This document shows, piece after piece, positions 1 to 64,000 of a DNA stretch of 64,000 nt. How positions within the stretch are numbered: position 1 is the stretch's first letter; every line of letters begins with the position of its first letter. The position numbers and the translations under genes are program-made. The DNA lies in assembly GCA_018268675.1 (NCBI GenBank), contig JAFDWB010000041.1:1-64000 (forward strand), in the 5' to 3' direction. The notes beneath the pieces are model-generated. The model had not been told where the DNA came from, did not search any database, and saw only the letters and a program-made list of their open reading frames with translations. This DNA comes from Actinomycetota bacterium. GTDB taxonomy: Bacteria; Actinomycetota; Thermoleophilia; Solirubrobacterales; 70-9.

Positions 1-305
1 ACGGCGGTGCCGTAGGCGCAGACCTCGGTCCAGGTGGTGCCGAGCTCGGAGGTGTCGTAGCGGAAGGCGACGATCGCGTTGCCGCCCTTCGCTTCGACCT
101 CCTCGACCAGCCGTTCCGTCGCGTGTTCGCGGCCTTCCTTCAGCATCTTCGTCATGCCCTTCAGCTCGCCCCCGGCGAGCGACTTGAGCGACGCGCCGAT
201 CTGCGAGCCGACGTTGCGCGAGCGGACGGTGAGGCCGAAGACCTCGCCGAGGACCTCCTCGATCTCATACCCGGGACCCAGGTCGTTCATCGTCGAGATG
301 ATCAC
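1..305 (-). CDS. YbjQ/UPF0145 family protein, 3' end cut by window edge
   Basis: Reads from a GTG at 305 to the window edge, about 101 codons. The opening MIISTMNDLGPGYEIEEVLG is the usual start of the YbjQ/UPF0145 (DUF74) family. A helix rich in Glu/Ala follows (REHATERLVEEVEAKGGNAI), then the strand VAFRYDTSELG and a final CAYGTAV. Family members are about 100-110 residues, so only the last few residues should lie outside. They form small oligomers of unknown function, sometimes called heavy-metal-binding by name only. The gene lies downstream of a GNAT on the same strand, 46 bases after it. Confidence 0.85.
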   Translation of the reverse strand, partial: MIISTMNDLGPGYEIEEVLGEVFGLTVRSRNVGSQIGASLKSLAGGELKGMTKMLKEGREHATERLVEEVEAKGGNAIVAFRYDTSELGTTWTEVCAYGTA

Positions 306-351
306 GGCGGGCAGCCTAGCGGCCGCGGCGCGCCGCGCGCTCGAAGATCGA

Positions 352-828
352 TCAAAGGTCGAGGCGGAAGACCCAGCGACGCCCGTCGCGGTCCTCGTCG
401 TCGCGCGGCGGGACGCGGCGCCAACCGCGCGATTCGTACAGCGCGTGGGCGACGGTCTGGTGCGGGCGACTCCAGAGGGCGATCGCCTCGGCGCCGAGCC
501 CACGCGCCCGCTCGGTCGCATCGGCGAGCAGCGCGTCGCCGATCCCCTGCCGGCGGACCGCGCGCCCGACCGCGAGCCGCGCGAACTCCGCCTCCCCCGG
601 CCCCGCGACCGAGCGCCCCGGCGAGCCCGGAGGAAAGAGCGCCGCGACGCCGATCACCGCGCCCCGGTCGTCGAGCGCGACCGCGACGTCGGCCTCGGCG
701 GCCACCGCGAGGTACTCCTGCCGCGAATAGGGCTCCCGCCGGCCTTCCGGCCCGGTCGCCACGTACGCCTCGCTCCAGAGCGCGGCGACCGCCTCGGCGT
801 CCCCCTCGTCTGCCCGGCGCAGGTTCAC
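352..828 (-). CDS. GNAT family N-acetyltransferase
   Basis: A 158-residue protein from a GTG at 828. The frame stays open further upstream, but residues before VNLRRADEGDAEAV have no family character, so this start was chosen. The acetyl-CoA loop is visible as RLAVGRAVRRQGIGDALLAD, the R-x-x-G-x-G/A pyrophosphate motif, near the middle. The GNAT C-terminal ALYESRGWRR follows. The acceptor substrate cannot be told from sequence. The gene is divergent from the winged-helix gene at 1109, with roughly 280 bases between them. Confidence 0.8.
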   Translation of the reverse strand: MNLRRADEGDAEAVAALWSEAYVATGPEGRREPYSRQEYLAVAAEADVAVALDDRGAVIGVAALFPPGSPGRSVAGPGEAEFARLAVGRAVRRQGIGDALLADATERARGLGAEAIALWSRPHQTVAHALYESRGWRRVPPRDDEDRDGRRWVFRLDL

Positions 829-1108
829 GCGCAGAAGCTGCCCGGCGCCGGCGGTTTCAGTTGGACCGGGGGACTTTGCGAACGCAACTGTTTGTCTGCG
901 CCATACTGACGGCTGTGTGGTCCGCGCGACGTCCCCGGTCGAGGAGCCGGAGCACCGAGCCGGATCACCGATTGGATCAAAAAACGCCTGCAATCTCGAC
1001 ATTCCGCAAGGAACTGTGACAAGAACTTTAAGCGTTGATGGAGACCCGCAAGATACGCGGGCGTTTGCAGACAAAACATTTCAATTGCTCTATGCTGCCG
1101 CCCCGACG

Positions 1109-1444
1109 ATGGGGGGTGGACCTGACAACGGCGACAACGAGCTGCTGATCGCGCTGCGACATCCGCTGCGACGCGAGATCCTCCGCGCGATGGCGGCGCG
1201 GGCCCCCGTCAGCCCGCGCGAGATCTCCAACGCGCTGCGCCGGCCGCTCTCCAACATCAGCTACCACGTCCGCGTGCTGGCCGACTGCGGCGCCGTCACC
1301 CTGGTCGACACCGCGCCGGTGCGCGGGTCGATGCAGCACTTCTACTCGCCCTCGATCGACGAGCCGTGGGCGCTCGCGGTTCTCGGACTGAGCGCGAACG
1401 GCGAGCGCACACCAGGGGGCGAAGACGAGGGCCCCGCCGCTTAG
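1109..1444 (+). CDS. ArsR-like winged-helix transcriptional regulator
   Basis: A 111-residue protein consisting of little more than one winged helix. LIALRHPLRREILRAM is the first helix, PREISNALRRPLSNISYHVR contains the helix-turn-helix, and the wing is DTAPVRGSMQHFY. The pattern (HPLR.EIL, YHVRVL, RG...HFY) recurs in the protein at 2715-3299, so the two are paralogues. No metal-binding cysteine pair of classical ArsR is seen. The frame is open upstream to 917, but the extension looks non-coding, so the first ATG before the fold was used. No convincing ribosome-binding site precedes it. The target is unknown. Confidence 0.8.
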   Translation: MGGGPDNGDNELLIALRHPLRREILRAMAARAPVSPREISNALRRPLSNISYHVRVLADCGAVTLVDTAPVRGSMQHFYSPSIDEPWALAVLGLSANGERTPGGEDEGPAA

Positions 1445-1475
1445 GTTCTTCATGATGGCCACCCAAGGGGAGAAC

Positions 1476-1730
1476 ATGACCAACGAAGGCGAAGACGCCC
1501 GGCTGGAATCGGCGCTGCTGCAGCGCGTGCTGGACCTGCACCCGACCCGCGTGAACACCGACGAGCTGGTCCGCGACCTGGCCGGCGAGGAGGTCGACTT
1601 CGCCGCCCGGGACGGGATCGAACGGGCGATCCGCGAACTGACCGGCGCCGGGCTCCTGCACCAGACCGACGACGGGCTCATCACCCCCACGCGCGCCGCC
1701 GTGCACTTCGGCGAGCTGCTCGGCCCGTAG
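1476..1730 (+). CDS. small winged-helix-like protein
   Basis: An 84-residue protein. The start at 1476 is supported by AAGGGGAG at 1465-1472, well placed before ATG; another ATG lies upstream at 1455. The sequence LESALLQRVLDLHPTRVNTD, ELVRDLAGEEVDF, IERAIRELTGAGLLHQTDDG and ITPTRAAVHFGELL reads as three helices and a wing, the fold seen in small actinobacterial DNA-binding proteins. It begins 32 bases after the regulator at 1109-1444 and is probably co-transcribed. It resembles the 88-residue protein at 11984-12250 in size and fold. Function is not known. Confidence 0.75.
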   Translation: MTNEGEDARLESALLQRVLDLHPTRVNTDELVRDLAGEEVDFAARDGIERAIRELTGAGLLHQTDDGLITPTRAAVHFGELLGP

Positions 1731-1742
1731 AGCGGGCGGGGC

Positions 1743-1763
1743 GGGAGGCGCGGCGCCCCTCCC
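1743..1763. terminator. GC hairpin between convergent genes
   Basis: GGGAGG and CCTCCC flank an inner CGC/GCG pair in the gap between the convergent genes ending at 1730 and 1763. No T-tract follows. It could serve both strands as a weak terminator. Confidence 0.4.
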
Positions 1764-2374
1764 TACTCCTCCCCGCCCTCGACGACGAGCCGCAGGAAAC
1801 CGGTCCGCAGGCGGTCCGACAGTTCCTCCGCCGCGGCTGCGGCCGCCGGATCCTCCTCGTCGCTCGCGGTCACCAGCAGCACCTCGGTCGCCCGGAAGCT
1901 GCCGACCAGGTCTTCGACCGCCTGCACGATGTCCTCGTCGCCGACCCGCGCCTCGGCGACGACGCCGACCTTGGCCAGCGAGGCGACCGACATCACCAAG
2001 GTCCGCTGCGCCTCGCGGCGGGCGGGCTCGAGGTCGGAGGCCCAGCGGTCGAGGAAGCCGATCCGGGCGGGCGCGAGGATCATCACCTCGGCCAGGTCCC
2101 GGCCGCCGTCGACCCCCGCCTCCGCGGCGATCGCGGCGGTCGTCACCGGATCCTCGACCGGCCGGCTGACGACGACCAGGAGGCGGCGGCGCACCGCCGG
2201 GTCGGGCAGCTCGCCGATCCCCGCCCGCGGTCGCATCCGCACCGCGATCCAGACCACCGCCACCCCCGCCAACGCGCCGAGGGCGAGGCCGAGACCGGGC
2301 CCGGCGGCCAGGATGCCGAGGACGATCGGGACGGCGATCGCCAGGACGAGCAGCGGCAGCTTCCAAGGAGCCAC
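1763..2374 (-). CDS. membrane-anchored UspA-like protein
   Basis: A 203-residue protein from a GTG. Residues 5-45 form two hydrophobic helices (LPLLVLAIAVPIVLGILAAG; LGLALGALAGVAVVWIAV). A soluble domain with alternating strands and helices follows: RRLLVVVSRPVEDPVT, AEVMILAPARIGFLDRW and ATEVLLVTASDEED. The soluble part looks like a universal-stress-protein Rossmann fold without an obvious G-x-x-G-x-x-G-S/T ATP loop. The protein at 7592-8413 has the same two parts in reverse order. It probably sits in the membrane with a cytoplasmic sensor domain. Substrate or partner unknown. Confidence 0.7.
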   Translation of the reverse strand: MAPWKLPLLVLAIAVPIVLGILAAGPGLGLALGALAGVAVVWIAVRMRPRAGIGELPDPAVRRRLLVVVSRPVEDPVTTAAIAAEAGVDGGRDLAEVMILAPARIGFLDRWASDLEPARREAQRTLVMSVASLAKVGVVAEARVGDEDIVQAVEDLVGSFRATEVLLVTASDEEDPAAAAAAEELSDRLRTGFLRLVVEGGEE

Positions 2375-2714
2375 CGGCCTAGCCTGTCACGGCGACCGCC
2401 GTCCTGCCCCTGATCCCCTGGCTCAGGACCCCTTGGTGATCGCCGCAGGCGCGGTCCGCCCCTGCGAGGTGCCCATCCTCACTTCGTCACCTCCGTGTCG
2501 GAACTGCGTTTTCCCGGTCCGCCGCGCTCTGACCGGCGGATTCCTATCTTTTACTCTAGTTGATTACAGCAATCAAGTTGAAACCGGTAAAACCGCACAA
2601 TTAAACGAAGGTTTGAGATCACTTCTGGATTTCTTGATCTGGACCCTTTAAGGTCTGCTCATCGGCGTTTTGCCACCGCTGATTCGCCTTGCCAACGACC
2701 GAAAAGAGCCCCCC
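2375..2714. other. AT-rich intergenic region between divergent genes
   Basis: No gene is seen. The stretch 2540-2640 is conspicuously AT-rich for this genome and should hold the promoters of the flanking divergent genes. TTGAAA (2578-2583), 17 bases, then TTAAAC (2601-2606) is a weak sigma-70-like candidate. The clearest element is the palindrome at 2560-2576. Confidence 0.5.
2560..2576. promoter_or_regulatory. TTGATT-N5-AATCAA palindrome, candidate operator
   Basis: A perfect 6-base dyad with a 5-base centre lies about 140 bases upstream of the winged-helix regulator at 2715, just before the weak promoter candidate. Spacing and symmetry suit a dimeric winged-helix protein, possibly the adjacent regulator. 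Binding is inferred. Confidence 0.4.
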
Positions 2715-3299
2715 TTGCCGAAAACCAAGAAGAAGGACGGCGTCGAACAGATCGTCGCCAAAGCCTTCGCGCACCCCCTGCGCGTACAGATCCTGATCAT
2801 TCTGAACGAGCGCGTCGCCAGCCCCAACATGCTGGCCCAGGAGCTCGACCAGAGCCTCAATCTGGTCGCCTACCACGTCCGCGTGCTGGAGAAATACGAC
2901 TGCATCGAGCTCGTCGACACGAAGCAACGCCGCGGTGCCACCGAGCACTTCTACCGCGCCACCCGCCGCCAGTTCCTCAGCGACAGCGAATGGTCGCGGA
3001 TGCCCCAGAGCCTCCGCCCCGGGCTGTCGGGGGCGATGCTCAAATCGATGTTCGACGACATCGAGGAGGCGGTCAAGAGCGGCTCGATGGACGAGCAGGA
3101 CGACCGCCACCTGAGCCGCACCCCGATGGTCGTCGACCAGCAGGGCTGGGACGAGGTGTCGGCGCTGCTCACGGAGACGCTCGACCGCGTCCTCCAGATC
3201 CAGGGCGAGGCGGCCAAACGCCTCTCCGACTCGGGTGAGGACGGGATGCTCTCGAAGGTCGAGATGCTCCACTTCCGCTCCCCCGCCCCGACCGCCTGA
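2715..3299 (+). CDS. ArsR-like winged-helix transcriptional regulator with C-terminal helical domain
   Basis: A 194-residue protein. The start is taken as TTG at 2715 because GAAAAGAG at 2701-2708 is correctly spaced; a TTG at 2670 is in frame but has no such site. The winged helix is KAFAHPLRVQILIILNERVA, then MLAQELDQSLNLVAYHVRVL, then wing RRGATEHFY. It is paralogous to 1109-1444 but carries an extra C-terminal region of about 90 residues, predicted helical, with a conserved-looking VVDQQGWDEVSALL. That region may bind a ligand or partner. It converges on the encapsulin gene, separated by a perfect GC palindrome. Confidence 0.85.
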   Translation: MPKTKKKDGVEQIVAKAFAHPLRVQILIILNERVASPNMLAQELDQSLNLVAYHVRVLEKYDCIELVDTKQRRGATEHFYRATRRQFLSDSEWSRMPQSLRPGLSGAMLKSMFDDIEEAVKSGSMDEQDDRHLSRTPMVVDQQGWDEVSALLTETLDRVLQIQGEAAKRLSDSGEDGMLSKVEMLHFRSPAPTA

Positions 3300-3310
3300 G
3301 CGAGGCGAGG

Positions 3311-3327
3311 GGCGCCGGCCCGGCGCC
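3311..3327. terminator. perfect GC palindrome between convergent genes
   Basis: GGCGCCGG, one base, CCGGCGCC, placed exactly between the convergent stops of the winged-helix gene and the encapsulin gene. No T-tract on either side. A bidirectional transcription stop is plausible but not proven. Confidence 0.4.
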
Positions 3328-3329
3328 GT

Positions 3330-4133
3330 TCAGGGACTGAGCGGCGCCGCGGCCTCCGGGGTCGCGACGACGAAGGAGAAGCTCTCCTCCAGGTAGAGGT
3401 GCACCTCGTCAGCGTCGTGGTGGTCGTAGCCGATCGCGAGGTCCTGGCCCGATTCGAGCAGGAAGTCGCCGCCGCGCAGGCTCATCGCCACCGCGCCGGA
3501 CAGCCCCGGCGCCCAGACGATCGGCCCGCCGTCGAGGATCTTCGACAGGTGGTCGAGCAGCGGGTAGCCGCCGTGCTCGGCCGTCTCGATCACCTTGATG
3601 TGCTCGTCGGGCCCGAGCGCCAGGCCGTAAGGCCCGCCGACGCCGGCCTCGCGCAGCGCCTCGACCGCGCGCGCCACCGAGCGCGGGTAGCCCTCGGCTT
3701 TCTTCCCCAGCGGCTCGGGCTCGAACGGCGAGCTCTCCAGCACGCCCTGGATCCCGGCTTTCGCCCAGCCGTTGAAGACGGCGCTGTTCTCGCAGACGGC
3801 GATCTGGTGGGCGGCGTTGTCGAGCGCCTCGAGGTCGACGTCGACGGCACCGCGGTCGTCGTCGCGCATCTCGGCGCGGGAGACCGCGAAGTCGACGCGC
3901 ACCTCGACCAAGGGCAGGACCCGGCGACGGAGGGCGCCGACGCCTTTCGCGGGCGCGTCGACCGACTCGACCCGGCCGAGGTTGGTCGCCGAGTGCTCCC
4001 AGCCCTGCGGCCCGACGAAATCGACCAGGCGGCGCGCGGCCAGCGCCCCGGCAAGGCGTTGGCGCGCCTCCTCGTCGAGCAGCTTCCAGTTCGAGTCGGT
4101 GAGCGGCGCGTGGCCGCGGAGAAGGTGATTCAT
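3330..4133 (-). CDS. family 1 encapsulin shell protein
   Basis: A 267-residue HK97-fold nanocompartment shell protein. Recognisable encapsulin features are the start MNHLLRGHAPLTDSNWKLLD, LVDFVGPQGWEHSATNLGR, LPLVEVRVDFAVSRAEMRD, AVFNGWAKAGIQGV, GPYGLALGPDEHIKVIET, the C-terminal IVWAPGLSGAVAMSLRGGDF, and DLAIGYDHHDADEVHLYLEE. Length matches the family (about 265). AAAGGA is a ribosome-binding site 8 bases before the ATG. Such shells enclose enzymes (DyP peroxidase, ferritin-like proteins) that carry a C-terminal loading peptide. No complete cargo gene is adjacent, but a reading frame ending in a loading peptide overlaps the start as ATGA (4130-4357). The gene is divergent from the sigma factor at 4351. 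Confidence 0.95.
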   Translation of the reverse strand: MNHLLRGHAPLTDSNWKLLDEEARQRLAGALAARRLVDFVGPQGWEHSATNLGRVESVDAPAKGVGALRRRVLPLVEVRVDFAVSRAEMRDDDRGAVDVDLEALDNAAHQIAVCENSAVFNGWAKAGIQGVLESSPFEPEPLGKKAEGYPRSVARAVEALREAGVGGPYGLALGPDEHIKVIETAEHGGYPLLDHLSKILDGGPIVWAPGLSGAVAMSLRGGDFLLESGQDLAIGYDHHDADEVHLYLEESFSFVVATPEAAAPLSP

Positions 4134-4357
4134 CGTCCCTGTCCTTTCATGCTGCCGATTCCCAGGTCCCTTCCAGGCCTCCTTGGACGTGTGTCGGCGA
4201 GACTATCCGACGCTCCGAGCCGCCCTGAAGTCAGATCGGCTCGGCCGGGAACCCTCGCTATGGTGTGACGTCGGCGCCTTCCCCGGGCGCCGGGCGCTGC
4301 AGGGATTCCCCGCGACCCTCCGGGCGGCGTCTTCCATTGCCTGCCGGGCGATGACAC
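4130..4357 (-). other. short reading frame ending in an orphan encapsulin cargo-loading peptide
   Basis: Codons 4168-4133 on the minus strand spell DLGIGSMKGQGR, followed by TGA at 4132-4130. That stop overlaps the encapsulin ATG as ATGA. The consensus loading peptide of actinobacterial DyP cargo, as I recall it, is (S)LGIGSLKG, so seven of eight positions match. The frame is open upstream only to a GTG at 4357 (75 codons). The rest is Arg/Gly/Pro-rich with no enzyme or ferritin fold, and it runs into the oppositely oriented sigma gene. It may be the relic of a deleted cargo gene, a small free targeting peptide, or less likely chance. An AGGAGG at 4183-4178 has no standard start codon at the right distance. 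Confidence 0.5.
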
Positions 4358-5172
4358 GCACGATGGCAGCCGAGAGCGAAGAGATCCGACCAGCCTCCGA
4401 GGGCGAGCCGAGCGGCCCCGTGGACGCCCTCGCGGGCGAGACCCTGCTGTGGCGGCGGCTGCGCGACCAGCGCGATCCGGCGGCGCGCGAGGAGCTCGTC
4501 CGCCGGTACCTGCCCTTCGCCAAGAACCTGGCCCTGCGCTACCGCGGCGCCAGCGAGTCCTTCGACGACCTGCTGCAGGTGGCGAACCTCGGGCTGGTCA
4601 ACGCGGTCGACCGGTTCGACCCGGCGCGCGGCACCCCCTTCGCGGCGTTCGCCTCGCCGACCATCCTCGGCGAACTGAAGCGCCACTTCCGCGACCGGGT
4701 CTGGACGGTGCGGGTGCCCCGCGGCCTGCACGACCGGATGGCCGAGGTGGAGAAAGTGACCGCGCAGCTGACCGTCGAGCTGCAGCGCTCGCCCTCGGTC
4801 CCCGAGATCGCCGCCAAGCTGGAGATCGATCCCGGCGAAGTGCTCGAGGTGCTGGAGGCCAACCACAACCGGCGCCCCCTCTCGCTCGACCGGCCGGTCG
4901 GCGGCGAGGAGGACGAATCGCCCGCCTCCGAGTGGGTCGGCGACGAGGACGAGGGCTACGAGCTGATCGACGACAAACTGGCGCTCGAGGGCGTCCTCCC
5001 CCAGCTCGACGACCGCGAGCGCCTGATCCTCCGCCTGCGCTTCGTCGAGGACATGACCCAGTCCCAGATCGCCGACCAGATCGGCCACTCTCAGATGCAC
5101 GTCTCCCGCATCCTCCGCCGCACTCTCGAGCGGATCCGCGAAGAGGTGGCGGAGCAGGACGGGGAGGCGTAG
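4351..5172 (+). CDS. SigB/SigF-family RNA polymerase sigma factor
   Basis: About 273 residues (269 if the second ATG at 4363 is used). Region 2 is clear: LPFAKNLALRYRGASESFDD, LLQVANLGLVNAVDRFDPAR, FAAFASPTILGELKRHFRDR. Region 3 is WTVRVPRGLHDRMAEVEKVT. Region 4 ends with DRERLILRLRFVEDMTQSQI and GHSQMHVSRILRRTLERIR, the -35-binding helix-turn-helix. This layout is that of stress/sporulation SigB/SigF sigmas controlled by partner switching. The anti-sigma-like and STAS proteins that follow (5206-6551) fit that control. The encapsulin gene is transcribed divergently from the same gap. Confidence 0.93.
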   Translation: MTRTMAAESEEIRPASEGEPSGPVDALAGETLLWRRLRDQRDPAAREELVRRYLPFAKNLALRYRGASESFDDLLQVANLGLVNAVDRFDPARGTPFAAFASPTILGELKRHFRDRVWTVRVPRGLHDRMAEVEKVTAQLTVELQRSPSVPEIAAKLEIDPGEVLEVLEANHNRRPLSLDRPVGGEEDESPASEWVGDEDEGYELIDDKLALEGVLPQLDDRERLILRLRFVEDMTQSQIADQIGHSQMHVSRILRRTLERIREEVAEQDGEA

Positions 5173-5205
5173 GGGCGCGCCGGGGGGCGGCAGCCGGGGT
5201 GGCGG

Positions 5206-6036
5206 TCAGGTCGCGATGGCGGCGATCGCGACGACCAGGTACTCGCCGTCGTCGTCGACGTCGGTGCGGACCTCGTCGGCGAGGGTCTCCAGCGAGCCGC
5301 CGAGGTCGGGGAGGGCGAGGCTGCGGCGGAGGTCGGCGGCGGCGCCGGGGGCCATCGGGCCGAGCTTCAGCTCGACGCCCTCGGGGCGGTCGGCGACGCT
5401 GACGTGGACGATGCCGTCGGTGAAGCCGCGGGGGGCCGCCGCGGCGATCGCGTCGGCGAGGAGGATCGCGTCGGAGATGCGGTCGACGGTGATCGCGCGG
5501 CGGGCGGCGAGGGCGGTCAGGGCGCGGCTCAGGACCGGGCCGAGAAGGTCGGCGCCGACCGTCATCTCGGTCGCCTCGGGGACCGGCGGGCCGGTGGCCG
5601 GCTCGGCCTCCGTCGCCGCGATGGGGCGCGAGCGGAGCGGCAGGTGCATGCGGATCTCGGTCCCCCGCTCGACCCCGCCACGGATCTCGAAGCTCGAGGA
5701 GAGGGCGGCGATCAGCGCCAGGCCGATCCGCAGGCTCGGCCGGTCGACCCCCGGCCGGGGGGTGATCCCGCGGCCGAAGTCGCGCACCGCGACGGTCAGC
5801 CCGTCGCCGTCGGCCCCGGCGGCGACCTCAAGCAGCCCCGGCTCGCCGTCCGGGTAGGCGTGGGTGACGACGTTCATCCCGGCCTCGGTGACGACCGTCT
5901 TCAGGTCGGCGGTCGCCGCCTCGTCCATGCCGAGCCGCTCCGCCAGGCCGGCGACCGCGTGGCGAACCACCGCGACGTTCTCCGCCCGGGCGGGAAGCGA
6001 CATACGCAGGCCTGATGGATCGACGTTGGTGCTCAA
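5206..6036 (-). CDS. anti-sigma factor (RsbW-like ATP-binding protein) with second degenerate ATPase-like domain
   Basis: A 276-residue protein from a TTG; ATG at 6003 is an alternative but would cut the first strand. Residues 8-135 form a GHKL ATPase domain of the RsbW type with N-box TEAGMNVVTHAY (E51, N55, H59) and G boxes VRDFGRGI and IGLALIAALS. Residues 155-276 look like a second copy in which the N-box position reads DAILLADAIAAAAP, lacking the Glu/Asn pair. The first domain should bind the sigma factor or phosphorylate the STAS protein; the second may be structural. The gene lies between its likely partners, on the opposite strand. Confidence 0.85.
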   Translation of the reverse strand: MSTNVDPSGLRMSLPARAENVAVVRHAVAGLAERLGMDEAATADLKTVVTEAGMNVVTHAYPDGEPGLLEVAAGADGDGLTVAVRDFGRGITPRPGVDRPSLRIGLALIAALSSSFEIRGGVERGTEIRMHLPLRSRPIAATEAEPATGPPVPEATEMTVGADLLGPVLSRALTALAARRAITVDRISDAILLADAIAAAAPRGFTDGIVHVSVADRPEGVELKLGPMAPGAAADLRRSLALPDLGGSLETLADEVRTDVDDDGEYLVVAIAAIAT

Positions 6037-6179
6037 GATCTTCTGTCCCCAGCTCGGCGACGCCCCGCTTCTGCCGCGCCGCGAAAACTATCGGCCCTGC
6101 GTTCGCCCTGATACCCAGCCGTACCCGTCGCAAACGACGAGCGGCGCACCGACGCCCGGCTGCGCTAGCATCGCGCGCA

Positions 6180-6551
6180 GTGGGGCCCGCGCCGTTTCAA
6201 GCATCCGCCTCCGTCCTGGAGGGCGGAGTTCGACTCCTCGAGATCCACGGCGAGCTCGACCTCTCCACCGCGGGCCAGCTCGAGGGCCCGCTGGAGGAAG
6301 CGACCAGCGACGAGGACGGCGCGGTCCTGATCGACCTCGCAGAGTGCACCTTCATCGACTCGACCGGGATCGCGATGATCGTCCGCGCCTGGCAGCGGGT
6401 CGACGGCGCGGCCGGCAACGGCGGCCAAGGTGGCCTCGTCCTCTGCTGCCAGAACGAGCAGGTCCGGCGCGTCCTCGAGGTCACCGGCCTCGAGCACTCG
6501 CTGCGGGTGTTCCCGACCCGCGACGCCGCCGCCGCGGCGCTGCGCGGGTGA
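6180..6551 (+). CDS. STAS-domain anti-sigma factor antagonist (RsbV-like)
   Basis: A 123-residue single STAS domain from a GTG at 6180; the open frame upstream of this is Arg-rich and not family-like. The signature is VLEGGVRLLEIHGELDLSTA, then VLIDLAECTFIDSTGIAMIV. Ser61 of the DSTG motif is the phospho-acceptor expected to be modified by an RsbW-type kinase. When unphosphorylated, such proteins bind the anti-sigma and free the sigma. With 4351-5172 and 5206-6036 it makes a complete core partner-switching module. No PP2C phosphatase (RsbU/RsbP) is present in the window. Confidence 0.9.
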   Translation: MGPAPFQASASVLEGGVRLLEIHGELDLSTAGQLEGPLEEATSDEDGAVLIDLAECTFIDSTGIAMIVRAWQRVDGAAGNGGQGGLVLCCQNEQVRRVLEVTGLEHSLRVFPTRDAAAAALRG

Positions 6552-6631
6552 GGTTCGTCACGCGGGCGCAACGCCGCGATTGAGGCGGGGTTGGTCGGGT
6601 AGCGGGCTTTGATGGCCCCGCCCCACCGCTG

Positions 6632-7588
6632 ATGCCCTCGCCCAAACCGAAACGACCGCGACTGCCGCGCGAGCTGTTCGAGACGCGCAGCCACGCCTGG
6701 ACCGCGCTCGGGCTGAGCGAAGAGATCGAGACGCGCCGCCTCTCGAAGCGCTCCCTCGCGGGCCTCGTCCTCGCCGTGCTGGCCCTGATCGCGACGCTGG
6801 TCGTCTACACGCACCGCCAGCAGATCGCCCCCGGCTACGGCGAATGGTTCCGGGTCGGCACGGTGATCGTCCTGGTGCTGGTCGGCAGCGCCGCGATCCA
6901 CTGGCTCCTGCGCGTGCTCCAGCCGCGCCTCAACCGCCGGCTCGACCCGGCCACCGCGGGGACGACGGGCTTCGTCTTCCGCTTTCTGGCGACCCTGGCG
7001 ATCGTCGTCGTGGCGCTGCGGATCGCCGGCGTCACCGCCTCCACCCTCGCCGTCGGCGGCGCCTTCACCGCGGTGCTGCTCGGCCTCGCCGCGCAGCAGA
7101 GCCTCGGCGCGATCTTCGCCGGCGTCGTCCTGCAGAGCACGCGGCCGTTCCGGGTCGGCGAACGGGTGCGGCTCGTCGGCGGCCCGCTGGCCGGCTCGCT
7201 GGAGGGCACGGTCACCTCGCTCGGCCTCTTCTACACGACGCTCAGCCAGGGGGCCGACCGCCTGCTGATCCCCAACAACGTGCTGCTGATGGTCGCCGTG
7301 GTGCCGCTGCGCGAGCCCGACAAGGTCGACGTGCGGGTGCGCTTTCCCCGCCACGTCAGCCCCCGCGAAGTCGAGCAGCAGCTGCTCCGCACGATCTCCG
7401 TGCCGACCCGCTACCGGCCGAGCGTCTCGCTCGAGGAAATCGAGCCCGACAGCGTGATCATGCGGATCAACGCGACGCCGCTGCGCTCCGAGGACGGCTC
7501 GCAGCTGGCCGAGGAGGTGCTGGAGGCGCTCCACCGCCGCGACACGGCCGAACACGAGGCCGCCGGGACCTCCCCCCTGCCGGACTAG
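6632..7588 (+). CDS. MscS-family mechanosensitive ion channel
   Basis: A 318-residue membrane protein. Hydrophobic segments lie near residues 42-62, 73-93, 110-132 and 137-168. The last is the pore-lining helix AVGGAFTAVLLGLAAQQSLG, followed by the MscS beta domain VLQSTRPFRVGERVRLVGG, GTVTSLGLFYTTLSQGADR and LLIPNNVLL. The C-terminal alpha/beta domain starts at VDVRVRFPRHVSP. Small-conductance channels release solutes on hypo-osmotic shock. It sits just after the sigma/anti-sigma/antagonist module, but no shared promoter can be seen. Confidence 0.9.
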   Translation: MPSPKPKRPRLPRELFETRSHAWTALGLSEEIETRRLSKRSLAGLVLAVLALIATLVVYTHRQQIAPGYGEWFRVGTVIVLVLVGSAAIHWLLRVLQPRLNRRLDPATAGTTGFVFRFLATLAIVVVALRIAGVTASTLAVGGAFTAVLLGLAAQQSLGAIFAGVVLQSTRPFRVGERVRLVGGPLAGSLEGTVTSLGLFYTTLSQGADRLLIPNNVLLMVAVVPLREPDKVDVRVRFPRHVSPREVEQQLLRTISVPTRYRPSVSLEEIEPDSVIMRINATPLRSEDGSQLAEEVLEALHRRDTAEHEAAGTSPLPD

Positions 7589-7591
7589 CCG

Positions 7592-8413
7592 CTAGCTGAA
7601 GATCACGATCGCCAGGTTGACCAGGATGGCGAGCGGCGTGCCGACCAGCGAGAGCGCGGTGAAGAACTTCGAGTAGCCGCCCCGATAGCGGACGCTCTCC
7701 ATCAGCAGCAGCCCGACGACGTGGGCCATGTTGATCAGCGCGACGGCGATCGCGATGCCGATCGCGACGGCGCGCCAGCCGGTCGCGTGGCCGCCGGCGG
7801 CGGCGACCGCGGCGAGCACGATGACGATGATCGTGCCGACGATCCCGAAGATCATCCCGGCCAGGTCCCTGCGGGTCAGGCCCGGCATGTAGGCGGAGCC
7901 GATTTCGTGGCCGGCGTCGGTGTTCAGGTAGCCGTGGCCGCATTCCTCGGTGCGGACGACGTGTTCGTCGTGGCCCGGGCCCCCGTCGACGACGATCAGC
8001 TTCAGGGCCGGCTCGAGCGAGTCCTCGGCGTGCTTCCAGAGCTCGCGCTCATACCAGGCGCGGTCGCCGTCGTCGTGGGCGAAGATCACGATCTCGTCGG
8101 CGGGACGCAGCAGCAGCGCGTCGAGCGCCGCCTGGACCGGGTCGGAGTCGCCGACTTCGGCGTCGTCCTCGCCGACCGCGATGCCCGCCGCGCGCGCCGC
8201 CGCCACCGCCCGGTCGAGCCGCTCGCGCGCCTCGACCCGCGGCTCGTCGATGTCGCCGAAGGCGTGGTGCAAGGTGTTCATCTCGACCGCGGGGGCGACG
8301 AGGCGCACCTCGGTCCCGGTCCCGCCGCCGGCGACCTCCTGCCGCAGCGCCTCGATCGACTCCGGCGACCCGAAGGCCGGGGTGACGATCGCGATCAGGC
8401 TGCGGGAGGCCAT
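7592..8413 (-). CDS. UspA-like domain fused to C-terminal membrane helices
   Basis: A 273-residue protein. Residues 1-160 hold an alpha/beta domain: LIAIVTPAFGSPESIEALRQ, GTEVRLVAPAVEMNTLHHAF, ARAAGIAVGEDDAEVG, ADEIVIFAHDDGDRAWYERE and LKLIVVDGG. This resembles universal stress domains but lacks a standard ATP loop. Residues about 180-273 contain three hydrophobic helices (AGMIFGIVGTIIVIVLAAVA; AVAIGIAIAVALINMAHVVG; LVGTPLAILVNLAIVIF). It is the last gene of a three-gene minus-strand operon with 8420-8728 and 8725-8988. It converges with mscS, leaving 3 bases between. The domain order is opposite to that of 1763-2374. Confidence 0.75.
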   Translation of the reverse strand: MASRSLIAIVTPAFGSPESIEALRQEVAGGGTGTEVRLVAPAVEMNTLHHAFGDIDEPRVEARERLDRAVAAARAAGIAVGEDDAEVGDSDPVQAALDALLLRPADEIVIFAHDDGDRAWYERELWKHAEDSLEPALKLIVVDGGPGHDEHVVRTEECGHGYLNTDAGHEIGSAYMPGLTRRDLAGMIFGIVGTIIVIVLAAVAAAGGHATGWRAVAIGIAIAVALINMAHVVGLLLMESVRYRGGYSKFFTALSLVGTPLAILVNLAIVIFS

Positions 8414-8419
8414 CTCACG

Positions 8420-8728
8420 TCACTCGTTCCCGTCCGGAGGGATCGGCTCGTCGGGCTCGCCGTACTCGTCGAGGTCCTGGGCCTCCTCGGCGCGCGACAT
8501 GCCGCCCGGGAAGCGGTGTTGGTCGCCGTGCTCGGCGATGTCCTCGAGGTCGCGCTCGGCGAGCTCGAAGCCCTCCGCCTCGCCCTCGCCGCCGTCGATC
8601 AGCGGCTGCTGGGAGGGGTCGTCGGTGTCGGGTTCGCGGCGACCGCCGATCGCGGCCGCTTCCTGGGCGGCCTCGGCCTCCTCCTCCTCGACGAAAGCCT
8701 CGTCGCGCTCTCGCGGTGCCGCGCTCAA
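8420..8728 (-). CDS. acidic small hypothetical protein
   Basis: A 102-residue protein, strongly acidic and predicted largely disordered: RDEAFVEEEEAEAAQEAA, GRREPDTDDPSQQPL, EDIAEHGDQHRFPGGM and EYGEPDEPIPPDGNE. The start is a TTG whose TTGA overlaps the stop of the upstream membrane protein (8725-8988), so translation is probably coupled. The downstream UspA/TM gene begins 6 bases after its stop. I do not recognise a family. Coding is supported by the operon overlaps rather than homology. Confidence 0.6.
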   Translation of the reverse strand: MSAAPRERDEAFVEEEEAEAAQEAAAIGGRREPDTDDPSQQPLIDGGEGEAEGFELAERDLEDIAEHGDQHRFPGGMSRAEEAQDLDEYGEPDEPIPPDGNE

Positions 8729-8988
8729 GAGACGGCTCCCGGCTCCGAGGCGCGCTCGGTCGAGTTGACGTTGGTGACGACGCTGGTCGGGCCCGCGGGC
8801 CGCGCCGGGAGGTCGCTCTGCCCACCGCCGCCGCCGGAGCGCCCGATCAGCCAGCCGACGAGACCGCCGAGGGCGGCGCCGATCCCCAACAGGGTGAGCG
8901 ACCGGATCGGCTTGCGGGTGATCTTCGCGGTGGCCGTGTGGGCGGTCGTCCTGACCGCCTGGCGGGCGAGCCTCGTCTTCAGCGACAT
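8725..8988 (-). CDS. small single-pass membrane protein
   Basis: An 87-residue protein. A basic N-terminus (SLKTRLARQAVRTTAHTATA) is followed by one hydrophobic helix around residues 28-48 (RSLTLLGIGAALGGLVGWLI), then a Gly/Pro/Ser tail. The glycine-zipper-like helix may assemble in the membrane. The ATG at 8988 is used; TTG at 8994 is in frame. It is the first gene of the operon running to 7592. A 13-base palindrome (TCGAGG, one base, CCTCGA) sits at 9007-9019 just upstream. Function unknown. Confidence 0.65.
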   Translation of the reverse strand: MSLKTRLARQAVRTTAHTATAKITRKPIRSLTLLGIGAALGGLVGWLIGRSGGGGGQSDLPARPAGPTSVVTNVNSTERASEPGAVS

Positions 8989-9041
8989 GGTCAAAGACTA
9001 CCCCCGTCGAGGGCCTCGATAACCACTTTTTCCGCCGCTGC

Positions 9042-9908
9042 TCAACTGTCGGCCTCCGGCTCGGCCAGCAGCGGGCGCGGCCAGAGCCGGCGGGCGCGGA
9101 CGACGTTGGCCTCGGCGCCGATGACGACGAAGGTGGCGCCGAGGTGGATCCAGGCAAGCAGGCCGATCACGAGGGCGAAGGTGCCGTAGATCGCGGAGGC
9201 GTTCTTCACCTCGTGGGCGATGAACCAGCCGCCGGCCAGTTGCAGGATCTCCCAGCCGACCGTCGCGATCGCGATGCCGGGGAGGAGCGCGCGGGTCTCG
9301 ATCTCCGCCGCCGTGAGCAGGCGGAAGACGGCGCCGAAGACGCAGAGGTTCAGGACCGTCGCGATCGACAGGCCGGCCACCTCGCCGCCCGCGCCGAGGA
9401 GGTCGGCGCCGCCCGCGGCGAGGCCGGAGACGACGGTCGAGACGATCGCCAGGCCGCCGAGCACGAGCAGGAGGCCGACCGCCCGCAGGCGCGCGCCGAG
9501 GAAGCCGCGCTCGGCCGACTTCGGCACGTCCCAGCAGCGGTAGAAGACCTGCTCGGTCTCCAGCACGACGCCGAGGCCGGCGACCAGCGAGCCGACGATC
9601 CCGACCGCGAGCGCGATCCCGGAGCCGTGCAGTTCGCCCCCCTTCAGCTCGGTGCCGATGATCGGGAACTGGGCGAGGGTCGAGTTGACGACTTCTTCGC
9701 GCAGCGCTTCGTTGCCGGCGAGGACGTAGCCGAGGATCGTCGTCATCAGCAGGAGCAGCGGGAAGAGCGAGAAGAACGCCCGGTAGGCGATCAGCGAGGT
9801 CATGCTGCCGCCTTCGTCTTCGCTGAACTTCTTCACCACGCCGACCGGGAAGGCGAGCGCCGGGACGCGCTGCTGGAGCTCGTCGAGGCGCCGCAGCCGG
9901 TCCTTCAC
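9042..9908 (-). CDS. YihY/BrkB family membrane protein
   Basis: A 288-residue protein from the GTG at 9908, whose GTGA overlaps the ligD stop. The family pattern is clear: VVKKFSEDEGGSMTSLIAYR, AFFSLFPLLLLMTTILGYVL, GLGVVLETEQVFYRCWDVPK, RALLPGIAIATVGWEILQLA and YGTFALVIGLLAWIHLGATF. Six membrane helices are expected. The family was once misnamed ribonuclease BN; its true role (membrane transport or lipid handling) is not settled. The overlap with ligD implies co-transcription, though no functional link is known to me. Confidence 0.9.
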   Translation of the reverse strand: MKDRLRRLDELQQRVPALAFPVGVVKKFSEDEGGSMTSLIAYRAFFSLFPLLLLMTTILGYVLAGNEALREEVVNSTLAQFPIIGTELKGGELHGSGIALAVGIVGSLVAGLGVVLETEQVFYRCWDVPKSAERGFLGARLRAVGLLLVLGGLAIVSTVVSGLAAGGADLLGAGGEVAGLSIATVLNLCVFGAVFRLLTAAEIETRALLPGIAIATVGWEILQLAGGWFIAHEVKNASAIYGTFALVIGLLAWIHLGATFVVIGAEANVVRARRLWPRPLLAEPEADS

Positions 9909-11935
9909 GGGAGGGCCTGCCTCTGGGTGAGAAGCGGCGCGAAGAGGTCGCCCTCGGCGGCGACGCGGCGGCGCAGGTCCTCGACGGTGAAGACGAGGGC
10001 GGCGGGCTCGCCGGCGTCGGCCGCCGCCTCGACCTCCTCCCACGCGAGCGGGGTCGAGGCGGTCGGGCGCTCCCGGGCGCGGATGCTGTAGACGGAGGCG
10101 GTGGTCTTGTGGCCGTCGTTCTGGCTCCAGTCGATCAGGACGCGGCCGGGGCGGCGGGTCTTGGCCTGCCGGGAGACGACCTTGTCGGGGAAGCGCGCCT
10201 CCATCGCCTCGGCGATGCCGCGGGCGAACGGGTGGGTCTCGGCGAAGGTCGCGGTGCCGTTCAGGGGCACGTGCAGGTGGAGGCCCTTGGAGCCCGAGGT
10301 CTTCGCGTAGCTGTCGAGCCCGAGCTGGGTGAAGAGGGCGCGGAGGCGGAGGGCGACGCGGGCGCAATCGAGGATGTCGGCGGGGGCGCCGGGGTCGAGG
10401 TCGAAGACGAGCGAGTCGGGGCGCTCGAGGTCGCCGACGCGGGCGAGCGAGGTGTGCAGCTCGATGTTCGCCAGATTCGCCGCCCAGAGGAGCGTGGGCA
10501 GGTCTTCGATCAGCGTGTAGTCGATGTCGGCCTTGTGGGTGGTCGACCAGATCCGCGCGGTCGCCACCCAGTCGGGCCGGTGCCTGGGCGAGCGCTTCTC
10601 GTAGAAGAACTTGCCCTCGACGCCGTCGGGGTAGCGTTTCAGCGTCACCGGGCGGCCCCGCAGGTGCGGCAGCAGGACCTCGGCGAGGTCGGCGTAGGCG
10701 TCGATCAGGTCGCCCTTGGTGAAGCCGACCGCCGGGTAGAGGACCTTGTCGAGGTTGGAGACGGTGAGCTCGCGCTCGCCGACCTGGAGGCGGAATTTGT
10801 TCTTGCCGAGCGGCTCGGCGGCGGCGGTGACGCCCGCGGTGCGGGGCCGATCGGGACCGTCCTCGCCGGCGGCGCGGACGTGGACCCAGAGGCCGGTGCG
10901 GCGGCCCGGCTCGTAGGTGCTCGACTGCTTCTTCAGCACCAGCCCGTCGACGCCCTGGCCGGCGCTCGCCGCCAGCAGCTCCTTGATCTTGGTCGTCACG
11001 GCGGCCGGGACGCGCCACGCCTCGCCCTCCAGCCCGAGACCGGTGAGGAGCTCGCGGCGGCGCCTGTAGGGGGCGTCGGCGAGGTCCTCGCCGTCGAGGT
11101 AGAGGAGGTCGAAGATCACGTAGGTCGCCGGGCTCTCGCGGGCGCGGCGGCGGACGGCGCTCTCGGAGCCGGGCTTGTCGCGGCGGGCGAGGCGCTCGCG
11201 GTCGGGGCGGCCGGCGGCGTCGAAGACGACCAGCTCGCCGTCGAGGACCGCGTCGCGGGCGCCGATCTGGCGGGTCAGGCGGTGGACCTCGGGCCAGCGC
11301 GGGCCGATGTCGGCGAGGTCGGCGCCGCGCAGGTCGAGGCGGCCCGGCCGGCAGCGGGCGATCGCGCGCACGCCGCCCCAGGCGAGCTCCGCCGCCCAGC
11401 CGCGGGTCGACCGCGGCAGCCGGCCCGGCGAGGCGAGCATCGGCGGGAACGGCTCCGGGAAGGGGTCCGGGTCGCCTTCGGGCGGGTCCATGCGGTGGAT
11501 CATCCAGTCGGTCGGGCCGCCCGCGCGGAAGAGGGCGTAGCGGCCGTGGAGGCGCTCGCCTTCGAACTCGACGATCACCTCGTCGTCGCGCCACTTCTCC
11601 GCCCGGTAGGTGCCGCGGTCCCAGATCTCGACCGTGCCGGCGCCGTACTCGCCTTTCGGGATCTCGCCCTCGAAGGCCAGGTACTCGAGCGGGTGGTCCT
11701 CGGTGTGGACCGCTTTGCGGTTTTCGGCCGGGTCGCGGGGGATGCCGTTGGGGACCGCCCAGGACACCGCCACCCCGTCGTGCTCCAGCCGCAGGTCCCA
11801 GTGCAGGCGGGTGGCGTCGTGCTGCTGGACGACGAAGCGCGGCGCGCCCCGCCCTGCCCGCGAGCGCTTCGACGGCGCCGGCTCCGCGGTCTTGCCGAAA
11901 TCCCGCCTGCGTTCGTACTCGGTCAGCTTCGCCAT
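9905..11935 (-). CDS. ligD: DNA ligase D-like protein: 3'-phosphoesterase + degenerate ligase + polymerase domains
   Basis: A 676-residue protein, domain order PE-Lig-Pol as in Pseudomonas LigD. The phosphoesterase keeps its site (H39, H45, D47, R49, H81). The ligase domain is degenerate: nucleotidyl-transfer motif I, normally E-x-K-x-D-G, reads ELAWGGVRA at 183-191, so the catalytic Lys is A185 and the Asp is G187. Motif V reads LWVHVRA instead of a Lys pair. The polymerase domain (from about 400) keeps DLDPG and KTSGSKGLHLHVPL. It should process and fill DNA ends in NHEJ but not seal them. An intact ligase is encoded at 12520-13476. No Ku gene is in the window. The start is ATG at 11935. 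Confidence 0.9.
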   Translation of the reverse strand: MAKLTEYERRRDFGKTAEPAPSKRSRAGRGAPRFVVQQHDATRLHWDLRLEHDGVAVSWAVPNGIPRDPAENRKAVHTEDHPLEYLAFEGEIPKGEYGAGTVEIWDRGTYRAEKWRDDEVIVEFEGERLHGRYALFRAGGPTDWMIHRMDPPEGDPDPFPEPFPPMLASPGRLPRSTRGWAAELAWGGVRAIARCRPGRLDLRGADLADIGPRWPEVHRLTRQIGARDAVLDGELVVFDAAGRPDRERLARRDKPGSESAVRRRARESPATYVIFDLLYLDGEDLADAPYRRRRELLTGLGLEGEAWRVPAAVTTKIKELLAASAGQGVDGLVLKKQSSTYEPGRRTGLWVHVRAAGEDGPDRPRTAGVTAAAEPLGKNKFRLQVGERELTVSNLDKVLYPAVGFTKGDLIDAYADLAEVLLPHLRGRPVTLKRYPDGVEGKFFYEKRSPRHRPDWVATARIWSTTHKADIDYTLIEDLPTLLWAANLANIELHTSLARVGDLERPDSLVFDLDPGAPADILDCARVALRLRALFTQLGLDSYAKTSGSKGLHLHVPLNGTATFAETHPFARGIAEAMEARFPDKVVSRQAKTRRPGRVLIDWSQNDGHKTTASVYSIRARERPTASTPLAWEEVEAAADAGEPAALVFTVEDLRRRVAAEGDLFAPLLTQRQALP

Positions 11936-11983
11936 CGCGCAGACCCGACCGTACCCCGCCGCGTCCCCGGGTAACGTCGCCCC

Positions 11984-12250
11984 GTGATCCCATCCGACGA
12001 GGAGATCCTCCGCGCGATCGTCGCGCTCGGCGACGACGGCTTCGTCCCCCGCCACCAGATCGTCGCCCGCTTCCGCGGCCAAGGCGAGCGCGACATGCGC
12101 CGCGCGATCACCCGCACCGCCCGCCGCGGCCTCCTCCTCGACCGCAAGGACCCCGCGGGCCGCTCCTTCCTGGCCGTGTCCTCGGAGGGCTGGGAGGCGC
12201 TGCGGTCGGGCGTCTTCGAGCCGCGGCGGATGCGGGCGGGGTCCGAGTAG
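11984..12250 (+). CDS. small winged-helix-like protein
   Basis: An 88-residue protein from a GTG, divergent from ligD by 48 bases. DEEILRAIVALGDDGFVPRH, QIVARFRGQGERDMRRAITR and TARRGLLLDRKDPAGRSFLA look like two helices, a recognition helix and a beta wing. A stand-alone DNA-binding or DNA-end-related protein is possible, given its place between ligD and the second ligase. That is positional inference only. I do not recognise a named family. Confidence 0.65.
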   Translation: MIPSDEEILRAIVALGDDGFVPRHQIVARFRGQGERDMRRAITRTARRGLLLDRKDPAGRSFLAVSSEGWEALRSGVFEPRRMRAGSE

Positions 12251-12307
12251 GCGGGAGCGGGGACGGCTGGCGCCCATCGGCGCCCAGACCAGGGAGCCGC
12301 GGCCTTC

Positions 12308-12348
12308 CGGTGTTCCTTACTTGCACATACGCCAAGTAAGGAACACCG
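12308..12348. repeat. palindrome family E, copy 1
   Basis: 16-base perfect arms CGGTGTTCCTTACTTG / CAAGTAAGGAACACCG around a 9-base loop (CACATACGC). It recurs at 35849-35889 and 43203-43241 with the same arms and loop length. It lies between convergent genes. Confidence 0.9.
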
Positions 12349-12366
12349 CAGGGGTCTCACCCCCGA

Positions 12367-12411
12367 TGAGTCCGCAGAGACCCGCGGTATGCGCGGGGAA
12401 GTGCGAACTCA
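12367..12411. repeat. palindrome family B, copy 1
   Basis: TGAGTCCGCA and TGCGAACTCA (one mismatch) enclose an inner CCCGCG/CGCGGG stem, with 25 bases between the outer arms. Nearly identical to 28403-28447 and related to 19589-19630. It follows family E copy 1 by 18 bases. Confidence 0.85.
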
Positions 12412-12519
12412 CCGTGATAGGGGAGGCAGCGCCCGCGGGTCAGGTCGACCGCACCCGCCCCTTTGGTTGCGCGACCGCTGTGGCGGCGACGCTCGGGCCA
12501 GCCGGCCTGCCCCCGCCCC

Positions 12520-13476
12520 CTACTCCGGCCCCGCCTCGCTCGGGCGCTCGCGGACCACTTCGCTTGCCCGCTTGTCGTCGCGCAGGCCGAGGTAGCGGGG
12601 GTGGCGGAGCTTGCCGTCGCGGGTCCATTCGCTGAAGCCGAACTGGCCGACCAGCTCGGGGCGGATCCAGGTGGCGTCGCGGGGGAGCGAGGAGCCGGCG
12701 GTGAAGGGGCAGCGCGACTGCCGGAGGGCCTCCATCTTGTCGCCGAGCCTCGCCAGGGTGTGGTGGTCGAAGCCGGTCCCGACCTTGCCCGCGTAGCGAA
12801 GGTCCTCGCCTTCGCGGTAGCCGACGAGGAGCGCCCCGAAGCGCTGGCGCGAGCCTTTCGGCGGGGTGAAGCCGCCGATCACCAGCTCCTGCTCGAAGGC
12901 GCACTTGATCTTCAGCCAATCCCTCGAGCGACGGTGCTGGTAGGTCGAGCCGGCGCGCTTCGCGATCAGCCCCTCCCACCCTTTGCGGCAGGCTTCGAGG
13001 AAGAGCTTCTCCCCCTTCTCGTTGCGGTGCGGCGTGTAGCGCACGGGGCCGTGGAATTCGAGGTTGGCCTTGAGCAAGGCCTTCCGCTCGCGCAGCGGCA
13101 GGCCGGTGAGGTCGCGGCCTTCCAGCTCGAGCAGGTCGAAGACGTAGATGAAGACCTCGATCCCGGTCAGCCGCGCCAGCCGCGGATCGGCGACCCCGAG
13201 CCGCCCCTGGAGCTTCTCGAAGCTCGTGCGCGCCCCCTCGAAGGCGACGATCTCGCCGTCGGCGACGAACTCCTGCGCCGACTCGGCCTCGAAGGCCTCG
13301 ACCAGCTCCGGGTAGTTCTCCATCCGTCGCCCGGTGCGCGAGGTCAGCGTCGCCCCCCGCGGCGTGCGGCGCACGGTGGCGCGGACGCCGTCGAGCTTGC
13401 GCTCGAAGACCCAGCCGGGGTCGCTGAACGGGTGCGCCGCCAGCGTCGCCTTCATCGGCTCCCCATCGACCGCCAT
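12520..13476 (-). CDS. ATP-dependent DNA ligase (LigC/LigD-ligase type), intact
   Basis: A 318-residue ligase. Motif I is FERKLDGVRATVR with catalytic K27; motif III is DGEIVAFEGARTSFEKLQGR; motif IV is GWEGLIAKRAGSTYQHRRS; motif V is RDWLKIKC. A C-terminal OB domain follows from ELVIGGFTPPKG. It has the length of a stand-alone NHEJ/repair ligase. Because the ligase domain of the neighbouring LigD lacks its lysine, this protein probably does the sealing step. The ATG at 13476 was chosen as the first start with family sequence after it. It converges with the small gene ending at 12250. Confidence 0.93.
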   Translation of the reverse strand: MAVDGEPMKATLAAHPFSDPGWVFERKLDGVRATVRRTPRGATLTSRTGRRMENYPELVEAFEAESAQEFVADGEIVAFEGARTSFEKLQGRLGVADPRLARLTGIEVFIYVFDLLELEGRDLTGLPLRERKALLKANLEFHGPVRYTPHRNEKGEKLFLEACRKGWEGLIAKRAGSTYQHRRSRDWLKIKCAFEQELVIGGFTPPKGSRQRFGALLVGYREGEDLRYAGKVGTGFDHHTLARLGDKMEALRQSRCPFTAGSSLPRDATWIRPELVGQFGFSEWTRDGKLRHPRYLGLRDDKRASEVVRERPSEAGPE

Positions 13477-13533
13477 CGCCGCAGCGTATCGGCGCCCGCG
13501 CCGCGCCACCGGCGGGCGGGCTATGCTCGCGCC

Positions 13534-13779
13534 ATGTCCATGTTCGACGACCCGGCCGAGACCGAAGCCGCCGAAATCGAAGTCGACGAAGAGCCCCGCC
13601 TCAAGGAGGGCGACGAGGTCTGGGTGCAGGACGGCGACGGCAACCGGCATCCGGGCACGTTCGTGGGGATGAACGAAGCCGCCGGGTGGTTCGGCGGCGG
13701 CCCGAGCGCCTACGTCGTCCACCCCGAAGGGCACCAGGCGGAGGTCGTCTCGATGGCTCGCATCACCCTGCGCGACTGA
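13534..13779 (+). CDS. small conserved-looking protein, SH3-like
   Basis: An 81-residue acidic protein. After a Glu-rich N-terminus (ETEAAEIEVDEEP) it reads LKEGDEVWVQDGDGNRHPG, FVGMNEAAGWFGGGP, AYVVHPEGHQAEVVSMARI. The strand-turn pattern suggests a small barrel. It is divergent from the ligase at 13476 and 16 bases before the next gene on the same strand. No family name is certain. Confidence 0.65.
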   Translation: MSMFDDPAETEAAEIEVDEEPRLKEGDEVWVQDGDGNRHPGTFVGMNEAAGWFGGGPSAYVVHPEGHQAEVVSMARITLRD

Positions 13780-13795
13780 CGCCAGTCCGTGTGCC

Positions 13796-14716
13796 ATGCT
13801 CGCCGGTGTGTGGGGTCGCCGGGGACAGGGTGCGATATTCGCCGGCGCGACGGCGTGTTGCTGCCTCGCCCTGGCGACGCTGAGCGCGAGCCTCGCACGG
13901 GCAAAGTTCAGCGTCTACCCGACGATCGTCGAAGTGCAGCGGCCGGCCGGCAAGGCGGCGCTCGGGCGGATCGACGTCAAGGTGACCGGCGAACGGCGGG
14001 CGCGCTTCCGGGTCGTGGTCCAGGATGTCGGCCAGGGCGCGGGCGGCGAATACACCTACGGGCCGGCGAGCCGGTCCCCCCACTCCGCCTCGCCCTGGGT
14101 GTCGGTGACGCCGCGATCCTTCGCGGGCGCGCCGAACCGGGTGCAGCCGATCCAGTTCCAGGTCTCGATCCCGGGCAACGCCGAACCGGGCGACCACCTG
14201 ACCTCGATCACGGTGCAGCGGCTCGCGCCGAAGGCGGCGGGGACCACGGCGCGCTCGATCGAGGCGGTCTCGGTGCGCCTCACCGTGCGGGTCGCCGGCC
14301 CGCTCCACCCGCGCGCCGCGATCACCGCGCTCGCGGTCCCGGGGCTGGTCGACGGCGGCCCGGTCGCGGTGCGGACGACGGTGCGCAACACCGGCAACGT
14401 GACGCTCGACTTCGAAGGCGCCAATCGCGGCGTCGTGCGGATCCGCGACGGCAGCGACACGAAGGCGACGCTGCCGCCGTTCGAAGGCAAGCTCTTCCCC
14501 GGCCAGACGCGCGAATTCCTCGGCGAATGGGCCGAACCGCCGCTGTTCGGCAGCTTCGACGCCGAAGCCGCCATCCGCACCGCGAAGGGGAAGGTCACGG
14601 CGCGGACGGCCGGATTCACCGTCCTGCCCTGGCGTGAGGCGGGCGCGCTGGCGCTGGTGCTGATCGCCGCGGTGCTCCTCTACTTCGGCTGGCGCCGGCG
14701 CCGCTACGGCTACTGA
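13796..14716 (+). CDS. secreted membrane-anchored protein resembling WxL-interacting (DUF916-like) proteins
   Basis: A 306-residue protein. An N-terminal hydrophobic segment (IFAGATACCCLALATLSASL) acts as signal. Two beta-sandwich domains follow. The first, FSVYPTIVEVQRPAGKAALG with RRARFRVVVQDVGQGAGGEY and FQVSIPGNAEPGDHLTSITV, matches the layout of DUF916 proteins that bind peptidoglycan and WxL proteins. The second is VAVRTTVRNTGNVTLDFEG. A C-terminal helix (AGALALVLIAAVLLYFGW) and RRRRYGY anchor it with a cytoplasmic basic tail. It converges on a three-gene set containing a WxL-like protein. The family call is by pattern, not alignment. Confidence 0.65.
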   Translation: MLAGVWGRRGQGAIFAGATACCCLALATLSASLARAKFSVYPTIVEVQRPAGKAALGRIDVKVTGERRARFRVVVQDVGQGAGGEYTYGPASRSPHSASPWVSVTPRSFAGAPNRVQPIQFQVSIPGNAEPGDHLTSITVQRLAPKAAGTTARSIEAVSVRLTVRVAGPLHPRAAITALAVPGLVDGGPVAVRTTVRNTGNVTLDFEGANRGVVRIRDGSDTKATLPPFEGKLFPGQTREFLGEWAEPPLFGSFDAEAAIRTAKGKVTARTAGFTVLPWREAGALALVLIAAVLLYFGWRRRRYGY

Positions 14717-14724
14717 GGTCGCGG

Positions 14725-15318
14725 CTACGGCCGCCGCGCGAGCGGGACGCGCACTTCGAGCGCCTTCGTCGCCGCCGGCTGGATCGCGAGCACCGGGTCG
14801 CGGACCGACTTCGGCAGGGAGAAGAGGAGCCGCTCCTGCGCCTTTTCGCCGCTCCCGAGGCCGCGCGTCTGGCTGATCGAGTTGGGGCCGACCACGCCGC
14901 TGCGGAGCGGCGCGTAGAGGGCGCCGCCGGGGCCGCGCACGAGGTAGGACAGCAGCGCCGGGTTGAGGTGCGCGCGCCCGCGCCCGACCACGTCGACCGC
15001 GGCGACCACCAGCCGCGCTCCCGGCGCGTGCGGGAAGGCGAGCGCGTGCCGGGCCCAGCCGGCGCGCGGGCCGTCGAGGACGGTAAAGGCGGCGCCCGCG
15101 ACCGTGAAGCTCTCCCCCGCCGCGACCGTGCGCACCCGCACCCGCGGCGGCGACACGCGCGGCGGCGCGACCTGGGCCGCGGTCCGCCCCCCTTCCGAGG
15201 CGCCGCCGATGGTCACGAACAGGAGCGCGGCGGCCGCGGCGAACAGGGCCAGCGCGCCGAGGAAGTGCCAGACGCCGACCCAGTCGCGGTCGAGGAACCG
15301 GTCGAGGATCAGGTACAC
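14725..15318 (-). CDS. membrane-anchored extracellular protein
   Basis: A 197-residue protein from a GTG. Residues 18-40 are a membrane helix (HFLGALALFAAAAALLFVTI). The rest is extracytoplasmic beta structure: RVRVRTVAAGESFTVAGAAF, RLVVAAVDVVGRGRAHLNPA, SYLVRGPGGALYAPLRSGVV and ERLLFSLPKSVRDPVLAIQP. The plan resembles DUF4352-like ligand or protein-binding domains. It is the last gene of the collagen-like/WxL-like operon, 11 bases or fewer after the previous one. It probably anchors or modulates that surface complex; this is inference. Confidence 0.65.
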   Translation of the reverse strand: MYLILDRFLDRDWVGVWHFLGALALFAAAAALLFVTIGGASEGGRTAAQVAPPRVSPPRVRVRTVAAGESFTVAGAAFTVLDGPRAGWARHALAFPHAPGARLVVAAVDVVGRGRAHLNPALLSYLVRGPGGALYAPLRSGVVGPNSISQTRGLGSGEKAQERLLFSLPKSVRDPVLAIQPAATKALEVRVPLARRP

Positions 15319-15328
15319 CGGGGCCCGC

Positions 15329-15928
15329 CTAGCCGTTCGACGCGGTGAGGGTCACCACCCCGTTTTCGTAGGTGCCGGCGGGCTGCCCTTCGGGGACCGT
15401 GAGCTTGAGGCTGTAGGTGAACCCGTTGGTGAGCGCGGTCTGCAGGATCGCCGGGGTCGCCGGGGCTTTGGAGACGAAATTGACCGCGGCGTTGTTGAGC
15501 GTGCATTCGGCTTTGCTGTTGGCGGCCGGGCAGACGAGGACCTGGGAGCCGGTCGGCGCGGAGGCCGATTCGACCCGGAAGGCGCTCGCCGGGATCGTTT
15601 CGGCGCCGGCGCTCGGCGCCGTCGTCATCGTGCCGGTCACGTTCCACTGGGCGTTCGACGAGACGCAGCCGGTGTAGGTGCCGACGCCGCCGGGGGCGGT
15701 CGCGGAGGCACCAGGGGCGAGCGAGCCGAACGCGGCGGCGCCCATGCTCTGGGTGCAGAGCCCGACGCTGCCCCAGCTGATGGTGCTTGTCACGGCGGCG
15801 GAGACCGACTGGGTCTGGTTCGCGCTCGCCGCCCGCGACTGCGAGTCGGTCGAGAGCCAGAGGCCGACGGCGGCGACCAGCAGGGCCAGGGCAGTGGCGG
15901 TCTGGAGCTTCAGACGGGTGTCGTTCAT
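15329..15928 (-). CDS. WxL-like secreted beta-sandwich protein
   Basis: A 199-residue protein. The ATG at 15928 is chosen because its ATGA overlaps the stop of the collagen-like gene; an ATG at 15934 is in frame. Residues 6-30 are a signal peptide (TATALALLVAAVGLWL...). The mature part is Ser/Thr/Ala-rich beta sequence with CVSSNAQWNVTGTM and a C-terminal FTYSLKLTVPEGQPAGTYEN then GVVTLTAS. That ending is typical of WxL-like and related surface domains. Four cysteines could form two disulfides. Likely exported and held at the wall through its partners. Confidence 0.65.
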   Translation of the reverse strand: MNDTRLKLQTATALALLVAAVGLWLSTDSQSRAASANQTQSVSAAVTSTISWGSVGLCTQSMGAAAFGSLAPGASATAPGGVGTYTGCVSSNAQWNVTGTMTTAPSAGAETIPASAFRVESASAPTGSQVLVCPAANSKAECTLNNAAVNFVSKAPATPAILQTALTNGFTYSLKLTVPEGQPAGTYENGVVTLTASNG

Positions 15929-16722
15929 GGGCATTCGTACGGTTCTTTCAGGGGAGTCGGGCTGGACGGGAAGCCGAGGGCGGAGAGCAGCGGGACCGTC
16001 TTCAGCACTTCGATCAATTTCGTCGTGGTGGAGCCGACGCCGTTCACGGCGGTGGTGAGGACGCCCAGCTGGCTGCAGGCGCTCGCCACCTGTTTGGTCA
16101 GGGTGGTCGTGGTCGTCTTCAGCGCCGCGACTTCGCCGGTCAGAGGTTCGAGGGCGGTCACCTTGCTTGCGAGCGGGTCGACCACGTTCGTTTTGAGGTT
16201 GCCGATCGTCCCGTTCAGTTCGGTTTTCACTTCTTCGATCGAGTGGTTGACGGTGTGGCCGAGACCGCTGACCGTGGATTCGACCCCGCCGAGGCCGCCT
16301 TCGAGCTTCGTCAGTTCGGTGGTGAGCGAGCCCACTTTGCCGAGCAGGACTTCGATTTCCTTGCCCTGGGTCTTGACCGTCTCGAGGACGCCGCCGCCGC
16401 CGTTTTCGCCCTGCGGCCCTTGCGGCCCGGTGGCGCCGGTCGGTCCGGCGGGGCCCGGTGGCCCGGTCGGGCCGGCCGCGGTGCCCCCGGCCCCGAGCAG
16501 CGCCCAGGCGAGCGCCTGTTCACCCTTCTTCTTCCTGCATTCCTTGGCCGAGTTGACGACGCGGATCGTCCCCCGCTGGGCCTTCCCGCCCTTGGTCAGG
16601 AGACAGGCGTGGAGGACTCCGTTCTTCACCCGCGGAGCCTTGCCGGCTGCCGCCGACGCAACCGAGACCAGCCCGAATACGAGCAGGCCCGCCGCGAAGA
16701 TGAGGATCCGTCCGCCGCGCAT
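15925..16722 (-). CDS. secreted collagen-like and coiled-coil surface protein
   Basis: A 265-residue protein. A signal peptide covers residues 1-26 (ILIFAAGLLVFGLVSVASAA). A short basic domain with two Cys follows (VKNGVLHACLL; IRVVNSAKECRKK). Next is a Gly-X-Y run of about nine triplets near residue 83 (GPTGPPGPAGPTGATGPQ...). A long heptad-like coiled coil follows (LGKVGSLTTELTKLEGGLGG; EVKTELNGTIGNLKTNV; EVAALKTTTTTLTKQV) ending at a Cys-containing tail. Bacterial collagen-like proteins trimerise and act as surface stalks. It heads the operon 16722-14725. The response regulator at 16929 lies directly upstream on the same strand. Confidence 0.8.
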   Translation of the reverse strand: MRGGRILIFAAGLLVFGLVSVASAAAGKAPRVKNGVLHACLLTKGGKAQRGTIRVVNSAKECRKKKGEQALAWALLGAGGTAAGPTGPPGPAGPTGATGPQGPQGENGGGGVLETVKTQGKEIEVLLGKVGSLTTELTKLEGGLGGVESTVSGLGHTVNHSIEEVKTELNGTIGNLKTNVVDPLASKVTALEPLTGEVAALKTTTTTLTKQVASACSQLGVLTTAVNGVGSTTTKLIEVLKTVPLLSALGFPSSPTPLKEPYECP

Positions 16723-16763
16723 CGCCCATGAGTTCGACAGGGGGCATCTGAAAGAGGGATGAG

Positions 16764-16832
16764 GTCCGTATGAAACCGGTAGAACGGACTTGCGTACTAA
16801 TAATCCGGCACGTCTGTTCGGACAGCCGGATT
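16764..16832. promoter_or_regulatory. two inverted repeats upstream of the collagen-like operon
   Basis: GTCCGT-N14-ACGGAC spans 16764-16789. AATCCGGC-N15-GCCGGATT spans 16802-16832. They lie between the response regulator stop and the collagen-like start, in the only relatively AT-rich part of the gap. They could be operators for the operon, or the second could be a stop for the upstream gene. Roles are inferred. Confidence 0.4.
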
Positions 16833-16928
16833 CGCACGGTCGGTGGCAGGCCGTCGCCGGGCGGGCGGCCAGGGCACGAGCGCGGTTCGGGGCGGGCCGC
16901 GGTCCGGGTCGTGGGGCGGGCCGGGGTG

Positions 16929-17627
16929 TCAGCCGACGTCGGCGGCCTCGACCAGGCGCGGGCGGTAGCGGTAGCCGATCCCGCGCACGGTCTCGACCGG
17001 GTCGACGGCGGCGGTGGCGCCGAGCTTGCGGCGCAGGTAGCTGACGTAGAGCTTCACCTCGTCGCGCTCGCGGATCCGGTCCCCCCAGACGAGTTCGAGG
17101 AGCTGGCCGTGACCGAGCACCCGGCCCGGGTTTTCGGCGAACGTCGCCAGCATGCGGAACTCGATCGGGGTCAGGGAGACCTCGCTGCCGCGGACCGTCA
17201 CCCGGTGCCGGAGGCGGTCGATCTCCAGATAATCGTCGGTGAGCACCACCGGGCTCAGGTCGGCCTGGCGCGGGCGCCGCAGCAGGGCCTCGATCCGCGC
17301 GGCCAGCTCGGCTTCCGGGGGCGGCTTGGAGAGGCAGTCGTCGGCACCGCCGCGCAGCGCCGCGACCCTGCTCTCCTCCTCTTTCGCGGTCAGCGCGAGG
17401 ACCGGGACATCGGAGAGCGCCCGGATCGTCGCCAGGACCTCGAGCCCGTCGGCGTCGGTCATCTCGAGATCGAGGAGGACGAGGTCGGGCCGGCGCTCGT
17501 AGAACGCGCGGAGCCCGTCATTGCCGGTTTCGGCACGGACAAGCTCGGTCCCAGCTCCGTCCGAGAGCCCTCGCAGTACGCCGCTCGCTCCGAGGTCTCG
17601 CCCGATCGCCAGAACCTTGCGCCGCAC
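16929..17627 (-). CDS. OmpR/PhoB-type response regulator with atypical receiver
   Basis: About 232 residues from the GTG at 17627, preceded by GAGAG; a TTG at 17657 is in frame. The receiver has phospho-acceptor D53 (LVLLDLEMTDADG) and K101 (CLSKPP), but strand 1 reads VLAIGRDLGAS. The usual acidic pair that binds magnesium is therefore reduced to one Asp. The C-terminal winged helix is complete: VSLTPIEFRMLATFAENPGR, VLGHGQLLELVWG, VKLYVSYLRRKLG and VETVRGIGYRYRP. No partner kinase is adjacent. Its position suggests control of the surface operon downstream. Confidence 0.88.
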   Translation of the reverse strand: MRRKVLAIGRDLGASGVLRGLSDGAGTELVRAETGNDGLRAFYERRPDLVLLDLEMTDADGLEVLATIRALSDVPVLALTAKEEESRVAALRGGADDCLSKPPPEAELAARIEALLRRPRQADLSPVVLTDDYLEIDRLRHRVTVRGSEVSLTPIEFRMLATFAENPGRVLGHGQLLELVWGDRIRERDEVKLYVSYLRRKLGATAAVDPVETVRGIGYRYRPRLVEAADVG

Positions 17628-17729
17628 GTCGCCAGGCTCTCTCGATAGCGATTCCAATTTCCGACCCGATTCTCACTTTAGTCAAGAGGATCTGTCAAGT
17701 TCGTCAGCAAACCGTGTCGTTTTTCGAAA

Positions 17730-17756
17730 TGTCGATTTTCACTGCGGCCGTTCGTC
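17730..17756 (+). promoter_or_regulatory. ECF42-type promoter: TGTCGA-N17-CGTC
   Basis: TGTCGA at 17730-17735, 17 bases, CGTC at 17753-17756. As I recall, the ECF42 group recognises TGTCGA at -35 and CG(A/T)C at -10. The site lies 56 bases before the DGPF/ECF42 operon start, so autoregulation is expected. A near copy of the -35 part, TGTCGTTTTTC, lies 15 bases upstream at 17715-17725. Confidence 0.65.
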
Positions 17757-17811
17757 ACCTCATGTGACAGGGTCGTCTGAGGCGACCACAAGAGCGAAGA
17801 AGGAGCTCGCG

Positions 17812-18219
17812 ATGCGATTCATGATGTTCATGTACCCGGAGATCGACGAAGCGGACTGGACCCCCTCGACCGAGAACGTCGAGGAGGTGGCGGCGATGAG
17901 CCGCTACAACGAGGAGCTGCGCAAGGCGGGGATGCTGCTGGCGCTGGACGGGCTGCGGCCGCCCGGCGACGGGGCGACGGTCAGCTTCCGCGGTGGCGAG
18001 GTGAAGGTCACCGACGGGCCATACGCCGAGGCCAAGGAGGTGGTCGGCGGTTACTGGGTGATCCAGGCGCGCTCGACCGAGGAGGCGATCGAGTGGGCGA
18101 AGCGCTGCCCGGGCCGCGACTGCCGGGTCGAAGTCCGGCCGATCTTCGAGCTGGAGGACTTCCCGCCCGAGATCCGCGAGGCCATCCCTCACGAGGCTGA
18201 TCTCCACCCGGGGGACTGA
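17812..18219 (+). CDS. DGPF/YCII-domain protein, partner of ECF42 sigma
   Basis: A 135-residue YCII-related protein. MRFMMFMYPEIDEADWTPS opens the fold, and VKVTDGPYAEAKEVVGGYWV contains the DGPF-type motif (D-G-P-Y/F) that names the subgroup. It ends in a strand VEVRPIFELEDFP. AAGGAG precedes the ATG. Its stop overlaps the sigma start by one base (TGATG). DGPF proteins almost always accompany ECF42 sigmas and are among their targets. Their biochemical role is not established. Confidence 0.92.
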   Translation: MRFMMFMYPEIDEADWTPSTENVEEVAAMSRYNEELRKAGMLLALDGLRPPGDGATVSFRGGEVKVTDGPYAEAKEVVGGYWVIQARSTEEAIEWAKRCPGRDCRVEVRPIFELEDFPPEIREAIPHEADLHPGD

Positions 18220-19481
18220 TGGCGGCGCCGGCCGAGGCCAGGGCGGCGGTCGAGGCGGTGTGGCGGATCGAGTCCGCCCGCCTCGTCGCCGGCCTGGCGC
18301 GGCTGGTCCGCGACGTCGGCCTGGCCGAGGACCTGGCGCAGGACGCGCTGCTGGCGGCGCTCGAGCGCTGGCCGCGCGACGGCGTCCCCGACAACCCCGG
18401 CGGCTGGCTGATGGCGACGGCGAAGAACCGGGCGATCGACCTGGCGCGCCGCGCCTCGACCTACCGGCGCAAGCGCGAAGAGGTCGCCCACGAGCTCGGG
18501 ATCATGCTGGCGATGGACGGCGCCGACCTCGCCGCGCAGGCCGACGACGAGGTGGAAGACGACCTGCTGGCGCTGATGTTCACCTGCTGCCACCCGGCGC
18601 TCCCGACCGAGGCGCGGGTGGCGCTGACGCTGCGCCTCCTCGGCGGGCTGACGACGGCGGAGATCGCCCGCGCCTTCCTCGTCGGCGAGCCGACCGTGGC
18701 GCAGCGGCTGACGCGCGCGAAGCGGACCCTGCGCGAGGTGCGCGCCGACTTCGAGGTGCCGGTCGGGAGCGCGCTGCGGGCGCGGCTGCCGGACGTGCTC
18801 GAGGTCGTCTACCTGGTCTTCAACGAGGGGTACGCGGCGAGCTCCGGCGAGCGCTGGGTGCGCACCGAGCTTTGCGAGGAAGCGCTGCGGCTGGGCCGGA
18901 TCCTCGCCGCGCTGGCGCCGCGGGAGCCGGAGGCGCACGGGCTGATCGCGCTGCTCGAGATCCAGGCCTCGCGGCTCGGCGCCCGCCTCGGCCCCGGCGG
19001 CGAGCCGATCCTCCTCCTCGACCAGGACCGCTCGCGCTGGGACCCGCTGCTGATCGTCCGCGGCGTGGCGGCGCTGAGGCGCGCCGAAGAGCTGCCCGAC
19101 CCGCTCGGCCCCTACGGTCTGCAGGCGGCGATCGCGGCCTGCCACGCGCGGGCGCTGGAGGCCGAGGACACCGACTGGGTCCGGATCGCCGCCCTCTACC
19201 AGGCCCTCGCCGCCCTCTCCCCCTCGCCGATCGTCGAGCTGAACCGCGCCGTCGCGGTCGGCATGGCCTTCGGCCCCGAGGCGGGCCTCGCCCTCCTCGA
19301 ACGCATCGCGACCGACCCGGCCCTGCGCGACTACCACCTCCTCCCCAGCGTCCGTGGCGACCTCCTCGCCCGCCTCGGCCGCGACGCCGAGGCCGCCGCG
19401 GAGTTCCGCCGCGCCGCCGACCTCACCGACAACGCCCCGGAGCGGGCGCTGTTGCTGCGGCGGGCGGGGGTGGCGCGGTAG
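18219..19481 (+). CDS. ECF42-group RNA polymerase sigma factor with C-terminal helical extension
   Basis: A 420-residue protein, more than twice a plain ECF sigma. Sigma region 2 is ARLVRDVGLAEDLAQDALLA and NPGGWLMATAKNRAIDLARR. Region 4 is VALTLRLLGGLTTAEIARAF and VGEPTVAQRLTRAKRTLRE. The remaining 230 residues are the DUF6596/TPR-like extension of ECF42, with VVYLVFNEGYAASSG, the invariant-looking LLDQDRSRWD and SPIVELNRAVAVGMAFGPEA. No anti-sigma is linked; the extension is thought to control activity. It forms an operon with the DGPF gene. Confidence 0.95.
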   Translation: MAAPAEARAAVEAVWRIESARLVAGLARLVRDVGLAEDLAQDALLAALERWPRDGVPDNPGGWLMATAKNRAIDLARRASTYRRKREEVAHELGIMLAMDGADLAAQADDEVEDDLLALMFTCCHPALPTEARVALTLRLLGGLTTAEIARAFLVGEPTVAQRLTRAKRTLREVRADFEVPVGSALRARLPDVLEVVYLVFNEGYAASSGERWVRTELCEEALRLGRILAALAPREPEAHGLIALLEIQASRLGARLGPGGEPILLLDQDRSRWDPLLIVRGVAALRRAEELPDPLGPYGLQAAIAACHARALEAEDTDWVRIAALYQALAALSPSPIVELNRAVAVGMAFGPEAGLALLERIATDPALRDYHLLPSVRGDLLARLGRDAEAAAEFRRAADLTDNAPERALLLRRAGVAR

Positions 19482-19517
19482 GGGAAGGTTGATCGGTGGG
19501 GCGTGAGCCCCCGCGTC

Positions 19518-19561
19518 GTCTGGTGAGTTGAGAGCGCCCTGGCGCACACAACTCACCAGAC
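19518..19561. repeat. palindrome family C, copy 1
   Basis: 13-base perfect arms GTCTGGTGAGTTG / CAACTCACCAGAC with an inner GCGCC/GGCGC stem. The core GGTGAGTTG...CAACTCACC recurs at 47725-47764 and 48271-48314. Placed between convergent genes. Confidence 0.85.
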
Positions 19562-19588
19562 GGCACAGGCCCGCAGAGCGCCTCCCGC

Positions 19589-19630
19589 GAGTTCGCAGAG
19601 ACCCGCGGATAGCGCTTGGAGTGCGAACTC
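19589..19630. repeat. palindrome family B, copy 2
   Basis: GAGTTCGCA / TGCGAACTC arms, 24 bases apart. The spacer begins GAGACCCGCGGATAGCGC, the same as in the copy at 28403-28447. The second half of the inner stem has decayed. Confidence 0.8.
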
Positions 19631-19648
19631 ACAGCCGGACACGGGTGC

Positions 19649-19687
19649 GTTCGCAGTTATCGACAACTGTTGTGGCCAACTGCGAAC
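19649..19687. repeat. palindrome, family B-like
   Basis: Perfect arms GTTCGCAGTT / AACTGCGAAC around 19 bases that contain a second palindrome, ACAAC-T-GTTGT. The right arm runs into the same TGCGAACTCACC sequence as family B, so it is a variant of that family. Confidence 0.7.
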
Positions 19688-19715
19688 TCACCGGCCTGGC
19701 ACACCGAGGCGGCAG

Positions 19716-20193
19716 CTACGCGCCGGACGCGAGGCTGCGCATGCCGTCGACCTCGAGGCGGAGCACGCGCCAGTCGTCGAGGCGACGGGCGCCGAGCTTG
19801 GCGTAGAAGTCGAGCGCGGGCTCGTTCCACTCCAGGGCGCACCACTCGAGGCGGACGTGGCCGCGGTCGAGGGCGAGGGCCGCGAGGTGCTCCATGATCT
19901 GGAGGCCGATGCCGCCGCGGCGGTGCTCGGGGCGGACGTAGACGTCCTCGAGCCAGATCCCGGAGCGGCACTCGAAGGTCGAGAAGGTGGTGTAGAAGAT
20001 CGCGTAGCCGACCGGCTCGCCGTCGGCCTCGACCAGCAGCGCCTCGGCGTCGCGACGGCCGAAGAGCGAGTCGCGGAGGATCGCCGGCGTCCCCACCACC
20101 TCCCTCGCGCAGTTTCTCGTAGGTCGCCAGCTCGCAGATCAGATCGAAGATCAGCTGGACGTCGTCCTCGGTCGCCGGGCGGATCGTGGCCAT
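19716..20193 (-). pseudogene. GNAT acetyltransferase split by a one-base frameshift
   Basis: The N-terminal part MATIRPATEDDVQLIFDLIC, then ELATYEKLRE, reads in one frame from ATG at 20193. The rest, VVGTPAILRDSLFGRRDAEA through GIWLEDVYVRPEHRRGGIG and LDFYAKLGARRLDDW, is in another frame ending at 19716. The switch falls in a G-rich run near 20098-20105 (minus strand GAGGGAGGTGGTGGGG). Removing one G there joins the halves into a normal diamine/aminoglycoside-type GNAT of about 159 residues. Either the gene is broken or the base is a sequencing error. The acetyl-CoA motif itself is intact. Confidence 0.8.
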
Positions 20194-20233
20194 CCCGGCA
20201 ATCTAGGGGCTGGCTCCCGGTAGGGTCCGGCGC

Positions 20234-20770
20234 GTGAGCGTGATCGACGAGCTGGTCGCCAACAACTGCGAGTTCGCGGCGCGGCTCGAGGCGCGGCATC
20301 TGCCGGTCCAGCCGAGTCGCCACCTGGCGATCGTGACCTGCATGGACTCGCGTCTCGACGTCTTCGCGGCGCTCGGGCTCGGCGACGGCGAGGCGCACGT
20401 GCTGCGCAACGCGGGCGGCGTCATCACCGACGACGTGATCCGCTCGCTGGCGCTCTCGCAGCGCAAACTGGGGACGCGCGAGGTGATGCTGATCCACCAC
20501 GACGACTGCGGCCTGCAGACGATCACCGACGACGGCTTCCGCGACGAGCTGCGCGCCGCCACCGGGGTGGCGCCGGCGTTCGCGATCGAGTCCTTCGTCG
20601 ACGTCGAGGCCGACGTCCGCCAGTCGATCCTCCGCGTCCGCCGCTCCGACTTCCTCCCCCACCGCGACTCGGTGCGCGGCTTCGTCTACGACGTCGACAC
20701 CCACGCGCTGCGCGAGGTGCTAGCCGGCGAGGACGAGGCGGGCGGCGGCCCGGAGACGGAGCGCGACTGA
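20234..20770 (+). CDS. beta-class carbonic anhydrase
   Basis: A 178-residue enzyme from a GTG, interconverting CO2 and bicarbonate. Zinc and active-site residues are visible: C36, D38 and R40 in VTCMDSRLD, and H89 with C92 in LIHHDDCG. HVLRNAGGVITDDVIRSLAL is the conserved substrate-binding stretch. The short form without N-terminal extension resembles mycobacterial Rv1284-type enzymes. The next gene starts 3 bases later on the same strand, so they are probably co-transcribed without an obvious metabolic link. Confidence 0.93.
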   Translation: MSVIDELVANNCEFAARLEARHLPVQPSRHLAIVTCMDSRLDVFAALGLGDGEAHVLRNAGGVITDDVIRSLALSQRKLGTREVMLIHHDDCGLQTITDDGFRDELRAATGVAPAFAIESFVDVEADVRQSILRVRRSDFLPHRDSVRGFVYDVDTHALREVLAGEDEAGGGPETERD

Positions 20771-20772
20771 GC

Positions 20773-22740
20773 GTGGCCGGGGTCGCCCCCTACGGGTCCT
20801 GGCGCTCGCCGATCGCGCCCGCCGACGTCGCCCGCGGCGGCCGCCGGCTCGGCGGCGCGACGATCGCCGCCGACGGCGCCGTGTGGTGGGCCGAGGGCCG
20901 GCCGGCGGAGGGCGGGCGCAGCGCCCTGATGCGGCGCCCGGCGGGCGGCGAGGCCGAAGAAGTGACGCCGGCCGGGGCCAACGTCCGCACCCGCGCGCAC
21001 GAGTACGGCGGCGCCGCCTGGAAGCTGCTCGGGTCGGAGCTCGTCGTCTACGTCGACTTCGCCGACCAGCGGGTCTACCGGCTGGAGCTGGGCGGGCAGC
21101 CGGTCGCGATCACGCCCGAGCCCGACCGCCCGGCGGGCCTCCGCTACGCCGACTTCGACCTCACCCCGGACGGCAAGACCCTCTTCTGCGTGCGCGAGGT
21201 CCACGACGACGGGCCCGAGGCGGAGAACCAGCTGGTGGCGCTGCCCCTCGACGGCTCGCGGGCGCCCGAGGTGGTCGCCGCGGGGCGCGACTTCTACTCC
21301 TACCCGCGGGTCTCGCCGGACGGGCTCTGGCTCGCCTTCACCTGCTGGGACCACCCGAACATGCCCTGGGACGGCACCGAGCTCTGGGTGACGCCGGCGC
21401 GCGACCCGGGCGCCGCGCGGCCGCTGGCGGGCGGGGCGCGCGAGGCGGTCTTCGCCCCGGCCTGGGACTCCCAGGACCGCCTGCGCTTCGTCTCCGACCG
21501 CGACGGCTGGTGGAACCTCTACCGGACCGTCGCCGACCTCGGCGCGCCCGACGCCGGCGAGGACCTCCCCGGGGTCGAGCAGCTGACCGCGGAGCGGGCC
21601 GACCTCGGCCACCCGCAGTGGCTGTTCGGCGGCCAGACCCACGTCGAGCTGGCGGACGGGACACTGGTCGTGGTGCGGACCGAGGCGGCGACCGAACGGC
21701 TGGCGGCGCTCGAGCGCGGCGGCGGCGCGCTCCGCGACCTCGGCCTCCCGTTCACCTCGTTCGGCTTCCCGGCGATCACGGCGCGCGGCGGCAAGGTCGC
21801 CTTCGCGGCGGCCTCGCCGGCGCGCGAGGCCGAGGTGGTGGTCCTCGACGTCGCCTCCGGGGAGGTCGAGGCGGTGCGCTCCTCCTCCGCGGTGGCGGTC
21901 GACGGAGCGCTCGTCTCCGAGCCGCGCGCGATCGAGTTCCCGACCGCGGACGGCGACACCTCCCACGCCTTCTACTACCCGCCGGCCAATCCGGAGTTCA
22001 CCGGGCTCGCCGATGAACGGCCGCCGCTGATCGTGGTCAGCCATGGCGGGCCGACCTCCCACGACGCCCCGGCGCTCGACCGCGAGTTCCTCTTCTGGAC
22101 CAGCCGCGGGTTCGGCGTCGTCGACGTCAACTACCGCGGCTCGAGCGGGTTCGGCCGCGCCTACCGCGACAAGCTGCGGGGCGCCTGGGGCGTCGTCGAC
22201 ACGGAGGACTGCGTCGCCGCGGCGCGGTTCCTGGCCGAGACCGGCGAGGTGGACGGGGCGCGGTTGGCGATCCGCGGCGGCTCGGCGGGCGGCTACGCGA
22301 CCCTCTGCGCGTTGGTCTTCCACGACGAGTTCGCGGCCGGGGCGAGCTACTACGGGGTCGCCGACGCCGAGGCGCTCGCCCGCGATACGCACAAGTTCGA
22401 GTCGCGCTACCTGGACGGGCTGATCGGGCCCTACCCGGAGCGCGCCGACCTGTACCGGGAGCGCTCGCCGATCCACTTCGCCGAGCGCCTGAGCGCCCCG
22501 GTGATCCTCTTCCAGGGCCTCGAGGACGAGATCGTCCCACCCAACCAGGCCGAGACCATGGTCGCGGCGATGGCTGCCAACGGCATCCCCCACGCCTACC
22601 TCGCCTTCGCAGGCGAGCAGCACGGCTTCCGCAAGTCCGAGACCGAGATCCGTTGCCTCGAAGCCGAGCTCTACTTCTACGGGCGCATCCTCGGCTTCGA
22701 GCCCGCCGACGAGCTGCAGCCGGTCGCGATCGACAGCTGA
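20773..22740 (+). CDS. S9-family prolyl oligopeptidase-type peptidase
   Basis: A 655-residue protein from a GTG. Residues 1-400 are a beta-propeller with repeated P-D-G-x-x-L/I-x-F blades (FDLTPDGKTLFCVRE, PRVSPDGLWLAFTCW). Residues 410-655 are an alpha/beta hydrolase: oxyanion region PPLIVVSHGGPTSH, nucleophile S504 in AIRGGSAGGYAT, D585 in GLEDEIVP and H617 in GEQHGFR. There is no signal peptide, so it is cytoplasmic. It should cleave short peptides; specificity cannot be read from sequence. Confidence 0.93.
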   Translation: MAGVAPYGSWRSPIAPADVARGGRRLGGATIAADGAVWWAEGRPAEGGRSALMRRPAGGEAEEVTPAGANVRTRAHEYGGAAWKLLGSELVVYVDFADQRVYRLELGGQPVAITPEPDRPAGLRYADFDLTPDGKTLFCVREVHDDGPEAENQLVALPLDGSRAPEVVAAGRDFYSYPRVSPDGLWLAFTCWDHPNMPWDGTELWVTPARDPGAARPLAGGAREAVFAPAWDSQDRLRFVSDRDGWWNLYRTVADLGAPDAGEDLPGVEQLTAERADLGHPQWLFGGQTHVELADGTLVVVRTEAATERLAALERGGGALRDLGLPFTSFGFPAITARGGKVAFAAASPAREAEVVVLDVASGEVEAVRSSSAVAVDGALVSEPRAIEFPTADGDTSHAFYYPPANPEFTGLADERPPLIVVSHGGPTSHDAPALDREFLFWTSRGFGVVDVNYRGSSGFGRAYRDKLRGAWGVVDTEDCVAAARFLAETGEVDGARLAIRGGSAGGYATLCALVFHDEFAAGASYYGVADAEALARDTHKFESRYLDGLIGPYPERADLYRERSPIHFAERLSAPVILFQGLEDEIVPPNQAETMVAAMAANGIPHAYLAFAGEQHGFRKSETEIRCLEAELYFYGRILGFEPADELQPVAIDS

Positions 22741-22760
22741 GCGGCTCCCCCGCCGCGCGC

Positions 22761-24719
22761 TCAGTTCACCACGCAGCGGGCGCCGCCGGGGGATTCGCCC
22801 TTCGCCGGGAAGGCGTGGGCGAGGGCGTGGGCGATCAGCGCGGCGCGGGCGGCGTAGCCGGGCGAGGTGAAGTGGATGCCGTCGCTGATGAACCAGGAGT
22901 CTTTGACCGCGGCGGCCCAGTTGTAGACGCGCATGTTGGGGTAGCGAAGGCACGCTTTTTCAAGTTCCGCGTCCCATTTCTTCATGCCTTCCTCGGAATA
23001 GAATTCGGTCGCGTCGGGCAGCGTCTTGACGTTGATCCAAAGGACCGGTTCGCCTTTGACGATGTTCATCATCTTTTCGATCCGTTCTTCGAGGCCGACG
23101 TTGGAGCCCGCGGCGACGTCGGCCGCCTCGTTCGTCCCCAGGGCCAGGACCCAGCACCCTTTGTAGCCTTCGGCCTGCCACGCTTCGGCGACTTCCTGGG
23201 CGTTCGGCTGCCCTTCGTAGCGCTCTTCGATCGAGCGGGCGCCCTGCACTTCCATGTGCACTTCTTTGACCCCGACTTCGGCGTAGCGGTTTTCGATCCG
23301 GTCTTTCGGGTTGGGCAGGTATTCGGGCGAGTAGAGGCCCTCGGAGGTCGAGTCGCCGATGTGGACGACGCGCCGGCAGGAGGTTTTCTGCGAGTCGGCG
23401 GCCTGTTTGGGGGTGAGCGGGACCGGGCCCTTGGTGCCCGCCGCGGTCGCTTCCTTGACCCGCAGCTGTTCGCCTTCCGCCGTCGCCTTGTTGAGGCCCG
23501 CCATGCCGGCGATGGCGACGATCAGCAGCACGCCGAGCCCGACCAGGACCATCCGCCCCTGCGGCGAGAAGGTCGCCCAGCTCCAGCCGAGGCGGCGCCG
23601 GCGGGCGAGCAGACGGCCGATCGCGCCGTGGCGGATCGGCTCCTCGACGTAGCGCCAGGAGAGCGCCGAGATGGCGAAGATCGCCGCCACCTGGAGGGCG
23701 TCGCGAAGGAGGCTCTGGCCGTGCGGGCCCTGCGGCGAGGTGAGGACGATGATCGGCGTCTGCCAGAGGTAGATGCCGTAGGAGCGGACGCCGATCCAGC
23801 GCAGCGGTCTGCAACCGACCACGTTGCCGAGGCGACAGGCCGGGTGGGCGAGCGGCATCAGCACCATCACCGTCGCCAGCGAGAGCAGGACGAAGCCGCC
23901 GCGGTAGAGGAACTGGGAGAACTCGCCGGTCTGCCAGACCATGATCGCGATGATCAGCAGGCCGACGCAGCCGAGCAGGTCGAGGTTTTTCCGCGCCTGC
24001 GGGGTGATGCGGCGGCTGAGCTTGCGGCTCGGCCAGACCATCGCCAGGGCGGCGCCGAAGAGCAGCTCCGCGGCGCGGGTGTCGGTGCCGTAGTAGACGC
24101 GCGAGGGGTCGAGGCTCGGGTGGTAGAGGATGACCATCCAGATCGAGGAGGCGATCGCGAGGGCGAGGGTCCAGAGCGCCAGGCGGGGGCGCAGACCGTC
24201 GGCGTTCCGGCGCTCGTGCACGAACTTGAGCCCGATCAGGAGGATGAACGGCCAGAGGATGTAGAACTGCTCCTCGACTGACAGCGACCAGAGATGGTTC
24301 AGCGGCTGTTCGGGCGCGAAGCGCGCGAAGTAGGACACGTTGGCCGCGATCTGCTGCCAGTTGTTCACGTAGAAGATCGCCGAGAGGACGGCCTTGCGGA
24401 ACTGGTCGGGCTGGGCGGGGCCGAAGATCGTGACCCAGGCGACGACGATCAGCAGCATCAGGAAGAGCGCCGGCAGCAGGCGGCGGGCGCGGCCGAGCCA
24501 GAAGCGCCCGAGGTGGATCGCGCCGCGACGGAGGAACTGGCCGAGCAGGATGTCGGTGATCAGGTAGCCGGAGAGGGTGAAGAAGATGCCGACGCCGAGC
24601 AGCCCGCCGGGGGCCCAGCCGTAGCCGAGATGGAAGAAGATGACCGCCAGGACCGCGATCGCGCGCAGGCCGTCCAGCCCTGGCATGTAGCGCTCGCCGC
24701 GCGTAATTGGTTCTGGCAT
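22761..24719 (-). CDS. OatA-like acyltransferase 3 with C-terminal SGNH domain
   Basis: A 652-residue membrane protein. The ATG at 24719 gives the usual start RYMPGLDGLRAIAVLAVIFF. Family signatures are GVGIFFTLSGYLITDILL, HLWSLSVEEQFYILWPFILL and WRYVEEPIRHG. About ten membrane helices run to residue 440. The C-terminal extracellular SGNH hydrolase-like domain has VVHIGDSTSEGLYSP, VLALGTNEAADVAAG and the D-x-x-H site ISDGIHFTSPGYAAR. Such proteins O-acetylate wall or exported polysaccharides. It is divergent from the secreted duplicated-domain protein at 24769, which may act at the same place. Confidence 0.9.
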   Translation of the reverse strand: MPEPITRGERYMPGLDGLRAIAVLAVIFFHLGYGWAPGGLLGVGIFFTLSGYLITDILLGQFLRRGAIHLGRFWLGRARRLLPALFLMLLIVVAWVTIFGPAQPDQFRKAVLSAIFYVNNWQQIAANVSYFARFAPEQPLNHLWSLSVEEQFYILWPFILLIGLKFVHERRNADGLRPRLALWTLALAIASSIWMVILYHPSLDPSRVYYGTDTRAAELLFGAALAMVWPSRKLSRRITPQARKNLDLLGCVGLLIIAIMVWQTGEFSQFLYRGGFVLLSLATVMVLMPLAHPACRLGNVVGCRPLRWIGVRSYGIYLWQTPIIVLTSPQGPHGQSLLRDALQVAAIFAISALSWRYVEEPIRHGAIGRLLARRRRLGWSWATFSPQGRMVLVGLGVLLIVAIAGMAGLNKATAEGEQLRVKEATAAGTKGPVPLTPKQAADSQKTSCRRVVHIGDSTSEGLYSPEYLPNPKDRIENRYAEVGVKEVHMEVQGARSIEERYEGQPNAQEVAEAWQAEGYKGCWVLALGTNEAADVAAGSNVGLEERIEKMMNIVKGEPVLWINVKTLPDATEFYSEEGMKKWDAELEKACLRYPNMRVYNWAAAVKDSWFISDGIHFTSPGYAARAALIAHALAHAFPAKGESPGGARCVVN

Positions 24720-24768
24720 CGGACCGATGCATGGTAGGGACGGGCGAGGCTGATAGTTTGCCCGCCTT

Positions 24769-25470
24769 ATGCAGGGCCTTTCGCGATGCTGGTCGATTGC
24801 CCGATCGGAACTCCGCCGGAGGGGGGCGACGAGCCTCGCCGTCGGGGCGCTGCTCCTCGCTCTGGCGCTGGCGCTCGCCGCGCGCCCGGCGGCCGCCGCC
24901 CCGGCGCCGGCGACGAAACCCTGCCCCAACTTCCGCGTCCTCCACAACGACCGGATCGGCGCCGCGGTCATCCCGGCCGGCAACTACCTGATCACCCTGG
25001 AAGGCGCCGGCCTGACCTGCAAATCGGCGGGCGAACTGTTCGCCGAATTCCTTGCGATCTTCGACGGCCGCCTGCCGGCGCCGTGGAAGGTCGCAGCGGA
25101 AGGCTCCGGCAAGGCGTCGTTCCGGCGCGGCTCGGCCCCAGGCTTCTCGATCGAACTGAACGGCAAGCGCGAAGAAGGCGGCAAGAACCCGGACCTGGGC
25201 ACTCTCTGTCCCAACCCCTTCACCCTCAACGCGGACACCGTGATCAAGCCCTTGCGCTTCACCAAAGGCAAGTTCCTGATCTACCTGCCCCCCGGCTCGG
25301 GCATCACCTGCAACCGCGCCGCCGTCCTCTTCACCCGCTTCCTCGGGGCCGGCGGCACCCTGCCCCCACCCTGGAAGCTGATCAGCCAGACGGCCACCTT
25401 CTACAAGCCGTCGAACCCCACCCGCTCCGCCTTCCGCATCGAACCCTTCTCCGCCTCCGGCGGCAGCTAG
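24769..25470 (+). CDS. secreted protein with two tandem copies of a Cys-containing domain
   Basis: A 233-residue protein with a signal peptide (ATSLAVGALLLALALALAAR, cleavage after the Ala/Pro run). The mature protein is two copies of one domain. Copy 1 is CPNFRVLHNDRI...AGNYLITLEGAGLTCKSAGE, FLAIFDGRLPAPWKV. Copy 2 is CPNPFTLNADTV, GKFLIYLPPGSGITCNRAAV, FLGAGGTLPPPWKLI. Each copy has two Cys, likely one disulfide. No known family name comes to mind. The internal repeat, signal and adjacency to the acyltransferase argue for a surface role. Confidence 0.75.
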   Translation: MQGLSRCWSIARSELRRRGATSLAVGALLLALALALAARPAAAAPAPATKPCPNFRVLHNDRIGAAVIPAGNYLITLEGAGLTCKSAGELFAEFLAIFDGRLPAPWKVAAEGSGKASFRRGSAPGFSIELNGKREEGGKNPDLGTLCPNPFTLNADTVIKPLRFTKGKFLIYLPPGSGITCNRAAVLFTRFLGAGGTLPPPWKLISQTATFYKPSNPTRSAFRIEPFSASGGS

Positions 25471-25524
25471 CCGGCCACCTGCCCGGCCACCCCGCCTTGG
25501 CGGAACTCACCAGGGTGGGGGCGC

Positions 25525-25848
25525 CTAGCGCTGCTCGAGCGCGAAGGGGGTGCCCTCGGAGTCGCGGCAGATCGACCAGCGCTCGCCGGGGTGGACGATC
25601 TGGCCACCGAGGTCGTCGACCACGCGCAGGGCGCTGGTCATGTCGGCGACCGGGAAGTAGGGGAGCGAGGCGGTGTCGCCGGGACCGCGGCCGCGCTCGT
25701 GGACGCCGACCCGCACCCCGCCCGTCTCGGCGACCCAGCCGGCGCCCTCCTGCGGGCCGCGGGCGGCGAGGTCGATGCCGAGCAGGCCGTTCCAGAAGCG
25801 CCGCGCGCGCTCCGGGTCGTCGGCCGGGAACTCGATCAGCGCCGCCAT
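25525..25848 (-). CDS. VOC (glyoxalase-like) family protein
   Basis: A 107-residue single-domain VOC protein: MAALIEFPADDPERARRFWN opens, WVAETGGVRVGVHERGRGPG and LPYFPVADMTSALRVVDDLG continue, and it ends ERWSICRDSEGTPFALEQR. Metal ligands of true glyoxalases are not all evident, so substrate is unknown. It starts inside the 3' end of the zinc-ribbon gene (13-base overlap) and is the third gene of the operon from 27097. Confidence 0.88.
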   Translation of the reverse strand: MAALIEFPADDPERARRFWNGLLGIDLAARGPQEGAGWVAETGGVRVGVHERGRGPGDTASLPYFPVADMTSALRVVDDLGGQIVHPGERWSICRDSEGTPFALEQR

Positions 25849-26144
25849 CGCCGCCAGCGTAACCCGCGCCCGCTCGGGTTGCGCCCGGACAGATCTCCGT
25901 CGCCCCCGAGGAAGGACGTTTCGCGGGCGAGCAACTGCTCGAACTCGCCGCGGTCGAGGAAGATGCCGTGGCACTTGCGGCACTGCTCGATCGTCACCCC
26001 GTTGCGCTGGTGAGAGCGCATCTCGCCGCCGCATTTCGGGCACCGCATCGTCTCGCCCGACGGGGGCTCGTCGGACCCCCCGGCCCCCGGTTTGAGCTCC
26101 TCCGCCCCGCCGCGCTGCGCGCCCTCCCCCGTCACCTCGCTCAC
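25836..26144 (-). CDS. zinc-ribbon (TFIIB-type) protein
   Basis: A 102-residue protein. The start GTG overlaps the amidase stop as GTGA. After a flexible N-terminus comes MRCPKCGGEMRSHQRNGVTI and EQCRKCHGIFLDRGEFEQLL, a CPxCG...CxxCHG ribbon with the W/FLDRGE(F/L) signature of zf-TFIIB proteins. It has a basic tail (GRGLRWRRWRR). Such proteins are common next to unrelated metabolic genes and their role is unclear. Likely zinc-binding, cytoplasmic. Confidence 0.85.
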   Translation of the reverse strand: MSEVTGEGAQRGGAEELKPGAGGSDEPPSGETMRCPKCGGEMRSHQRNGVTIEQCRKCHGIFLDRGEFEQLLARETSFLGGDGDLSGRNPSGRGLRWRRWRR

Positions 26145-27097
26145 GACGACGGCTCCGCCCCGGCCTCGGCCAGGCCCGCGTAGGCGTCGGGGCGGCGCGT
26201 GGTCAGGAACGGGAAGAGCTCCAGCCAGTCGCCGCGCTGGTCGAGGTCGAGGTCGCAGACGAGCACCGCCGCCTCGTCGCGCGGCGCCTGCACCAGCACC
26301 CTGCCGTAGGGGTCGGAGATGAAGGACGAGCCGTAGAACGTCAGCGGCCCCTCCACGCCGAAGCGGTTCACCGCGACCATGAAGGTGCCGTTGGCGATCC
26401 CGTTGGCGACGATCACCCGCTCCCAGAGCGGCTGCGTGTCGAACTCGGGATGGTCGGGCTCGGAGCCGATCGCGGTCGGGTAGATCAGGATCTCGGCGCC
26501 GGCGAGGCTGTACGCGCGGGCGAGCTCCGGGAACCACTGGTCCCAGCAGGTCGGCAGCCCGAGCCGGGTCTCGCCGAGCGCGACCAGGGGGAACGCGTCG
26601 CCGTCCTCGACCGGTCCCGGCCGGAAGTACTTGTCCTCGTAGTAGCCCGCGGTGATCGGGATGTGCAGCTTGCGGGTGCGGCCGAGGAGGCTGCCGTCGG
26701 GGGCGACCACGATCGCGGTGTTGAAGCCGAGCCCGCCGTCCGGCGCCCGCTCATACAGCGAGGCGTGCACGTAGATCCCGCTCTCCGCCGCCATCGCCGC
26801 GGCGAACTCGAAGGTCGGGCCGCCCGGCAGCTCCTCCGACTCGACCCCCACCCCCTCCGGCCCGGCCGGGTCGACCGCGAAGTAGGGCGACAGCGTCAGC
26901 TCCTGCAGGGCGACGAGGCGCGCGCCGTGCTCCGCCGCCATGCGGATGCCGGCCGCGAGGCCCTCGCGGTGCTCCTCCGGATCCGGGTGCCAGGACTGCT
27001 GCACGGCGGCGATCCGGAAGGGCTCGCGCCCCGGCGGTCGCTTCCGCGCCAACGACTCCTCCACCCCGGTCTTCTCGATCAGCTTGATCGCGCCCAT
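26141..27097 (-). CDS. aguB: N-carbamoylputrescine amidase (nitrilase family)
   Basis: A 318-residue enzyme that hydrolyses N-carbamoylputrescine to putrescine, CO2 and ammonia. The nitrilase triad is seen at E66 ([13 protein letters not shown]), K143 ([10 protein letters not shown]) and C184 ([13 protein letters not shown]). [15 protein letters not shown] and WDQWFPE are typical of AguB. The ATG at 27097 follows eight in-frame residues that do not fit the family. Agmatine deiminase, which makes its substrate, is divergent at 27142. The pair supports an agmatine route to putrescine. Confidence 0.92.
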
Positions 27098-27141
27098 GCC
27101 TTCGACTGTACGCGGTCGCACCCATCGGCGACAATCTCCGC

Positions 27142-28239
27142 TTGGCCCGCGCGCTCGACTCGACCCCCGCCGCCGACGGCTTCCGCATGCCCGCCGAGTG
27201 GGAGCCGCACGCCGGCTGCTGGATGGCCTGGCCCGAGCGCCCCGACAACTGGCGGGCGGGCGCCGCGCCCGCGCAGGCCGCCTTCGCCGCGGTGGCCGGC
27301 GCGATCGTCGCCTCCGAGCCGGTGACGATGGGCGTCTCCGACGGCCAGTTCGAGCGCGCCCGGGCGGCGCTGCCGGACTCGGTCCGCGTGGTCGAGCTCT
27401 CCACCGACGACGCCTGGCTGCGCGACACCGGGCCGACCTTCGTCCTCGACGGGGCGGGCGAGCGGCGCGGCGTCGACTGGCACTTCAACGCCTGGGGCGG
27501 CCTCGAGGGCGGCCTCTACGCGAACTGGGACCGCGACGACCGGGTGGCGGCGAAGGTGCTCGAGGTCGAAGGGGACGCTCGCTACCGGCCGCCGCTGGTG
27601 CTGGAGGGAGGCTCGATCCACGTCGACGGCGAGGGCACGGTACTCACCACCGAGGAGTGCCTGCTGAACCCGAACCGGAACCCGGAGCTGGACCGGGCGG
27701 CGATCGAGGCGGCGCTCCACGCCCACCTCGGCACCGAGAAGGTGGTCTGGCTCGGCCAGGGGGTCTACGAAGACGAGACCGACGGCCACGTCGACAACCT
27801 CGCCTGCTTCGCCCGCCCCGGGGTCGTGCTGCTGACCTGGGTCGAGGACCCGGCCGACCCCCAGCACGCGATCTCCCGCGACGCGCTCGCGCGCCTGGAG
27901 GCCGCGACCGATGCCCGCGGGCGCCCCTTCGAGGTGATCAAGGTCCCCGCCCCCGGCCCGCTCGAGATGAGCGCCGAGGAGGCGGCCGGCATCGAGCCGA
28001 TGGAGGGCACGCAGCCGCGCCGCGCCGGGGAGCGCCTCGCCGCCAGCTACGTCAACTTCTACCTCGGCAACTCGCGCCTCGTCTACCCGCTCCTCGACCC
28101 GGCCCGCGACGCGGACGCCGGCGCGATCCTCGCCGCCGCCTTCCCCGACCGCGAGGTCGTCGGCGTCCCCGCCCGCGAGATCCTCCTCGGCGGCGGCGAC
28201 ATCCACTGCATCACCCAGCAGGTGCCGGCCGCGCACTGA
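27142..28239 (+). CDS. aguA: agmatine deiminase
   Basis: A 365-residue enzyme converting agmatine to N-carbamoylputrescine and ammonia. Family features are [80 protein letters not shown] and the active-site C356 in [11 protein letters not shown]. The start is a TTG, 44 bases from the divergent aguB start. Both genes probably share a control region. Biosynthetic use needs arginine decarboxylase, which is not in this window. Confidence 0.95.
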
Positions 28240-28300
28240 CGTCCCTCGGCGGGAAGGGATGGGGCCCTTGCCGGCTGGCGCCCGGGCGACAAGGGACGGG

Positions 28301-28346
28301 CCGTCTCGGCCACGGCCCTGGCGGGCTGTGGCCGTGGCCGAGACGG
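28301..28346. repeat. perfect 17-base-pair palindrome
   Basis: Arms CCGTCTCGGCCACGGCC / GGCCGTGGCCGAGACGG with a 12-base loop. No second copy noticed in the window. Confidence 0.85.
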
Positions 28347-28402
28347 CCGGGTCCGGGGGGAGAGGAAGGGTCGGCACGACGCCGAAGGGACGCACGCCCC
28401 GA

Positions 28403-28447
28403 TGAGTTCGCAGAGACCCGCGGATAGCGCGGGGAAGTGCGAACTCA
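28403..28447. repeat. palindrome family B, copy 3
   Basis: TGAGTTCGCA / TGCGAACTCA perfect arms, inner CCCGCG/CGCGGG stem, 25 bases between outer arms. Closest match is 12367-12411. Confidence 0.85.
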
Positions 28448-28522
28448 CCGGGGACGGGACGCCGGGTGTGGAGGAAGGGTCGCGCGGGTGTGACGAGACC
28501 GGCACGGGGGTGGGCCGGGTCC

Positions 28523-28546
28523 GTCACCGAGGTGAGACCTCGTGAC
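28523..28546. repeat. short palindrome with one bulge
   Basis: GTCACCGAGGT and ACCTCGTGAC pair with one bulged base around a 3-base loop. Part of the palindrome array 28240-28968. Confidence 0.65.
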
Positions 28547-28595
28547 GAGGAAGTCGGGAAGGCCGGGGACCTCGTCGCCGTCAGAAGCACGCCCT

Positions 28596-28648
28596 CCGTC
28601 CAGCTGTTCCTTATGCCGGTATATCGGCCATAAGGAACAGCTGGACGG
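28596..28648. repeat. perfect 20-base-pair palindrome related to family E
   Basis: Arms CCGTCCAGCTGTTCCTTATG / CATAAGGAACAGCTGGACGG with a 13-base centre that itself contains CCG/CGG. It shares TGTTCCTTA with family E, so it is probably a subfamily. Confidence 0.85.
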
Positions 28649-28710
28649 GGTCAGGCCAGGGAGAGGGAAGGTCCGTCACGGTTCCTCCCGTCTTCCTCGA
28701 CCGCCTGAGA

Positions 28711-28760
28711 CGCGCTGCAGCGATTGGTGTCGCCATGGCGACCTGAATCGTTGCAGCGCG
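28711..28760. repeat. long nested palindrome
   Basis: CGCGCTGCAGCGATT / AATCGTTGCAGCGCG (14 of 15 pair) encloses a perfect inner palindrome GTCGCCATGGCGAC. A 50-base hairpin in all. Confidence 0.8.
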
Positions 28761-28789
28761 CCCCGGGGCCTCGACCCCGACGCTCCTCT

Positions 28790-28833
28790 CACACGGGACG
28801 GTCACGGAAGTCCGACTTCGTGACGTCCGTGTG
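28790..28833. repeat. imperfect palindrome
   Basis: CACACGG...CCGTGTG outer arms continue inward through GTCACGGAAGTC / GACTTCGTGAC with bulges. Part of the palindrome array. Confidence 0.65.
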
Positions 28834-28860
28834 CCCGCTCCCCCACGCAACCCCTCACGT

Positions 28861-28914
28861 CCTGGGCGTCTCATGGGGGTCACAGCCTGCCAGGACCGCC
28901 ATGAGACGCCCAGG
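28861..28914. repeat. perfect 16-base-pair palindrome
   Basis: Arms CCTGGGCGTCTCATGG / CCATGAGACGCCCAGG with a 22-base centre. Last member of the array, 55 bases before the convergent gene end. Confidence 0.85.
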
Positions 28915-28968
28915 GCGCATCTCGGACGGGCGCGAGGGCCCCGGACCCCGCCCGTCCCTTCCCACCCC

Positions 28969-29415
28969 CTACGCCAGCATCGTTTCCGCCCCGCCCTCCC
29001 CGGGCGCCCGCACTGCCTTCTGCACGAGCACTTCTTGGCTTTCGCTGAAGCAGAGGCGCACGAGGTGATCCGGGGCGTCGCTCAGCTTCCAGAAGCTGCA
29101 GGTCGATCCGGGAGGCGGGGCCGGGAAGAGGTGGAGGAGGTCGACTTCTTCGACTTCGTCTTCGCCGATGCCGGTGCTGCCGAGCTGCTTGAAGACCATC
29201 ACCTCGCCCTCGCCCTTGTGCAGCTGTTCGTACTGGTCGGAGGACATTTCCCAGGTGAAGAGGTGGATGGTGGGCCGGGAGCCCTGTGTTTCGTGGCCGC
29301 CGAAGGCGATCCCGAGCCCGATCAGGGCGACGACGACGCCGAGCGTGCCCCAGGCGAGGACCGCGCGACGCCGCTGCCGCCGGCGGTAGAGGTCTGTCGT
29401 CGCCGTCGCGTCCAC
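28969..29415 (-). CDS. small membrane-anchored protein of unknown function
   Basis: A 148-residue protein from the GTG at 29415. A basic stretch (LYRRRQRRR) precedes one membrane helix (AVLAWGTLGVVVALIGLGIA). The extracytoplasmic part then reads IHLFTWEMSSDQYEQLHKG, VMVFKQLGSTGIGEDEVEEV, SFWKLSDAPDHLVRLCFSE, ending Gly/Ala-rich. I do not recognise the family. It is divergent from the transketolase gene, 53 bases away. Confidence 0.65.
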   Translation of the reverse strand: MDATATTDLYRRRQRRRAVLAWGTLGVVVALIGLGIAFGGHETQGSRPTIHLFTWEMSSDQYEQLHKGEGEVMVFKQLGSTGIGEDEVEEVDLLHLFPAPPPGSTCSFWKLSDAPDHLVRLCFSESQEVLVQKAVRAPGEGGAETMLA

Positions 29416-29467
29416 CGACCGGCAGGATCGCAGACGACCGGCGCCCGCTTTCGCTAGCTTCCAGCCC

Positions 29468-31309
29468 ATGAGTGGAGACACGGATTTCCGACGCGAACTT
29501 GGCCAACAGCTGCGGGTCGACTCGGTCCGCGCCTCCGACGCGGCGGGCTCGGGGCACCCGACCTCCTCGATGTCGGCGGCCGACCTCCTCGCGGTGCTGA
29601 TCGACGGGCACCTGCGCCTGGACTTCGGCCAACCGGACGACCCCCGCAACGACCACCTGATCTTCTCCAAGGGCCACGCGTCGCCGCTCTTCTACTCGGT
29701 GCTGAAAGCGGTCGGGGCGATCGACGACGAAGAGCTGCTCACCTTCCGCAAGCTCGGCTCGCGGCTCGAAGGCCACCCGACCCCGATCCTCCCCTGGGTC
29801 GACGTCGCCACCGGCTCGCTCGGCCAGGGCCTGCCGATCGGCGTCGGCGTCGCGCTCGCGGCGCGGCTCGAGCGGATGCCGTCGCGGGTGTGGGTGCTCT
29901 GTGGGGACAGCGAGATGGCCGAGGGCTCGATCTGGGAGGCGGTCGAGCACGCCGGCAAGGCGAGCCTCGCCAACCTGATCGCGCTGATCGACGTCAACCG
30001 GCTCGGCCAGACCGGCGAAACGATGCACGGCTGGGACCTCCGCTCCTACTCGGCCCGCGCCGAGGCGGCGGGCTGGACGACGATCGAGATCGACGGCCAC
30101 GACGTGCAGGAGATCGAGGACGCCTACGACGCCGCCGAAGCCGGCGACCGGCCGACGATGATCGTCGCCCGCACCAAGAAGGGGAAAGGCGTCAAAGAGG
30201 TCGAGGACCTGAACGGCAAGCACGGCAAACCGCTGGCCGACCCGGCGAAGGCGATCGAGGAACTGGGCGGCGAGCGCGACCTCCGGGTCGACGTGAAGAA
30301 GCCCGAGGGCGACGCCACTCCTTACAAGTTCCCGGTCCCCGGCGGCGAGCTGCCGACCTGGGAGCTGGGCACCGAGGTGGCGACCCGCAAGGCCTACGGG
30401 GAAACGCTCGCGGCGCTCGGCGCGCGGCGCGACGACATCGTCGTGCTCGACGGCGAGGTCGGCAACTCGACCTACTCCGAGGACTTCAAGGAGGTCTTCC
30501 CCGACCGCTTCGTCGAGGTCTACATCGCCGAGCAGCAGATGGTCGCGGCGGCGGTCGGCTTCCAGGTGCGGCGCCACTGGACGCCCTTCGCCTCGACCTT
30601 CGCCGCGTTCCTCAGCCGCGCCTACGACTTCGTCCGCATGGCGGCGATCAGCCGCGCCGACATCCGCCTCTGCGGATCCCACGCCGGAGTCTCGATCGGC
30701 GAGGACGGGCCCTCGCAGATGGCGCTCGAGGACATCGCCAGCCTGCGCGCCGTCCACGGCTCGACCATCCTCTACCCGAGCGACGCGACCTCGACCGCGG
30801 CCCTGGTCGAGCTGATGGCCGACACCGGCGGGATCTCCTACATGCGCACCACCCGTGCCGCCACGCCGGTGATCTACGACGCCGACGAGGAGTTCCAGAT
30901 CGGCGGCTCGAAGGTCGTCCTCGAGGGCGACGACGTGACCATCGTCGGCGCCGGGATCACCCTGCACGAGGCGCTCGCCGCGGCCGAGCGGCTCGCCGGC
31001 GAGGGGATCTCGGCGCGGGTCGTCGACCTCTACTCGGTGAAGCCGATCGACGCCGACACGCTGGTGCGGGCGGCGGAGGAGACCGGCGCGATCGTCACCG
31101 TCGAGGACCACTGGAAGGAGGGCGGGATCGGCGAGGCGGTGCTGGCGGCGCTGGCCGAGCACGGCGCCTCCGCCCCGGTCCGCGTCCTCGCGGTCGAGGA
31201 CATGCCGGGATCGGCGACGCCCGCCCAGCTGCTGCGCGGCGCCGAGATCGACGCCGAGGCGATCTTTGCCGCGGCGACGGCGATCGTGCGGACCAAGGTC
31301 GAGTCCTAG
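29468..31309 (+). CDS. tkt: transketolase (compact type)
   Basis: A 613-residue thiamine-diphosphate enzyme moving two-carbon units between sugar phosphates in the pentose phosphate pathway. N-terminal TPP domain: AAGSGHPTSSMSAADLLAVL, SKGHASPLFYSVLKAVG, GSLGQGLPIGVGVALA and GDSEMAEGSIWEAVEHAGK with the G-D-S/G...N metal site. The central domain has VGNSTYSEDF and the catalytic-type Glu in YIAEQQMVAAAVGF. The C-terminal domain starts VVLEGDDVTIVGAGITLHEA. It is shorter than the 660-700 residue E. coli type and resembles the animal/archaeal-like group. Confidence 0.93.
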   Translation: MSGDTDFRRELGQQLRVDSVRASDAAGSGHPTSSMSAADLLAVLIDGHLRLDFGQPDDPRNDHLIFSKGHASPLFYSVLKAVGAIDDEELLTFRKLGSRLEGHPTPILPWVDVATGSLGQGLPIGVGVALAARLERMPSRVWVLCGDSEMAEGSIWEAVEHAGKASLANLIALIDVNRLGQTGETMHGWDLRSYSARAEAAGWTTIEIDGHDVQEIEDAYDAAEAGDRPTMIVARTKKGKGVKEVEDLNGKHGKPLADPAKAIEELGGERDLRVDVKKPEGDATPYKFPVPGGELPTWELGTEVATRKAYGETLAALGARRDDIVVLDGEVGNSTYSEDFKEVFPDRFVEVYIAEQQMVAAAVGFQVRRHWTPFASTFAAFLSRAYDFVRMAAISRADIRLCGSHAGVSIGEDGPSQMALEDIASLRAVHGSTILYPSDATSTAALVELMADTGGISYMRTTRAATPVIYDADEEFQIGGSKVVLEGDDVTIVGAGITLHEALAAAERLAGEGISARVVDLYSVKPIDADTLVRAAEETGAIVTVEDHWKEGGIGEAVLAALAEHGASAPVRVLAVEDMPGSATPAQLLRGAEIDAEAIFAAATAIVRTKVES

Positions 31310-31668
31310 CCGCCCAGCACGAAGATGTCCACGGCCACGTCGGGGTCGACGTGGATCGTGCTCATGTGCGCCTCGACCGGGCAGCCGAGGACCGCTTCCA
31401 TGCGGCTCTTGTAGATCGCCTCGGTGGCGGTGTGGTGGATCGCCCGGGTCTCGCGGACGCGGCTCTCCTGGCCCGCCTCGATCAGGGTCCGCTCGAGCGG
31501 GGTGAAGACGTCGCTGAGCACGCAGACGACCAGGTTCTCGCTGACGTGGGTCTTCGCCGCGCCGGGCCCGCGACCGAAGTGCTCGCGGTGCAGCGCGACG
31601 GCGGCGTTGGAGATCTCGGTCAGCTGCGGGCCTGGCGCCGTCACCCGCCCTTCGACCGCCTCACTCAA
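31306..31668 (-). CDS. DUF2294 domain protein
   Basis: A 120-residue single-domain protein from a TTG. The DUF2294 pattern is LTEISNAAVALHREHFGRGP, AKTHVSENLVVCVLSDVFTP, LERTLIEAG, VRETRAIHHTATEAIYKSRM and VEAHMSTIHVDPDVAVDIFV. Function unknown; the family is widespread in Firmicutes and Actinobacteria. It converges with transketolase, overlapping its end by 4 bases. Confidence 0.85.
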   Translation of the reverse strand: MSEAVEGRVTAPGPQLTEISNAAVALHREHFGRGPGAAKTHVSENLVVCVLSDVFTPLERTLIEAGQESRVRETRAIHHTATEAIYKSRMEAVLGCPVEAHMSTIHVDPDVAVDIFVLGG

Positions 31669-31801
31669 CTTTCCGCCTTCGCCGAGAGCAACTGTCGCAA
31701 AGTACTACGGCGTCAGCGACCACCGTCGAAAATCGGATTGAGCATTGGCGGCGGTTCGAGCGGGGCGCCCGGGGGCGGTGCCGCGCCCGTAAGCTGCGGC
31801 G

Positions 31802-32584
31802 ATGAGCACCGACCCGGCGCCGTTCCTGCTGCTCCAGGTCAGCGACCTCCACATCGGCGCCGCCTGGGAGGGCATCGACCCCGACGAGTCGCTGCTGCGC
31901 GCGGTCGAGGCGGTCCTCGCGCTGCCCGACCGTCCCGACGCGCTGCTCGTCTCCGGCGACCTCACCGACAACGGCACGCCGGAAGAGTACGGGCGGGTGC
32001 GCGACCTGCTCGCGCCGCTCGACCTCGAGCCCCACGTGCTGCCGGGCAACCACGACCTGCGCGGGCCGCTGCGGGCGGCCTTCGGCCTGCCCGGCGAGGG
32101 CGAGGAGCAGGCCTCCCACGCCGTCGACCTCGGGCCGCTGCGGCTGGTCTGCCTCGACTCGATCGTCCCCGGCGCCGAAGGTGGGGCGCTCGACGGCGGG
32201 CGGCTCGAGTGGCTGGAGGAGACGCTCGCGGCGGACCGTGAGAAGGCCACCGCGCTCGCCCTTCACCACCCGCCGCTGCGGACCGAGATCCCGACCTTCG
32301 AACGGATCGGACTGGCGCCGGAGTCGACCGCGGGGCTGGCCGAGGTCCTGGCGCGCCACCCGCAGGTGGTGCGGATCCTCGCGGGCCACGTGCACCGCCC
32401 GATCGTCGCGGAGCTCGCCGGGCGCGCCGTCGTCACCGCCCCCAGCACCTACCTCCAGGCGGCGCTCGACTTCACCGCGCCGAAGCTGCGCATGGCCCCC
32501 GAGCCACCCGGCTTCGCCGTCCACGCCCTCCGCGCCGGCACCCTCGCCACCCACCTCCAGTTCGTCCCGCGCCCACCCGGGTAG
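31802..32584 (+). CDS. calcineurin-like metallophosphoesterase (CpdA-type)
   Basis: A 260-residue phosphodiesterase. All metal motifs are present: LQVSDLHIG (D-x-H), LLVSGDLTDNG (G-D-x-x-D/N), VLPGNHDLRG (G-N-H-D/E), ALHHPPL (H) and ILAGHVHRPIV (G-H-x-H). This arrangement fits the class III cyclic nucleotide phosphodiesterase group. The true substrate (cAMP or other) needs assay. No signal peptide. A family D palindrome sits 7 bases after the stop. Confidence 0.92.
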   Translation: MSTDPAPFLLLQVSDLHIGAAWEGIDPDESLLRAVEAVLALPDRPDALLVSGDLTDNGTPEEYGRVRDLLAPLDLEPHVLPGNHDLRGPLRAAFGLPGEGEEQASHAVDLGPLRLVCLDSIVPGAEGGALDGGRLEWLEETLAADREKATALALHHPPLRTEIPTFERIGLAPESTAGLAEVLARHPQVVRILAGHVHRPIVAELAGRAVVTAPSTYLQAALDFTAPKLRMAPEPPGFAVHALRAGTLATHLQFVPRPPG

Positions 32585-32590
32585 CGCTCA

Positions 32591-32641
32591 TGTTGACGGG
32601 CCGAAAACCGGACACATAGGCGGGTCTTCGGCCCATCAACA
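32591..32641. repeat. palindrome family D, copy 1
   Basis: TGTTGACGGGCCGAAAAC and GTCTTCGGCCCATCAACA pair at 16 of 18 positions around a 15-base centre. It fills the gap between two convergent genes. Other copies: 47867-47913 and 48119-48167. Confidence 0.88.
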
Positions 32642-32648
32642 TCGGCGC

Positions 32649-33734
32649 CTAGTAGCGCAGGATCGCGGCGGCGCCTTCGGCCTCGCCGAGCGCCTCGGCA
32701 GCCGGGCCGTGGACGACCGCGATCCGGGCGCCCGCCGCGAGCGCGCCGCGGATCAGCGGCTCGGCGGCGGCGCCGAGGCCGGCGTCGATGACCAGGCGCT
32801 CGACCCGGCCTTCCCCGACCGCCTCGCCGACGTCCTGCAGGCCGCCGGCGCCGCGGCCGCCGCCGCGCACCTCTTCCAGCGCCTTGCGCACGAGGCGCGA
32901 CTCGCGCTCCGCGTCGGCGTTGTCGACCGCGGCGGCGACGGTCTCGTGGAGCTTCCCGGTCGGGGTCGAGATCAGGTCCGCCTCGCCGGCCACGGTCAGC
33001 TTCACCTTCGGCGCGTTGAGGCCCGACTCGAAGTGCTCGACGTCGATCGACGGGCCGAAGGCGAGCGTCCGCCCGATCCCCCGCCCTTCCAGCTCGCGGC
33101 CGACCAGCGCGCCCGCCTCGGCGAGGAAGCGGTGGCGGTTGTGGTCGAGGCGATCGCCGTATTCGTCCTTGCCGGAGGAGGCGACGCCGCGCACGGTGGC
33201 GCTCGAGGTGCGCGCCTTGCGCTCGCGCCAGTCGAGGCTCGTCACCTCGAGCTCCCAGTCCTCCAGCTCGCTCAGTTCGCCTTCGGCGAAGCCGAGCAGG
33301 CGGACGCGCTCGAGCGAGACGATCGCCACCCCGCGTTGCTCGCCGCGGCAGGCGAGGTCGACCAGCGGCGCCAGCACCGGGCGCTCGCCGAGCTCGACGC
33401 GGCCGCCCGCCGGCGCCGCCCCGGTGCCCCACCAGTGCTCCACGCCGCCCTTCTCGGCGACCTCGACGAAGCCCGCTTCGCCGCGCGGCGGCGGCCGGTG
33501 GTCACCGTCTTCGTAGCGGTCGAGGATGCGTTTGGCGACCGCCCGGAGGGCGACGCGGCGCTCGTGCTCGGCGTCCTTGGCGGCGTCGAGGAGGGCGTCG
33601 AGGCCGTTGCGCAGCCCGGTGCGCCAGGCGCCGCCGCGGTCGGCGGGGTCGAAGGCCAGGTAGACGGAGACGACCCCCAGCGGGGGCTCCCAGTCGCTGA
33701 GGCGACGCGCGTCCTCAAAGGTCGGGTGGGCCAT
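32649..33734 (-). CDS. baeRF-type (bacterial archaeo-eukaryotic release-factor-like) protein
   Basis: A 361-residue protein. The ATG at 33734 gives FEDARRLSDWEPPLGVVSVY. The three-part eRF1-like plan is visible. There is an N-terminal strand region (LGVVSVYLAFDPADRGGAWR). A central VLRF1/eRF1 domain 2-like part follows (VAIVSLERVRLLGFAEGELS, DRLDHNRHRFLAEAGALVGR, RTLAFGPSIDVEHFESGLN). The C-terminal L7Ae-like domain is VERLVIDAGLGAAAEPLIRG, AGARIAVVHGPAAEALGEAE. A role on stalled ribosomes has been proposed for such families. The assignment to a baeRF subgroup is from pattern memory. Confidence 0.75.
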   Translation of the reverse strand: MAHPTFEDARRLSDWEPPLGVVSVYLAFDPADRGGAWRTGLRNGLDALLDAAKDAEHERRVALRAVAKRILDRYEDGDHRPPPRGEAGFVEVAEKGGVEHWWGTGAAPAGGRVELGERPVLAPLVDLACRGEQRGVAIVSLERVRLLGFAEGELSELEDWELEVTSLDWRERKARTSSATVRGVASSGKDEYGDRLDHNRHRFLAEAGALVGRELEGRGIGRTLAFGPSIDVEHFESGLNAPKVKLTVAGEADLISTPTGKLHETVAAAVDNADAERESRLVRKALEEVRGGGRGAGGLQDVGEAVGEGRVERLVIDAGLGAAAEPLIRGALAAGARIAVVHGPAAEALGEAEGAAAILRY

Positions 33735-33806
33735 CGGCGCTCTCCTCCTCCTCGGTGGTGATCGGGGCCCTCTACCCCGGTCGGTGCGAGGCAACCTATC
33801 GGTAGC

Positions 33807-34697
33807 TCAGGCGTCGCGGGCGACCCGGAAGCCCATGTTCCCGGTGGAGCTGTCGGGGGTGTTGAAGCTGCGCGCGGCGACCCGGTAGCGGTTGCAGTAG
33901 GAGGCGTGGCAGAGGTAGGAGCCGCCGCGGATCGAGCGCGAGTGGCGGTCGAAGCGCTCGGCGCACCATTCCCAGACGTTGCCGCTCATGTTGAGCATGC
34001 CGTGGCCGTTCGGCGCGTAGGCGTCGACCGGGGCGGTGCCGAGCCAGCCGTCGGCGCCCGTGTTGTGGGACGGGAAGGTCCCCTGCCAGACGTTCATCAT
34101 GTGGCGGCCGCCGGGTTCGAGCTCGTCGCCCCAGGGGAAGCGGGCCTGCTCGAGGCCGCCGCGGGCCGCCATCTCCCACTCGGCCTCGTGCGGGAGGCGG
34201 GTGCCGGCCCAGGCGCAGAAGGCTTTCGCGTCGTTCCAGGAGACGTGGACGACGGGGTGGTCGAGGCGGTCCTCGTCGAGGCCCGAGTGGGGGCCCTCGG
34301 GGTGGCTCCAGTCGGCGCCGAAGACCTGGCGCCACCACGGCGCGGCGGCGATGCCGCGGGTGGGCTCGAAGTCGGCCGGGAGGAAGGCGGCGAAGACGAA
34401 GGACCAGCCCGCCTGCTCGGCGTCGGTGCGGTGGCCGGTGGCGGCGACGAACTCGGCGAAGCGCCGGTTGGTGACCGCGACCGGGTCGATCCAGTAGGGC
34501 GGCAGGTCGACCTCGCGGACCGGGCCCTCGCGGTCCTGGGGGAAGCCGTCGGCGTCTTCGGTGCCCATCAGGAAGCCGCCGGCGAGGCGGACCATGCCCT
34601 CGGTGGCGGCGTCGTTGGCGCTCGGCGGTGCGGCGGGCGCCTCCGCGTGGCCGGGGGCGTGGCCGGGGGCGCAGCAGGCGTGGTCGTGCTCGGTCAT
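33807..34697 (-). CDS. formylglycine-generating enzyme family protein (SUMF1-like)
   Basis: A 296-residue protein from ATG at 34697. The FGE-sulfatase fold is clear: MVRLAGGFLMGTEDADGFPQ, YWIDPVAVTNRRFAEFVAAT, HPVVHVSWNDAKAFCAWAGT, RLPHEAEWEMAARGG, GHGMLNMSGNVWEWC, SIRGGSYLCHASYCNRYRVA. The paired Cys near 263 and 268 match the copper-binding active site of true formylglycine-generating enzymes. Its substrate would be a sulfatase CxPxR motif, but no sulfatase is in the window. The N-terminus is His/Cys/Ala-rich (EHDHACCAPGHAPGHAEA). Confidence 0.9.
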   Translation of the reverse strand: MTEHDHACCAPGHAPGHAEAPAAPPSANDAATEGMVRLAGGFLMGTEDADGFPQDREGPVREVDLPPYWIDPVAVTNRRFAEFVAATGHRTDAEQAGWSFVFAAFLPADFEPTRGIAAAPWWRQVFGADWSHPEGPHSGLDEDRLDHPVVHVSWNDAKAFCAWAGTRLPHEAEWEMAARGGLEQARFPWGDELEPGGRHMMNVWQGTFPSHNTGADGWLGTAPVDAYAPNGHGMLNMSGNVWEWCAERFDRHSRSIRGGSYLCHASYCNRYRVAARSFNTPDSSTGNMGFRVARDA

Positions 34698-34805
34698 CCG
34701 GTCGAAGTCTGGCGAACCGGCGGCAGGGGACGGTCCGCCGGTGCCGAATCTGGCACCGTCAAGCCGTTTCGGCGGCCGGTCCGACCCCAGACAAAGGAGA
34801 TAGTC

Positions 34806-35183
34806 GTGGAAGTCAGAGGCGAAGCGCGCGCGATGTTCGCCGCCATCCTGTTGCTCATCGCCGGCGTGCTCAACGTCATCTACGGCATCGGCGCGATCAG
34901 CAACGGCACTTTCTTCAGCCACTCCCAGTACGTCGTCTTCAGCCTCGGCTTCTGGGGCTGGATGACCCTGCTGCTCGGCCTCGTGCAGCTGACCGGCGGC
35001 TACTCGCTGTTCAGCGGCGGTACCTACGGGCGGACGATCGGGATCATCGGCGCCTCCGTGGGCGCGGTCGAGGCGCTGCTCTCGGTCGGCGGCAGCTACC
35101 CGTTCTGGTCCCTCGGCATCTTCGCCCTCTGCCTGATCGTCCTCCACGGGCTGATCGTCTACGGCGAGCCGCTGGAGCGCTGA
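34806..35183 (+). CDS. DUF7144-like four-helix membrane protein
   Basis: A 125-residue protein. AAAGGAGA places the start at GTG 34806. Four hydrophobic helices are seen: MFAAILLLIAGVLNVIYGIG, YVVFSLGFWGWMTLLLGLVQ, IGIIGASVGAVEALLSVG and WSLGIFALCLIVLHGLIVYG. The pattern GVLNVIYGI...GWMTLLLGLVQLTGGYSLF is that of small actinobacterial membrane proteins named DUF7144. Function unknown. Its 3' end overlaps the convergent methyltransferase by 25 bases. Confidence 0.8.
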   Translation: MEVRGEARAMFAAILLLIAGVLNVIYGIGAISNGTFFSHSQYVVFSLGFWGWMTLLLGLVQLTGGYSLFSGGTYGRTIGIIGASVGAVEALLSVGGSYPFWSLGIFALCLIVLHGLIVYGEPLER

Positions 35184-35809
35184 GGCGCGCCCGCCTTGGT
35201 GACCGCACAAACGTAGTAGAGGTGCAGGAAGCGGTCGGTGGCGACCTCGCCGAAGGGGGCGAGGTCGTCCCAGGGGCGGGCGTCGGGCCTGCCGGGGCCG
35301 AGCCTGTTCAGCTGCCTGGCGACCGGGGCGAGCACGGGCCGCAGCGGGGTCTCGGTGATCCCGAGGTCCATCACCGCCACCCGGCCACCGGGCCGCAGTC
35401 GTTCCCAGACCTGGCGCAGCGCCGCGACGGGATTGGGGATCACCGACCAACTGAGGCTGAAGAGGATCGCGTCGAGGTGCCGGTCCAGCTCCAGCGCCGT
35501 CGCGTCGGCCCGGACCAGCTCGACGTTCGACCAGCCGCGGCGCCCGACCATCTTCGCCGCCTCGGCGAGCATCCTGGCGGAGAGGTCGACCCCGATCACG
35601 ACGCCGCCCGGACCCACGGCGTCCACCAAGTAGGGAAGGTTCCGCCCGGTTCCCGCGCCAACCTCGAGGACCGTGTCCCCGGCCCGCAGCCCGAGCGCCG
35701 CCACCCCTCTGCGCCGCGCCAGGGGAGTGATCAGGAAGAGCGGCGAGAGCACCCGGTAGCACGGGGCCACGCGGTCGTACTGCGCCGTGATCGCCTCCTG
35801 CCCGGGCAC
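35159..35809 (-). CDS. class I SAM-dependent methyltransferase
   Basis: A 216-residue protein. Motif I is DTVLEVGAGTGRNLPYL; post-I is VVIGVDLSARMLAEAA; motif II is LDAILFSLSWSVIPNPVAAL; motif III is LRPGGRVAVMDLG. The N-terminal AQYDRVAPCYRVLSPLF resembles UbiE/MenG-type methyltransferases, but the C-terminus (RFLHLYYVCAVTKAG) differs. Substrate unknown. A family E palindrome lies in the gap to the ArsR gene. Confidence 0.88.
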   Translation of the reverse strand: MPGQEAITAQYDRVAPCYRVLSPLFLITPLARRRGVAALGLRAGDTVLEVGAGTGRNLPYLVDAVGPGGVVIGVDLSARMLAEAAKMVGRRGWSNVELVRADATALELDRHLDAILFSLSWSVIPNPVAALRQVWERLRPGGRVAVMDLGITETPLRPVLAPVARQLNRLGPGRPDARPWDDLAPFGEVATDRFLHLYYVCAVTKAGAPQRSSGSP

Positions 35810-35848
35810 GAGGCCGAGCGTAGCGAAATCATCGGGGCCCGGCCCCTG

Positions 35849-35889
35849 CGGTGTTCCTTACTTGGCGCATGTGCAAGTAAGGAACACCG
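35849..35889. repeat. palindrome family E, copy 2
   Basis: Perfect 16-base arms CGGTGTTCCTTACTTG / CAAGTAAGGAACACCG, 9-base loop GCGCATGTG. Unlike most copies, it lies between divergent genes. Confidence 0.9.
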
Positions 35890-35924
35890 GAAGGCGGGGG
35901 CTCCCCAAGGCGCGCCCCGATAGT

Positions 35925-35954
35925 TAATCAGTCCCTTATATAAGGATATGATTG
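35925..35954. promoter_or_regulatory. 30-base dyad around CCTTATATAAGG, ArsR operator candidate
   Basis: A perfect 12-base palindrome CCTTATATAAGG (35934-35945) is extended by TAATCA on the left and TGATTG on the right, all about one centre. It lies immediately before the ArsR start at 35958 and overlaps its ribosome-binding site. This is the classic place for autorepression. Confidence 0.65.
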
Positions 35955-35957
35955 AAT

Positions 35958-36305
35958 ATGGCCATGAGCGCTACGGGGCACGTCTTCGATGCGGTCGCGG
36001 ATGGGTCGCGGCGGGAGATTCTTGATCTGCTTGCGGAGGGGCCGCGGGCGGTCGGGGAGATCGCGGGGCGGACGGGGCTCAGTCAGCCGAACGCGTCGCG
36101 GCACCTGCGGATCCTGCGGGAGGCGGGGTTGGTCGAGGCGCGGGTCGACGGGCAGCGGAGGATCTACGAGCTGCGGCCGGCGGGGCTCGCGGAGCTGATC
36201 GGCTGGGTCGCTCCCTATCAGCGCCTGTGGCAAGGCAGCCTCGACGCGCTCGAACGGCACCTCGATCGCGACGAGGCGCAAACGACGGAGACGGAGGATC
36301 AGTGA
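35958..36305 (+). CDS. ArsR-family transcriptional regulator
   Basis: A 115-residue regulator of the type paired with SRPBCC proteins. FDAVADGSRREILDLLAEGP, AVGEIAGRTGLSQPNASRHL and RILREAGLVEARVDGQRRIY give the winged helix; the tail GWVAPYQRLWQGSLDALERH is typical of the subgroup. No metal-binding Cys pair. ATG at 35958 follows AAGGAT. Its stop overlaps the start of the SRPBCC gene. It probably represses its own operon through the dyad at 35925-35954. Confidence 0.92.
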   Translation: MAMSATGHVFDAVADGSRREILDLLAEGPRAVGEIAGRTGLSQPNASRHLRILREAGLVEARVDGQRRIYELRPAGLAELIGWVAPYQRLWQGSLDALERHLDRDEAQTTETEDQ

Positions 36306-36853
36306 TGCCTGACAAGTACGCCCGCCTGGAAGAAGTCGACGGTCGCCCGGCGCTGCGCTTCGAACGGGCGCTCCCCCACCCGCCGGAGCGGGTGTGGACG
36401 GCGCTCACCGACACCGAGGAGATGTTCGCCTGGCACCCGACGCCGGCCAAGTTCGAGTCGCGGGTCGGCGGCCGGGTCGTCTGGGACAAGGAAGGCCACG
36501 TGGCCGACATGCCCGCCGGCGAGGTCACCGACTGGGACCCGCCGCGCCTGCTCGGCTACACCTGGGGCAAGGAGGACGGCGGGCCCGACCACCTGCGCTG
36601 GGAGCTTCGCCCCTACGACGACGGCTGCCTGCTGGTCCTCGTCCACACCTTCGACGACCGGCTCAAGGCCGCGCGCGACGGGGCGGGCTGGCACATCTGC
36701 CTCGACGCCCTCGCCGCCGATCTGGCCGGCGCGCCGGAGCCGCCCGAGGGCGACCCCGACGCGCCCGGACCCTGGCAAGGCCTGAACGCCGAGTACCAGG
36801 GCCGCTTCGGGATCTCGCCCGAGGAGGCGACGCCGCCGCCCGTCCGAGACTGA
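36305..36853 (+). CDS. SRPBCC (AHSA1-like) domain protein
   Basis: A 182-residue START-like protein. ALRFERALPHPPERVWTALT and MFAWHPTPAKFESRVGGRV are the AHSA1 signature, followed by GEVTDWDPPRLLGYTWGKED and LRWELRPYDDGCLLVLVHTF. A GTG 3 bases earlier is an alternative start. It is translationally coupled to the ArsR gene. Such proteins bind small hydrophobic ligands; the ligand is unknown. It faces a second ArsR/SRPBCC pair at 36875-37689. Confidence 0.9.
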   Translation: MPDKYARLEEVDGRPALRFERALPHPPERVWTALTDTEEMFAWHPTPAKFESRVGGRVVWDKEGHVADMPAGEVTDWDPPRLLGYTWGKEDGGPDHLRWELRPYDDGCLLVLVHTFDDRLKAARDGAGWHICLDALAADLAGAPEPPEGDPDAPGPWQGLNAEYQGRFGISPEEATPPPVRD

Positions 36854-36874
36854 GCGGGGCGGCGGCGCGCCCTC

Positions 36875-37375
36875 TCAGCCTGCCTGCCGCGCGTACATCA
36901 GCGACCCCGGCGTGGTCAGGTCCTCCCCGGTCTCCAGCAGCGTCTTCAGGCCGGACAGGATCATCGGCCAGCCGCCCCAGAGTTCGGAGTTGGCGCCGTC
37001 GCCGAGCTGGTCGTGCGTCACCCGCAGCCGGCAGGAGTCCTCGCCCACCGGCTCGATCTCCCAGGTCACCCGCGAGGTGCCTTCGCGCCGCACGTCCTCG
37101 CTCCAGAGCGCGGTGAAGGTCTGCACGAGGCGCCGCGGCGGGTCGACCTCGACGTTCTCGCCGCTGGCGATGTCGACCACGCCGGGCACCCCGGAGCGGT
37201 ACTCCGACCCCGCCGTCCAGTCGGACTCGGTGCCGACGCCGAAGCTGTAGCGCCTCCGCATCTCGCCGTCGGTGATCGCCGCCCAGAGGCGCTCCGGGCT
37301 GGTCTTGATGTAGATCTCGAACACGGTCATCGCGCCGCGCCCGCCGATCACGGTGTAGAGCTGCTCGTCGTTCAT
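36875..37375 (-). CDS. SRPBCC (AHSA1-like) domain protein
   Basis: A 166-residue protein. MTVFEIYIKTSPERLWAAIT and RRRYSFGVGTESDWTAGSEY give the family; DPPRRLVQTFTALWSEDVRR and SRVTWEIEPVGEDSCRLRVT continue it. It ends WPMILSGLKTLLETGEDL. Its ATG overlaps the ArsR stop as ATGA. Ligand unknown. Convergent with the other SRPBCC gene, 21 bases apart. Confidence 0.92.
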   Translation of the reverse strand: MNDEQLYTVIGGRGAMTVFEIYIKTSPERLWAAITDGEMRRRYSFGVGTESDWTAGSEYRSGVPGVVDIASGENVEVDPPRRLVQTFTALWSEDVRREGTSRVTWEIEPVGEDSCRLRVTHDQLGDGANSELWGGWPMILSGLKTLLETGEDLTTPGSLMYARQAG

Positions 37376-37689
37376 CGTTCCTCCTCCTCGAGGTCTCGTT
37401 TGAGCCCGGTCAGGGCCGCGGCCCAGGGCTCCGCGTACTTGCTCACCCAGCGGTCGTGGACTTCGCGGATCGGCACCGGGTTCAGGAAATGAAGCTTCTC
37501 CCGCCCGCGCCGCCGCGTCGTCACCAGGCCCGCCCCCTCCAGCACCTTCAGGTGCTTGGCGACGCCGAACCTGGACATCGGCAACCGCTGCTCGAGCGCG
37601 CTCAGGGTCTGTCCGTCCTCCTCGAACAGCTCGTCGAGCAGGCGGCGGCGGGTCGGATCCGCCAGGGCCCTGAACACGTCGTCGATCAT
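37372..37689 (-). CDS. ArsR-family transcriptional regulator
   Basis: About 105 residues from the ATG at 37689; an in-frame ATG at 37719 lies inside the promoter and is rejected. VFRALADPTRRRLLDELFEE, LSALEQRLPMSRFGVAKHLK and VLEGAGLVTTRRRGREKLHF form the winged helix; the tail reads REVHDRWVSKYAEPWAAALT. The promoter upstream (37697-37726) places the +1 near the ATG, so the mRNA is probably leaderless. It forms an operon with the SRPBCC gene. Confidence 0.92.
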   Translation of the reverse strand: MIDDVFRALADPTRRRLLDELFEEDGQTLSALEQRLPMSRFGVAKHLKVLEGAGLVTTRRRGREKLHFLNPVPIREVHDRWVSKYAEPWAAALTGLKRDLEEEER

Positions 37690-37696
37690 GGGACCG

Positions 37697-37726
37697 AGAA
37701 TAGGTGACCAAATGGTCACATGTCAA
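37697..37726 (-). promoter_or_regulatory. promoter TTGACA-N18-TATTCT with internal GTGACC-N4-GGTCAC operator
   Basis: On the minus strand TTGACA (37726-37721) and TATTCT (37702-37697) are 18 bases apart. A perfect dyad GTGACC-N4-GGTCAC (37704-37719) fills the spacer. The -10 ends 7 bases before the ArsR ATG, which predicts leaderless transcription and self-repression. Confidence 0.75.
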
Positions 37727-37749
37727 GCGCCCCGCGCCGGGCGCGCGCC

Positions 37750-40110
37750 TCAGCGCATCGGCCGGCGCCTTTTCGGGGCGCGGTGGAGCGGCTGGTGGAC
37801 GGGCTCGGCGGGCGGCTCGGGCGGCGGCGGGGGACCGAACTCGAGGCCGTCGGGGCCGAGCTCGACCGCCTCGCCGAAGTGGCAGATGCCCACCGGATCG
37901 CCGCGCAGCAGCGAGTACCTCGTCCCCGCCCCGGTCACCTCGACCATGATCCGCCGGCCGCGGAAACCGAGCCGGAAGGCGATCCGGTCGAGCCGTTCCG
38001 GCAACCGCGGCGAGAAGCGCAGCACCCCGTCGATGTCGCGGAGGCCGCCGAAGCCGCAGACGGCGGCGATCCAGGTCCCCGCCAGCGAGGCGATGTGGAG
38101 GCCGTCGCGGCTGTTGTGCTCGAGGTCGTCGAGGTCCATCAGCGCCGCCTCGCCGAAGTAGTCGTAGGCGAGCTCCAGGTGCCCGGTCTCCGCCGCCAGC
38201 ACCGCCTGCACGCTCGCCGAGAGCGAGGAGTCGCGCACGGTCAGCGGCTCGTAGTAGGCGAAGTTGCGCGCCTTCTCCTCGGCGGTGAACGCGTCGCCGC
38301 GGACCAGCATCGCCATCACCAGGTCGGCTTGCTTCACCACCTGCTTGCGGTAGAGATCGAAGTACGGGTAGTGGAGGAGGAGCGGGTAGTCCTCGGGGCC
38401 GGTGCGCTCGAAGTCCCAGCGGTCGTGCTTGGTGAAGTTGTCGGACTGCGGGTGGACGCCGAGCTCCTCGTCGTAGGGGATCGACATCGTCTCCGCCGCA
38501 TCGCGCCAGGAGGCGACCTCCTCGTGGTCGACCCGCAGCGTCTCGGCGGCGTCCCCGTAGCGCTCGGCGAAGTCGGCCGCGGCGCGCAGGTTCTTCTGCG
38601 CGAGCAGGTTCGTGTAGACGTTGTTGTCGGCGATCGCCGAGTACTCGTCGGGCCCGGTGACGCCGTCGATGCGGAATGCGCCGTGGGAGTCGTGGTGGCC
38701 GAGCGAGCGCCACAGCCGCGCCGTCTCGACCAGCAGCGGCAGCCCCACCCGCTCCTCGAAGTCAGGGTCCTCGTTGATGTCGCAGTAGCGGGCGACCGCC
38801 TGGGCGATGTCGGCGTTGATGTGGAAGGCGGCGGTGCCGGCCGGCCAGTAGGCGCCGCACTCGTCCCCGCTGATCGTCCGCCAGGGGAAGGCGGCGCCCT
38901 CGAGCCCGAGCTCGCGGGCCCGTTCGCGCGCCGTCTCGATCGTCGCCAGCCGCCACTTCAGCGCCTCCGCCGCCGCCTCCGGCGCCGCATAGCAGAGCAG
39001 CGGCAGCACGTAGGCCTCGGTGTCCCAGAAGGTGTGGCCGTCGTAGCCGGGGCCGGTCAGCCCCTTCGCCGGGATTGCCCGCCCCTCGCCGCGGGCGCTC
39101 GCCTGGAGGGCGTGGAAGAGGCCGAAGCGGACCGCCTGCTGCAGCTCCGCGTCGCCATCGAGCTCGACGTCGGCGCGCTCCCAGAAATCGTCGAGGTAGG
39201 CGCGCTGACCGGCGCAGAGGTCCTCCCAGCCGGTGTGCTTGGCCTCGGCGAGCGCCGCCGCCACCTGGTCGCGCATCGCCGGCACCGAGCGCCGCGCCGA
39301 CCACCCGTAGGTGACGTACTTGGTGATCGTCAGCGGTTCGCCGGGTGCCGGGGTCGCGTTGATCGTCAGCCGGCCGAGGTCCTCCCACGCCTCCGCCGGG
39401 TCCCACTCGCAGTCGGCCGGGCCGGCGATCTCGTGGCCCATCGCCGCCGCCGCCCGCAGCCGCGACTGCTTGGTGCGGTGGACGAGGACCGCGCGGGTGC
39501 CGTCGGCGACGAATTCCTCCGCCTCGAGCGGCGCTTCCAGCGCGGCGGCGGCACGCGGGTCTTTCGAGATCGCCGGGCGGGGCTCGTTGGCGACGAGCTC
39601 CGACTGGACGACGACGCGGGTCGGCCCGGCGGTCGGCTCGACCGTGTAGCGGATCGCCATCACCGCGCGCTGGACGAAGGAGACGAGGCGTTCGGAGACG
39701 ATCCGCACGGTGCCCCCGGTGGGCGCGCGCCAGAGCACCACGCGGCGCAGGATGCCGGTGCGGAAGTCGACCCGCCGTTCGTGTTCGAGCAGCTCGCCGT
39801 AGCGGATGTCGAAGGGCGAGTCGTCGACCAGCAGCCGGATCACCTTGCCGTTGGTCATGTTGACGACGGTCTCCCCCGCCTCGGGGTAGCCGTAGCCGGC
39901 CTCCGCGTAGGGGAGCGGGCGGGCCTCCCAGAAGGCGTTCAGGTAGGTGCCGGGGAGGCCGTAGGGCTCGCCCTCCTCGAGCGTGCCGCGGATCCCGATG
40001 TGGCCGTTGGAGAGGGCGAAGACCGACTCGGCGCGGTCGAGCTTCTCGAGGTCGAGGTGGGTTTCCCGGATCCCCCAGGGCTCGACCGTGTAGCGGGGGT
40101 CTTCGATCAC
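37750..40110 (-). CDS. glycoside hydrolase family 65 disaccharide phosphorylase
   Basis: A 786-residue enzyme from a GTG, cleaving an alpha-glucoside such as maltose, trehalose or kojibiose with phosphate to beta-glucose 1-phosphate. Family landmarks are FALSNGHIGIRGTLEEGEPY, GYDGHTFWDTEAYVLPLLCY, RGAAFPW-type GAAFPWRTISGDECG, and the general acid Glu in IDGVTGPDEYSAIADNNVYT. KQVVKQADLVMAMLV provides the phosphate-site Lys/Gln pair. The C-terminus is Pro-rich. The beta-phosphoglucomutase gene lies 9 bases upstream in the same operon, so the product can be passed to glucose 6-phosphate. Exact disaccharide cannot be read here. Confidence 0.92.
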   Translation of the reverse strand: MIEDPRYTVEPWGIRETHLDLEKLDRAESVFALSNGHIGIRGTLEEGEPYGLPGTYLNAFWEARPLPYAEAGYGYPEAGETVVNMTNGKVIRLLVDDSPFDIRYGELLEHERRVDFRTGILRRVVLWRAPTGGTVRIVSERLVSFVQRAVMAIRYTVEPTAGPTRVVVQSELVANEPRPAISKDPRAAAALEAPLEAEEFVADGTRAVLVHRTKQSRLRAAAAMGHEIAGPADCEWDPAEAWEDLGRLTINATPAPGEPLTITKYVTYGWSARRSVPAMRDQVAAALAEAKHTGWEDLCAGQRAYLDDFWERADVELDGDAELQQAVRFGLFHALQASARGEGRAIPAKGLTGPGYDGHTFWDTEAYVLPLLCYAAPEAAAEALKWRLATIETARERARELGLEGAAFPWRTISGDECGAYWPAGTAAFHINADIAQAVARYCDINEDPDFEERVGLPLLVETARLWRSLGHHDSHGAFRIDGVTGPDEYSAIADNNVYTNLLAQKNLRAAADFAERYGDAAETLRVDHEEVASWRDAAETMSIPYDEELGVHPQSDNFTKHDRWDFERTGPEDYPLLLHYPYFDLYRKQVVKQADLVMAMLVRGDAFTAEEKARNFAYYEPLTVRDSSLSASVQAVLAAETGHLELAYDYFGEAALMDLDDLEHNSRDGLHIASLAGTWIAAVCGFGGLRDIDGVLRFSPRLPERLDRIAFRLGFRGRRIMVEVTGAGTRYSLLRGDPVGICHFGEAVELGPDGLEFGPPPPPEPPAEPVHQPLHRAPKRRRPMR

Positions 40111-40119
40111 CGGCGTCCC

Positions 40120-40908
40120 CTACCCGGCGCGCCCCGCGCGGCCGCCCGGCGCCTCGAGGATCAGCTCGGCGAGGTCCGCGACGACGACGTCGGCGCCGTG
40201 CTCGCGGAGCGCCGCGGCGTGGTCGACGCGGTCGACGCCGACGACGTGGCCGAAGTGGCCCGAGCGCCCGGCTTCGACCCCGGAGACGGCGTCCTCGAAG
40301 ACGCAGGCGGCGGCGGGCTCGACCCCGAGCGCGGCGGCGCCGGCCAGGAAGGTGTCCGGGGCGGGCTTGCCCTTCAGGTGGCGCTCGTCGGCGACGACGC
40401 CGTCGATCCGCGCCTCGAAGAGATCCTCGATCCCGGCCGCTTCCAGTATCTCCTGGCAGTTGGCACTGGAGGAGACGACGGCGCGCCGCAGCCCGGCCGC
40501 GCGAGCCGCCTCGACGAAGGCGACCGATCCCGGGTAGGCCTCCACCCCTTGCTTGTCGATCAGGTCGAGGACGATGTCGTTCTTGCGGTTGCCGAGACCG
40601 CAGACGGTTTCCGCCTCGGGCGGGTCGGCGGGGGTCCCCTCCGGCAGCTCGATCCCGCGCGCCGCGAGGCAGGAGCGGACGCCGTCGTAGCGCGGCTTGC
40701 CGTCGACGTACTGGTTGTACTCGGCGCCGGGGTCGAAGGGGACGAACTTTTCGCCGCGCTCCTCGGCACGCCGCTCGAGGAAGGCGTCGAACATCTCCTT
40801 CCACGCCTTGTCGTGGACGACGGCGGTCTTGGTCAGGACCCCGTCGAGGTCGAAGAGGAGCGCCGTGATCGCCTCGGGCAGATCGAGCTTGGGAGCGGCG
40901 TCGGCCAT
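40120..40908 (-). CDS. beta-phosphoglucomutase-like HAD hydrolase
   Basis: A 262-residue HAD protein. Motif I is [20 protein letters not shown]; motif II is [20 protein letters not shown]; motif III is [18 protein letters not shown]; motif IV is [13 protein letters not shown]. The cap region with KWxxMF-like [20 protein letters not shown] is that of beta-PGM linked to GH65 genes. It converts beta-glucose 1-phosphate to glucose 6-phosphate. It leads the operon with the phosphorylase. Confidence 0.93.
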
Positions 40909-41079
40909 CTGCCGCGGACCCTAACGCGCGTGGGCGCCGGGGCCGCGGGTTAACAGCTCCGTTGCATCTCGCCAACGGGCGTTTAACACCGCCCCGGAGG
41001 TTCGTTCTTAGCCTGGCGCCGTCCGGGGCTACACCCGTCCCGTCACCACCGTGTCCCATCCCCGAGCGATAGGAAAGAA

Positions 41080-43110
41080 ATGAAACGGCTTCCCGTTGTG
41101 CTGATCGCCCTGGCGGCCCTTTCGGTGCTCGCCGCCTCGGTCGCGCTGGCCGCCCCTGGCGCGCCGGGCATCCCCGCCCGGCCGGGCGAACACCAGCAGA
41201 CGCTCACCTTCGGCGGACCGAGGACGCCGATCACCCACGTCGTCGAGATCTTCCAGGAGAACGTCTCCTTCGACCATTACTTCGGCACCTACCCGAACGC
41301 GGCCAACACCGACGGGCAGCCGTTCGAAGCCCTGCCGGGCACGCCGGCGGTCGACGGCCTTCCCCCCGCCACCAGCGCCTCGCTGCCGCCGAGCCTGCGC
41401 CACGCCACCAACCTGCTCACCGAAAACCCGAACGCGGCGCAGCCGCAGCGGCTCAACAGCAGCCCGACCGGCTTGCCGGGGAGCGCCGGCGGCCAGCTGA
41501 CCTGCGATCAGGACCACAACTACTCCGACGAGCAGAAGGCGTTCGACAGCGGCCGGATGGACAAGTTCATCGAGAGTCTCGGCAACGGCGGCGGCAAATC
41601 GCCGGCCGGGGCGCCGTGCAACAAGGAAACCGTCATGGACTACTACGACGGCAACACGGTGACCGGGCTCTGGAACTACGCCCAGCATTACGCGATGAGC
41701 GACAACTCCTACGGGACGACGTTCGGCCCGTCCTCGCCGGGGGCGATCAACCTGATCTCCGGCAACATCGGCGACGTCGACATGACCCACACCGCCAACA
41801 ACCCGTCGATCGCGACTCCGACGAGCCCCAACGCGGACCTGACCGCGAACGGCAAAGGCGGTTACGCGCTGACCAGCGACGCCCAGCCTTACTGGGACGA
41901 TTGCTCGACCCGCGACGCGGTCGCGCTGTCGGGCAAGAACATCGGCGACCTGCTGAACGAAGCGGGCCTCTCCTGGGGCTGGTTCGAGGGCGGCTTCCGG
42001 CCGACCACGAGCTACCAGGCGGCGCTGGAAGCGACCGGCCACACCGGCCAGCCGACCAGCACCTTCATCCCCGACGAGTTCAAGGCCGCCGAATTCAACA
42101 AAGCGGTGCCGCACTCGAGCAACCAGGGCCTCTGCAACGCCGTCAGCCCGGTCGGCGAAGGCCTCGGCGGCACCGGCCAGTGGGGGTACAAGAACGACTA
42201 CATCCCCCACCACGAGCCGTTCCAGTACTACGCCTCGACCGCCAACCCGCACCACCTGACGATCCCGACCAACGGCAAGGGCCGCGACACGCTGGCGGGC
42301 CTGGCGACGATCGGGACCGACACGCAGTCCTACGTCGACGGCCAGCCGCAGTTCAACACCCCTAACCACAACTACGACATGAGTGATTTCGACCAGCTGA
42401 TGGCGGCGATCACGAATCACGAACTGCCGCCCTCGGCGATGCCGGCGGTCAGCTTCCTGAAGGCTCCCGGCTACCAGGACGGCCACGCCGCCTACTCCGA
42501 CCCGCAGGACGAGCAGGAATTCATCGCCCACACAGTGAACGAGATCATGGCCTCGCCGGACTGGAGGCACACCGCGATCGTGATCAACTACGACGACTCC
42601 GACGGCTGGTATGACCACGCCAACCCCGGCGTCCTCAACCCGTCCCTGTCGGCAGCCGACAACCTCACCAACACGACGCTCACCGGGGCGACCTCGGGAC
42701 AGTGCGGCCCGAACCCGCAGACGGCGGCGCCGCTGGGCGGGGAACAAGGTCGCTGCGGCCTCGGCCCACGCCTGCCGATGCTCGTGATCTCACCGTACGC
42801 GAAGAGCAACTCGGTCGATCACAACCTCAGCAACCAGGCCTCGACGATCAATTTCATCGAGTACAACTGGGGCCTCCCGAGCATCCCCGGCTCCTTCGAC
42901 CAGGCTCAGGCCAAGGTCGACAGGGCCGAGCGCGTCCCGTTCGACCTCGCCGGCATGTTCCGGTTCAACGGCCAGGCGAACCCCGCCCTGCCGCTTAACC
43001 CGGTGACCGGGCAGCCGGTCGAACTCGAAGAAGGAGCGGAAGGCGAAGAAGGCAACGAATGGTCCGGCCGTGGCGGCGGCAACGGCCGGGGCGGCCGACA
43101 GGGTCGGTAG
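41080..43110 (+). CDS. secreted phosphoesterase (phospholipase C/acid phosphatase family)
   Basis: A 676-residue exported protein; signal peptide LPVVLIALAALSVLAASVAL. The PF04185-type core is HVVEIFQENVSFDHYFGTYP (metal-binding Glu/Asn and the usual N-S/T-F-D-H-Y-F-G), HYAMSDNSYGTTFGPSSPG, LSWGWFEGGFRPT, AVSFLKAPGYQDGHAAYSD, AIVINYDDSDGWYDHANP and RLPMLVISPYAKSN. The C-terminus is an Arg/Gly-rich tail. GGAAAGAA precedes the ATG. Substrates may be phospholipids or phosphomonoesters. No Pho box could be identified with confidence. Confidence 0.9.
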   Translation: MKRLPVVLIALAALSVLAASVALAAPGAPGIPARPGEHQQTLTFGGPRTPITHVVEIFQENVSFDHYFGTYPNAANTDGQPFEALPGTPAVDGLPPATSASLPPSLRHATNLLTENPNAAQPQRLNSSPTGLPGSAGGQLTCDQDHNYSDEQKAFDSGRMDKFIESLGNGGGKSPAGAPCNKETVMDYYDGNTVTGLWNYAQHYAMSDNSYGTTFGPSSPGAINLISGNIGDVDMTHTANNPSIATPTSPNADLTANGKGGYALTSDAQPYWDDCSTRDAVALSGKNIGDLLNEAGLSWGWFEGGFRPTTSYQAALEATGHTGQPTSTFIPDEFKAAEFNKAVPHSSNQGLCNAVSPVGEGLGGTGQWGYKNDYIPHHEPFQYYASTANPHHLTIPTNGKGRDTLAGLATIGTDTQSYVDGQPQFNTPNHNYDMSDFDQLMAAITNHELPPSAMPAVSFLKAPGYQDGHAAYSDPQDEQEFIAHTVNEIMASPDWRHTAIVINYDDSDGWYDHANPGVLNPSLSAADNLTNTTLTGATSGQCGPNPQTAAPLGGEQGRCGLGPRLPMLVISPYAKSNSVDHNLSNQASTINFIEYNWGLPSIPGSFDQAQAKVDRAERVPFDLAGMFRFNGQANPALPLNPVTGQPVELEEGAEGEEGNEWSGRGGGNGRGGRQGR

Positions 43111-43130
43111 CCGGCCCGCTGGCACCTCGC

Positions 43131-43183
43131 GGCGCGGCCATCCCCCTCATGCTTCGGCAGTCATGGGGGGGTATGGCCGCGCC
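43131..43183. repeat. imperfect palindrome
   Basis: GGCGCGGCCAT and ATGGCCGCGCC form an 11-base outer stem. Inside, a C-run ending CATG pairs loosely with CATG followed by a G-run. 20 bases after the phosphoesterase stop and 20 before family E copy 3. Confidence 0.7.
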
Positions 43184-43202
43184 TTGGCCGGCACCGGCCC
43201 TG

Positions 43203-43241
43203 CGGTGTTCCTTACTTGCCATATGCGCAAGTAAGGAACAC
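43203..43241. repeat. palindrome family E, copy 3
   Basis: CGGTGTTCCTTACTTG on the left; the right arm CAAGTAAGGAACAC pairs over 14 bases. The 9-base loop is CCATATGCG. Between convergent genes. Confidence 0.9.
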
Positions 43242-43301
43242 GGGAAGGCCGGGGCGGGCCCGGGGCGTCAGCCGGCCCGCCCCGAAGCGCGCGCTCGATC
43301 T

Positions 43302-44330
43302 CTAGGCGATCGCGTCCTTCACCGCAGCCAGAGCCCTTTCCACGCCGGCGCGGTCGACGTCGAGGTGGGTGACGGCGCGGACGCGGCCTTCGAGGAGGCT
43401 CATCTCGACGCCGGCGGCCGCCAGCTTGTCGTGGAGGGCGACGGGGTCGGCGACGTCGAAGATGACGATGTTGGTCTCGACCGTGGTCGGGTCGATCTCG
43501 ACGCCCTCGATCCCGGCCAGGCCCTCGGCGAGGAACCTGGCGTTGGCGTGGTCCTCGGCGAGGCGCTCGACGTTGTGCTGGAGGCCGTAGCGGGCCGCGG
43601 CGGCGACGATCCCTCCCTGGCGCATCGAGCCGCCGAGCATCTGCTTGTAGCGCCGCGCTTCCTCGATCAGCTCGGCGGAGCCCGCCAGGCAGGCGCCGAC
43701 CGGGGCGCCGAGGCCCTTGGAGAAGTCGATCCAGGCGGTGTCGAAGCCCCCGGCGTAGGCGGCGGCGCTCTCACCGGAGGCGACGGTCGCGTTCAGCAGG
43801 CGGGCGCCGTCGAGGTGGGAGCGGAGGCCGAACTCGCGGGCCACGTCGAGGACCTCCTCGATCTGGGCCAGAGGCCAGACGCGCCCGCCGCCGAGGTTGG
43901 TCGGCTGCTCGACCGTGACCAGGCGCGAGCGCGGTTCGTGGGTGTCGAGCGGGTCGCGCATCCGCGCCCGCAGGGCGGCGCCGTCGAACATCCCGCCCTC
44001 GCCCTCCAGCGCCATCACCATCGCGCCCGCGATCGTCGCCGCGCCCCCCGCCTCGGCGTTCACGGTGTGCGCGAGACGGTGCGCGTACATCTCGTCGCCG
44101 AGCGGCCGGATGTGGAGGCGGATCGCGATCTGGTTGCACATCGAGCCCGAAGGGGCGAAGAGCGCCGCCTCCTGGCCGAGCAGCGCCGCCACTTCGTCCT
44201 GCAGCGCGTTGACGGTCGGGTCGTGGCCGCGCTGTTCGTCGGCGACCTCGGCGCTCGCCATCGCCTCGCGCATCGCCGCGCTCGGCCGGGTCTGGGTGTC
44301 CGAGTAGAGGTTGACCACGGAGTCGGGCAT
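43302..44330 (-). CDS. low-specificity threonine aldolase
   Basis: A 342-residue PLP enzyme cleaving threonine or allo-threonine to glycine and acetaldehyde. VNLYSDTQTRPSAAMREAMA, LFAPSGSMCNQIAIRLH, EAGGAATIAGAM, VTVEQPTNLGGGRVWPL and SHLDGARLLNA are family motifs; the Schiff-base lysine is K205 in WIDFSKGLGAPVG. GSMRQGGIVAAAARYGLQ follows. Cytoplasmic. It stands alone between a convergent phosphoesterase and a divergent small gene. Confidence 0.93.
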   Translation of the reverse strand: MPDSVVNLYSDTQTRPSAAMREAMASAEVADEQRGHDPTVNALQDEVAALLGQEAALFAPSGSMCNQIAIRLHIRPLGDEMYAHRLAHTVNAEAGGAATIAGAMVMALEGEGGMFDGAALRARMRDPLDTHEPRSRLVTVEQPTNLGGGRVWPLAQIEEVLDVAREFGLRSHLDGARLLNATVASGESAAAYAGGFDTAWIDFSKGLGAPVGACLAGSAELIEEARRYKQMLGGSMRQGGIVAAAARYGLQHNVERLAEDHANARFLAEGLAGIEGVEIDPTTVETNIVIFDVADPVALHDKLAAAGVEMSLLEGRVRAVTHLDVDRAGVERALAAVKDAIA

Positions 44331-44485
44331 GGCGGCAACCTAGTGCACGCGGGGCCCGCGGGACCGCCTAAGGGGTCGGCGTTCACAACTAAGGGGTGGG
44401 GCCACGAAAACGCAGGAATTCGCCCGATGTGCGGGGCTTTTCTCAGTCGTACCTTGGACTTGCACACCAAGCGAAAGGGAAGACC

Positions 44486-44674
44486 ATGAACCCCAACCAG
44501 ATAAATGTCGCCAACACGATGGTCGCCCAGCACGAGCTGCTCGAGGAGGCCCGCCGGTCGCGCCTCCGGGCCGCCGCCGAGCGCGAGAACGCGCAGAACC
44601 GCGATGGCCGCACCACCTTCCACGCCCACCCGCTCTCCGGGCTGCTCGGGCTCGCCTCGCACGGCAGGCGATAA
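44486..44674 (+). CDS. small helical protein of unknown function
   Basis: A 62-residue protein; AAAGGGAAG precedes ATG 44486. MNPNQINVANTMVAQHELLE, then EARRSRLRAAAERENAQNR reads as one long charged helix. It ends FHAHPLSGLLGLASHGRR. The large LuxR-type regulator begins 7 bases after the stop, so they are probably one operon. No family recognised. Two TAAGGGGT direct repeats lie upstream near 44369 and 44390. Confidence 0.65.
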   Translation: MNPNQINVANTMVAQHELLEEARRSRLRAAAERENAQNRDGRTTFHAHPLSGLLGLASHGRR

Positions 44675-44681
44675 TCGCCGG

Positions 44682-47600
44682 GTGGCGACCCGAGTCAGCG
44701 CCAGCCGACTGATCGGGCGGGCCGGGGAGCTCGCCGAGCTCGAAGCCGCCTTCGAGGAGGCCGCCGGGGGAGCGGCCTCGTTGGCGTTCCTGGCGGGCGA
44801 GTCCGGGGTCGGCAAGTCCCGCCTCCTCCACAGCTTCCTCGACCGCGCCCGCGCCGGCGGCGGCTGCGCGATCGGCGGCGAGTGCCTCGAGCTCGGCCCC
44901 GACGAGCTCCCCTACGCGCCGCTCGTCACCGCCCTGCGGACGCTCGTGCGCGAGCAGGACCAGGTGCTCGACCGCGTCTCCCCCGCCACCCGCCAGGAGC
45001 TCGCCCACCTGGTGCCCGAGCTCGACCCGAGCGCGCCGCCCGCCGACCCCGACGAGGAGCGCCGCCGCCCCTTCGAAGCGCTGCTCGCGCTGCTCGAAAC
45101 GATGGCCGAGGAAACGCCGCTGGTCCTCTGGCTCGACGACGCCCACTGGGCCGACCACGCGACGCGCGCCTTCCTCGCCTTCCTCGCCGCCGGCCTGCCG
45201 GACAACGCCCGCCTCCTCACCGTGATCGCCTACCGCTCCGACCAGCTGCACCGGCGCCACCCGATGCGGCCGCTGCTCGCCGAGCTCGGGCGCGGGCGGC
45301 GGGTGCGGCGCCTCGAGCTGGCGCCGTTCGACCGCGGCGACGTCGCCACCCAGCTCGCCGACATCCTCGGCGCCGCGCCGCCGGCCGAGATCGTCGAGCG
45401 CTTCTTCGACCGCGGCGAAGGGAACCCGCTCTTCACCGAGGAGCTGCTCGCGGCGGGCGCCGACGGCCGCGGGCGCCTCCCCTCCACCCTGCGCGACGCG
45501 CTGCTGCTGCGGATCGAACGCCTGCCGGAGGCGGCGCGCACGCTGCTGCGGATACTCGCCGTCGCGACCCGCCTCGACCACGCGCTGCTCGCCGCGGTCT
45601 CCGGGGCCGACGAGGCGACGCTGGCGGCCGGGCTGCGGGAGGCGGTGGACGCCCAGGTGGTCGAGGTGGGCCAAGACGACCGCTTCCGCTTCCGGCACGC
45701 GCTGCTGCGCGAGGTGATCTACGACGACCTGCTGCCCGGCGAGCGCGCCGAACTGCACCTGAAGGTGGCCGAGGCGCGCGAGGCCCAGGTCGACAACCCG
45801 CTCGACAACGCGATGGCCGCCGCCGCGATCGCCCACCACTTCAACGCCGCCGGCGACCAGCCGCAGGCGCTTCGCACCGCGGTCACCGCGGCGCGCGCGG
45901 TCGAACGGGGCGGCGCGGCGGGCGCGGCGGCGGCGCTCTTCGACCGGGCGCTGGCGCTCTGGCCGCGGGTCGCCGAACCGGCGACGCTGGCGAGGGTCGA
46001 CCACACCACGCTGCTCACCCTCGCCGCGCGCGCCCACGGCCTCGACACCGACGAGCCGCACGCGATCACCCTCTTCGAGCAGGCGCTCGACCAGATCGAC
46101 GAGGGGGCGGAGCCGCACCGGGTCGCCGGGATCCTCGCCGAGCTCGCCTCGGCGCGTTGGGCGATGGGCCGCGCCGAGTCCGCCCGCGCCGACATCGACC
46201 GGGCGCTGGCGCTGCTGCCGGAGTCCGAGCCGACGCCCGAGCGCGCCCGCATCCTCGAACAGAAAGCGCGCTTCCTGCTCCTGCAAGGGCGCTTCGCCGA
46301 AAGCCGCGACGCCGCCGACGAGGCCCTGCGGGCGGCCGAGGCCGCGGGGGTCGAGGACACCAAGGCGCTGGTCCTGAACCGGCTCGGGCTCTGCCTCTTC
46401 CAACTCGGCGAAGAGGAGCGCGGCGAGCCGGTGATGCGCGAATCGCTCGAGCTGGCGCGGCGCTCGGGGTCCAACGACCAGCTCGCCGCGGTCTTCGTCA
46501 ACTTCGCCGACGCGCTGCACCTGGCGGGACGCGGCGAGGAGGCGGCGGCGCTGGCGGCGCAGGGCGAACGGGAGATCACGCCGGGGGACCGCTCGGCGCT
46601 CTGGATCGCCTGCGCGCGCTCGGAGATCCTCTTCCACCTGGGCCGCTGGGACGAGGCGGAAGCGGTCCTGCCGGCGCGGACGCGGGGCGAGTCCTGGACC
46701 GCGACGCTCGCCAACGTGCTGCTGCGCCGCGCCTCCCTGCTGCTCGGCCGCGGCGACACCGAGGGCGCGCGACGGATGATCGAACACGCCCAGACCTTCC
46801 TCGCCGACTCGGTCGAGCCTCAGTACATCGCCCCGGCCGGAGCGCTGACGGTCGACCTCGAGCTGCGCTCCGGCGACGTCGAGGCGGCGCGCGAGGCGGC
46901 GGAGAAGGCGATCGACCAGCTCGAGTTCTGCAGCGACGACGCGGCGCGGATGGCGCTGATCTCGGCCGCCGCGACGGCGGTCGAGGCGGAGGCGGCCGAG
47001 CGGGCGCGTGACCTCGGCGACGCGGCCGGCCTCGAGGCCGCCCAGGCGCGCGCCGAGCTCGGCGCTGCCCGGACCGAGGCGGCGGCCGAGGTGACGGGTC
47101 AGCCGCTCGAGTGCGCCTACTCGCTGACCGCCAAGGCCCACCTCGCGCGGGCGCGGGACGACGACGACGCCGCCGAGCGCGCCGGGGCGGCGGCGGACGC
47201 CTGGGACGCGATCCCGCGCCCCTACCAGGCGGCGCTCTGCCGGCTGCGCGAGGCCGAGGCCCACGCGGCGCGCGGCGAGCGCGAGGCGGCGGGCGGCGCG
47301 GCGGCGCTGGCGCTGGCGACGGCGGAGCGCCTCGGCTCGGAGTGGCTCGCGGCGGAGGTGGCGGGCCTGATCGCCCGGGCGCGCCTGCCGACCGGCGGTG
47401 CGTTGGCGAACGGCGGCGACGGCGGGAGCGGGCGGCGCGGTGCGCGAGGCGACGGAGCGAGCGCCCAGGAGCCCGAGGACCCCTTCGGCCTCACCCCTCG
47501 CGAGCGCCAGGTCCTGGCGGCGCTCGCCGAAGGCGCCACCAACCGCGAGATCGCCGCCTCCCTCTACATGGCGGAAAAGACCGCAAGCGTCCACGTCTCC

Positions 47601-47684
47601 CGAATCCTGTCGAAGCTCGGGGTGCGGAGCAGGACGGAGGCCGCAGCTGTCGCCCACAGGCTGGCGCTGACGGAGCGGTCGTAG
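44682..47684 (+). CDS. large LuxR-family ATP-binding regulator (LAL/MalT-like)
   Basis: A 1000-residue protein from the GTG at 44682. The N-terminal AAA/STAND ATPase has LIGRAGELAELEAAFEEAAG, Walker A GESGVGKSRLL and Walker B LVLWLDDAHWAD. The middle 500 residues are TPR-like Ala/Glu-rich helical repeats (ALFEQ..; AESRDAADEALRAAEAA). The C-terminal LuxR DNA-binding domain is FGLTPRERQVLAALAEGATN, then REIAASLYMAEKTASVHVSR. Such LAL proteins are activated by a ligand in the helical repeats. The target operon is not evident. Confidence 0.93.
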   Translation: MATRVSASRLIGRAGELAELEAAFEEAAGGAASLAFLAGESGVGKSRLLHSFLDRARAGGGCAIGGECLELGPDELPYAPLVTALRTLVREQDQVLDRVSPATRQELAHLVPELDPSAPPADPDEERRRPFEALLALLETMAEETPLVLWLDDAHWADHATRAFLAFLAAGLPDNARLLTVIAYRSDQLHRRHPMRPLLAELGRGRRVRRLELAPFDRGDVATQLADILGAAPPAEIVERFFDRGEGNPLFTEELLAAGADGRGRLPSTLRDALLLRIERLPEAARTLLRILAVATRLDHALLAAVSGADEATLAAGLREAVDAQVVEVGQDDRFRFRHALLREVIYDDLLPGERAELHLKVAEAREAQVDNPLDNAMAAAAIAHHFNAAGDQPQALRTAVTAARAVERGGAAGAAAALFDRALALWPRVAEPATLARVDHTTLLTLAARAHGLDTDEPHAITLFEQALDQIDEGAEPHRVAGILAELASARWAMGRAESARADIDRALALLPESEPTPERARILEQKARFLLLQGRFAESRDAADEALRAAEAAGVEDTKALVLNRLGLCLFQLGEEERGEPVMRESLELARRSGSNDQLAAVFVNFADALHLAGRGEEAAALAAQGEREITPGDRSALWIACARSEILFHLGRWDEAEAVLPARTRGESWTATLANVLLRRASLLLGRGDTEGARRMIEHAQTFLADSVEPQYIAPAGALTVDLELRSGDVEAAREAAEKAIDQLEFCSDDAARMALISAAATAVEAEAAERARDLGDAAGLEAAQARAELGAARTEAAAEVTGQPLECAYSLTAKAHLARARDDDDAAERAGAAADAWDAIPRPYQAALCRLREAEAHAARGEREAAGGAAALALATAERLGSEWLAAEVAGLIARARLPTGGALANGGDGGSGRRGARGDGASAQEPEDPFGLTPRERQVLAALAEGATNREIAASLYMAEKTASVHVSRILSKLGVRSRTEAAAVAHRLALTERS

Positions 47685-47724
47685 GGACGCCGGCCGGCGC
47701 CTCGGAGCTGGCGCCTCCGGCCGC

Positions 47725-47764
47725 TTGGTGAGTTGACCCCTTCGGGGTGTGGTCAACTCACCAA
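47725..47764. repeat. palindrome family C, copy 2
   Basis: Perfect arms TTGGTGAGTTG / CAACTCACCAA with an inner ACCCC-TTC-GGGGT hairpin. 40 bases after the LuxR-regulator stop. Confidence 0.88.
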
Positions 47765-47866
47765 CCGTCCGGCGGTTTTCAGGGATGGGGACGGGCTCGG
47801 GGCGCGTCGCGTGGGAGCTCGTGACGAAGTGCGCGGGTTCGGTGCGCCTTGCGTGGCCGATCCAGG

Positions 47867-47913
47867 TTGATGGGCCGAAAACTACTGATATGGAGCGGTT
47901 TTCGGCCCATCAA
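47867..47913. repeat. palindrome family D, copy 2
   Basis: 16-base perfect arms TTGATGGGCCGAAAAC / GTTTTCGGCCCATCAA around 15 bases (TACTGATATGGAGCG). Confidence 0.9.
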
Positions 47914-47981
47914 TTTCGGAGCATCGCGGGCTCGCACGGGCCCGCCCTCGTCGCCTGGCACCCATCCGACGCCTGTCACGA

Positions 47982-48018
47982 TCCGACGCTTGTCCTCGAT
48001 ACGAAGACAAGCGTCGGA
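47982..48018. repeat. palindrome family F, copy 1
   Basis: Perfect arms TCCGACGCTTGTC / GACAAGCGTCGGA, 11-base loop CTCGATACGAA. The same loop and arms occur at 56122-56156. A half copy (TCCGACGCCTGTC) lies just upstream, around 47965-47977. Confidence 0.9.
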
Positions 48019-48118
48019 GGGCCGCCGCGCCTGGTGCGTCTTCCGTGGGCTCCGTGCAAGTCTCGTGGGGCTTCCGCGAGTCCCTGGGCGCCTGTCGTGA
48101 GCCTTCCGCCCGCGTCAC

Positions 48119-48167
48119 GTTGATGGGCCGAAAACTTGACTATCTGACAGGTTTTCGGCCCATCAAC
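48119..48167. repeat. palindrome family D, copy 3
   Basis: 17-base perfect arms GTTGATGGGCCGAAAAC / GTTTTCGGCCCATCAAC around 15 bases (TTGACTATCTGACAG). Confidence 0.9.
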
Positions 48168-48212
48168 CCGGGCGGGCGCGGAGGTGCCCGTGGGCGGCGA
48201 AGCGCGGGACGC

Positions 48213-48257
48213 CGCCCGTCCACTCGGGCCGCCACAGGCGGCTCAGGTGGACGGGCG
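48213..48257. repeat. nested palindrome
   Basis: CGCCCGTCCAC / GTGGACGGGCG perfect outer arms with an inner CCGCC-ACA-GGCGG hairpin. Confidence 0.8.
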
Positions 48258-48270
48258 GGGACGCTCACAC

Positions 48271-48314
48271 GTTTGGTGAGTTGAGGGCGCAAGGGCACAC
48301 ACAACTCACCGAAC
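48271..48314. repeat. palindrome family C, copy 3
   Basis: GTTTGGTGAGTTG and CAACTCACCGAAC pair at 12 of 13 positions, 18 bases apart. The spacer resembles that of the copy at 19518. Confidence 0.85.
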
Positions 48315-48378
48315 GGCGGGGACCCACTCATGGGACCCGTGACTTCTCGCGCCTTCCGTCACTTCCCCCACCTCACAT

Positions 48379-48436
48379 GAGCCGCGGATGCCGGGCCGAC
48401 GTCAGCCAGCCCGGGTCGGACCGGCATCCGCGGCTC
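48379..48436. repeat. long nested palindrome
   Basis: GAGCCGCGGATGCCGG / CCGGCATCCGCGGCTC perfect 16-base arms, with an inner CCGAC/GTCGG stem. A 58-base element. Confidence 0.85.
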
Positions 48437-48502
48437 CCCTGCGCGGCCTCAACCCGCCAGCCGCCCGCGGCCGGCCGCCCATCGCGGCCAGCTGCCGTCC
48501 CT

Positions 48503-49165
48503 TCACCCTCCGTCCGTCGCGCGCAAGAACGCCAGGACCGCCAGCACGCGCCGGTGGTCGTCGCCGGCGGCGCTCAGGTTCAACTTGCCGAAGATGTTGG
48601 AGACGTGCTTCTCGACCGCGCCGGGGGTGACGACGAGGGTCTCGGCGATCGCGTTGTTGGTGCGGCCCTCGGCCATCAGGGAGAGGACCTCGCGCTCGCG
48701 GGGGGAGAGCGCGTCGATCGGGTTCTCGGGGGCGTTGCGGCGCTCGCCGACCAGCTCGGCGACGACCTCGCGGTCGAGCGCGGTGCCGCCGCCGGCGACG
48801 CGGCGGATCGCGTCGAGGAAGGCGGGAATGTCGCCGACCCGCTCCTTGAGGAGGTAGCCGACGCCGCCCTCGCCGCCCGCCAGGAGCTCGGCGGTGTAGA
48901 CCGGCTCGACGTACTGGGAGAGAATCAGGACGCCGAGTCCCGGGTGGCGGCGGCGGGCCTCGACCGCGGCGCGGATGCCCTCGTCGGTGAAGGTCGGCGG
49001 CAGCCGCACGTCGACGATCGCCAGGTCCGGCTTGTGGCCGCCGACGATGCGCAGGAGTCCCTCACCGTTCTCGGCCTGGGCGACGACCTCGACCTCGTGT
49101 TCGCGCAGCAGCGCGACCAGGCCCTCGCGCAGCAGCAGCGAGTCCTCGGCGATCACGACCCGCAC
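48503..49165 (-). CDS. NarL/LuxR-type response regulator
   Basis: A 220-residue protein from GTG 49165, which overlaps the kinase end by 13 bases. The receiver has VIAEDSLLLREGLVALL with the acidic pair, phospho-acceptor D52 (LAIVDVRLPP) and K in VGYLLKERVGD. The output domain is DALSPREREVLSLMAEGRTN, then NAIAETLVVTPGAVEKHVSN with the LuxR recognition helix. It works with the kinase encoded just upstream, and likely controls the MMPL transporter gene at the head of the operon or a related target. Confidence 0.94.
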   Translation of the reverse strand: MRVVIAEDSLLLREGLVALLREHEVEVVAQAENGEGLLRIVGGHKPDLAIVDVRLPPTFTDEGIRAAVEARRRHPGLGVLILSQYVEPVYTAELLAGGEGGVGYLLKERVGDIPAFLDAIRRVAGGGTALDREVVAELVGERRNAPENPIDALSPREREVLSLMAEGRTNNAIAETLVVTPGAVEKHVSNIFGKLNLSAAGDDHRRVLAVLAFLRATDGG

Positions 49166-50205
49166 GGGAGCCTCACCTCGATCCGCGTGCCCTCGCCGGC
49201 CGGAGAGGCGAGCTCGAACGCCCCGTCGAGCGCCGCCACGCGCCGCCGCAGCCCGTCGAGGCCGCCGCCCGCGGTGAGGTCGGCGCCGCCCGGCCCGTCG
49301 TCGGCGACGACCACGTCGAGGGTGTCGCCCGCCTCCCGGATCGTCACCTCGGCGCGCGCCCCCGGCGCGTGCTTGGCGACGTTGGTGAGCGACTCGGCGA
49401 CGACGAAGTAGGCGGCGCTCTCGACCACCGGCGCGGCCCGTCGGCCGAGCTGCGCGTCGACCGCCACCGGGACCGGCGAGCGCGTGCCGAGCGCCTCGAC
49501 CGCCGCGGCGAGCCCGCGGTCGGAGAGCACCGGCGGCGCGATCCCCCGCGCCAGGTCGCGCAGCTCGGCGTTCGCCGCGGTCGCCTCGGCGCGCGCCTGC
49601 CGCACCAGGGCGGCGATCTCGGGACGGTCGGCGAGCCCCTCCTCGGCCCGCCCGAGCTGCATCGAGAGGGCGACGAGGCGCGCCTGGGCGCCGTCGTGGA
49701 GGTCGCGCTCGATCCGCCGCAGCTCCGCCGCCTGCACGTCGAGGGCGCCGCGCCGCGTCTCGGTCAGCGTCTCCACCCGCGCGGTCAGTTCCCGTTCGCG
49801 GTTCGGGCGGAGGTCGGCACCCTGGCGCCGCAGCCACTCGAGGCGCACGGCGAAGGCGATGCCGAAGCCGATCAAGACCCACACCGGCCAGAAGCTCCCG
49901 CCGCCGCCCACCGCCCAGTTGAGGACCGTGTAGACCCAGACGACGATCGAGAACGCGGCCTGGGTCTCGAGGTCGCGCCGTGGCCCCGGCGGCGCCAGCC
50001 GCGACCAGCGCCAGGCGACCATCAGGCCGATGATCAGCGCGCACGAGATCCACACCCAGGCGGGCCAGAAGGACCCCGCCCCGGTGATCGCCCAGATCAC
50101 GAAGCAGAGCAGGCTGGCGCCGCCCGCGATCTGGGCGGGCAGCCGCGGCGTCAGCCGCGCGAGGCGGGCGAGCCACGGCGCGGCGGCGGCGAGGCGCTCC
50201 CTCAA
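49153..50205 (-). CDS. sensor histidine kinase (HisKA_3 type) with duplicated two-helix membrane domain
   Basis: A 350-residue kinase from a TTG whose TTGA overlaps the MMPL stop. The N-terminal 120 residues hold four membrane helices in two similar pairs, each with a SFWPxWVxI motif (residues 45-53 and 104-112). HisKA_3 phospho-acceptor H170 is in RIERDLHDGAQARLVALSMQ. The ATPase has N-box FVVAESLTNVAKHAPG and DDGPGG, then GGGLDGLRRRVAALDG. It senses at or within the membrane and phosphorylates the regulator at 48503. Confidence 0.93.
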   Translation of the reverse strand: MRERLAAAAPWLARLARLTPRLPAQIAGGASLLCFVIWAITGAGSFWPAWVWISCALIIGLMVAWRWSRLAPPGPRRDLETQAAFSIVVWVYTVLNWAVGGGGSFWPVWVLIGFGIAFAVRLEWLRRQGADLRPNRERELTARVETLTETRRGALDVQAAELRRIERDLHDGAQARLVALSMQLGRAEEGLADRPEIAALVRQARAEATAANAELRDLARGIAPPVLSDRGLAAAVEALGTRSPVPVAVDAQLGRRAAPVVESAAYFVVAESLTNVAKHAPGARAEVTIREAGDTLDVVVADDGPGGADLTAGGGLDGLRRRVAALDGAFELASPAGEGTRIEVRLPCGS

Positions 50206-52592
50206 ACGCGCGCCTCCCCGTCCGCGGCCCGCCGCGTAGGGCGGACGCGGCCCCGCCCGTTGCTCGCCGAGGCGGCCTCGGCGGCCCGGTCATCGGGCGC
50301 GGCGACGGGCTCGGCCCCGGCGGGCCCCTCGAGCCCCACGCGCGGCAGCCACTCCAGCCACCGCGGCAGGTACCAGTTGCGCTCGCCGAGCAGCTTCATC
50401 GTCGCCGGCAGGAGCACCCCGCGGATCACGGTCGCGTCGATCAGGATCGCCGCCGCCAGCCCCACACCCATCTCCTTGAATTCGAGGAAGGAGAGGGTGG
50501 CGAAGATCGCGAACACGGCGACCATCACCGCGGCGGCGCTGGTGACCACGCCCGCGGTCGTCCGCAGGCCGTGCGAGACGGCAGCCTCCGTCGACATCCC
50601 GCGATCGTACGCCTCCCTGATCCGGGTGAGGATGAACACGTGGTAGTCCATCGACAGCCCGAAGAGGACGACGAAGAGGAACAGCGGCAGCCAGGAGGTG
50701 ATCGAGCCGATCGAGTTGAAGCCGATCAGATTTTCGAGGTGCCCGTCCTGGAAGACCCAGACGACGATCCCATAGGCGGCGCCGACCGAGAGCAGGCTGA
50801 GGCAGATCGCGGTGATCGGGATGACGATCGAGCGGAAGCTGACGAGCAGCAGCAGGAACGCCATGCCGAGGACGAAGGCGAACACCCAGGGCATCCGTTG
50901 GGACAGCAGGTCGTTGAAGTCGACCGAGGAGGCGGTCGGGCCGCCGACCTGGGCCTTGGCCCCCGGGACCGTGCCGATCGTCGCCGGGATCAGCTCGTCG
51001 CGCAGCTTCCGGAGCGCGTCCTGGGAGCGAGCGTCGGTCCCGTTGCCGGCCAGCGGCACGCGCAGTTCGGCGACCTGCCCGCCCTTGGCGGCCCGGTAGG
51101 ACTGCGTCGGTCCGAAGCTCTGCGCATCGGCCGCCAGCCGCGCCCGCAGCGCGTCGACCTGCCGCACGACCGGCGCCGCTTGCACGTCGGGCGCCGAGAT
51201 CGCCACCAGCGCCGGTTCGACCCCGCCGGGGAACGCCGCCTCGACCCGATCGAAGGTCTTCACGATCGGCATGTCCTTCGGCAGCCCCGCGACCCCGGCG
51301 TTCGCCGTGTGCAAGCCGAATGCGGGGATCGCCAGTACCACGAGCCCCACGACAGCGACCCCGGCAGCCACCCAAGGCTTACGCATCACGCGATCCACAA
51401 GTGCCCCCCAGACACGGGAACCCTCCACCCGGCCCCCGTCGGCGGCCCTTCGGGGGTGGCCCGCCGGAACCTCCCCGCTGTTGTTCCGCCGGGTCACCCC
51501 CGGAGGGCCGCCCCCGCGCAACCGTCGTCCCAGGAACGGCACCCTCCCCTTCTCGATCCGGTCCCCGAGCCAGGCCAGCACCGCCGGCAACACCGTCAAC
51601 GACCCGACCATCGCCACGGCGACGACGATGATCGTCCCGGTCGCAAAGCTGGCGAAGGTCTGGTCCCCCGCGATGTACATCCCGGCCATCGCGACCATCA
51701 CGGTGAACCCGGAGACGAGGATCGCCCGCCCCGAGGTCGCCGCCGCCGCTTCGAGCGAGGCCCGCTCGCCCGCCCCGGCGGCGCGCTCCTCGCGCTCCCG
51801 CCGCAGATAGAACATCGAGTAGTCGACCCCGACCGCGAGGCCGATCAGCAGCACCACCGAGTCGATCTGTTCGGCGACCGGGCCGAAGATGTGGCTGACC
51901 GGGGCGATGATGCCGATCGTCGCGCCGACCGCGGTCAGGGCGAGCAGCAGCGGCACGCCCGCGGCGAGCAGCGAGCCGAAGACGACGACGAGGATCAGGA
52001 GCGTGATCGGCAGCGAGGTCATCTCGGCCTTGGAGAAGTCTTCTTCGAGGCTTTCGGAGACCGCCTTTGCGCCACTCGCGTCGCCGACCTCTTCGACCCG
52101 CAGGCCCGGGTGGCGCTTCTGCACCGCGGCGACCTGGTCGAGCGCCTTGCCAACCACTTCCTTGGGTTCGATCTTCTTCGTTTCCGGTATCTCGAACTTG
52201 ACCAGCGCCGAGCGGCCGTCGGCGGCGACCTGGCCTTCGGCGCCGTGCCCGAACGGACCGGTGAGGCCGCGCACGAAGGGGAGCTTGCGGAGCCGCGATT
52301 CGACTTCCGCGATCGCCGCCCGCGCCTGCGGCGCGTGCACGGATTCGTGACCTTCGGCCTGGATCAGCACCGACTCGGCCGCCCCCTGCGGGAACGCGCC
52401 TTCGAGCGTCTTCTCGGCGCTCGCGGACTCGCCGTTGCCGGAGCTGTTGCCGAGCGTCACCGTCCCCAGCGCGCCGCCGAGCGCGATCGCCGCGACGACG
52501 AAGGCGATCCACCCCCAGATCGCCAGCTTGCGGTGCGCGGCGCTCCAGCGCCCCGCCCGTCCCGCCAATCCCAACTTCTGCCTGCTCCGCAT
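50202..52592 (-). CDS. MMPL/RND-family transporter with in-frame palindrome insertion
   Basis: A 796-residue proton-driven lipid or drug exporter. Two homologous halves, each with one lone helix, an extracellular loop and five helices: LAIWGWIAFVVAAIALGGAL, the GVDYSMFYLRRERE motif in half one and GLSMDYHVFILTRIREAYDR in half two. GGAGGA precedes the ATG. Between the halves, residues 361-384 (GPPGVTRRNNSGEVPAGH...) are encoded by a 72-base palindrome and have no counterpart I know in the family. The two-component genes follow in the same operon. Confidence 0.93.
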   Translation of the reverse strand: MRSRQKLGLAGRAGRWSAAHRKLAIWGWIAFVVAAIALGGALGTVTLGNSSGNGESASAEKTLEGAFPQGAAESVLIQAEGHESVHAPQARAAIAEVESRLRKLPFVRGLTGPFGHGAEGQVAADGRSALVKFEIPETKKIEPKEVVGKALDQVAAVQKRHPGLRVEEVGDASGAKAVSESLEEDFSKAEMTSLPITLLILVVVFGSLLAAGVPLLLALTAVGATIGIIAPVSHIFGPVAEQIDSVVLLIGLAVGVDYSMFYLRREREERAAGAGERASLEAAAATSGRAILVSGFTVMVAMAGMYIAGDQTFASFATGTIIVVAVAMVGSLTVLPAVLAWLGDRIEKGRVPFLGRRLRGGGPPGVTRRNNSGEVPAGHPRRAADGGRVEGSRVWGALVDRVMRKPWVAAGVAVVGLVVLAIPAFGLHTANAGVAGLPKDMPIVKTFDRVEAAFPGGVEPALVAISAPDVQAAPVVRQVDALRARLAADAQSFGPTQSYRAAKGGQVAELRVPLAGNGTDARSQDALRKLRDELIPATIGTVPGAKAQVGGPTASSVDFNDLLSQRMPWVFAFVLGMAFLLLLVSFRSIVIPITAICLSLLSVGAAYGIVVWVFQDGHLENLIGFNSIGSITSWLPLFLFVVLFGLSMDYHVFILTRIREAYDRGMSTEAAVSHGLRTTAGVVTSAAAVMVAVFAIFATLSFLEFKEMGVGLAAAILIDATVIRGVLLPATMKLLGERNWYLPRWLEWLPRVGLEGPAGAEPVAAPDDRAAEAASASNGRGRVRPTRRAADGEARV
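51441..51512. repeat. intragenic palindrome with 30-base arms
   Basis: Arms 51441-51470 and 51483-51512 pair at 27 of 30 positions around 12 bases. The left arm begins GGCGGCCCTTCGGGGGTGGC and ends CCGCCGGAAC. The element lies in frame in the MMPL gene, in the cytoplasmic linker between the two halves, adding about 24 hydrophilic residues. Its length in bases is a multiple of three. Confidence 0.88.
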
Positions 52593-52723
52593 CGCGCGTC
52601 CTCCGTCCGGTTTTCGAGTGGATCCGCGCGCCCTCCGCGCGCCCTCCCAACCCTGCGCGACCGCGAGCCCGCTTCCAATACGGCCACCCGGCGAACCCCC
52701 GGGGGGCTCCCCGGCGTCCCGAA

Positions 52724-52741
52724 GGTGGGGTTAACCCCACC
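52724..52741. repeat. perfect 18-base palindrome
   Basis: GGTGGGGTTAACCCCACC without a spacer, between the divergent MMPL and lyase genes. It abuts the family F element. It could be an operator or part of that repeat. Confidence 0.6.
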
Positions 52742-52779
52742 CCCGACGCTCGTATCCCTCTGGGTGACAAGCGTCGGGG
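52741..52779. repeat. palindrome family F, diverged copy
   Basis: CCCCGACGCTCGT / ACAAGCGTCGGGG pair at 12 of 13 positions. The arms share GACGCT...AAGCGTC with family F but the 13-base centre differs (contains CCC/GGG). Placed between divergent genes. Confidence 0.7.
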
Positions 52780-52840
52780 CGAGGAGCTTCGCGATCGCCT
52801 CCCACTACCTGCTCGGCCCGACCTGAAAGAGTTGGCGGGC

Positions 52841-53998
52841 GTGGAGGCATCGCTCAACCCCGAACTGACCGAGCTCTCGCTCGAGAGGCTGCGCCTGCGC
52901 CGCAGCGCCAAGTGGCGGTTCTACGACCCCGACGTCCTCCCCGCCTTCGTCGCCGAGATGGACTTCCCGCTGGCGCCGGCGGTGAAGATCGCGCTTGCCG
53001 AGGCGGTCGAGCTCGACGACACCGGTTACGGGTATCCGCAGGCACTCGGCCTTGGCGAGGCGTTCGCCGACTTCGCCCGGGCGCGGCTCGGCTGGGAGGT
53101 CGACCCGACGGGCGTCTCCCCCGCCCCCGACGTGGTCGGCGCGATCACGTCGCTGCTTCGCGTGCTGGCCGAACCGGGTGACCGGATCGTCATCAACACG
53201 CCCGTCTACCACCCGTTCTTCGCGATCATCGAGGAGCTCGGCTGCGAGCTTGCCGAAGCGCCGCTGGTCGAGGGCCAGCTCGACGTCGACGCGGTCGCCG
53301 CCGAGTTCCGCCGCGGCGCCGTCGCGCTGATCCTCTGCAGCCCGCACAACCCGACCGGCACGCTGCCGACCGAGTCCCAGCAGCGCGCCCTCGCCGCCGC
53401 CGCGGCCGAGCACGGCGCCTGGGTGCTGAGCGACGAGATCCACTCGCCGTTGGCGCTCCCCGGCGCCCGCCACGTGCCTTTCCTCTCGCTCTCCGAGGAG
53501 GCGCGAGCACACGGAATCGCGCTGGTCTCGGCCTCGAAGGCGTTCAACCTGGCGGGTCTCGGCTGCGCCCAGATCGTCACCGCGTCCGAGCCCGCCGCCG
53601 AGGTCGTCGCCCGGCTCCCCTTCGCCGCCACCCACGCCGGCCACTTCGGCGCGATCGCGACCGTCGCCGCCTACCGCGACGGCGCCCCGTGGCTCGACGA
53701 CGTGATCGCGGTGATCGACCACAACCGGGCGCTGCTTGCCGACCTGCTCGCGGCCGAGCTCCCCGAGGTCGGCTACACGGCGCCGCGGGCGGGGTACCTC
53801 GCCTGGCTCGACCTGCGCGCGCTGGAGCTCGGCGAGGACCCGAGCGAGGCGCTGCTCGAGCGCGGGCGCGTCGCCCTCAACGCCGGCCCCACCTTCGGTC
53901 CCCAAGGGGTCGGCCACGCGCGGCTGAACATCGGCACTTCCCCGGCGCTGGTCGAGGAGGCGGTGCGGCGGATCGGGAAGGCGGTGGGACGTGGCTGA
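52841..53998 (+). CDS. MalY/PatB-family aminotransferase-like PLP enzyme (cystathionine beta-lyase type)
   Basis: About 385 residues. GTG 52841 is preferred over TTG 52832 because GAAAGAG sits at the right distance. AKWRFYDPDVLPAFVAEMDF is the MalY/PatB hallmark (K-W in front of A-E/D-M-D-F). TGYGYPQALGLGEAFADFAR, LCSPHNPTGTL and WVLSDEIHSPLAL follow. PLP lysine is in LVSASKAFNLAGLGCAQIV. It cleaves C-S bonds of cystathionine or related thiols. Its end overlaps the amidohydrolase start by 8 bases. Confidence 0.92.
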   Translation: MEASLNPELTELSLERLRLRRSAKWRFYDPDVLPAFVAEMDFPLAPAVKIALAEAVELDDTGYGYPQALGLGEAFADFARARLGWEVDPTGVSPAPDVVGAITSLLRVLAEPGDRIVINTPVYHPFFAIIEELGCELAEAPLVEGQLDVDAVAAEFRRGAVALILCSPHNPTGTLPTESQQRALAAAAAEHGAWVLSDEIHSPLALPGARHVPFLSLSEEARAHGIALVSASKAFNLAGLGCAQIVTASEPAAEVVARLPFAATHAGHFGAIATVAAYRDGAPWLDDVIAVIDHNRALLADLLAAELPEVGYTAPRAGYLAWLDLRALELGEDPSEALLERGRVALNAGPTFGPQGVGHARLNIGTSPALVEEAVRRIGKAVGRG

Positions 53999-55148
53999 GG
54001 CGACCGAGGAGACGGTGGCTGAGTTCGAGGTCGAGCCGATCGAGGAGGAGGCGCGGCGCTGGCTCGACGCGGTCGAAGCCGAGACCGGCCCGCTGGCGCT
54101 CTTCGACACCCACACGCACTTCGGCCGCCACGACCCCGACGAATTCCGCCAGGAGCCCGAGCAGCTGATCGCGACGATGGAGTACGCGGGGGCGCGGGCG
54201 ATCACCTTCCCGATGCACGAGCCCGACGGCTACCGGGCCGCCAACGACGAGGCGCGGGAGATCGAGGCGCGCACCGGCGGGCGGGTCGTCCACTTCTGCC
54301 GCGTGAACCCGCACGACGGGGCGCTCGCCGAAGCCGAGCGCTGCCTCGACCTCGGCGCCCACGGGATCAAGCTCCACCCGCGGGCCGAGCAGTTCGCGAT
54401 GAGCGAGACCGCGGTCGAGGACCTGACGCGGCTCGCGGAGGCGCGCGGCGTGCCGATCCTGATCCACGCCGGGCGGGGCATCCCGGCGCTCGGGCACGAC
54501 ACGGTGGCGCTGGCGGAGCGCTACCCCGGCACGCGCTTCATCCTCGCCCACGCCGCCGTCTCCGACCTCGCCTGGCTCTGGCGGCTGATGCCCGAGCACC
54601 CGAACCTCTTCGTCGACACCTCCTGGTGGAACCCGGCCGACTTCGTCGCCCTCTACAGCCTGGTGCCCCCGGGCCAGATCCTCTGGGCGAGCGACAACCC
54701 CTACGGGCAGCCGCTCAGCGCCGCCGCCTTCCAGCTGCGCTACGCGCTCCTGGTGGGGCTGGGCGGGGACGCGATCCGGGCGATCGCGGGCGGCCAGATC
54801 GAGCGCATCCTGGCCGGCGAGGAGCCGCTCGACCTCGGTCCGCCGGCCGGCCCGCCCGGGCCCCAGGACCCCGGCATGGAGCGCGTCGTGTCCCACCTGA
54901 CGGCGTCGGTCGGGCGGGCGATGGCCGCGGGCGATCCGGAGGAGTCGATCGCCCTCGCCCGCCTCGCCTGCGACCTCGACGGGCCGCACGCGCCCACCTG
55001 CCGGGCGATCCTCCACCTGCTCGACCTCGCCGACCGCCACGCCGGCCCGCCGCCGCCCGGCCGCGGCTTCCCCCGCGCCGCCCATTTCGTGATCTCGGCG
55101 CTGGCGCTGGCGCGGACCCCGGGGATCGCGCTACCTTCGGAGATCTGA
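53991..55148 (+). CDS. amidohydrolase family protein (TIM-barrel)
   Basis: A 385-residue protein from a GTG. FDTHTHFGRHDPDEF carries the H-x-H metal site on strand 1. ITFPMHEP, HGIKLHPRAEQFAMSE and VPILIHAGRG follow, then FILAHAAVSDL and the last metal Asp in ILWASDNPYGQPLSAA. This order fits amidohydrolase-2 type enzymes. About 100 C-terminal residues extend beyond the barrel (VVSHLTASVGRAMAAGDPEE). Substrate unknown. It probably shares an operon with the lyase and the DUF488 gene. Confidence 0.9.
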   Translation: MAEATEETVAEFEVEPIEEEARRWLDAVEAETGPLALFDTHTHFGRHDPDEFRQEPEQLIATMEYAGARAITFPMHEPDGYRAANDEAREIEARTGGRVVHFCRVNPHDGALAEAERCLDLGAHGIKLHPRAEQFAMSETAVEDLTRLAEARGVPILIHAGRGIPALGHDTVALAERYPGTRFILAHAAVSDLAWLWRLMPEHPNLFVDTSWWNPADFVALYSLVPPGQILWASDNPYGQPLSAAAFQLRYALLVGLGGDAIRAIAGGQIERILAGEEPLDLGPPAGPPGPQDPGMERVVSHLTASVGRAMAAGDPEESIALARLACDLDGPHAPTCRAILHLLDLADRHAGPPPPGRGFPRAAHFVISALALARTPGIALPSEI

Positions 55149-55624
55149 AAGAAATCGCGACGATCGGCGTCTACGGCGCCGACCTGGATGGCTTCCTGGC
55201 GGCGCTGCGCGGGGCGAGAGTGAACCTGCTCCTCGACGTGCGCCAGCGGCGCGGCGTGCGCGGGGCGCGGTACGCGTGGGCGAACGCGGCGCGGCTCGAG
55301 GCGGCGCTCCGCGAGGCGGGGATCCGGTACCAGCACCTGCCCGAGCTGGCGCCGACGACGGCGATGCGCGAGCTCCAGTACGAGGCCGACGCGGCGCGGG
55401 GCGAGGGCAAGCGCTCGCGCACGGTCCTCGCCCCGGCCTATGTGGAGCGCTACACCGAGGAGGTCCTCGACCGCGTCGACCTCGAGCCGATCGTCCGCTT
55501 CGTCGGCCGCTCGACCGCGGCGCTCTTCTGCGTCGAGCGCGACGCGGCGGCCTGCCACCGCTCGCTGATCGCGGCCCGCCTCGGCCGCGAATACGGGGCG
55601 CGGATCGTCAACCTGCGGCCCTGA
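55145..55624 (+). CDS. DUF488 family protein, no canonical start codon
   Basis: About 159 residues. IATIGVYGADLDGFLAALRG, ARVNLLLDVRQRRGVRGARY, LPELAPTTAMRELQYEADAA, YVERYTEEVLDRVDLEPIVR and FCVERDAAACHRSLIAARLG are DUF488 features, including the Cys-His near the end. No ATG, GTG or TTG lies in frame before the first strand. A CTG at 55145 overlaps the upstream stop as CTGA, with GGAG 4 bases before it, parallel to the ATGA/GTGA/TTGA overlaps elsewhere. The start is therefore tentative. Function of DUF488 is not established. Confidence 0.75.
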   Translation: MKEIATIGVYGADLDGFLAALRGARVNLLLDVRQRRGVRGARYAWANAARLEAALREAGIRYQHLPELAPTTAMRELQYEADAARGEGKRSRTVLAPAYVERYTEEVLDRVDLEPIVRFVGRSTAALFCVERDAAACHRSLIAARLGREYGARIVNLRP

Positions 55625-55649
55625 GCGCGCCTGGCCTACGCTGAGCGGC

Positions 55650-56081
55650 GTGAGCGAGGACCCGTTCGGCCTGCAGCGCTTCGTCGCCGCCCAGGAAGAC
55701 GCGGCGATCTACGCCCGCGCGCTCGCCGAGCTGCGGGCGGGGCGCAAGCAGGGCCACTGGATCTGGTTCGTCTTCCCCCAGATCGCCGGCCTCGGCTCGA
55801 GCCCGATGTCGGAGGCCTACGCGATCCGCTCCCTCGCCGAGGCACGCGCCTACCTCGACCACCCCGTGCTCGGCCCCCGCCTGCGCGAGTGCGCCGAGGC
55901 ACTCCTCGCCACCGACCCGTCCCAGAGCGCCGAGCAGATCCTCGGCGGCATCGACGCCCTGAAGCTCCGCTCCTCGATGACGTTGTTCGCCCGCGCCGCC
56001 CCGGAGGAGGCCCTGTTCCCCGCGGTCCTCGACCGGTTCTTCGGCGGCGAAGAGGACCACGAGACGGATCGGCGCCTGTAG
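55650..56081 (+). CDS. DUF1810 family protein
   Basis: A 143-residue protein from a GTG. DPFGLQRFVAAQEDAAIYAR, ALAELRAGRKQGHWIWFVFP, QIAGLGSSPMSEAYAIRSL and YLDHPVLGPRLRECAEALL are the DUF1810 signature, together with a late DALKLRSSMTLFARAAP. Related to calpastatin-named entries; also found fused in ADP-ribose-related proteins. Function unknown, cytoplasmic. 25 bases after the DUF488 gene. Confidence 0.92.
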   Translation: MSEDPFGLQRFVAAQEDAAIYARALAELRAGRKQGHWIWFVFPQIAGLGSSPMSEAYAIRSLAEARAYLDHPVLGPRLRECAEALLATDPSQSAEQILGGIDALKLRSSMTLFARAAPEEALFPAVLDRFFGGEEDHETDRRL

Positions 56082-56121
56082 CCGGACGGCGGGGCCGGCT
56101 CGACCCGCCCCGAGCCTCCAT

Positions 56122-56156
56122 CCGACGCTTGTCCTCGATACGAAGACAAGCGTCGG
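56122..56156. repeat. palindrome family F, copy 2
   Basis: CCGACGCTTGTC / GACAAGCGTCGG perfect arms with loop CTCGATACGAA, identical over the core to 47982-48018 about 8 kb away. Between convergent genes. Confidence 0.9.
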
Positions 56157-56171
56157 GGGTGCTGCGAAGGG

Positions 56172-56801
56172 TCAGTAGCCGGCGGGGTGACGGGCGACGA
56201 AGCCGGCCGTCGAGACCATTTCGGGGTGCCAGCGGGGGCCGGTGCCGCTGGCGTCGCCGACGGTGTCCCAGCGGAGGCCGTCGATGACGGCGAAGGCGTG
56301 GCCCGCGTTGGCGTAGATCGTGATCCAGCGGCCTTTGCCGGGGACGCCCCAGTTCATCATTTCGCCCGAGTCCATCGGGGTGGTGATGAAGCCCGCGCCG
56401 TGGAGGGCGTAGCTGACGGCGCCCGAGCAGTCATAGCCGGGGCTCCACCAGCGGGCGTGGCCGCCGCCCCAGACGTAAGGCAGGGTGTGAATCCGGTTGG
56501 CCGCGGCGATCGCCGCCTTGACCGCGGGCGGCGCGCTTTCCGGCGGCGCCGCGACACCGTAGAGGAGTTCGGCGGGCGTGATCGGCAGGCAGCTCCGCAC
56601 CCCTTCCGGGCTGGTGGTGCATTCGGTCGAGCCAGGCGTCGGCGTCGACGAGGTGACCGGCGCACCGGCGTTCGCCGTGATGCTGACCGGCGTCACGCCG
56701 CCTTGGCCCGCCGGCGCGCTCGCCGGGAAGGCGACCGCGACGATCACCCCGATCGCCAACGCCAGACGTGCTTTCCAGCCCACTCCGTGGGACAACCGCA
56801 A
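56172..56801 (-). CDS. secreted NlpC/P60-type cell-wall peptidase
   Basis: A 209-residue protein from TTG 56801, set by AAAGGAG 7 bases upstream. Signal peptide ARLALAIGVIVAVAFPASAP. The C-terminal domain has catalytic C125 in SPGYDCSGAVSYALHG and H168 in ITIYANAGHAFAVIDGLRWD, with LPYVWGGGHARWW before it. Such enzymes cut peptidoglycan stem peptides or act as amidases. The leader carries a c-di-AMP riboswitch (56816-56935), a common arrangement for actinobacterial wall hydrolases. Confidence 0.9.
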   Translation of the reverse strand: MRLSHGVGWKARLALAIGVIVAVAFPASAPAGQGGVTPVSITANAGAPVTSSTPTPGSTECTTSPEGVRSCLPITPAELLYGVAAPPESAPPAVKAAIAAANRIHTLPYVWGGGHARWWSPGYDCSGAVSYALHGAGFITTPMDSGEMMNWGVPGKGRWITIYANAGHAFAVIDGLRWDTVGDASGTGPRWHPEMVSTAGFVARHPAGY

Positions 56802-56815
56802 AACCGATCTCCTTT

Positions 56816-56935
56816 GTCGGCCTGCGGGGTTAGCTGTCGGGCTGGCGCTGAAGGAGCCTGCGCTCCCACCAGAGGTGGGTTCGCCCCAAAATCGGTTCCC
56901 CCGCTCCGAGGTTTTTCGGCCCCCGGATTCGGCTT
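56816..56935 (-). ncRNA. ydaO-yuaA (c-di-AMP) riboswitch
   Basis: On the minus strand the leader holds the conserved blocks of the class in order: GCCGAATCCGGGGGCCGAAA, then ACCTCGGAGCGGGGGAACCG, TTTGGGGCGAACC, a variable hairpin (CCACCTCTGGTGGG), then CCGACAGCTAACCCCGCAGG. AAAGGAG and the TTG start follow directly. c-di-AMP binding usually switches expression off. It should control the NlpC/P60 gene in response to osmotic or wall state. Confidence 0.92.
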
Positions 56936-57040
56936 ACCGGTTCTTGATGGCGGTGGAGTGTAGCGACTGAAATGGCGGAAGAGCGAAATATGTTTCCCGC
57001 TGCTTGCGGGGAAAGACCGCCGCGCCGCCCCCGACCGGAG

Positions 57041-57574
<534 letters not shown>

Positions 57575-57657
57575 CCGTCGATCCTCCCGCGCTTGCTTTC
57601 ATAGTCAAACGCGGGCGGCGGCCGAAACGTGAGATCGGCGCCGCCTAGGATGGGGGC

Positions 57658-58254
57658 GTGGCCCAACCGGACCTGCCGACCACGCAGCCGAGCCCGGCGC
57701 GAGCTCCCACGCCGGAGCCCGCCGGGAGCGCCCGCGTACCGGGCCCCACGGTGGCGCTCCGCCCGCCGCAGGCCGGCGACCGCGACGCGTTCATCGCTGC
57801 GATGCGGGCGAGCGCCGATCTCCACCGTCCCTGGCTGACGCCGCCGGTGACCGCGCTCGAGTTCGACGCCTGGCTCCGGCGCGCCGCCCGCCCCGACTTC
57901 GACGCCAGCCTCGCGATCCGCCCCGAGGACGGCGCGATCGTCGGCTACTTCAACCTCAGCCAGATCGTCCGCGGGCCGCTGCAGAGCGCCTTCCTCGGCT
58001 ACGGCGGGGTCGCCGAGTGGAGCGGCGCCGGCTACATGACGGCGGCCCTGCGGCTGGTCCTCGAGCGGGCCTTCACCGACCTCGCCCTGCACCGGGTCGA
58101 AGCGAACATCCAGCCCGGCAACGCGCCCTCGATCGCCCTGGTCGAGCGCTGCGGCTTCGTCCGCGAGGGCTTCTCCGAGCGCTATCTGAAGATCGGCGGC
58201 CACTGGCGCGACCACGCGCGGTTCGCGATCCGGGCCGAACAGTGGCGGCGATGA
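57658..58254 (+). CDS. RimJ/RimL-type GNAT N-acetyltransferase
   Basis: A 198-residue protein from a GTG. After a Pro-rich N-terminus, VALRPPQAGDRDAFIAAMRA starts the fold. IVGYFNLSQIVRGPLQSAFL and YGGVAEWSGAGYMTAALRLV contain the acetyl-CoA loop; LHRVEANIQPGNAPSIALVE and GFVREGFSERYLKIGGHWRD end it, as in ribosomal-protein acetyltransferases. Its stop overlaps the tag start (ATGA). Confidence 0.92.
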   Translation: MAQPDLPTTQPSPARAPTPEPAGSARVPGPTVALRPPQAGDRDAFIAAMRASADLHRPWLTPPVTALEFDAWLRRAARPDFDASLAIRPEDGAIVGYFNLSQIVRGPLQSAFLGYGGVAEWSGAGYMTAALRLVLERAFTDLALHRVEANIQPGNAPSIALVERCGFVREGFSERYLKIGGHWRDHARFAIRAEQWRR

Positions 58255-58808
58255 CGAAGCCCACCCGCTGCGCCTGGGCGGAATCGGACCCGCTCATGCG
58301 CGCCTACCACGACGTCGAGTGGGGCGTGCCCGAGCGCGACCCGCGGGCGCTCTGGGAGAAGCTGATGCTGGACGGCTTCCAGGCGGGCCTGGCGTGGATC
58401 ACGGTGCTGCGCAAGCGTGACGCCTTCCGCGCGGCGTTCGCGGACTTCGAGCCCGAGGCGGTCGCCGCGTTCGGCGCCGACGACGTCGAGCGGCTGCTCG
58501 GCGACGCCGGGATCATCCGCTCGCGGGCGAAGATCGAGGCGACGATCGGCAACGCCCGCGCCTTCCTCGCGATGCGCGACGCGGGCGCGGACTTCGGCGA
58601 GTTCTGCTGGTCGTTCACGGACGGCGAGCCATTGCGCGGCGACGGCGTCGAGATCCTCGCCAAGACACCGCTGTCCGCGGCGGCGTCGAAGGAGCTGAAG
58701 GCGCGCGGCTTCAAGTTCGTCGGGCCGACGATCGTCCATGCCTGGATGCAGGCGGTCGGGATCGTCAACGACCACAGCGCCGACTGCTTTCGCCGCGACG
58801 AGGTCTAG
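58251..58808 (+). CDS. tag: DNA-3-methyladenine glycosylase I
   Basis: A 185-residue enzyme that excises 3-methyladenine. Zinc ligands C7, H20, H175 and C179 are all present at the same positions as in E. coli Tag. RCAWAESDPLMRAYHDVEWG, LWEKLMLDGFQAGLAWITVL and RKRDAFRAAFADF match the family, with FKFVGPTIVHAWMQAVGIVN near the end. ATGA overlap with the acetyltransferase indicates co-translation. Confidence 0.96.
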   Translation: MTKPTRCAWAESDPLMRAYHDVEWGVPERDPRALWEKLMLDGFQAGLAWITVLRKRDAFRAAFADFEPEAVAAFGADDVERLLGDAGIIRSRAKIEATIGNARAFLAMRDAGADFGEFCWSFTDGEPLRGDGVEILAKTPLSAAASKELKARGFKFVGPTIVHAWMQAVGIVNDHSADCFRRDEV

Positions 58809-58815
58809 AGGCTTC

Positions 58816-59343
58816 TCAGCCCAGCGGGCGGCGGAAACGGTCCACGGTGGAGACGATGCCGTAGGGCTGCTCGATCCGCGAGGCGCCGTCGGGGCGCCAG
58901 CCTTCGCGTTCGTAGAAGTCGGTGGCGCGGGTGTTGCCGCGGAGGACCCAGAGGATCGCCGCGGTGAAGCCGGCGGCCGCGAGGCGACGGCGGACCTCGG
59001 CCATCAGCAGGCGGCCGACGCCGGCGCGGTGGCGATCGGGATCGACATAGAGGGCGTAGACCTCGCCGAGGCCTCGCGCGTCGTCGTCGCGCGAGGCGCC
59101 GAAGGTCGCGAAGCCCGCGATCGGCCCGTCCTCGCCGTCCGCCCCGGCCTCGACCGCGACCACCGTCGTCGGCGCCGCCCCGTCCGCCTCGAACGTGTAG
59201 CGCCCGGCGCGGTCACGGGGGTCGAGCCCGGCGAGGAACTCGGCGGGCATCAGCTCCCGGTAGGCCTCCTGCCAGGAACGGACGTGGATGTCAGCGACGG
59301 CGAGCTCCTCCCCGCGCCGCGCCTCGCGCAACTCGATCGGCAT
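58816..59343 (-). CDS. GNAT family N-acetyltransferase
   Basis: A 175-residue protein. ATG 59343 gives MPIELREARRGEELAVADIH, VRSWQEAYRELMPAEFLAGL. The acetyl-CoA loop is YALYVDPDRHRAGVGRLLMA, and TDFYEREGWRPDG closes the fold. Acceptor unknown. Convergent with tag, 7 bases apart, and divergent from the SCO gene. Confidence 0.9.
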   Translation of the reverse strand: MPIELREARRGEELAVADIHVRSWQEAYRELMPAEFLAGLDPRDRAGRYTFEADGAAPTTVVAVEAGADGEDGPIAGFATFGASRDDDARGLGEVYALYVDPDRHRAGVGRLLMAEVRRRLAAAGFTAAILWVLRGNTRATDFYEREGWRPDGASRIEQPYGIVSTVDRFRRPLG

Positions 59344-59433
59344 CGCCCCATCCTCCTCCCTCCCGCGGTCCGGGGGCGCCGCGCGCACGAGAATTGAGGC
59401 TGGACTTAGGTCCGGGTCATAGCTTCAAGGGCC

Positions 59434-60063
59434 GTGCGCACGCCCCGCCGTCCCCTGCCACTGGCGCCGCTCCTCGCCGGCGCGCTCGCCCTCGGCCTGC
59501 TCCTCGCCGCGTGCGGCGGCGGCAGCGGCTCCACCGACGCCGCGGTGACGCTGCCGAACGTCCCCGGCGCCGACGCGATCCCGGCCAGGAACGCGCCCCC
59601 GATCGAGCTCACCAACCAGTACGGGAAGAAGGTCGACCTGGCGAAGTTGAAGGGGCACTCGGTGCTGGTCGCCTTCCTCTACACGCACTGCACCGACCTC
59701 TGCCCGATCGTCGCCGGCAAGGTGCACACCGCCTACGCGAACCTGGGCAAGGCCGAACGGCCGATCTTCCTCGCCGTCTCCGTCGACCCCGCCCACGACA
59801 CCCCGGCGAGCGCCGCCGCCTTCAACCGCCGCCACCGCACCACGGGTGAGATCGAATGGCTGCTCGGCTCCCGCGCCGAACTGGAAAAGGTCTGGAAGGC
59901 GTGGGGCGTGAAGCCTGTGCACAACGCCAACGACCCCGAGGAAATCGAGCACAACGCGGAAATCTTCGCGGTCGACCCCCAGGGGCAGATCCGGGCCCTC
60001 TTCCCGCCGAACTTCAAGCCCGCCAGACTCGCGGCGGGCACCAAGGCCCTGGCGCAGCTGTGA
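59434..60063 (+). CDS. SCO1/SenC-family copper chaperone lipoprotein
   Basis: A 209-residue lipoprotein: LALGLLLAACGGG is a signal with lipobox Cys27. The thioredoxin-like domain has the copper ligands C86 and C90 (THCTDLCPIVAGKV) and H173 (EEIEHNAEIFAVD). PPIELTNQYGKKVDLAKLKG and VSVDPAHDTPASAAAFNRRH are typical. It delivers copper to the CuA site of cytochrome oxidase at the outer membrane face. No oxidase gene is in the window. It is coupled by GTGA to a thioredoxin-like gene. Confidence 0.93.
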   Translation: MRTPRRPLPLAPLLAGALALGLLLAACGGGSGSTDAAVTLPNVPGADAIPARNAPPIELTNQYGKKVDLAKLKGHSVLVAFLYTHCTDLCPIVAGKVHTAYANLGKAERPIFLAVSVDPAHDTPASAAAFNRRHRTTGEIEWLLGSRAELEKVWKAWGVKPVHNANDPEEIEHNAEIFAVDPQGQIRALFPPNFKPARLAAGTKALAQL

Positions 60064-60578
60064 GGCGCGCCTGGCGGGCCGCGCCGCGCGCCCGCTGGGC
60101 GGCGCTGGCCGCACTCGTCGTCGCCGCCCTCGTCGTCGCCGAGGTGGCGAGCGGCGGCGGCTCGACGGAGAGCGGGCGGGCGGCGCCGCCGCTGCCGAGC
60201 AAGGCGCTGCGGGGGCCCGCGGTGAACCTCGCCGCGTTGCGCGGGAAGCCCGCCCTGGTCGACTTCTTCGCCAGCTGGTGCGGGCCGTGCGCGGAAGAGG
60301 CGCCGACCCTGCGCAGGCTCTCGGCGGCGATGGCCGGGCGGGCGACCGTGGTCGCCGTCGACTGGGACGACGCGGGCGGCCCGGCACGCGCGTTCGTGCG
60401 CCGCAACGCCTGGACCTTCCCGGTGCTCGCCGACACCACCGGGGCGGCCGGCGAAAGCTACGGCCTGGTCGGGCTGCCGACCTCCTTCGTGCTCGATCCG
60501 CAGGGGCGGATCGTAGCCACCTTCCGCGGTCCGCAGAGCGAGGCGAAGCTCCGCCGCGCGCTCCTCGAAGCGGCGTGA
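60060..60578 (+). CDS. membrane-anchored TlpA/ResA-type thioredoxin
   Basis: A 172-residue protein. One N-terminal helix (AALAALVVAALVVAEVA) anchors it outside the membrane. LRGKPALVDFFASWCGPCAE has the redox pair C74-C77; GLVGLPTSFVLDPQGRIVAT has the cis-Pro. Such proteins reduce the thiols of SCO or apo-cytochrome, fitting the GTGA overlap with the SCO gene. AU-poor gap of about 100 bases follows. Confidence 0.92.
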   Translation: MRRAWRAAPRARWAALAALVVAALVVAEVASGGGSTESGRAAPPLPSKALRGPAVNLAALRGKPALVDFFASWCGPCAEEAPTLRRLSAAMAGRATVVAVDWDDAGGPARAFVRRNAWTFPVLADTTGAAGESYGLVGLPTSFVLDPQGRIVATFRGPQSEAKLRRALLEAA

Positions 60579-60683
60579 GGTCCTGAGTCCCTGCAAGTAC
60601 CCCGCCATCGGGGTGGGCGACCGGAACATCGGGCAGGGAGCGTGTTGAAGGGCAAGAGTCTCAACCAACTACGGAAGGACGAC

Positions 60684-61826
60684 ATGACCCACGTAGCCAA
60701 ACGGCCGGTCGCCCTCCGGATGATCGTCGGCGTGGCGGCCCTTGTCGCCGCGTTCCTGGCCATCGCCCCCGCCGCCTCCGCGGCCCGGGACCCGATCTCC
60801 GGCGGTACCACCGACCTGCACCTGAAGAAGGGCTTCCTGAAGAAGCTGACCAACCTCGGCGTCGGACTGGCGGGCGTCGGCACCGGCCAGGTCAGCGGCG
60901 CCAAGATCGGCATGCCGGTCGCGGAAGGGATGTTCGACCCGACCGACGCCCAGGGCCACATCACCAGCCCCGGCGGCTTCCAACTGGTGAGGGGCTCCCG
61001 CTCGGTGGCGGTCACCGACGTCGAAGTGAACACCGTGCACGACACGGTGCGCGCCAACATCTCCGGGGCGAAGATGCTGCTCGGCACCTTCGGCACGCCG
61101 AGCACCGGCCGCGAAGGCTTCGGCGCGCGGGTCAAGGCCGGTCAGCTGACGCTGGTGCAGAAGGCCGCCAACCGGATCTCGAACAAGCTCGGCCTGCAGG
61201 GATCCAAGCGGATCAACGAGCGGGTGATGAGCAACGAGTTCAGCATGACCGTGCCGCAGACCGTGACGATCCTCGGCCAGGGCGAAGCGACGCTGGAAAC
61301 GAGCGCCGGGATCGTGAAGAAATTCGGCGAAAAGGAAGTGCAGCCCTCGGGCCTCAACCCGATCGCGCCGGCCAAACAGGTGAAAGGGATGACGTTCACC
61401 TTCCCGATCACGGGCGGGATCGTGGCGCCGAACGCGAGCTCCGGCTCGGTCACGACCAGCGGCGGGGTGGAAATCCTGAAGAGGGGCAAAACCTTGTCGC
61501 CGCAGATGAAATTCACCAACGTGATCGTCGACCTCACCCAGAAGACGGCGACGGTCGAAATCGAAATCCAGCCCAACCCGCCCTTCCCGGGCGCGACCGG
61601 CCGGTCCTCGATCGTCGACCTCGTCTTCCCGAGCAACGCGATCTCGACCAACCCGACGACGCGGCAGATCGCGATCAAGGGCGCCGAAGCCAAGCTCCAG
61701 GCCGCGGCCGCCGCGACCCTCAACCAGGTGTTCAACCAGGGCGGCGAAAAAACGCCCCCGACGAGCAGCGAATTCGCCGCCGGCGAACTGTTCGGCAAGT
61801 TCTCCCTGACCCTCCAGGCCCAGTAG
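60684..61826 (+). CDS. secreted protein with HtaA-like repeats
   Basis: A 380-residue exported protein. ATG 60684 follows GGAAGG; signal peptide MIVGVAALVAAFLAIAPAAS. Two related beta-rich domains are seen. One is around ISGGTTDLHLKKGFLKKL with GFQLVRGSRSVAVTDVEVNT. The other is ITGGIVAPNASSGSVTTSGG with VEILKRGKTLSPQMKFTNVI. The I-x-G-G...G-S/G...G-G-V/F-x-L pattern resembles HtaA heme-associated domains of actinobacteria, but the heme-ligand Tyr/His were not located, so the function is uncertain. Confidence 0.7.
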   Translation: MTHVAKRPVALRMIVGVAALVAAFLAIAPAASAARDPISGGTTDLHLKKGFLKKLTNLGVGLAGVGTGQVSGAKIGMPVAEGMFDPTDAQGHITSPGGFQLVRGSRSVAVTDVEVNTVHDTVRANISGAKMLLGTFGTPSTGREGFGARVKAGQLTLVQKAANRISNKLGLQGSKRINERVMSNEFSMTVPQTVTILGQGEATLETSAGIVKKFGEKEVQPSGLNPIAPAKQVKGMTFTFPITGGIVAPNASSGSVTTSGGVEILKRGKTLSPQMKFTNVIVDLTQKTATVEIEIQPNPPFPGATGRSSIVDLVFPSNAISTNPTTRQIAIKGAEAKLQAAAAATLNQVFNQGGEKTPPTSSEFAAGELFGKFSLTLQAQ

Positions 61827-61852
61827 GACGGCCGCGGAAGGCCGGCGTCCCG

Positions 61853-61903
61853 CCTTCCGTGGTCAGTTACTTCGATATAGGCGAAGTTTCTGACCACGGA
61901 AGG
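61853..61903. repeat. palindrome with 22-base arms
   Basis: CCTTCCGTGGTCAG and CTGACCACGGAAGG pair perfectly. After a 2-base T/T mismatch, ACTTCG / CGAAGT continue the stem, with loop ATATAGG. Between convergent genes. No second copy noticed. Confidence 0.85.
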
Positions 61904-61928
61904 GGACGGGCGCCGGCCGGCGGCCCCC

Positions 61929-62141
61929 CTACCGCCGGAACGCCGCGCCGGGCGGGCCGGGGGTCTCGTCTTCCCAGCGGCGATATCGACGGCCGGATCC
62001 GCATCCGCGCCCCGGGCCGCGGCCGAGGCGGCGCAGGACGAAGACGAAGAGGAGCGCCAGCGCGAACCAGACGAGGGGCACGAGCAGGATCCAGGCGCCC
62101 ACGTCGGCGAGCGGGGTCGCGAAGGGGAGTTGCGATGCCAT
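61929..62141 (-). CDS. small single-pass membrane protein
   Basis: A 70-residue protein. AGGAGG just before the ATG supports it. ADVGAWILLVPLVWFALALL with FVFVLRR is one membrane helix; the cytoplasmic tail is Arg/Gly-rich (GRGCGSGRRYRRWEDETPGP). It resembles small phospholipase-D-nuclease-like or SHOCT-linked membrane peptides only in layout. Divergent from the MarR gene and possibly its target. Confidence 0.7.
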   Translation of the reverse strand: MASQLPFATPLADVGAWILLVPLVWFALALLFVFVLRRLGRGPGRGCGSGRRYRRWEDETPGPPGAAFRR

Positions 62142-62168
62142 CAGGGACCTCCTGCGTTCGATCTGCCT

Positions 62169-62216
62169 ATCAATTCGATGAATATATCATCAAATGAAGG
62201 TGGTAGCTAGTTGATA
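62169..62216. promoter_or_regulatory. nested dyads between small membrane protein and MarR genes
   Basis: GATGA-ATATA-TCATC (62177-62191) lies inside a wider pair TATCAA (62169-62174) / TTGATA (62211-62216). This AT-rich stretch is the only control region between the divergent genes and is where MarR proteins usually bind. Confidence 0.55.
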
Positions 62217-62228
62217 TGATGCGGCTCG

Positions 62229-62672
62229 ATGGCCGAGCTGCCCCCCGTGCCCCCCAGGAAAGGCCCCCCCGAGGAGGTCCAGATCGCGACGCTCCTGACC
62301 CGGGTCGGGGGCGCGCAGGCGGCCGCCTTCGCCACGCTCCTCGCGCCGCTCGGCCTCCGTCCCAAGCAGTTCGGGGTGATGAACGTGGTGGCGCTCGCCG
62401 GCGGGCCCTCGCAAGGCGAGATCGGGGCCGCGATGGGCATCGACCCGAGCGGGCTGATCGCGACGATCGACGACCTCGAGGAGCGCGGCTGGCTGGAGCG
62501 GCGCCGCGACCCGGCCGACCGCCGCCGCAACGTCGTCGCCCTCACCGAGGCGGGCACCGCGAAGCTCGCCGAGGGGCGGGCCGCCGCCCGCCGCCGCGCG
62601 GAGGAGCTGATCGCGCCGCTCAGCGCGAAGGAGCGCCGCGCGCTGCGCGATCTCCTCGCGAAGATCGCATAG
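62229..62672 (+). CDS. MarR-family transcriptional regulator
   Basis: A 147-residue regulator. LGLRPKQFGVMNVVALAGGP and SQGEIGAAMGIDPSGLIATI hold the helix-turn-helix; DDLEERGWLERRRDPADRRR, then NVVALTEAGTAKLAEGRAA, is the wing with the conserved D-x-R-D/N-x-R. It probably controls the divergent small membrane gene and itself. Its 3' end overlaps lspA by 53 bases on the other strand. Confidence 0.93.
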   Translation: MAELPPVPPRKGPPEEVQIATLLTRVGGAQAAAFATLLAPLGLRPKQFGVMNVVALAGGPSQGEIGAAMGIDPSGLIATIDDLEERGWLERRRDPADRRRNVVALTEAGTAKLAEGRAAARRRAEELIAPLSAKERRALRDLLAKIA

Positions 62673-63159
62673 AGAAGAGCGTCCCCGCGACCAGCACCAC
62701 GATCGCGGCGTTCAGCGCCAGGTCGGCGATGTTCATGCTGCCGCCGTGGGCGCTCGGCGCGAGCCAGTCCACCACCCCGCCGTGCAGCGGCGCCGGGCCG
62801 CGCAGCAGCCGGTCGAGGCCGTTGCCGATCGCGCCGCCGAGGAAGAGCCCGAGCGCGATCGCGGTCACCCGGTCGAGCCGCAGGCGGACGATCGCCGCGA
62901 CCAGGGCGAGCGCCGCGGCGACGGTGAAGATCGAGATCAGCACCGTGTGCCCGGCCCAGTTGCCGCCCGGCCCGGCGAAGTTGCGGTAGAGCTGCAGGTG
63001 GACACCGCCGAGGAGGTGGACCGGCCCTTCCCCGGGCAACAGCCGCGTCGCCAGCTGCTTGGCGACTTGGTCGGCGAGCGCGACCGCCGCCGCGATCCCG
63101 AACGCGAGCCGCCGGTATCGCCGCGGACCCCGCCCACCCTGTCGCTCCGGCTCGGGCAC
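62620..63159 (-). CDS. lspA: signal peptidase II
   Basis: A 179-residue, four-helix enzyme that removes signal peptides from prolipoproteins. Catalytic D116 (FLGGAIGNGLDRLLRG) and D146 (GGSMNIADLALNAAI) are present. ALADQVAKQLATRLLPGE opens helix 1. The usual N-x-G-x-A-F-G loop is altered to RNFAGPGGNWAG. GTG start. It serves lipoproteins such as the SCO protein at 59434. Confidence 0.9.
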   Translation of the reverse strand: MPEPERQGGRGPRRYRRLAFGIAAAVALADQVAKQLATRLLPGEGPVHLLGGVHLQLYRNFAGPGGNWAGHTVLISIFTVAAALALVAAIVRLRLDRVTAIALGLFLGGAIGNGLDRLLRGPAPLHGGVVDWLAPSAHGGSMNIADLALNAAIVVLVAGTLFSMRSSRGDRAARGAPSR

Positions 63160-63204
63160 AGACCCAAGGTACAGCGCGAGGCCCCGGGGCCCGGGCGGGC
63201 GCGC

Positions 63205-64000
63205 TCAGGGCTCGGTGTGGACGACCACGTCGACGATCCGCGGCGAGCCGTCCGGCCGTCTGCGGCGGATCTCCTGCTCGAGCCGGCGGGCCATGTCATG
63301 CGCCGCTTCCAGGGTCGCCTCGGGGCTGGCGACGACATCGACGAAGACGACCAGGCCGAGCTCGGTCGCCAGCAGCTTGAGCCGGCGCGGCGGGGCGCCG
63401 GTGCGCTCCTCGACCAGCGCCGCGATCCGCTCGCGCGCCGCGTCGTCGTCGGCGACGGTCGCCGCGAAGGGCTCCTCCAGCGGCTCCAGGTGGGTCTGCA
63501 CGTCGTCGACGTCGGCGTCGCGGCGGAGCGCCGCCTCGATCCGCTCGGCCACCTCGTGGGCGGCGGCGAGCGGCGTCTCGGCGTCCAGCTTCAGGTGCAT
63601 CGAGACGCTGCAGCGCTCGCCGCGGCGGTAGATCGCGATGTCGTGGGCTTCGTGGACGGCGGGCTCGGCGAGCGCGATCGCCAGGGCGCGGGCGCGTAGG
63701 TCGATGCCTTCGTGGAGCGGCTCGACGTGGACGACGACGTCGGCGTCGGGGAGGGCGCGGCGGACCGCCGCCTCGACCCGGTCGGCGACGCGATGGCTGG
63801 CGACCAGCGCCTGGTCGGGGGCGGCGCCGATCGTCGCGTCGGCGAAGTAGTGGCCGCCGGACTCGCGCAGGCGGAGCTGGCGGAGCTCGACGTCCTCGAG
63901 CGCGCGGATCGCCGCTTCGGCAGTGGCCTGGGCCTCGGCCGGAGAAGTGTCCATCAGCACCCGCGAGTTCTCGTAGATGAGCCGCGCGGCGGCGGCGAAG
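63205..64000 (-). CDS. cation diffusion facilitator transporter, C-terminal part (N-terminus beyond window)
   Basis: About 265 codons to the window edge. The frame enters as AAAARLIYENSRVLMDTSPA, the end of the last membrane helix of a CDF transporter. Three successive ZT-dimer-like cytoplasmic domains follow, each ending in V-x-x-H-x-E-P (VVVHVEPL, VQTHLEPL, VVVHTEP). Most CDF proteins carry one such domain, so the triple repeat is unusual. The missing N-terminal part should contain the six-helix metal channel. Metal (Zn, Fe, Mn, Co) unknown. Confidence 0.88.
   Translation of the reverse strand, partial: FAAAARLIYENSRVLMDTSPAEAQATAEAAIRALEDVELRQLRLRESGGHYFADATIGAAPDQALVASHRVADRVEAAVRRALPDADVVVHVEPLHEGIDLRARALAIALAEPAVHEAHDIAIYRRGERCSVSMHLKLDAETPLAAAHEVAERIEAALRRDADVDDVQTHLEPLEEPFAATVADDDAARERIAALVEERTGAPPRRLKLLATELGLVVFVDVVASPEATLEAAHDMARRLEQEIRRRRPDGSPRIVDVVVHTEP

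What the first reader, a model, noticed from the sequence alone, without database searches (positions are those of the whole stretch)
4130..4357. Orphan encapsulin cargo-loading peptide fused to no visible cargo
Minus-strand codons just before the encapsulin ATG spell DLGIGSMKGQGR and stop in an ATGA overlap with the shell gene. LGIGS-x-KG is the loading-peptide consensus of actinobacterial encapsulin cargo. Yet the frame is at most 75 codons and shows no enzyme or ferritin domain before it meets the opposite-strand sigma gene. Possibilities: (a) the tail of a deleted cargo gene, kept because its AAAGGA codons (Lys-Gly) double as the encapsulin ribosome-binding site; (b) a small translated peptide that fills or plugs shells; (c) chance. 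Selection on the binding site alone would not preserve the D-L-G-I-G-S codons.
Basis: partly seen in the sequence, partly recalled or inferred. Interest (0 to 1): 0.88.

Follow-up and report, generated by a model that had tools for sequence, protein, structure and literature searches.

The report
Leftover tag of deleted encapsulin cargo
The short peptide code in front of this bacterium's protein-shell gene is the leftover tail of a deleted iron-storage cargo gene, and the shell was probably kept because a peroxidase elsewhere in the genome carries the same kind of loading tag.

Summary
Minus-strand codons 4168-4133 read DLGIGSMKGQGR and stop in an ATGA overlap with a family 1 encapsulin gene. 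Six of the 12 genomes of the genus carry an intact encapsulated ferritin (EncFtn, PF22277) at exactly this place, ending in the same tag with the same overlap. In the window the EncFtn body is gone but its leader, ribosome-binding site and tag tail remain, so possibility (a) holds. The 75-codon frame is not a gene: nothing supports its start, and a cargo-less relative has a stop inside the tag. Five separate erosions of this operon are inferred in the genus. Where the cargo alone was lost (G000, G274, G368) the shell gene stays intact and constrained (omega about 0.07). These three genomes each encode an unlinked DyP peroxidase ending in an SLGIG-type tag; in G000 it is the only substantial protein found ending that way. 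That DyP occurs in 19 of 399 genomes of the class, all of them encapsulin carriers. Best reading: the EncFtn was deleted recently and the shell now serves the DyP in trans. Loading itself was not tested. The parts are known kinds; repeated cargo loss with shell retention was not found described.

The parts
4130..4168 (-). Relic 3' end of the deleted EncFtn cargo gene: codons (D)LGIGSMKGQGR plus TGA stop; ATGA overlap with the encapsulin start
   Evidence: Sequence; same tail on intact EncFtn genes of congeners
4166..4177 (-). Approximate deletion scar: old ribosome-binding site joined to the linker just before LGIGS; the EncFtn start codon is lost
   Evidence: Leader alignment and pairwise alignments; exact breakpoints are ambiguous by about 10 bases
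4178..4184 (-). AAGGAGG, the former EncFtn ribosome-binding site, now without a standard start codon at the right distance
   Evidence: Aligns with the AAGGAGG-type site just before the EncFtn ATG in most congeners
4197..4205 (-). TAGTCTCGC, a conserved leader element that fits an actinobacterial -10 (TANNNT); probable operon promoter, inferred
   Evidence: Conserved as TA[GA]TCTCG in most congeners
3330..4133 (-). Family 1 encapsulin shell protein, 267 aa, intact and under purifying selection
   Evidence: Pfam PF04454 E=3.8e-82; NCBIfam NF041155; branch omega 0.072 against 0.085 for the rest
4142..4147 (-). AAAGGA, probable encapsulin ribosome-binding site lying inside the relic tag codons (Lys-Gly)
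   Evidence: Sequence, 8 bases before the encapsulin ATG; function inferred
4130..4357 (-). The finding's 75-codon open frame (GTG start): spurious upstream of about 4168
   Evidence: No Pfam match; not conserved in G274
4363..5172 (+). Sigma-70-type (SigB/F-like) stress sigma factor, divergent neighbour; syntenic in all 12 genomes of the genus
   Evidence: Pfam; synteny
2670..3299 (+). Helix-turn-helix regulator flanking the encapsulin; syntenic in all 12 genomes and marks the empty sites in G192 and G300
   Evidence: Pfam HTH_20, below cut-off

Best explanation
DLGIGSMKGQGR is the vestigial C-terminal loading tag of an encapsulated ferritin (EncFtn) gene that formed an operon with the shell gene in the ancestor of the genus. 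A deletion in the window's lineage removed the EncFtn body and start codon. It left the promoter-side leader, the EncFtn ribosome-binding site and the last 11 codons, whose Lys-Gly codons double as the shell gene's own ribosome-binding site. The peptide is most likely not translated. The shell gene remains functional and is probably filled by a DyP-type peroxidase made elsewhere in the genome (G000:C71:51304-52344, minus strand), which ends in its own tag EGSLGIGGIGAG. Shown here: the relic, its homology, the missing EncFtn, the intact constrained shell gene, and the tagged DyP with its restriction to encapsulin genomes. Inferred: that the DyP is actually loaded, and that this is why the shell was kept.
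For: Six congeners (G398, G399, G400, G369, G264, G222) have intact EncFtn genes ending in SLGIG[SG][LM]KG immediately before the shell gene; Pfam EncFtn-like E=1e-19, PDB encapsulated ferritins E=4e-23. The leader TAGTCTCGC and AAGGAGG are kept in the window. No EncFtn occurs elsewhere in G000 or G274. The losses look separate: G274 groups with EncFtn-bearing G398 (bootstrap 88) and its junction differs; G368 has an in-frame core deletion; G196 has a frameshifted, fused remnant; G192 and G300 have empty sites. Shell omega on the three cargo-less branches is 0.070 against 0.089 elsewhere, 2dlnL 1.07, so no relaxation is seen. The tagged DyP is present in G000, G274 and G368. Of eight SLGIG-like sites in G000, only the DyP's sits at the end of a substantial protein. 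The DyP occurs in 19 of 399 class genomes, all 19 among the 54 with encapsulin; Fisher p=1.3e-18, not corrected for phylogeny. In the genus, all 9 genomes with an intact shell have at least one tagged cargo and the 3 without a tagged cargo lack an intact shell.
Against: Loading of the DyP was not tested. The G274 DyP tag (SLGIGGRRDADLA) lacks the usual second hydrophobic residue, and three genomes with intact EncFtn have no DyP match (G398 is only 84% complete). The genomes are fragmented drafts, many of them metagenome-assembled; no second assembly of the window's species was seen. If the deletion were old, the unchanged LGIGSMKGQGR codons would need explaining.
Confidence: 0.88

Rival explanations
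1. The relic is still translated as a small peptide that binds the cargo docking sites, plugging shells or competing with the DyP for them.
For: The 11 codons are unchanged although about 8 amino-acid changes would be expected over the whole lineage branch without constraint. A CTG (the Leu codon) lies 12 bases after AAGGAGG. G368 keeps a translatable 69-aa remnant with ribosome-binding site, start codon and intact tag.
Against: In frame there is no ATG, GTG or TTG between the former promoter and the tag; the only upstream start is the GTG at 4357 at the edge of the sigma gene. G274, which lost EncFtn separately, has a stop inside the tag and kept its shell. A recent deletion plus overlap with the shell's ribosome-binding site explains the lack of change.
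Confidence: 0.04
2. The deletion is an assembly artefact and the organism really has an intact EncFtn gene here.
For: The genome is a draft in 95 contigs, and one EncFtn copy could be lost in assembly.
Against: The site lies inside one contig with conserved flanking genes on both sides. The leader element, ribosome-binding site and tag are retained around a clean junction. No EncFtn fragment occurs elsewhere. Other assemblies show comparable losses with different junctions.
Confidence: 0.04
3. The tag is a relic as above, but the shell is an evolutionary leftover with no cargo and will soon be lost.
For: The operon is being lost repeatedly in the genus; G196, G192 and G300 have broken or no shell genes.
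Against: Purifying selection on the shell is undiminished on the cargo-less branches, and each of these genomes has a tagged DyP. Cargo loss could still be too recent for relaxed selection to show.
Confidence: 0.08

Closest known systems
EncFtn / encapsulated ferritin-like cargo of family 1 encapsulins (Rhodospirillum rubrum Rru_A0973, Haliangium ochraceum; PF22277, TIGR04535)
   Same: The congeners' intact gene is a clear relative with a C-terminal loading tag, directly upstream of the shell gene.
   Different: In the window only the tag codons survive; the ferritin body is deleted. The intact congener gene scores below the TIGR04535 subfamily cut-off.
Encapsulated DyP peroxidases (solved relative 7bok, E=1.6e-132)
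   Same: The in-trans protein is a DyP peroxidase with the same kind of C-terminal SLGIG tag.
   Different: Its gene is unlinked to the shell gene here, whereas the published survey describes DyP systems as operons with the shell gene (PMC8346489).
Secondary cargo encoded away from the shell operon (BfrB proposed for the Mycobacterium tuberculosis encapsulin, PMC8346489; secondary cargo consensus tags, PMC6934571)
   Same: Cargo supplied in trans through its own tag.
   Different: Here both cargo types carry the core-type LGIG tag, and in three genomes the in-trans cargo is the only intact one left.

Membership tests
Family 1 encapsulin shell | Linocin_M18 (HK97-type) shell protein at full length | tested here: met
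   PF04454 1-252/253 E=3.8e-82; NF041155 above cut-off; solved relatives E=6e-66 over residues 1-267
Family 1 encapsulin shell | Assembles into an icosahedral shell that takes up tagged cargo | not testable with these tools
   Needs purification and microscopy
EncFtn cargo gene (the finding itself) | Ferritin-like EncFtn domain before the tag | tested here: not met
   No Pfam match for the 75-codon frame; no EncFtn in the genome. It is a relic, not a member
EncFtn cargo gene (the finding itself) | C-terminal loading tag immediately upstream of and overlapping the shell gene | tested here: met
   DLGIGSMKGQGR with ATGA overlap; same arrangement in intact congeners
DyP encapsulin cargo (in trans) | DyP peroxidase domains | tested here: met
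   PF04261 E=4.1e-27 and PF20628 E=1.7e-54; TIGR01413 above cut-off
DyP encapsulin cargo (in trans) | C-terminal loading tag | tested here: met
   EGSLGIGGIGAG at the C-terminus; LGIG-type or close variants end all 22 DyP genes read, G000's included
DyP encapsulin cargo (in trans) | Physically loaded into the shell | not testable with these tools
   Supported only by the tag and by co-occurrence

The most novel reading that the evidence does not exclude
The vestigial tag is still translated as a stand-alone peptide that occupies docking sites and tunes how much DyP enters the shell; the 69-aa core-less EncFtn remnant of G368 would be an earlier stage of the same process.
Probability: 0.04. Interest if true: 0.8.

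Novelty: new member of a known kind. Interest (0 to 1): 0.5.

Why it matters
The genus gives a natural series of encapsulin cargo loss: both cargoes, ferritin only, DyP only with ferritin relics in different states, and complete loss. It suggests that a shell survives the loss of its operon's cargo only if another tagged cargo exists, a rule that can be tested by counting. It also warns that operon context alone can mis-assign cargo: surveys that look only next to the shell gene would call this an orphan or an iron-storage system, while the likely content is a peroxidase encoded elsewhere.

Tried and rejected
A translated 75-codon protein was rejected: no family match, not conserved, and its only start lies at the edge of the sigma gene. 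EncFtn encoded elsewhere was rejected at E<=0.01 in G000 and G274. A single shared deletion in G000 and G274 was considered; G274 groups with intact G398 (bootstrap 88) and the junctions differ, so two events are favoured, but deeper nodes of the tree are weak. The strict tag pattern allowing 3 mismatches missed the DyP tag; the DyP family search and the SLGIG pattern found it. The other DyP of G000 has no tag (G000:C15). Paper searches for encapsulin with 'cargo loss' or 'Thermoleophilia' found none; 'pseudogene' gave 4 papers, none on this subject by title.

Full report
What is in the sequence. On the minus strand the codons GAC CTG GGA ATC GGC AGC ATG AAA GGA CAG GGA CGA TGA run from 4168 to 4130 and overlap the encapsulin ATG (4133) as ATGA. 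The downstream gene is a full-length family 1 encapsulin shell protein. The tag motif is unique in the six frames of the window and did not occur in 6 Mb of simulated sequence.

What it was. The encapsulin was sought in public genomes and in 399 genomes of the class. Most relatives have a cargo gene directly upstream that ends in an SLGIG[SG]L-type tag. In the window's own genus of 12 genomes, six (G398, G399, G400, G369, G264, G222) carry an intact encapsulated ferritin there: Pfam EncFtn-like E=1e-19, solved encapsulated ferritins E=4e-23. G398 ends SLGIGSMKGQAR and G400 SLGIGSMKGVGR, nearly the window's tail.

What happened. The window keeps the leader element TAGTCTCGC (4205-4197) and the EncFtn ribosome-binding site AAGGAGG (4184-4178). 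The sequence then runs within about a dozen bases into LGIGSMKGQGR, so the EncFtn start codon and body were deleted. No EncFtn was found elsewhere in the genome. The relic's LGIGSMKGQGR shows no amino-acid change, where about 8 would be expected over the whole lineage branch without constraint. A deletion in roughly the last third of the branch, or partial constraint from the overlapping shell ribosome-binding site AAAGGA, is enough to explain that.

A series of losses. G274 lost EncFtn with a different junction and has a TAG stop inside the tag; it groups with EncFtn-bearing G398 (bootstrap 88). G368 has an in-frame deletion of the ferritin core that keeps the first 35 residues and the tag, 69 aa in all. 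G196 has a frameshifted EncFtn run together with a truncated shell gene, and G192 and G300 have neither gene between the same neighbours. That makes five inferred erosion events, counting G192 and G300 as one. The count rests on a tree with some weak nodes.

Why the shell stayed. In the three genomes that lost EncFtn but kept the shell, the shell's omega is 0.070 against 0.089 on other branches, with no significant difference. The branches include time before the loss, so a recent relaxation could be missed. All three encode a DyP peroxidase whose gene lies on another contig than the shell gene and ends in a loading-type tag: EGSLGIGGIGAG in G000, SLGIGGLRDG in G368, SLGIGGRRDADLA in G274. Of eight SLGIG-like sites in G000, the DyP's is the only one at the end of a substantial protein. 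The DyP's best solved relative is a tagged DyP, 7bok. Docking work on the Thermotoga shell attributes binding mainly to the L-G-I residues (PMC7925596), which all three tags keep. At the search threshold this DyP occurs in 19 of 399 genomes of the class, and all 19 are among the 54 with an encapsulin match (Fisher p=1.3e-18, without correction for relatedness). Several genomes carry EncFtn beside the shell and DyP elsewhere. In the genus, each of the nine genomes with an intact shell has at least one tagged cargo, and the three with no tagged cargo have no intact shell (by arithmetic, 1 in 220 by chance, again ignoring relatedness).

Is the peptide made? Probably not. Between the former promoter and the tag there is no in-frame ATG, GTG or TTG. 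The GTG at 4357 lies at the edge of the opposite sigma gene, and that frame is not conserved in G274. A CTG start is possible but has no support.

What is known. DyP and ferritin-like proteins are the two main cargo classes of family 1 encapsulins, and an in-trans cargo has been proposed for M. tuberculosis (PMC8346489). Secondary cargoes recognised by their own tags are also described (PMC6934571). Repeated loss of the operon's cargo with the shell retained did not turn up in the papers searched, a limited library. The verdict is a vestigial tag of a known cargo family, in a system of known kind, with an unusually clear history.

Noticed in passing
L006:3795-4001 and L133 (G368:C271): G368 keeps a translatable 69-aa core-less EncFtn remnant with ribosome-binding site, start codon and intact tag, next to an intact shell gene, and has a tagged DyP elsewhere.
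   Followed up: partly
L155, L156, L150 (DyP C-termini of G256, G383, G274): Some in-trans DyP tags lack the second hydrophobic residue (SLGIGNART, SLGIGPARD, SLGIGGRRD), perhaps weakened tags.
   Followed up: no
window 2670-7588 and syntenic loci: The encapsulin locus lies between an HTH regulator and a stress sigma / anti-sigma / STAS / MscS-type cluster across the genus, suggesting stress co-regulation.
   Followed up: partly
L002, L004, L005, L084 between the sigma gene and EncFtn: Intact congeners carry roughly 1-2.6 kb of extra sequence between the sigma gene and EncFtn; the window and G274 have only about 200 bp between sigma and encapsulin.
   Followed up: no
L157 and L170 (G053): G053 has two tagged DyP genes on other contigs and no EncFtn or DyP match beside its shell gene, another candidate in-trans system.
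   Followed up: partly
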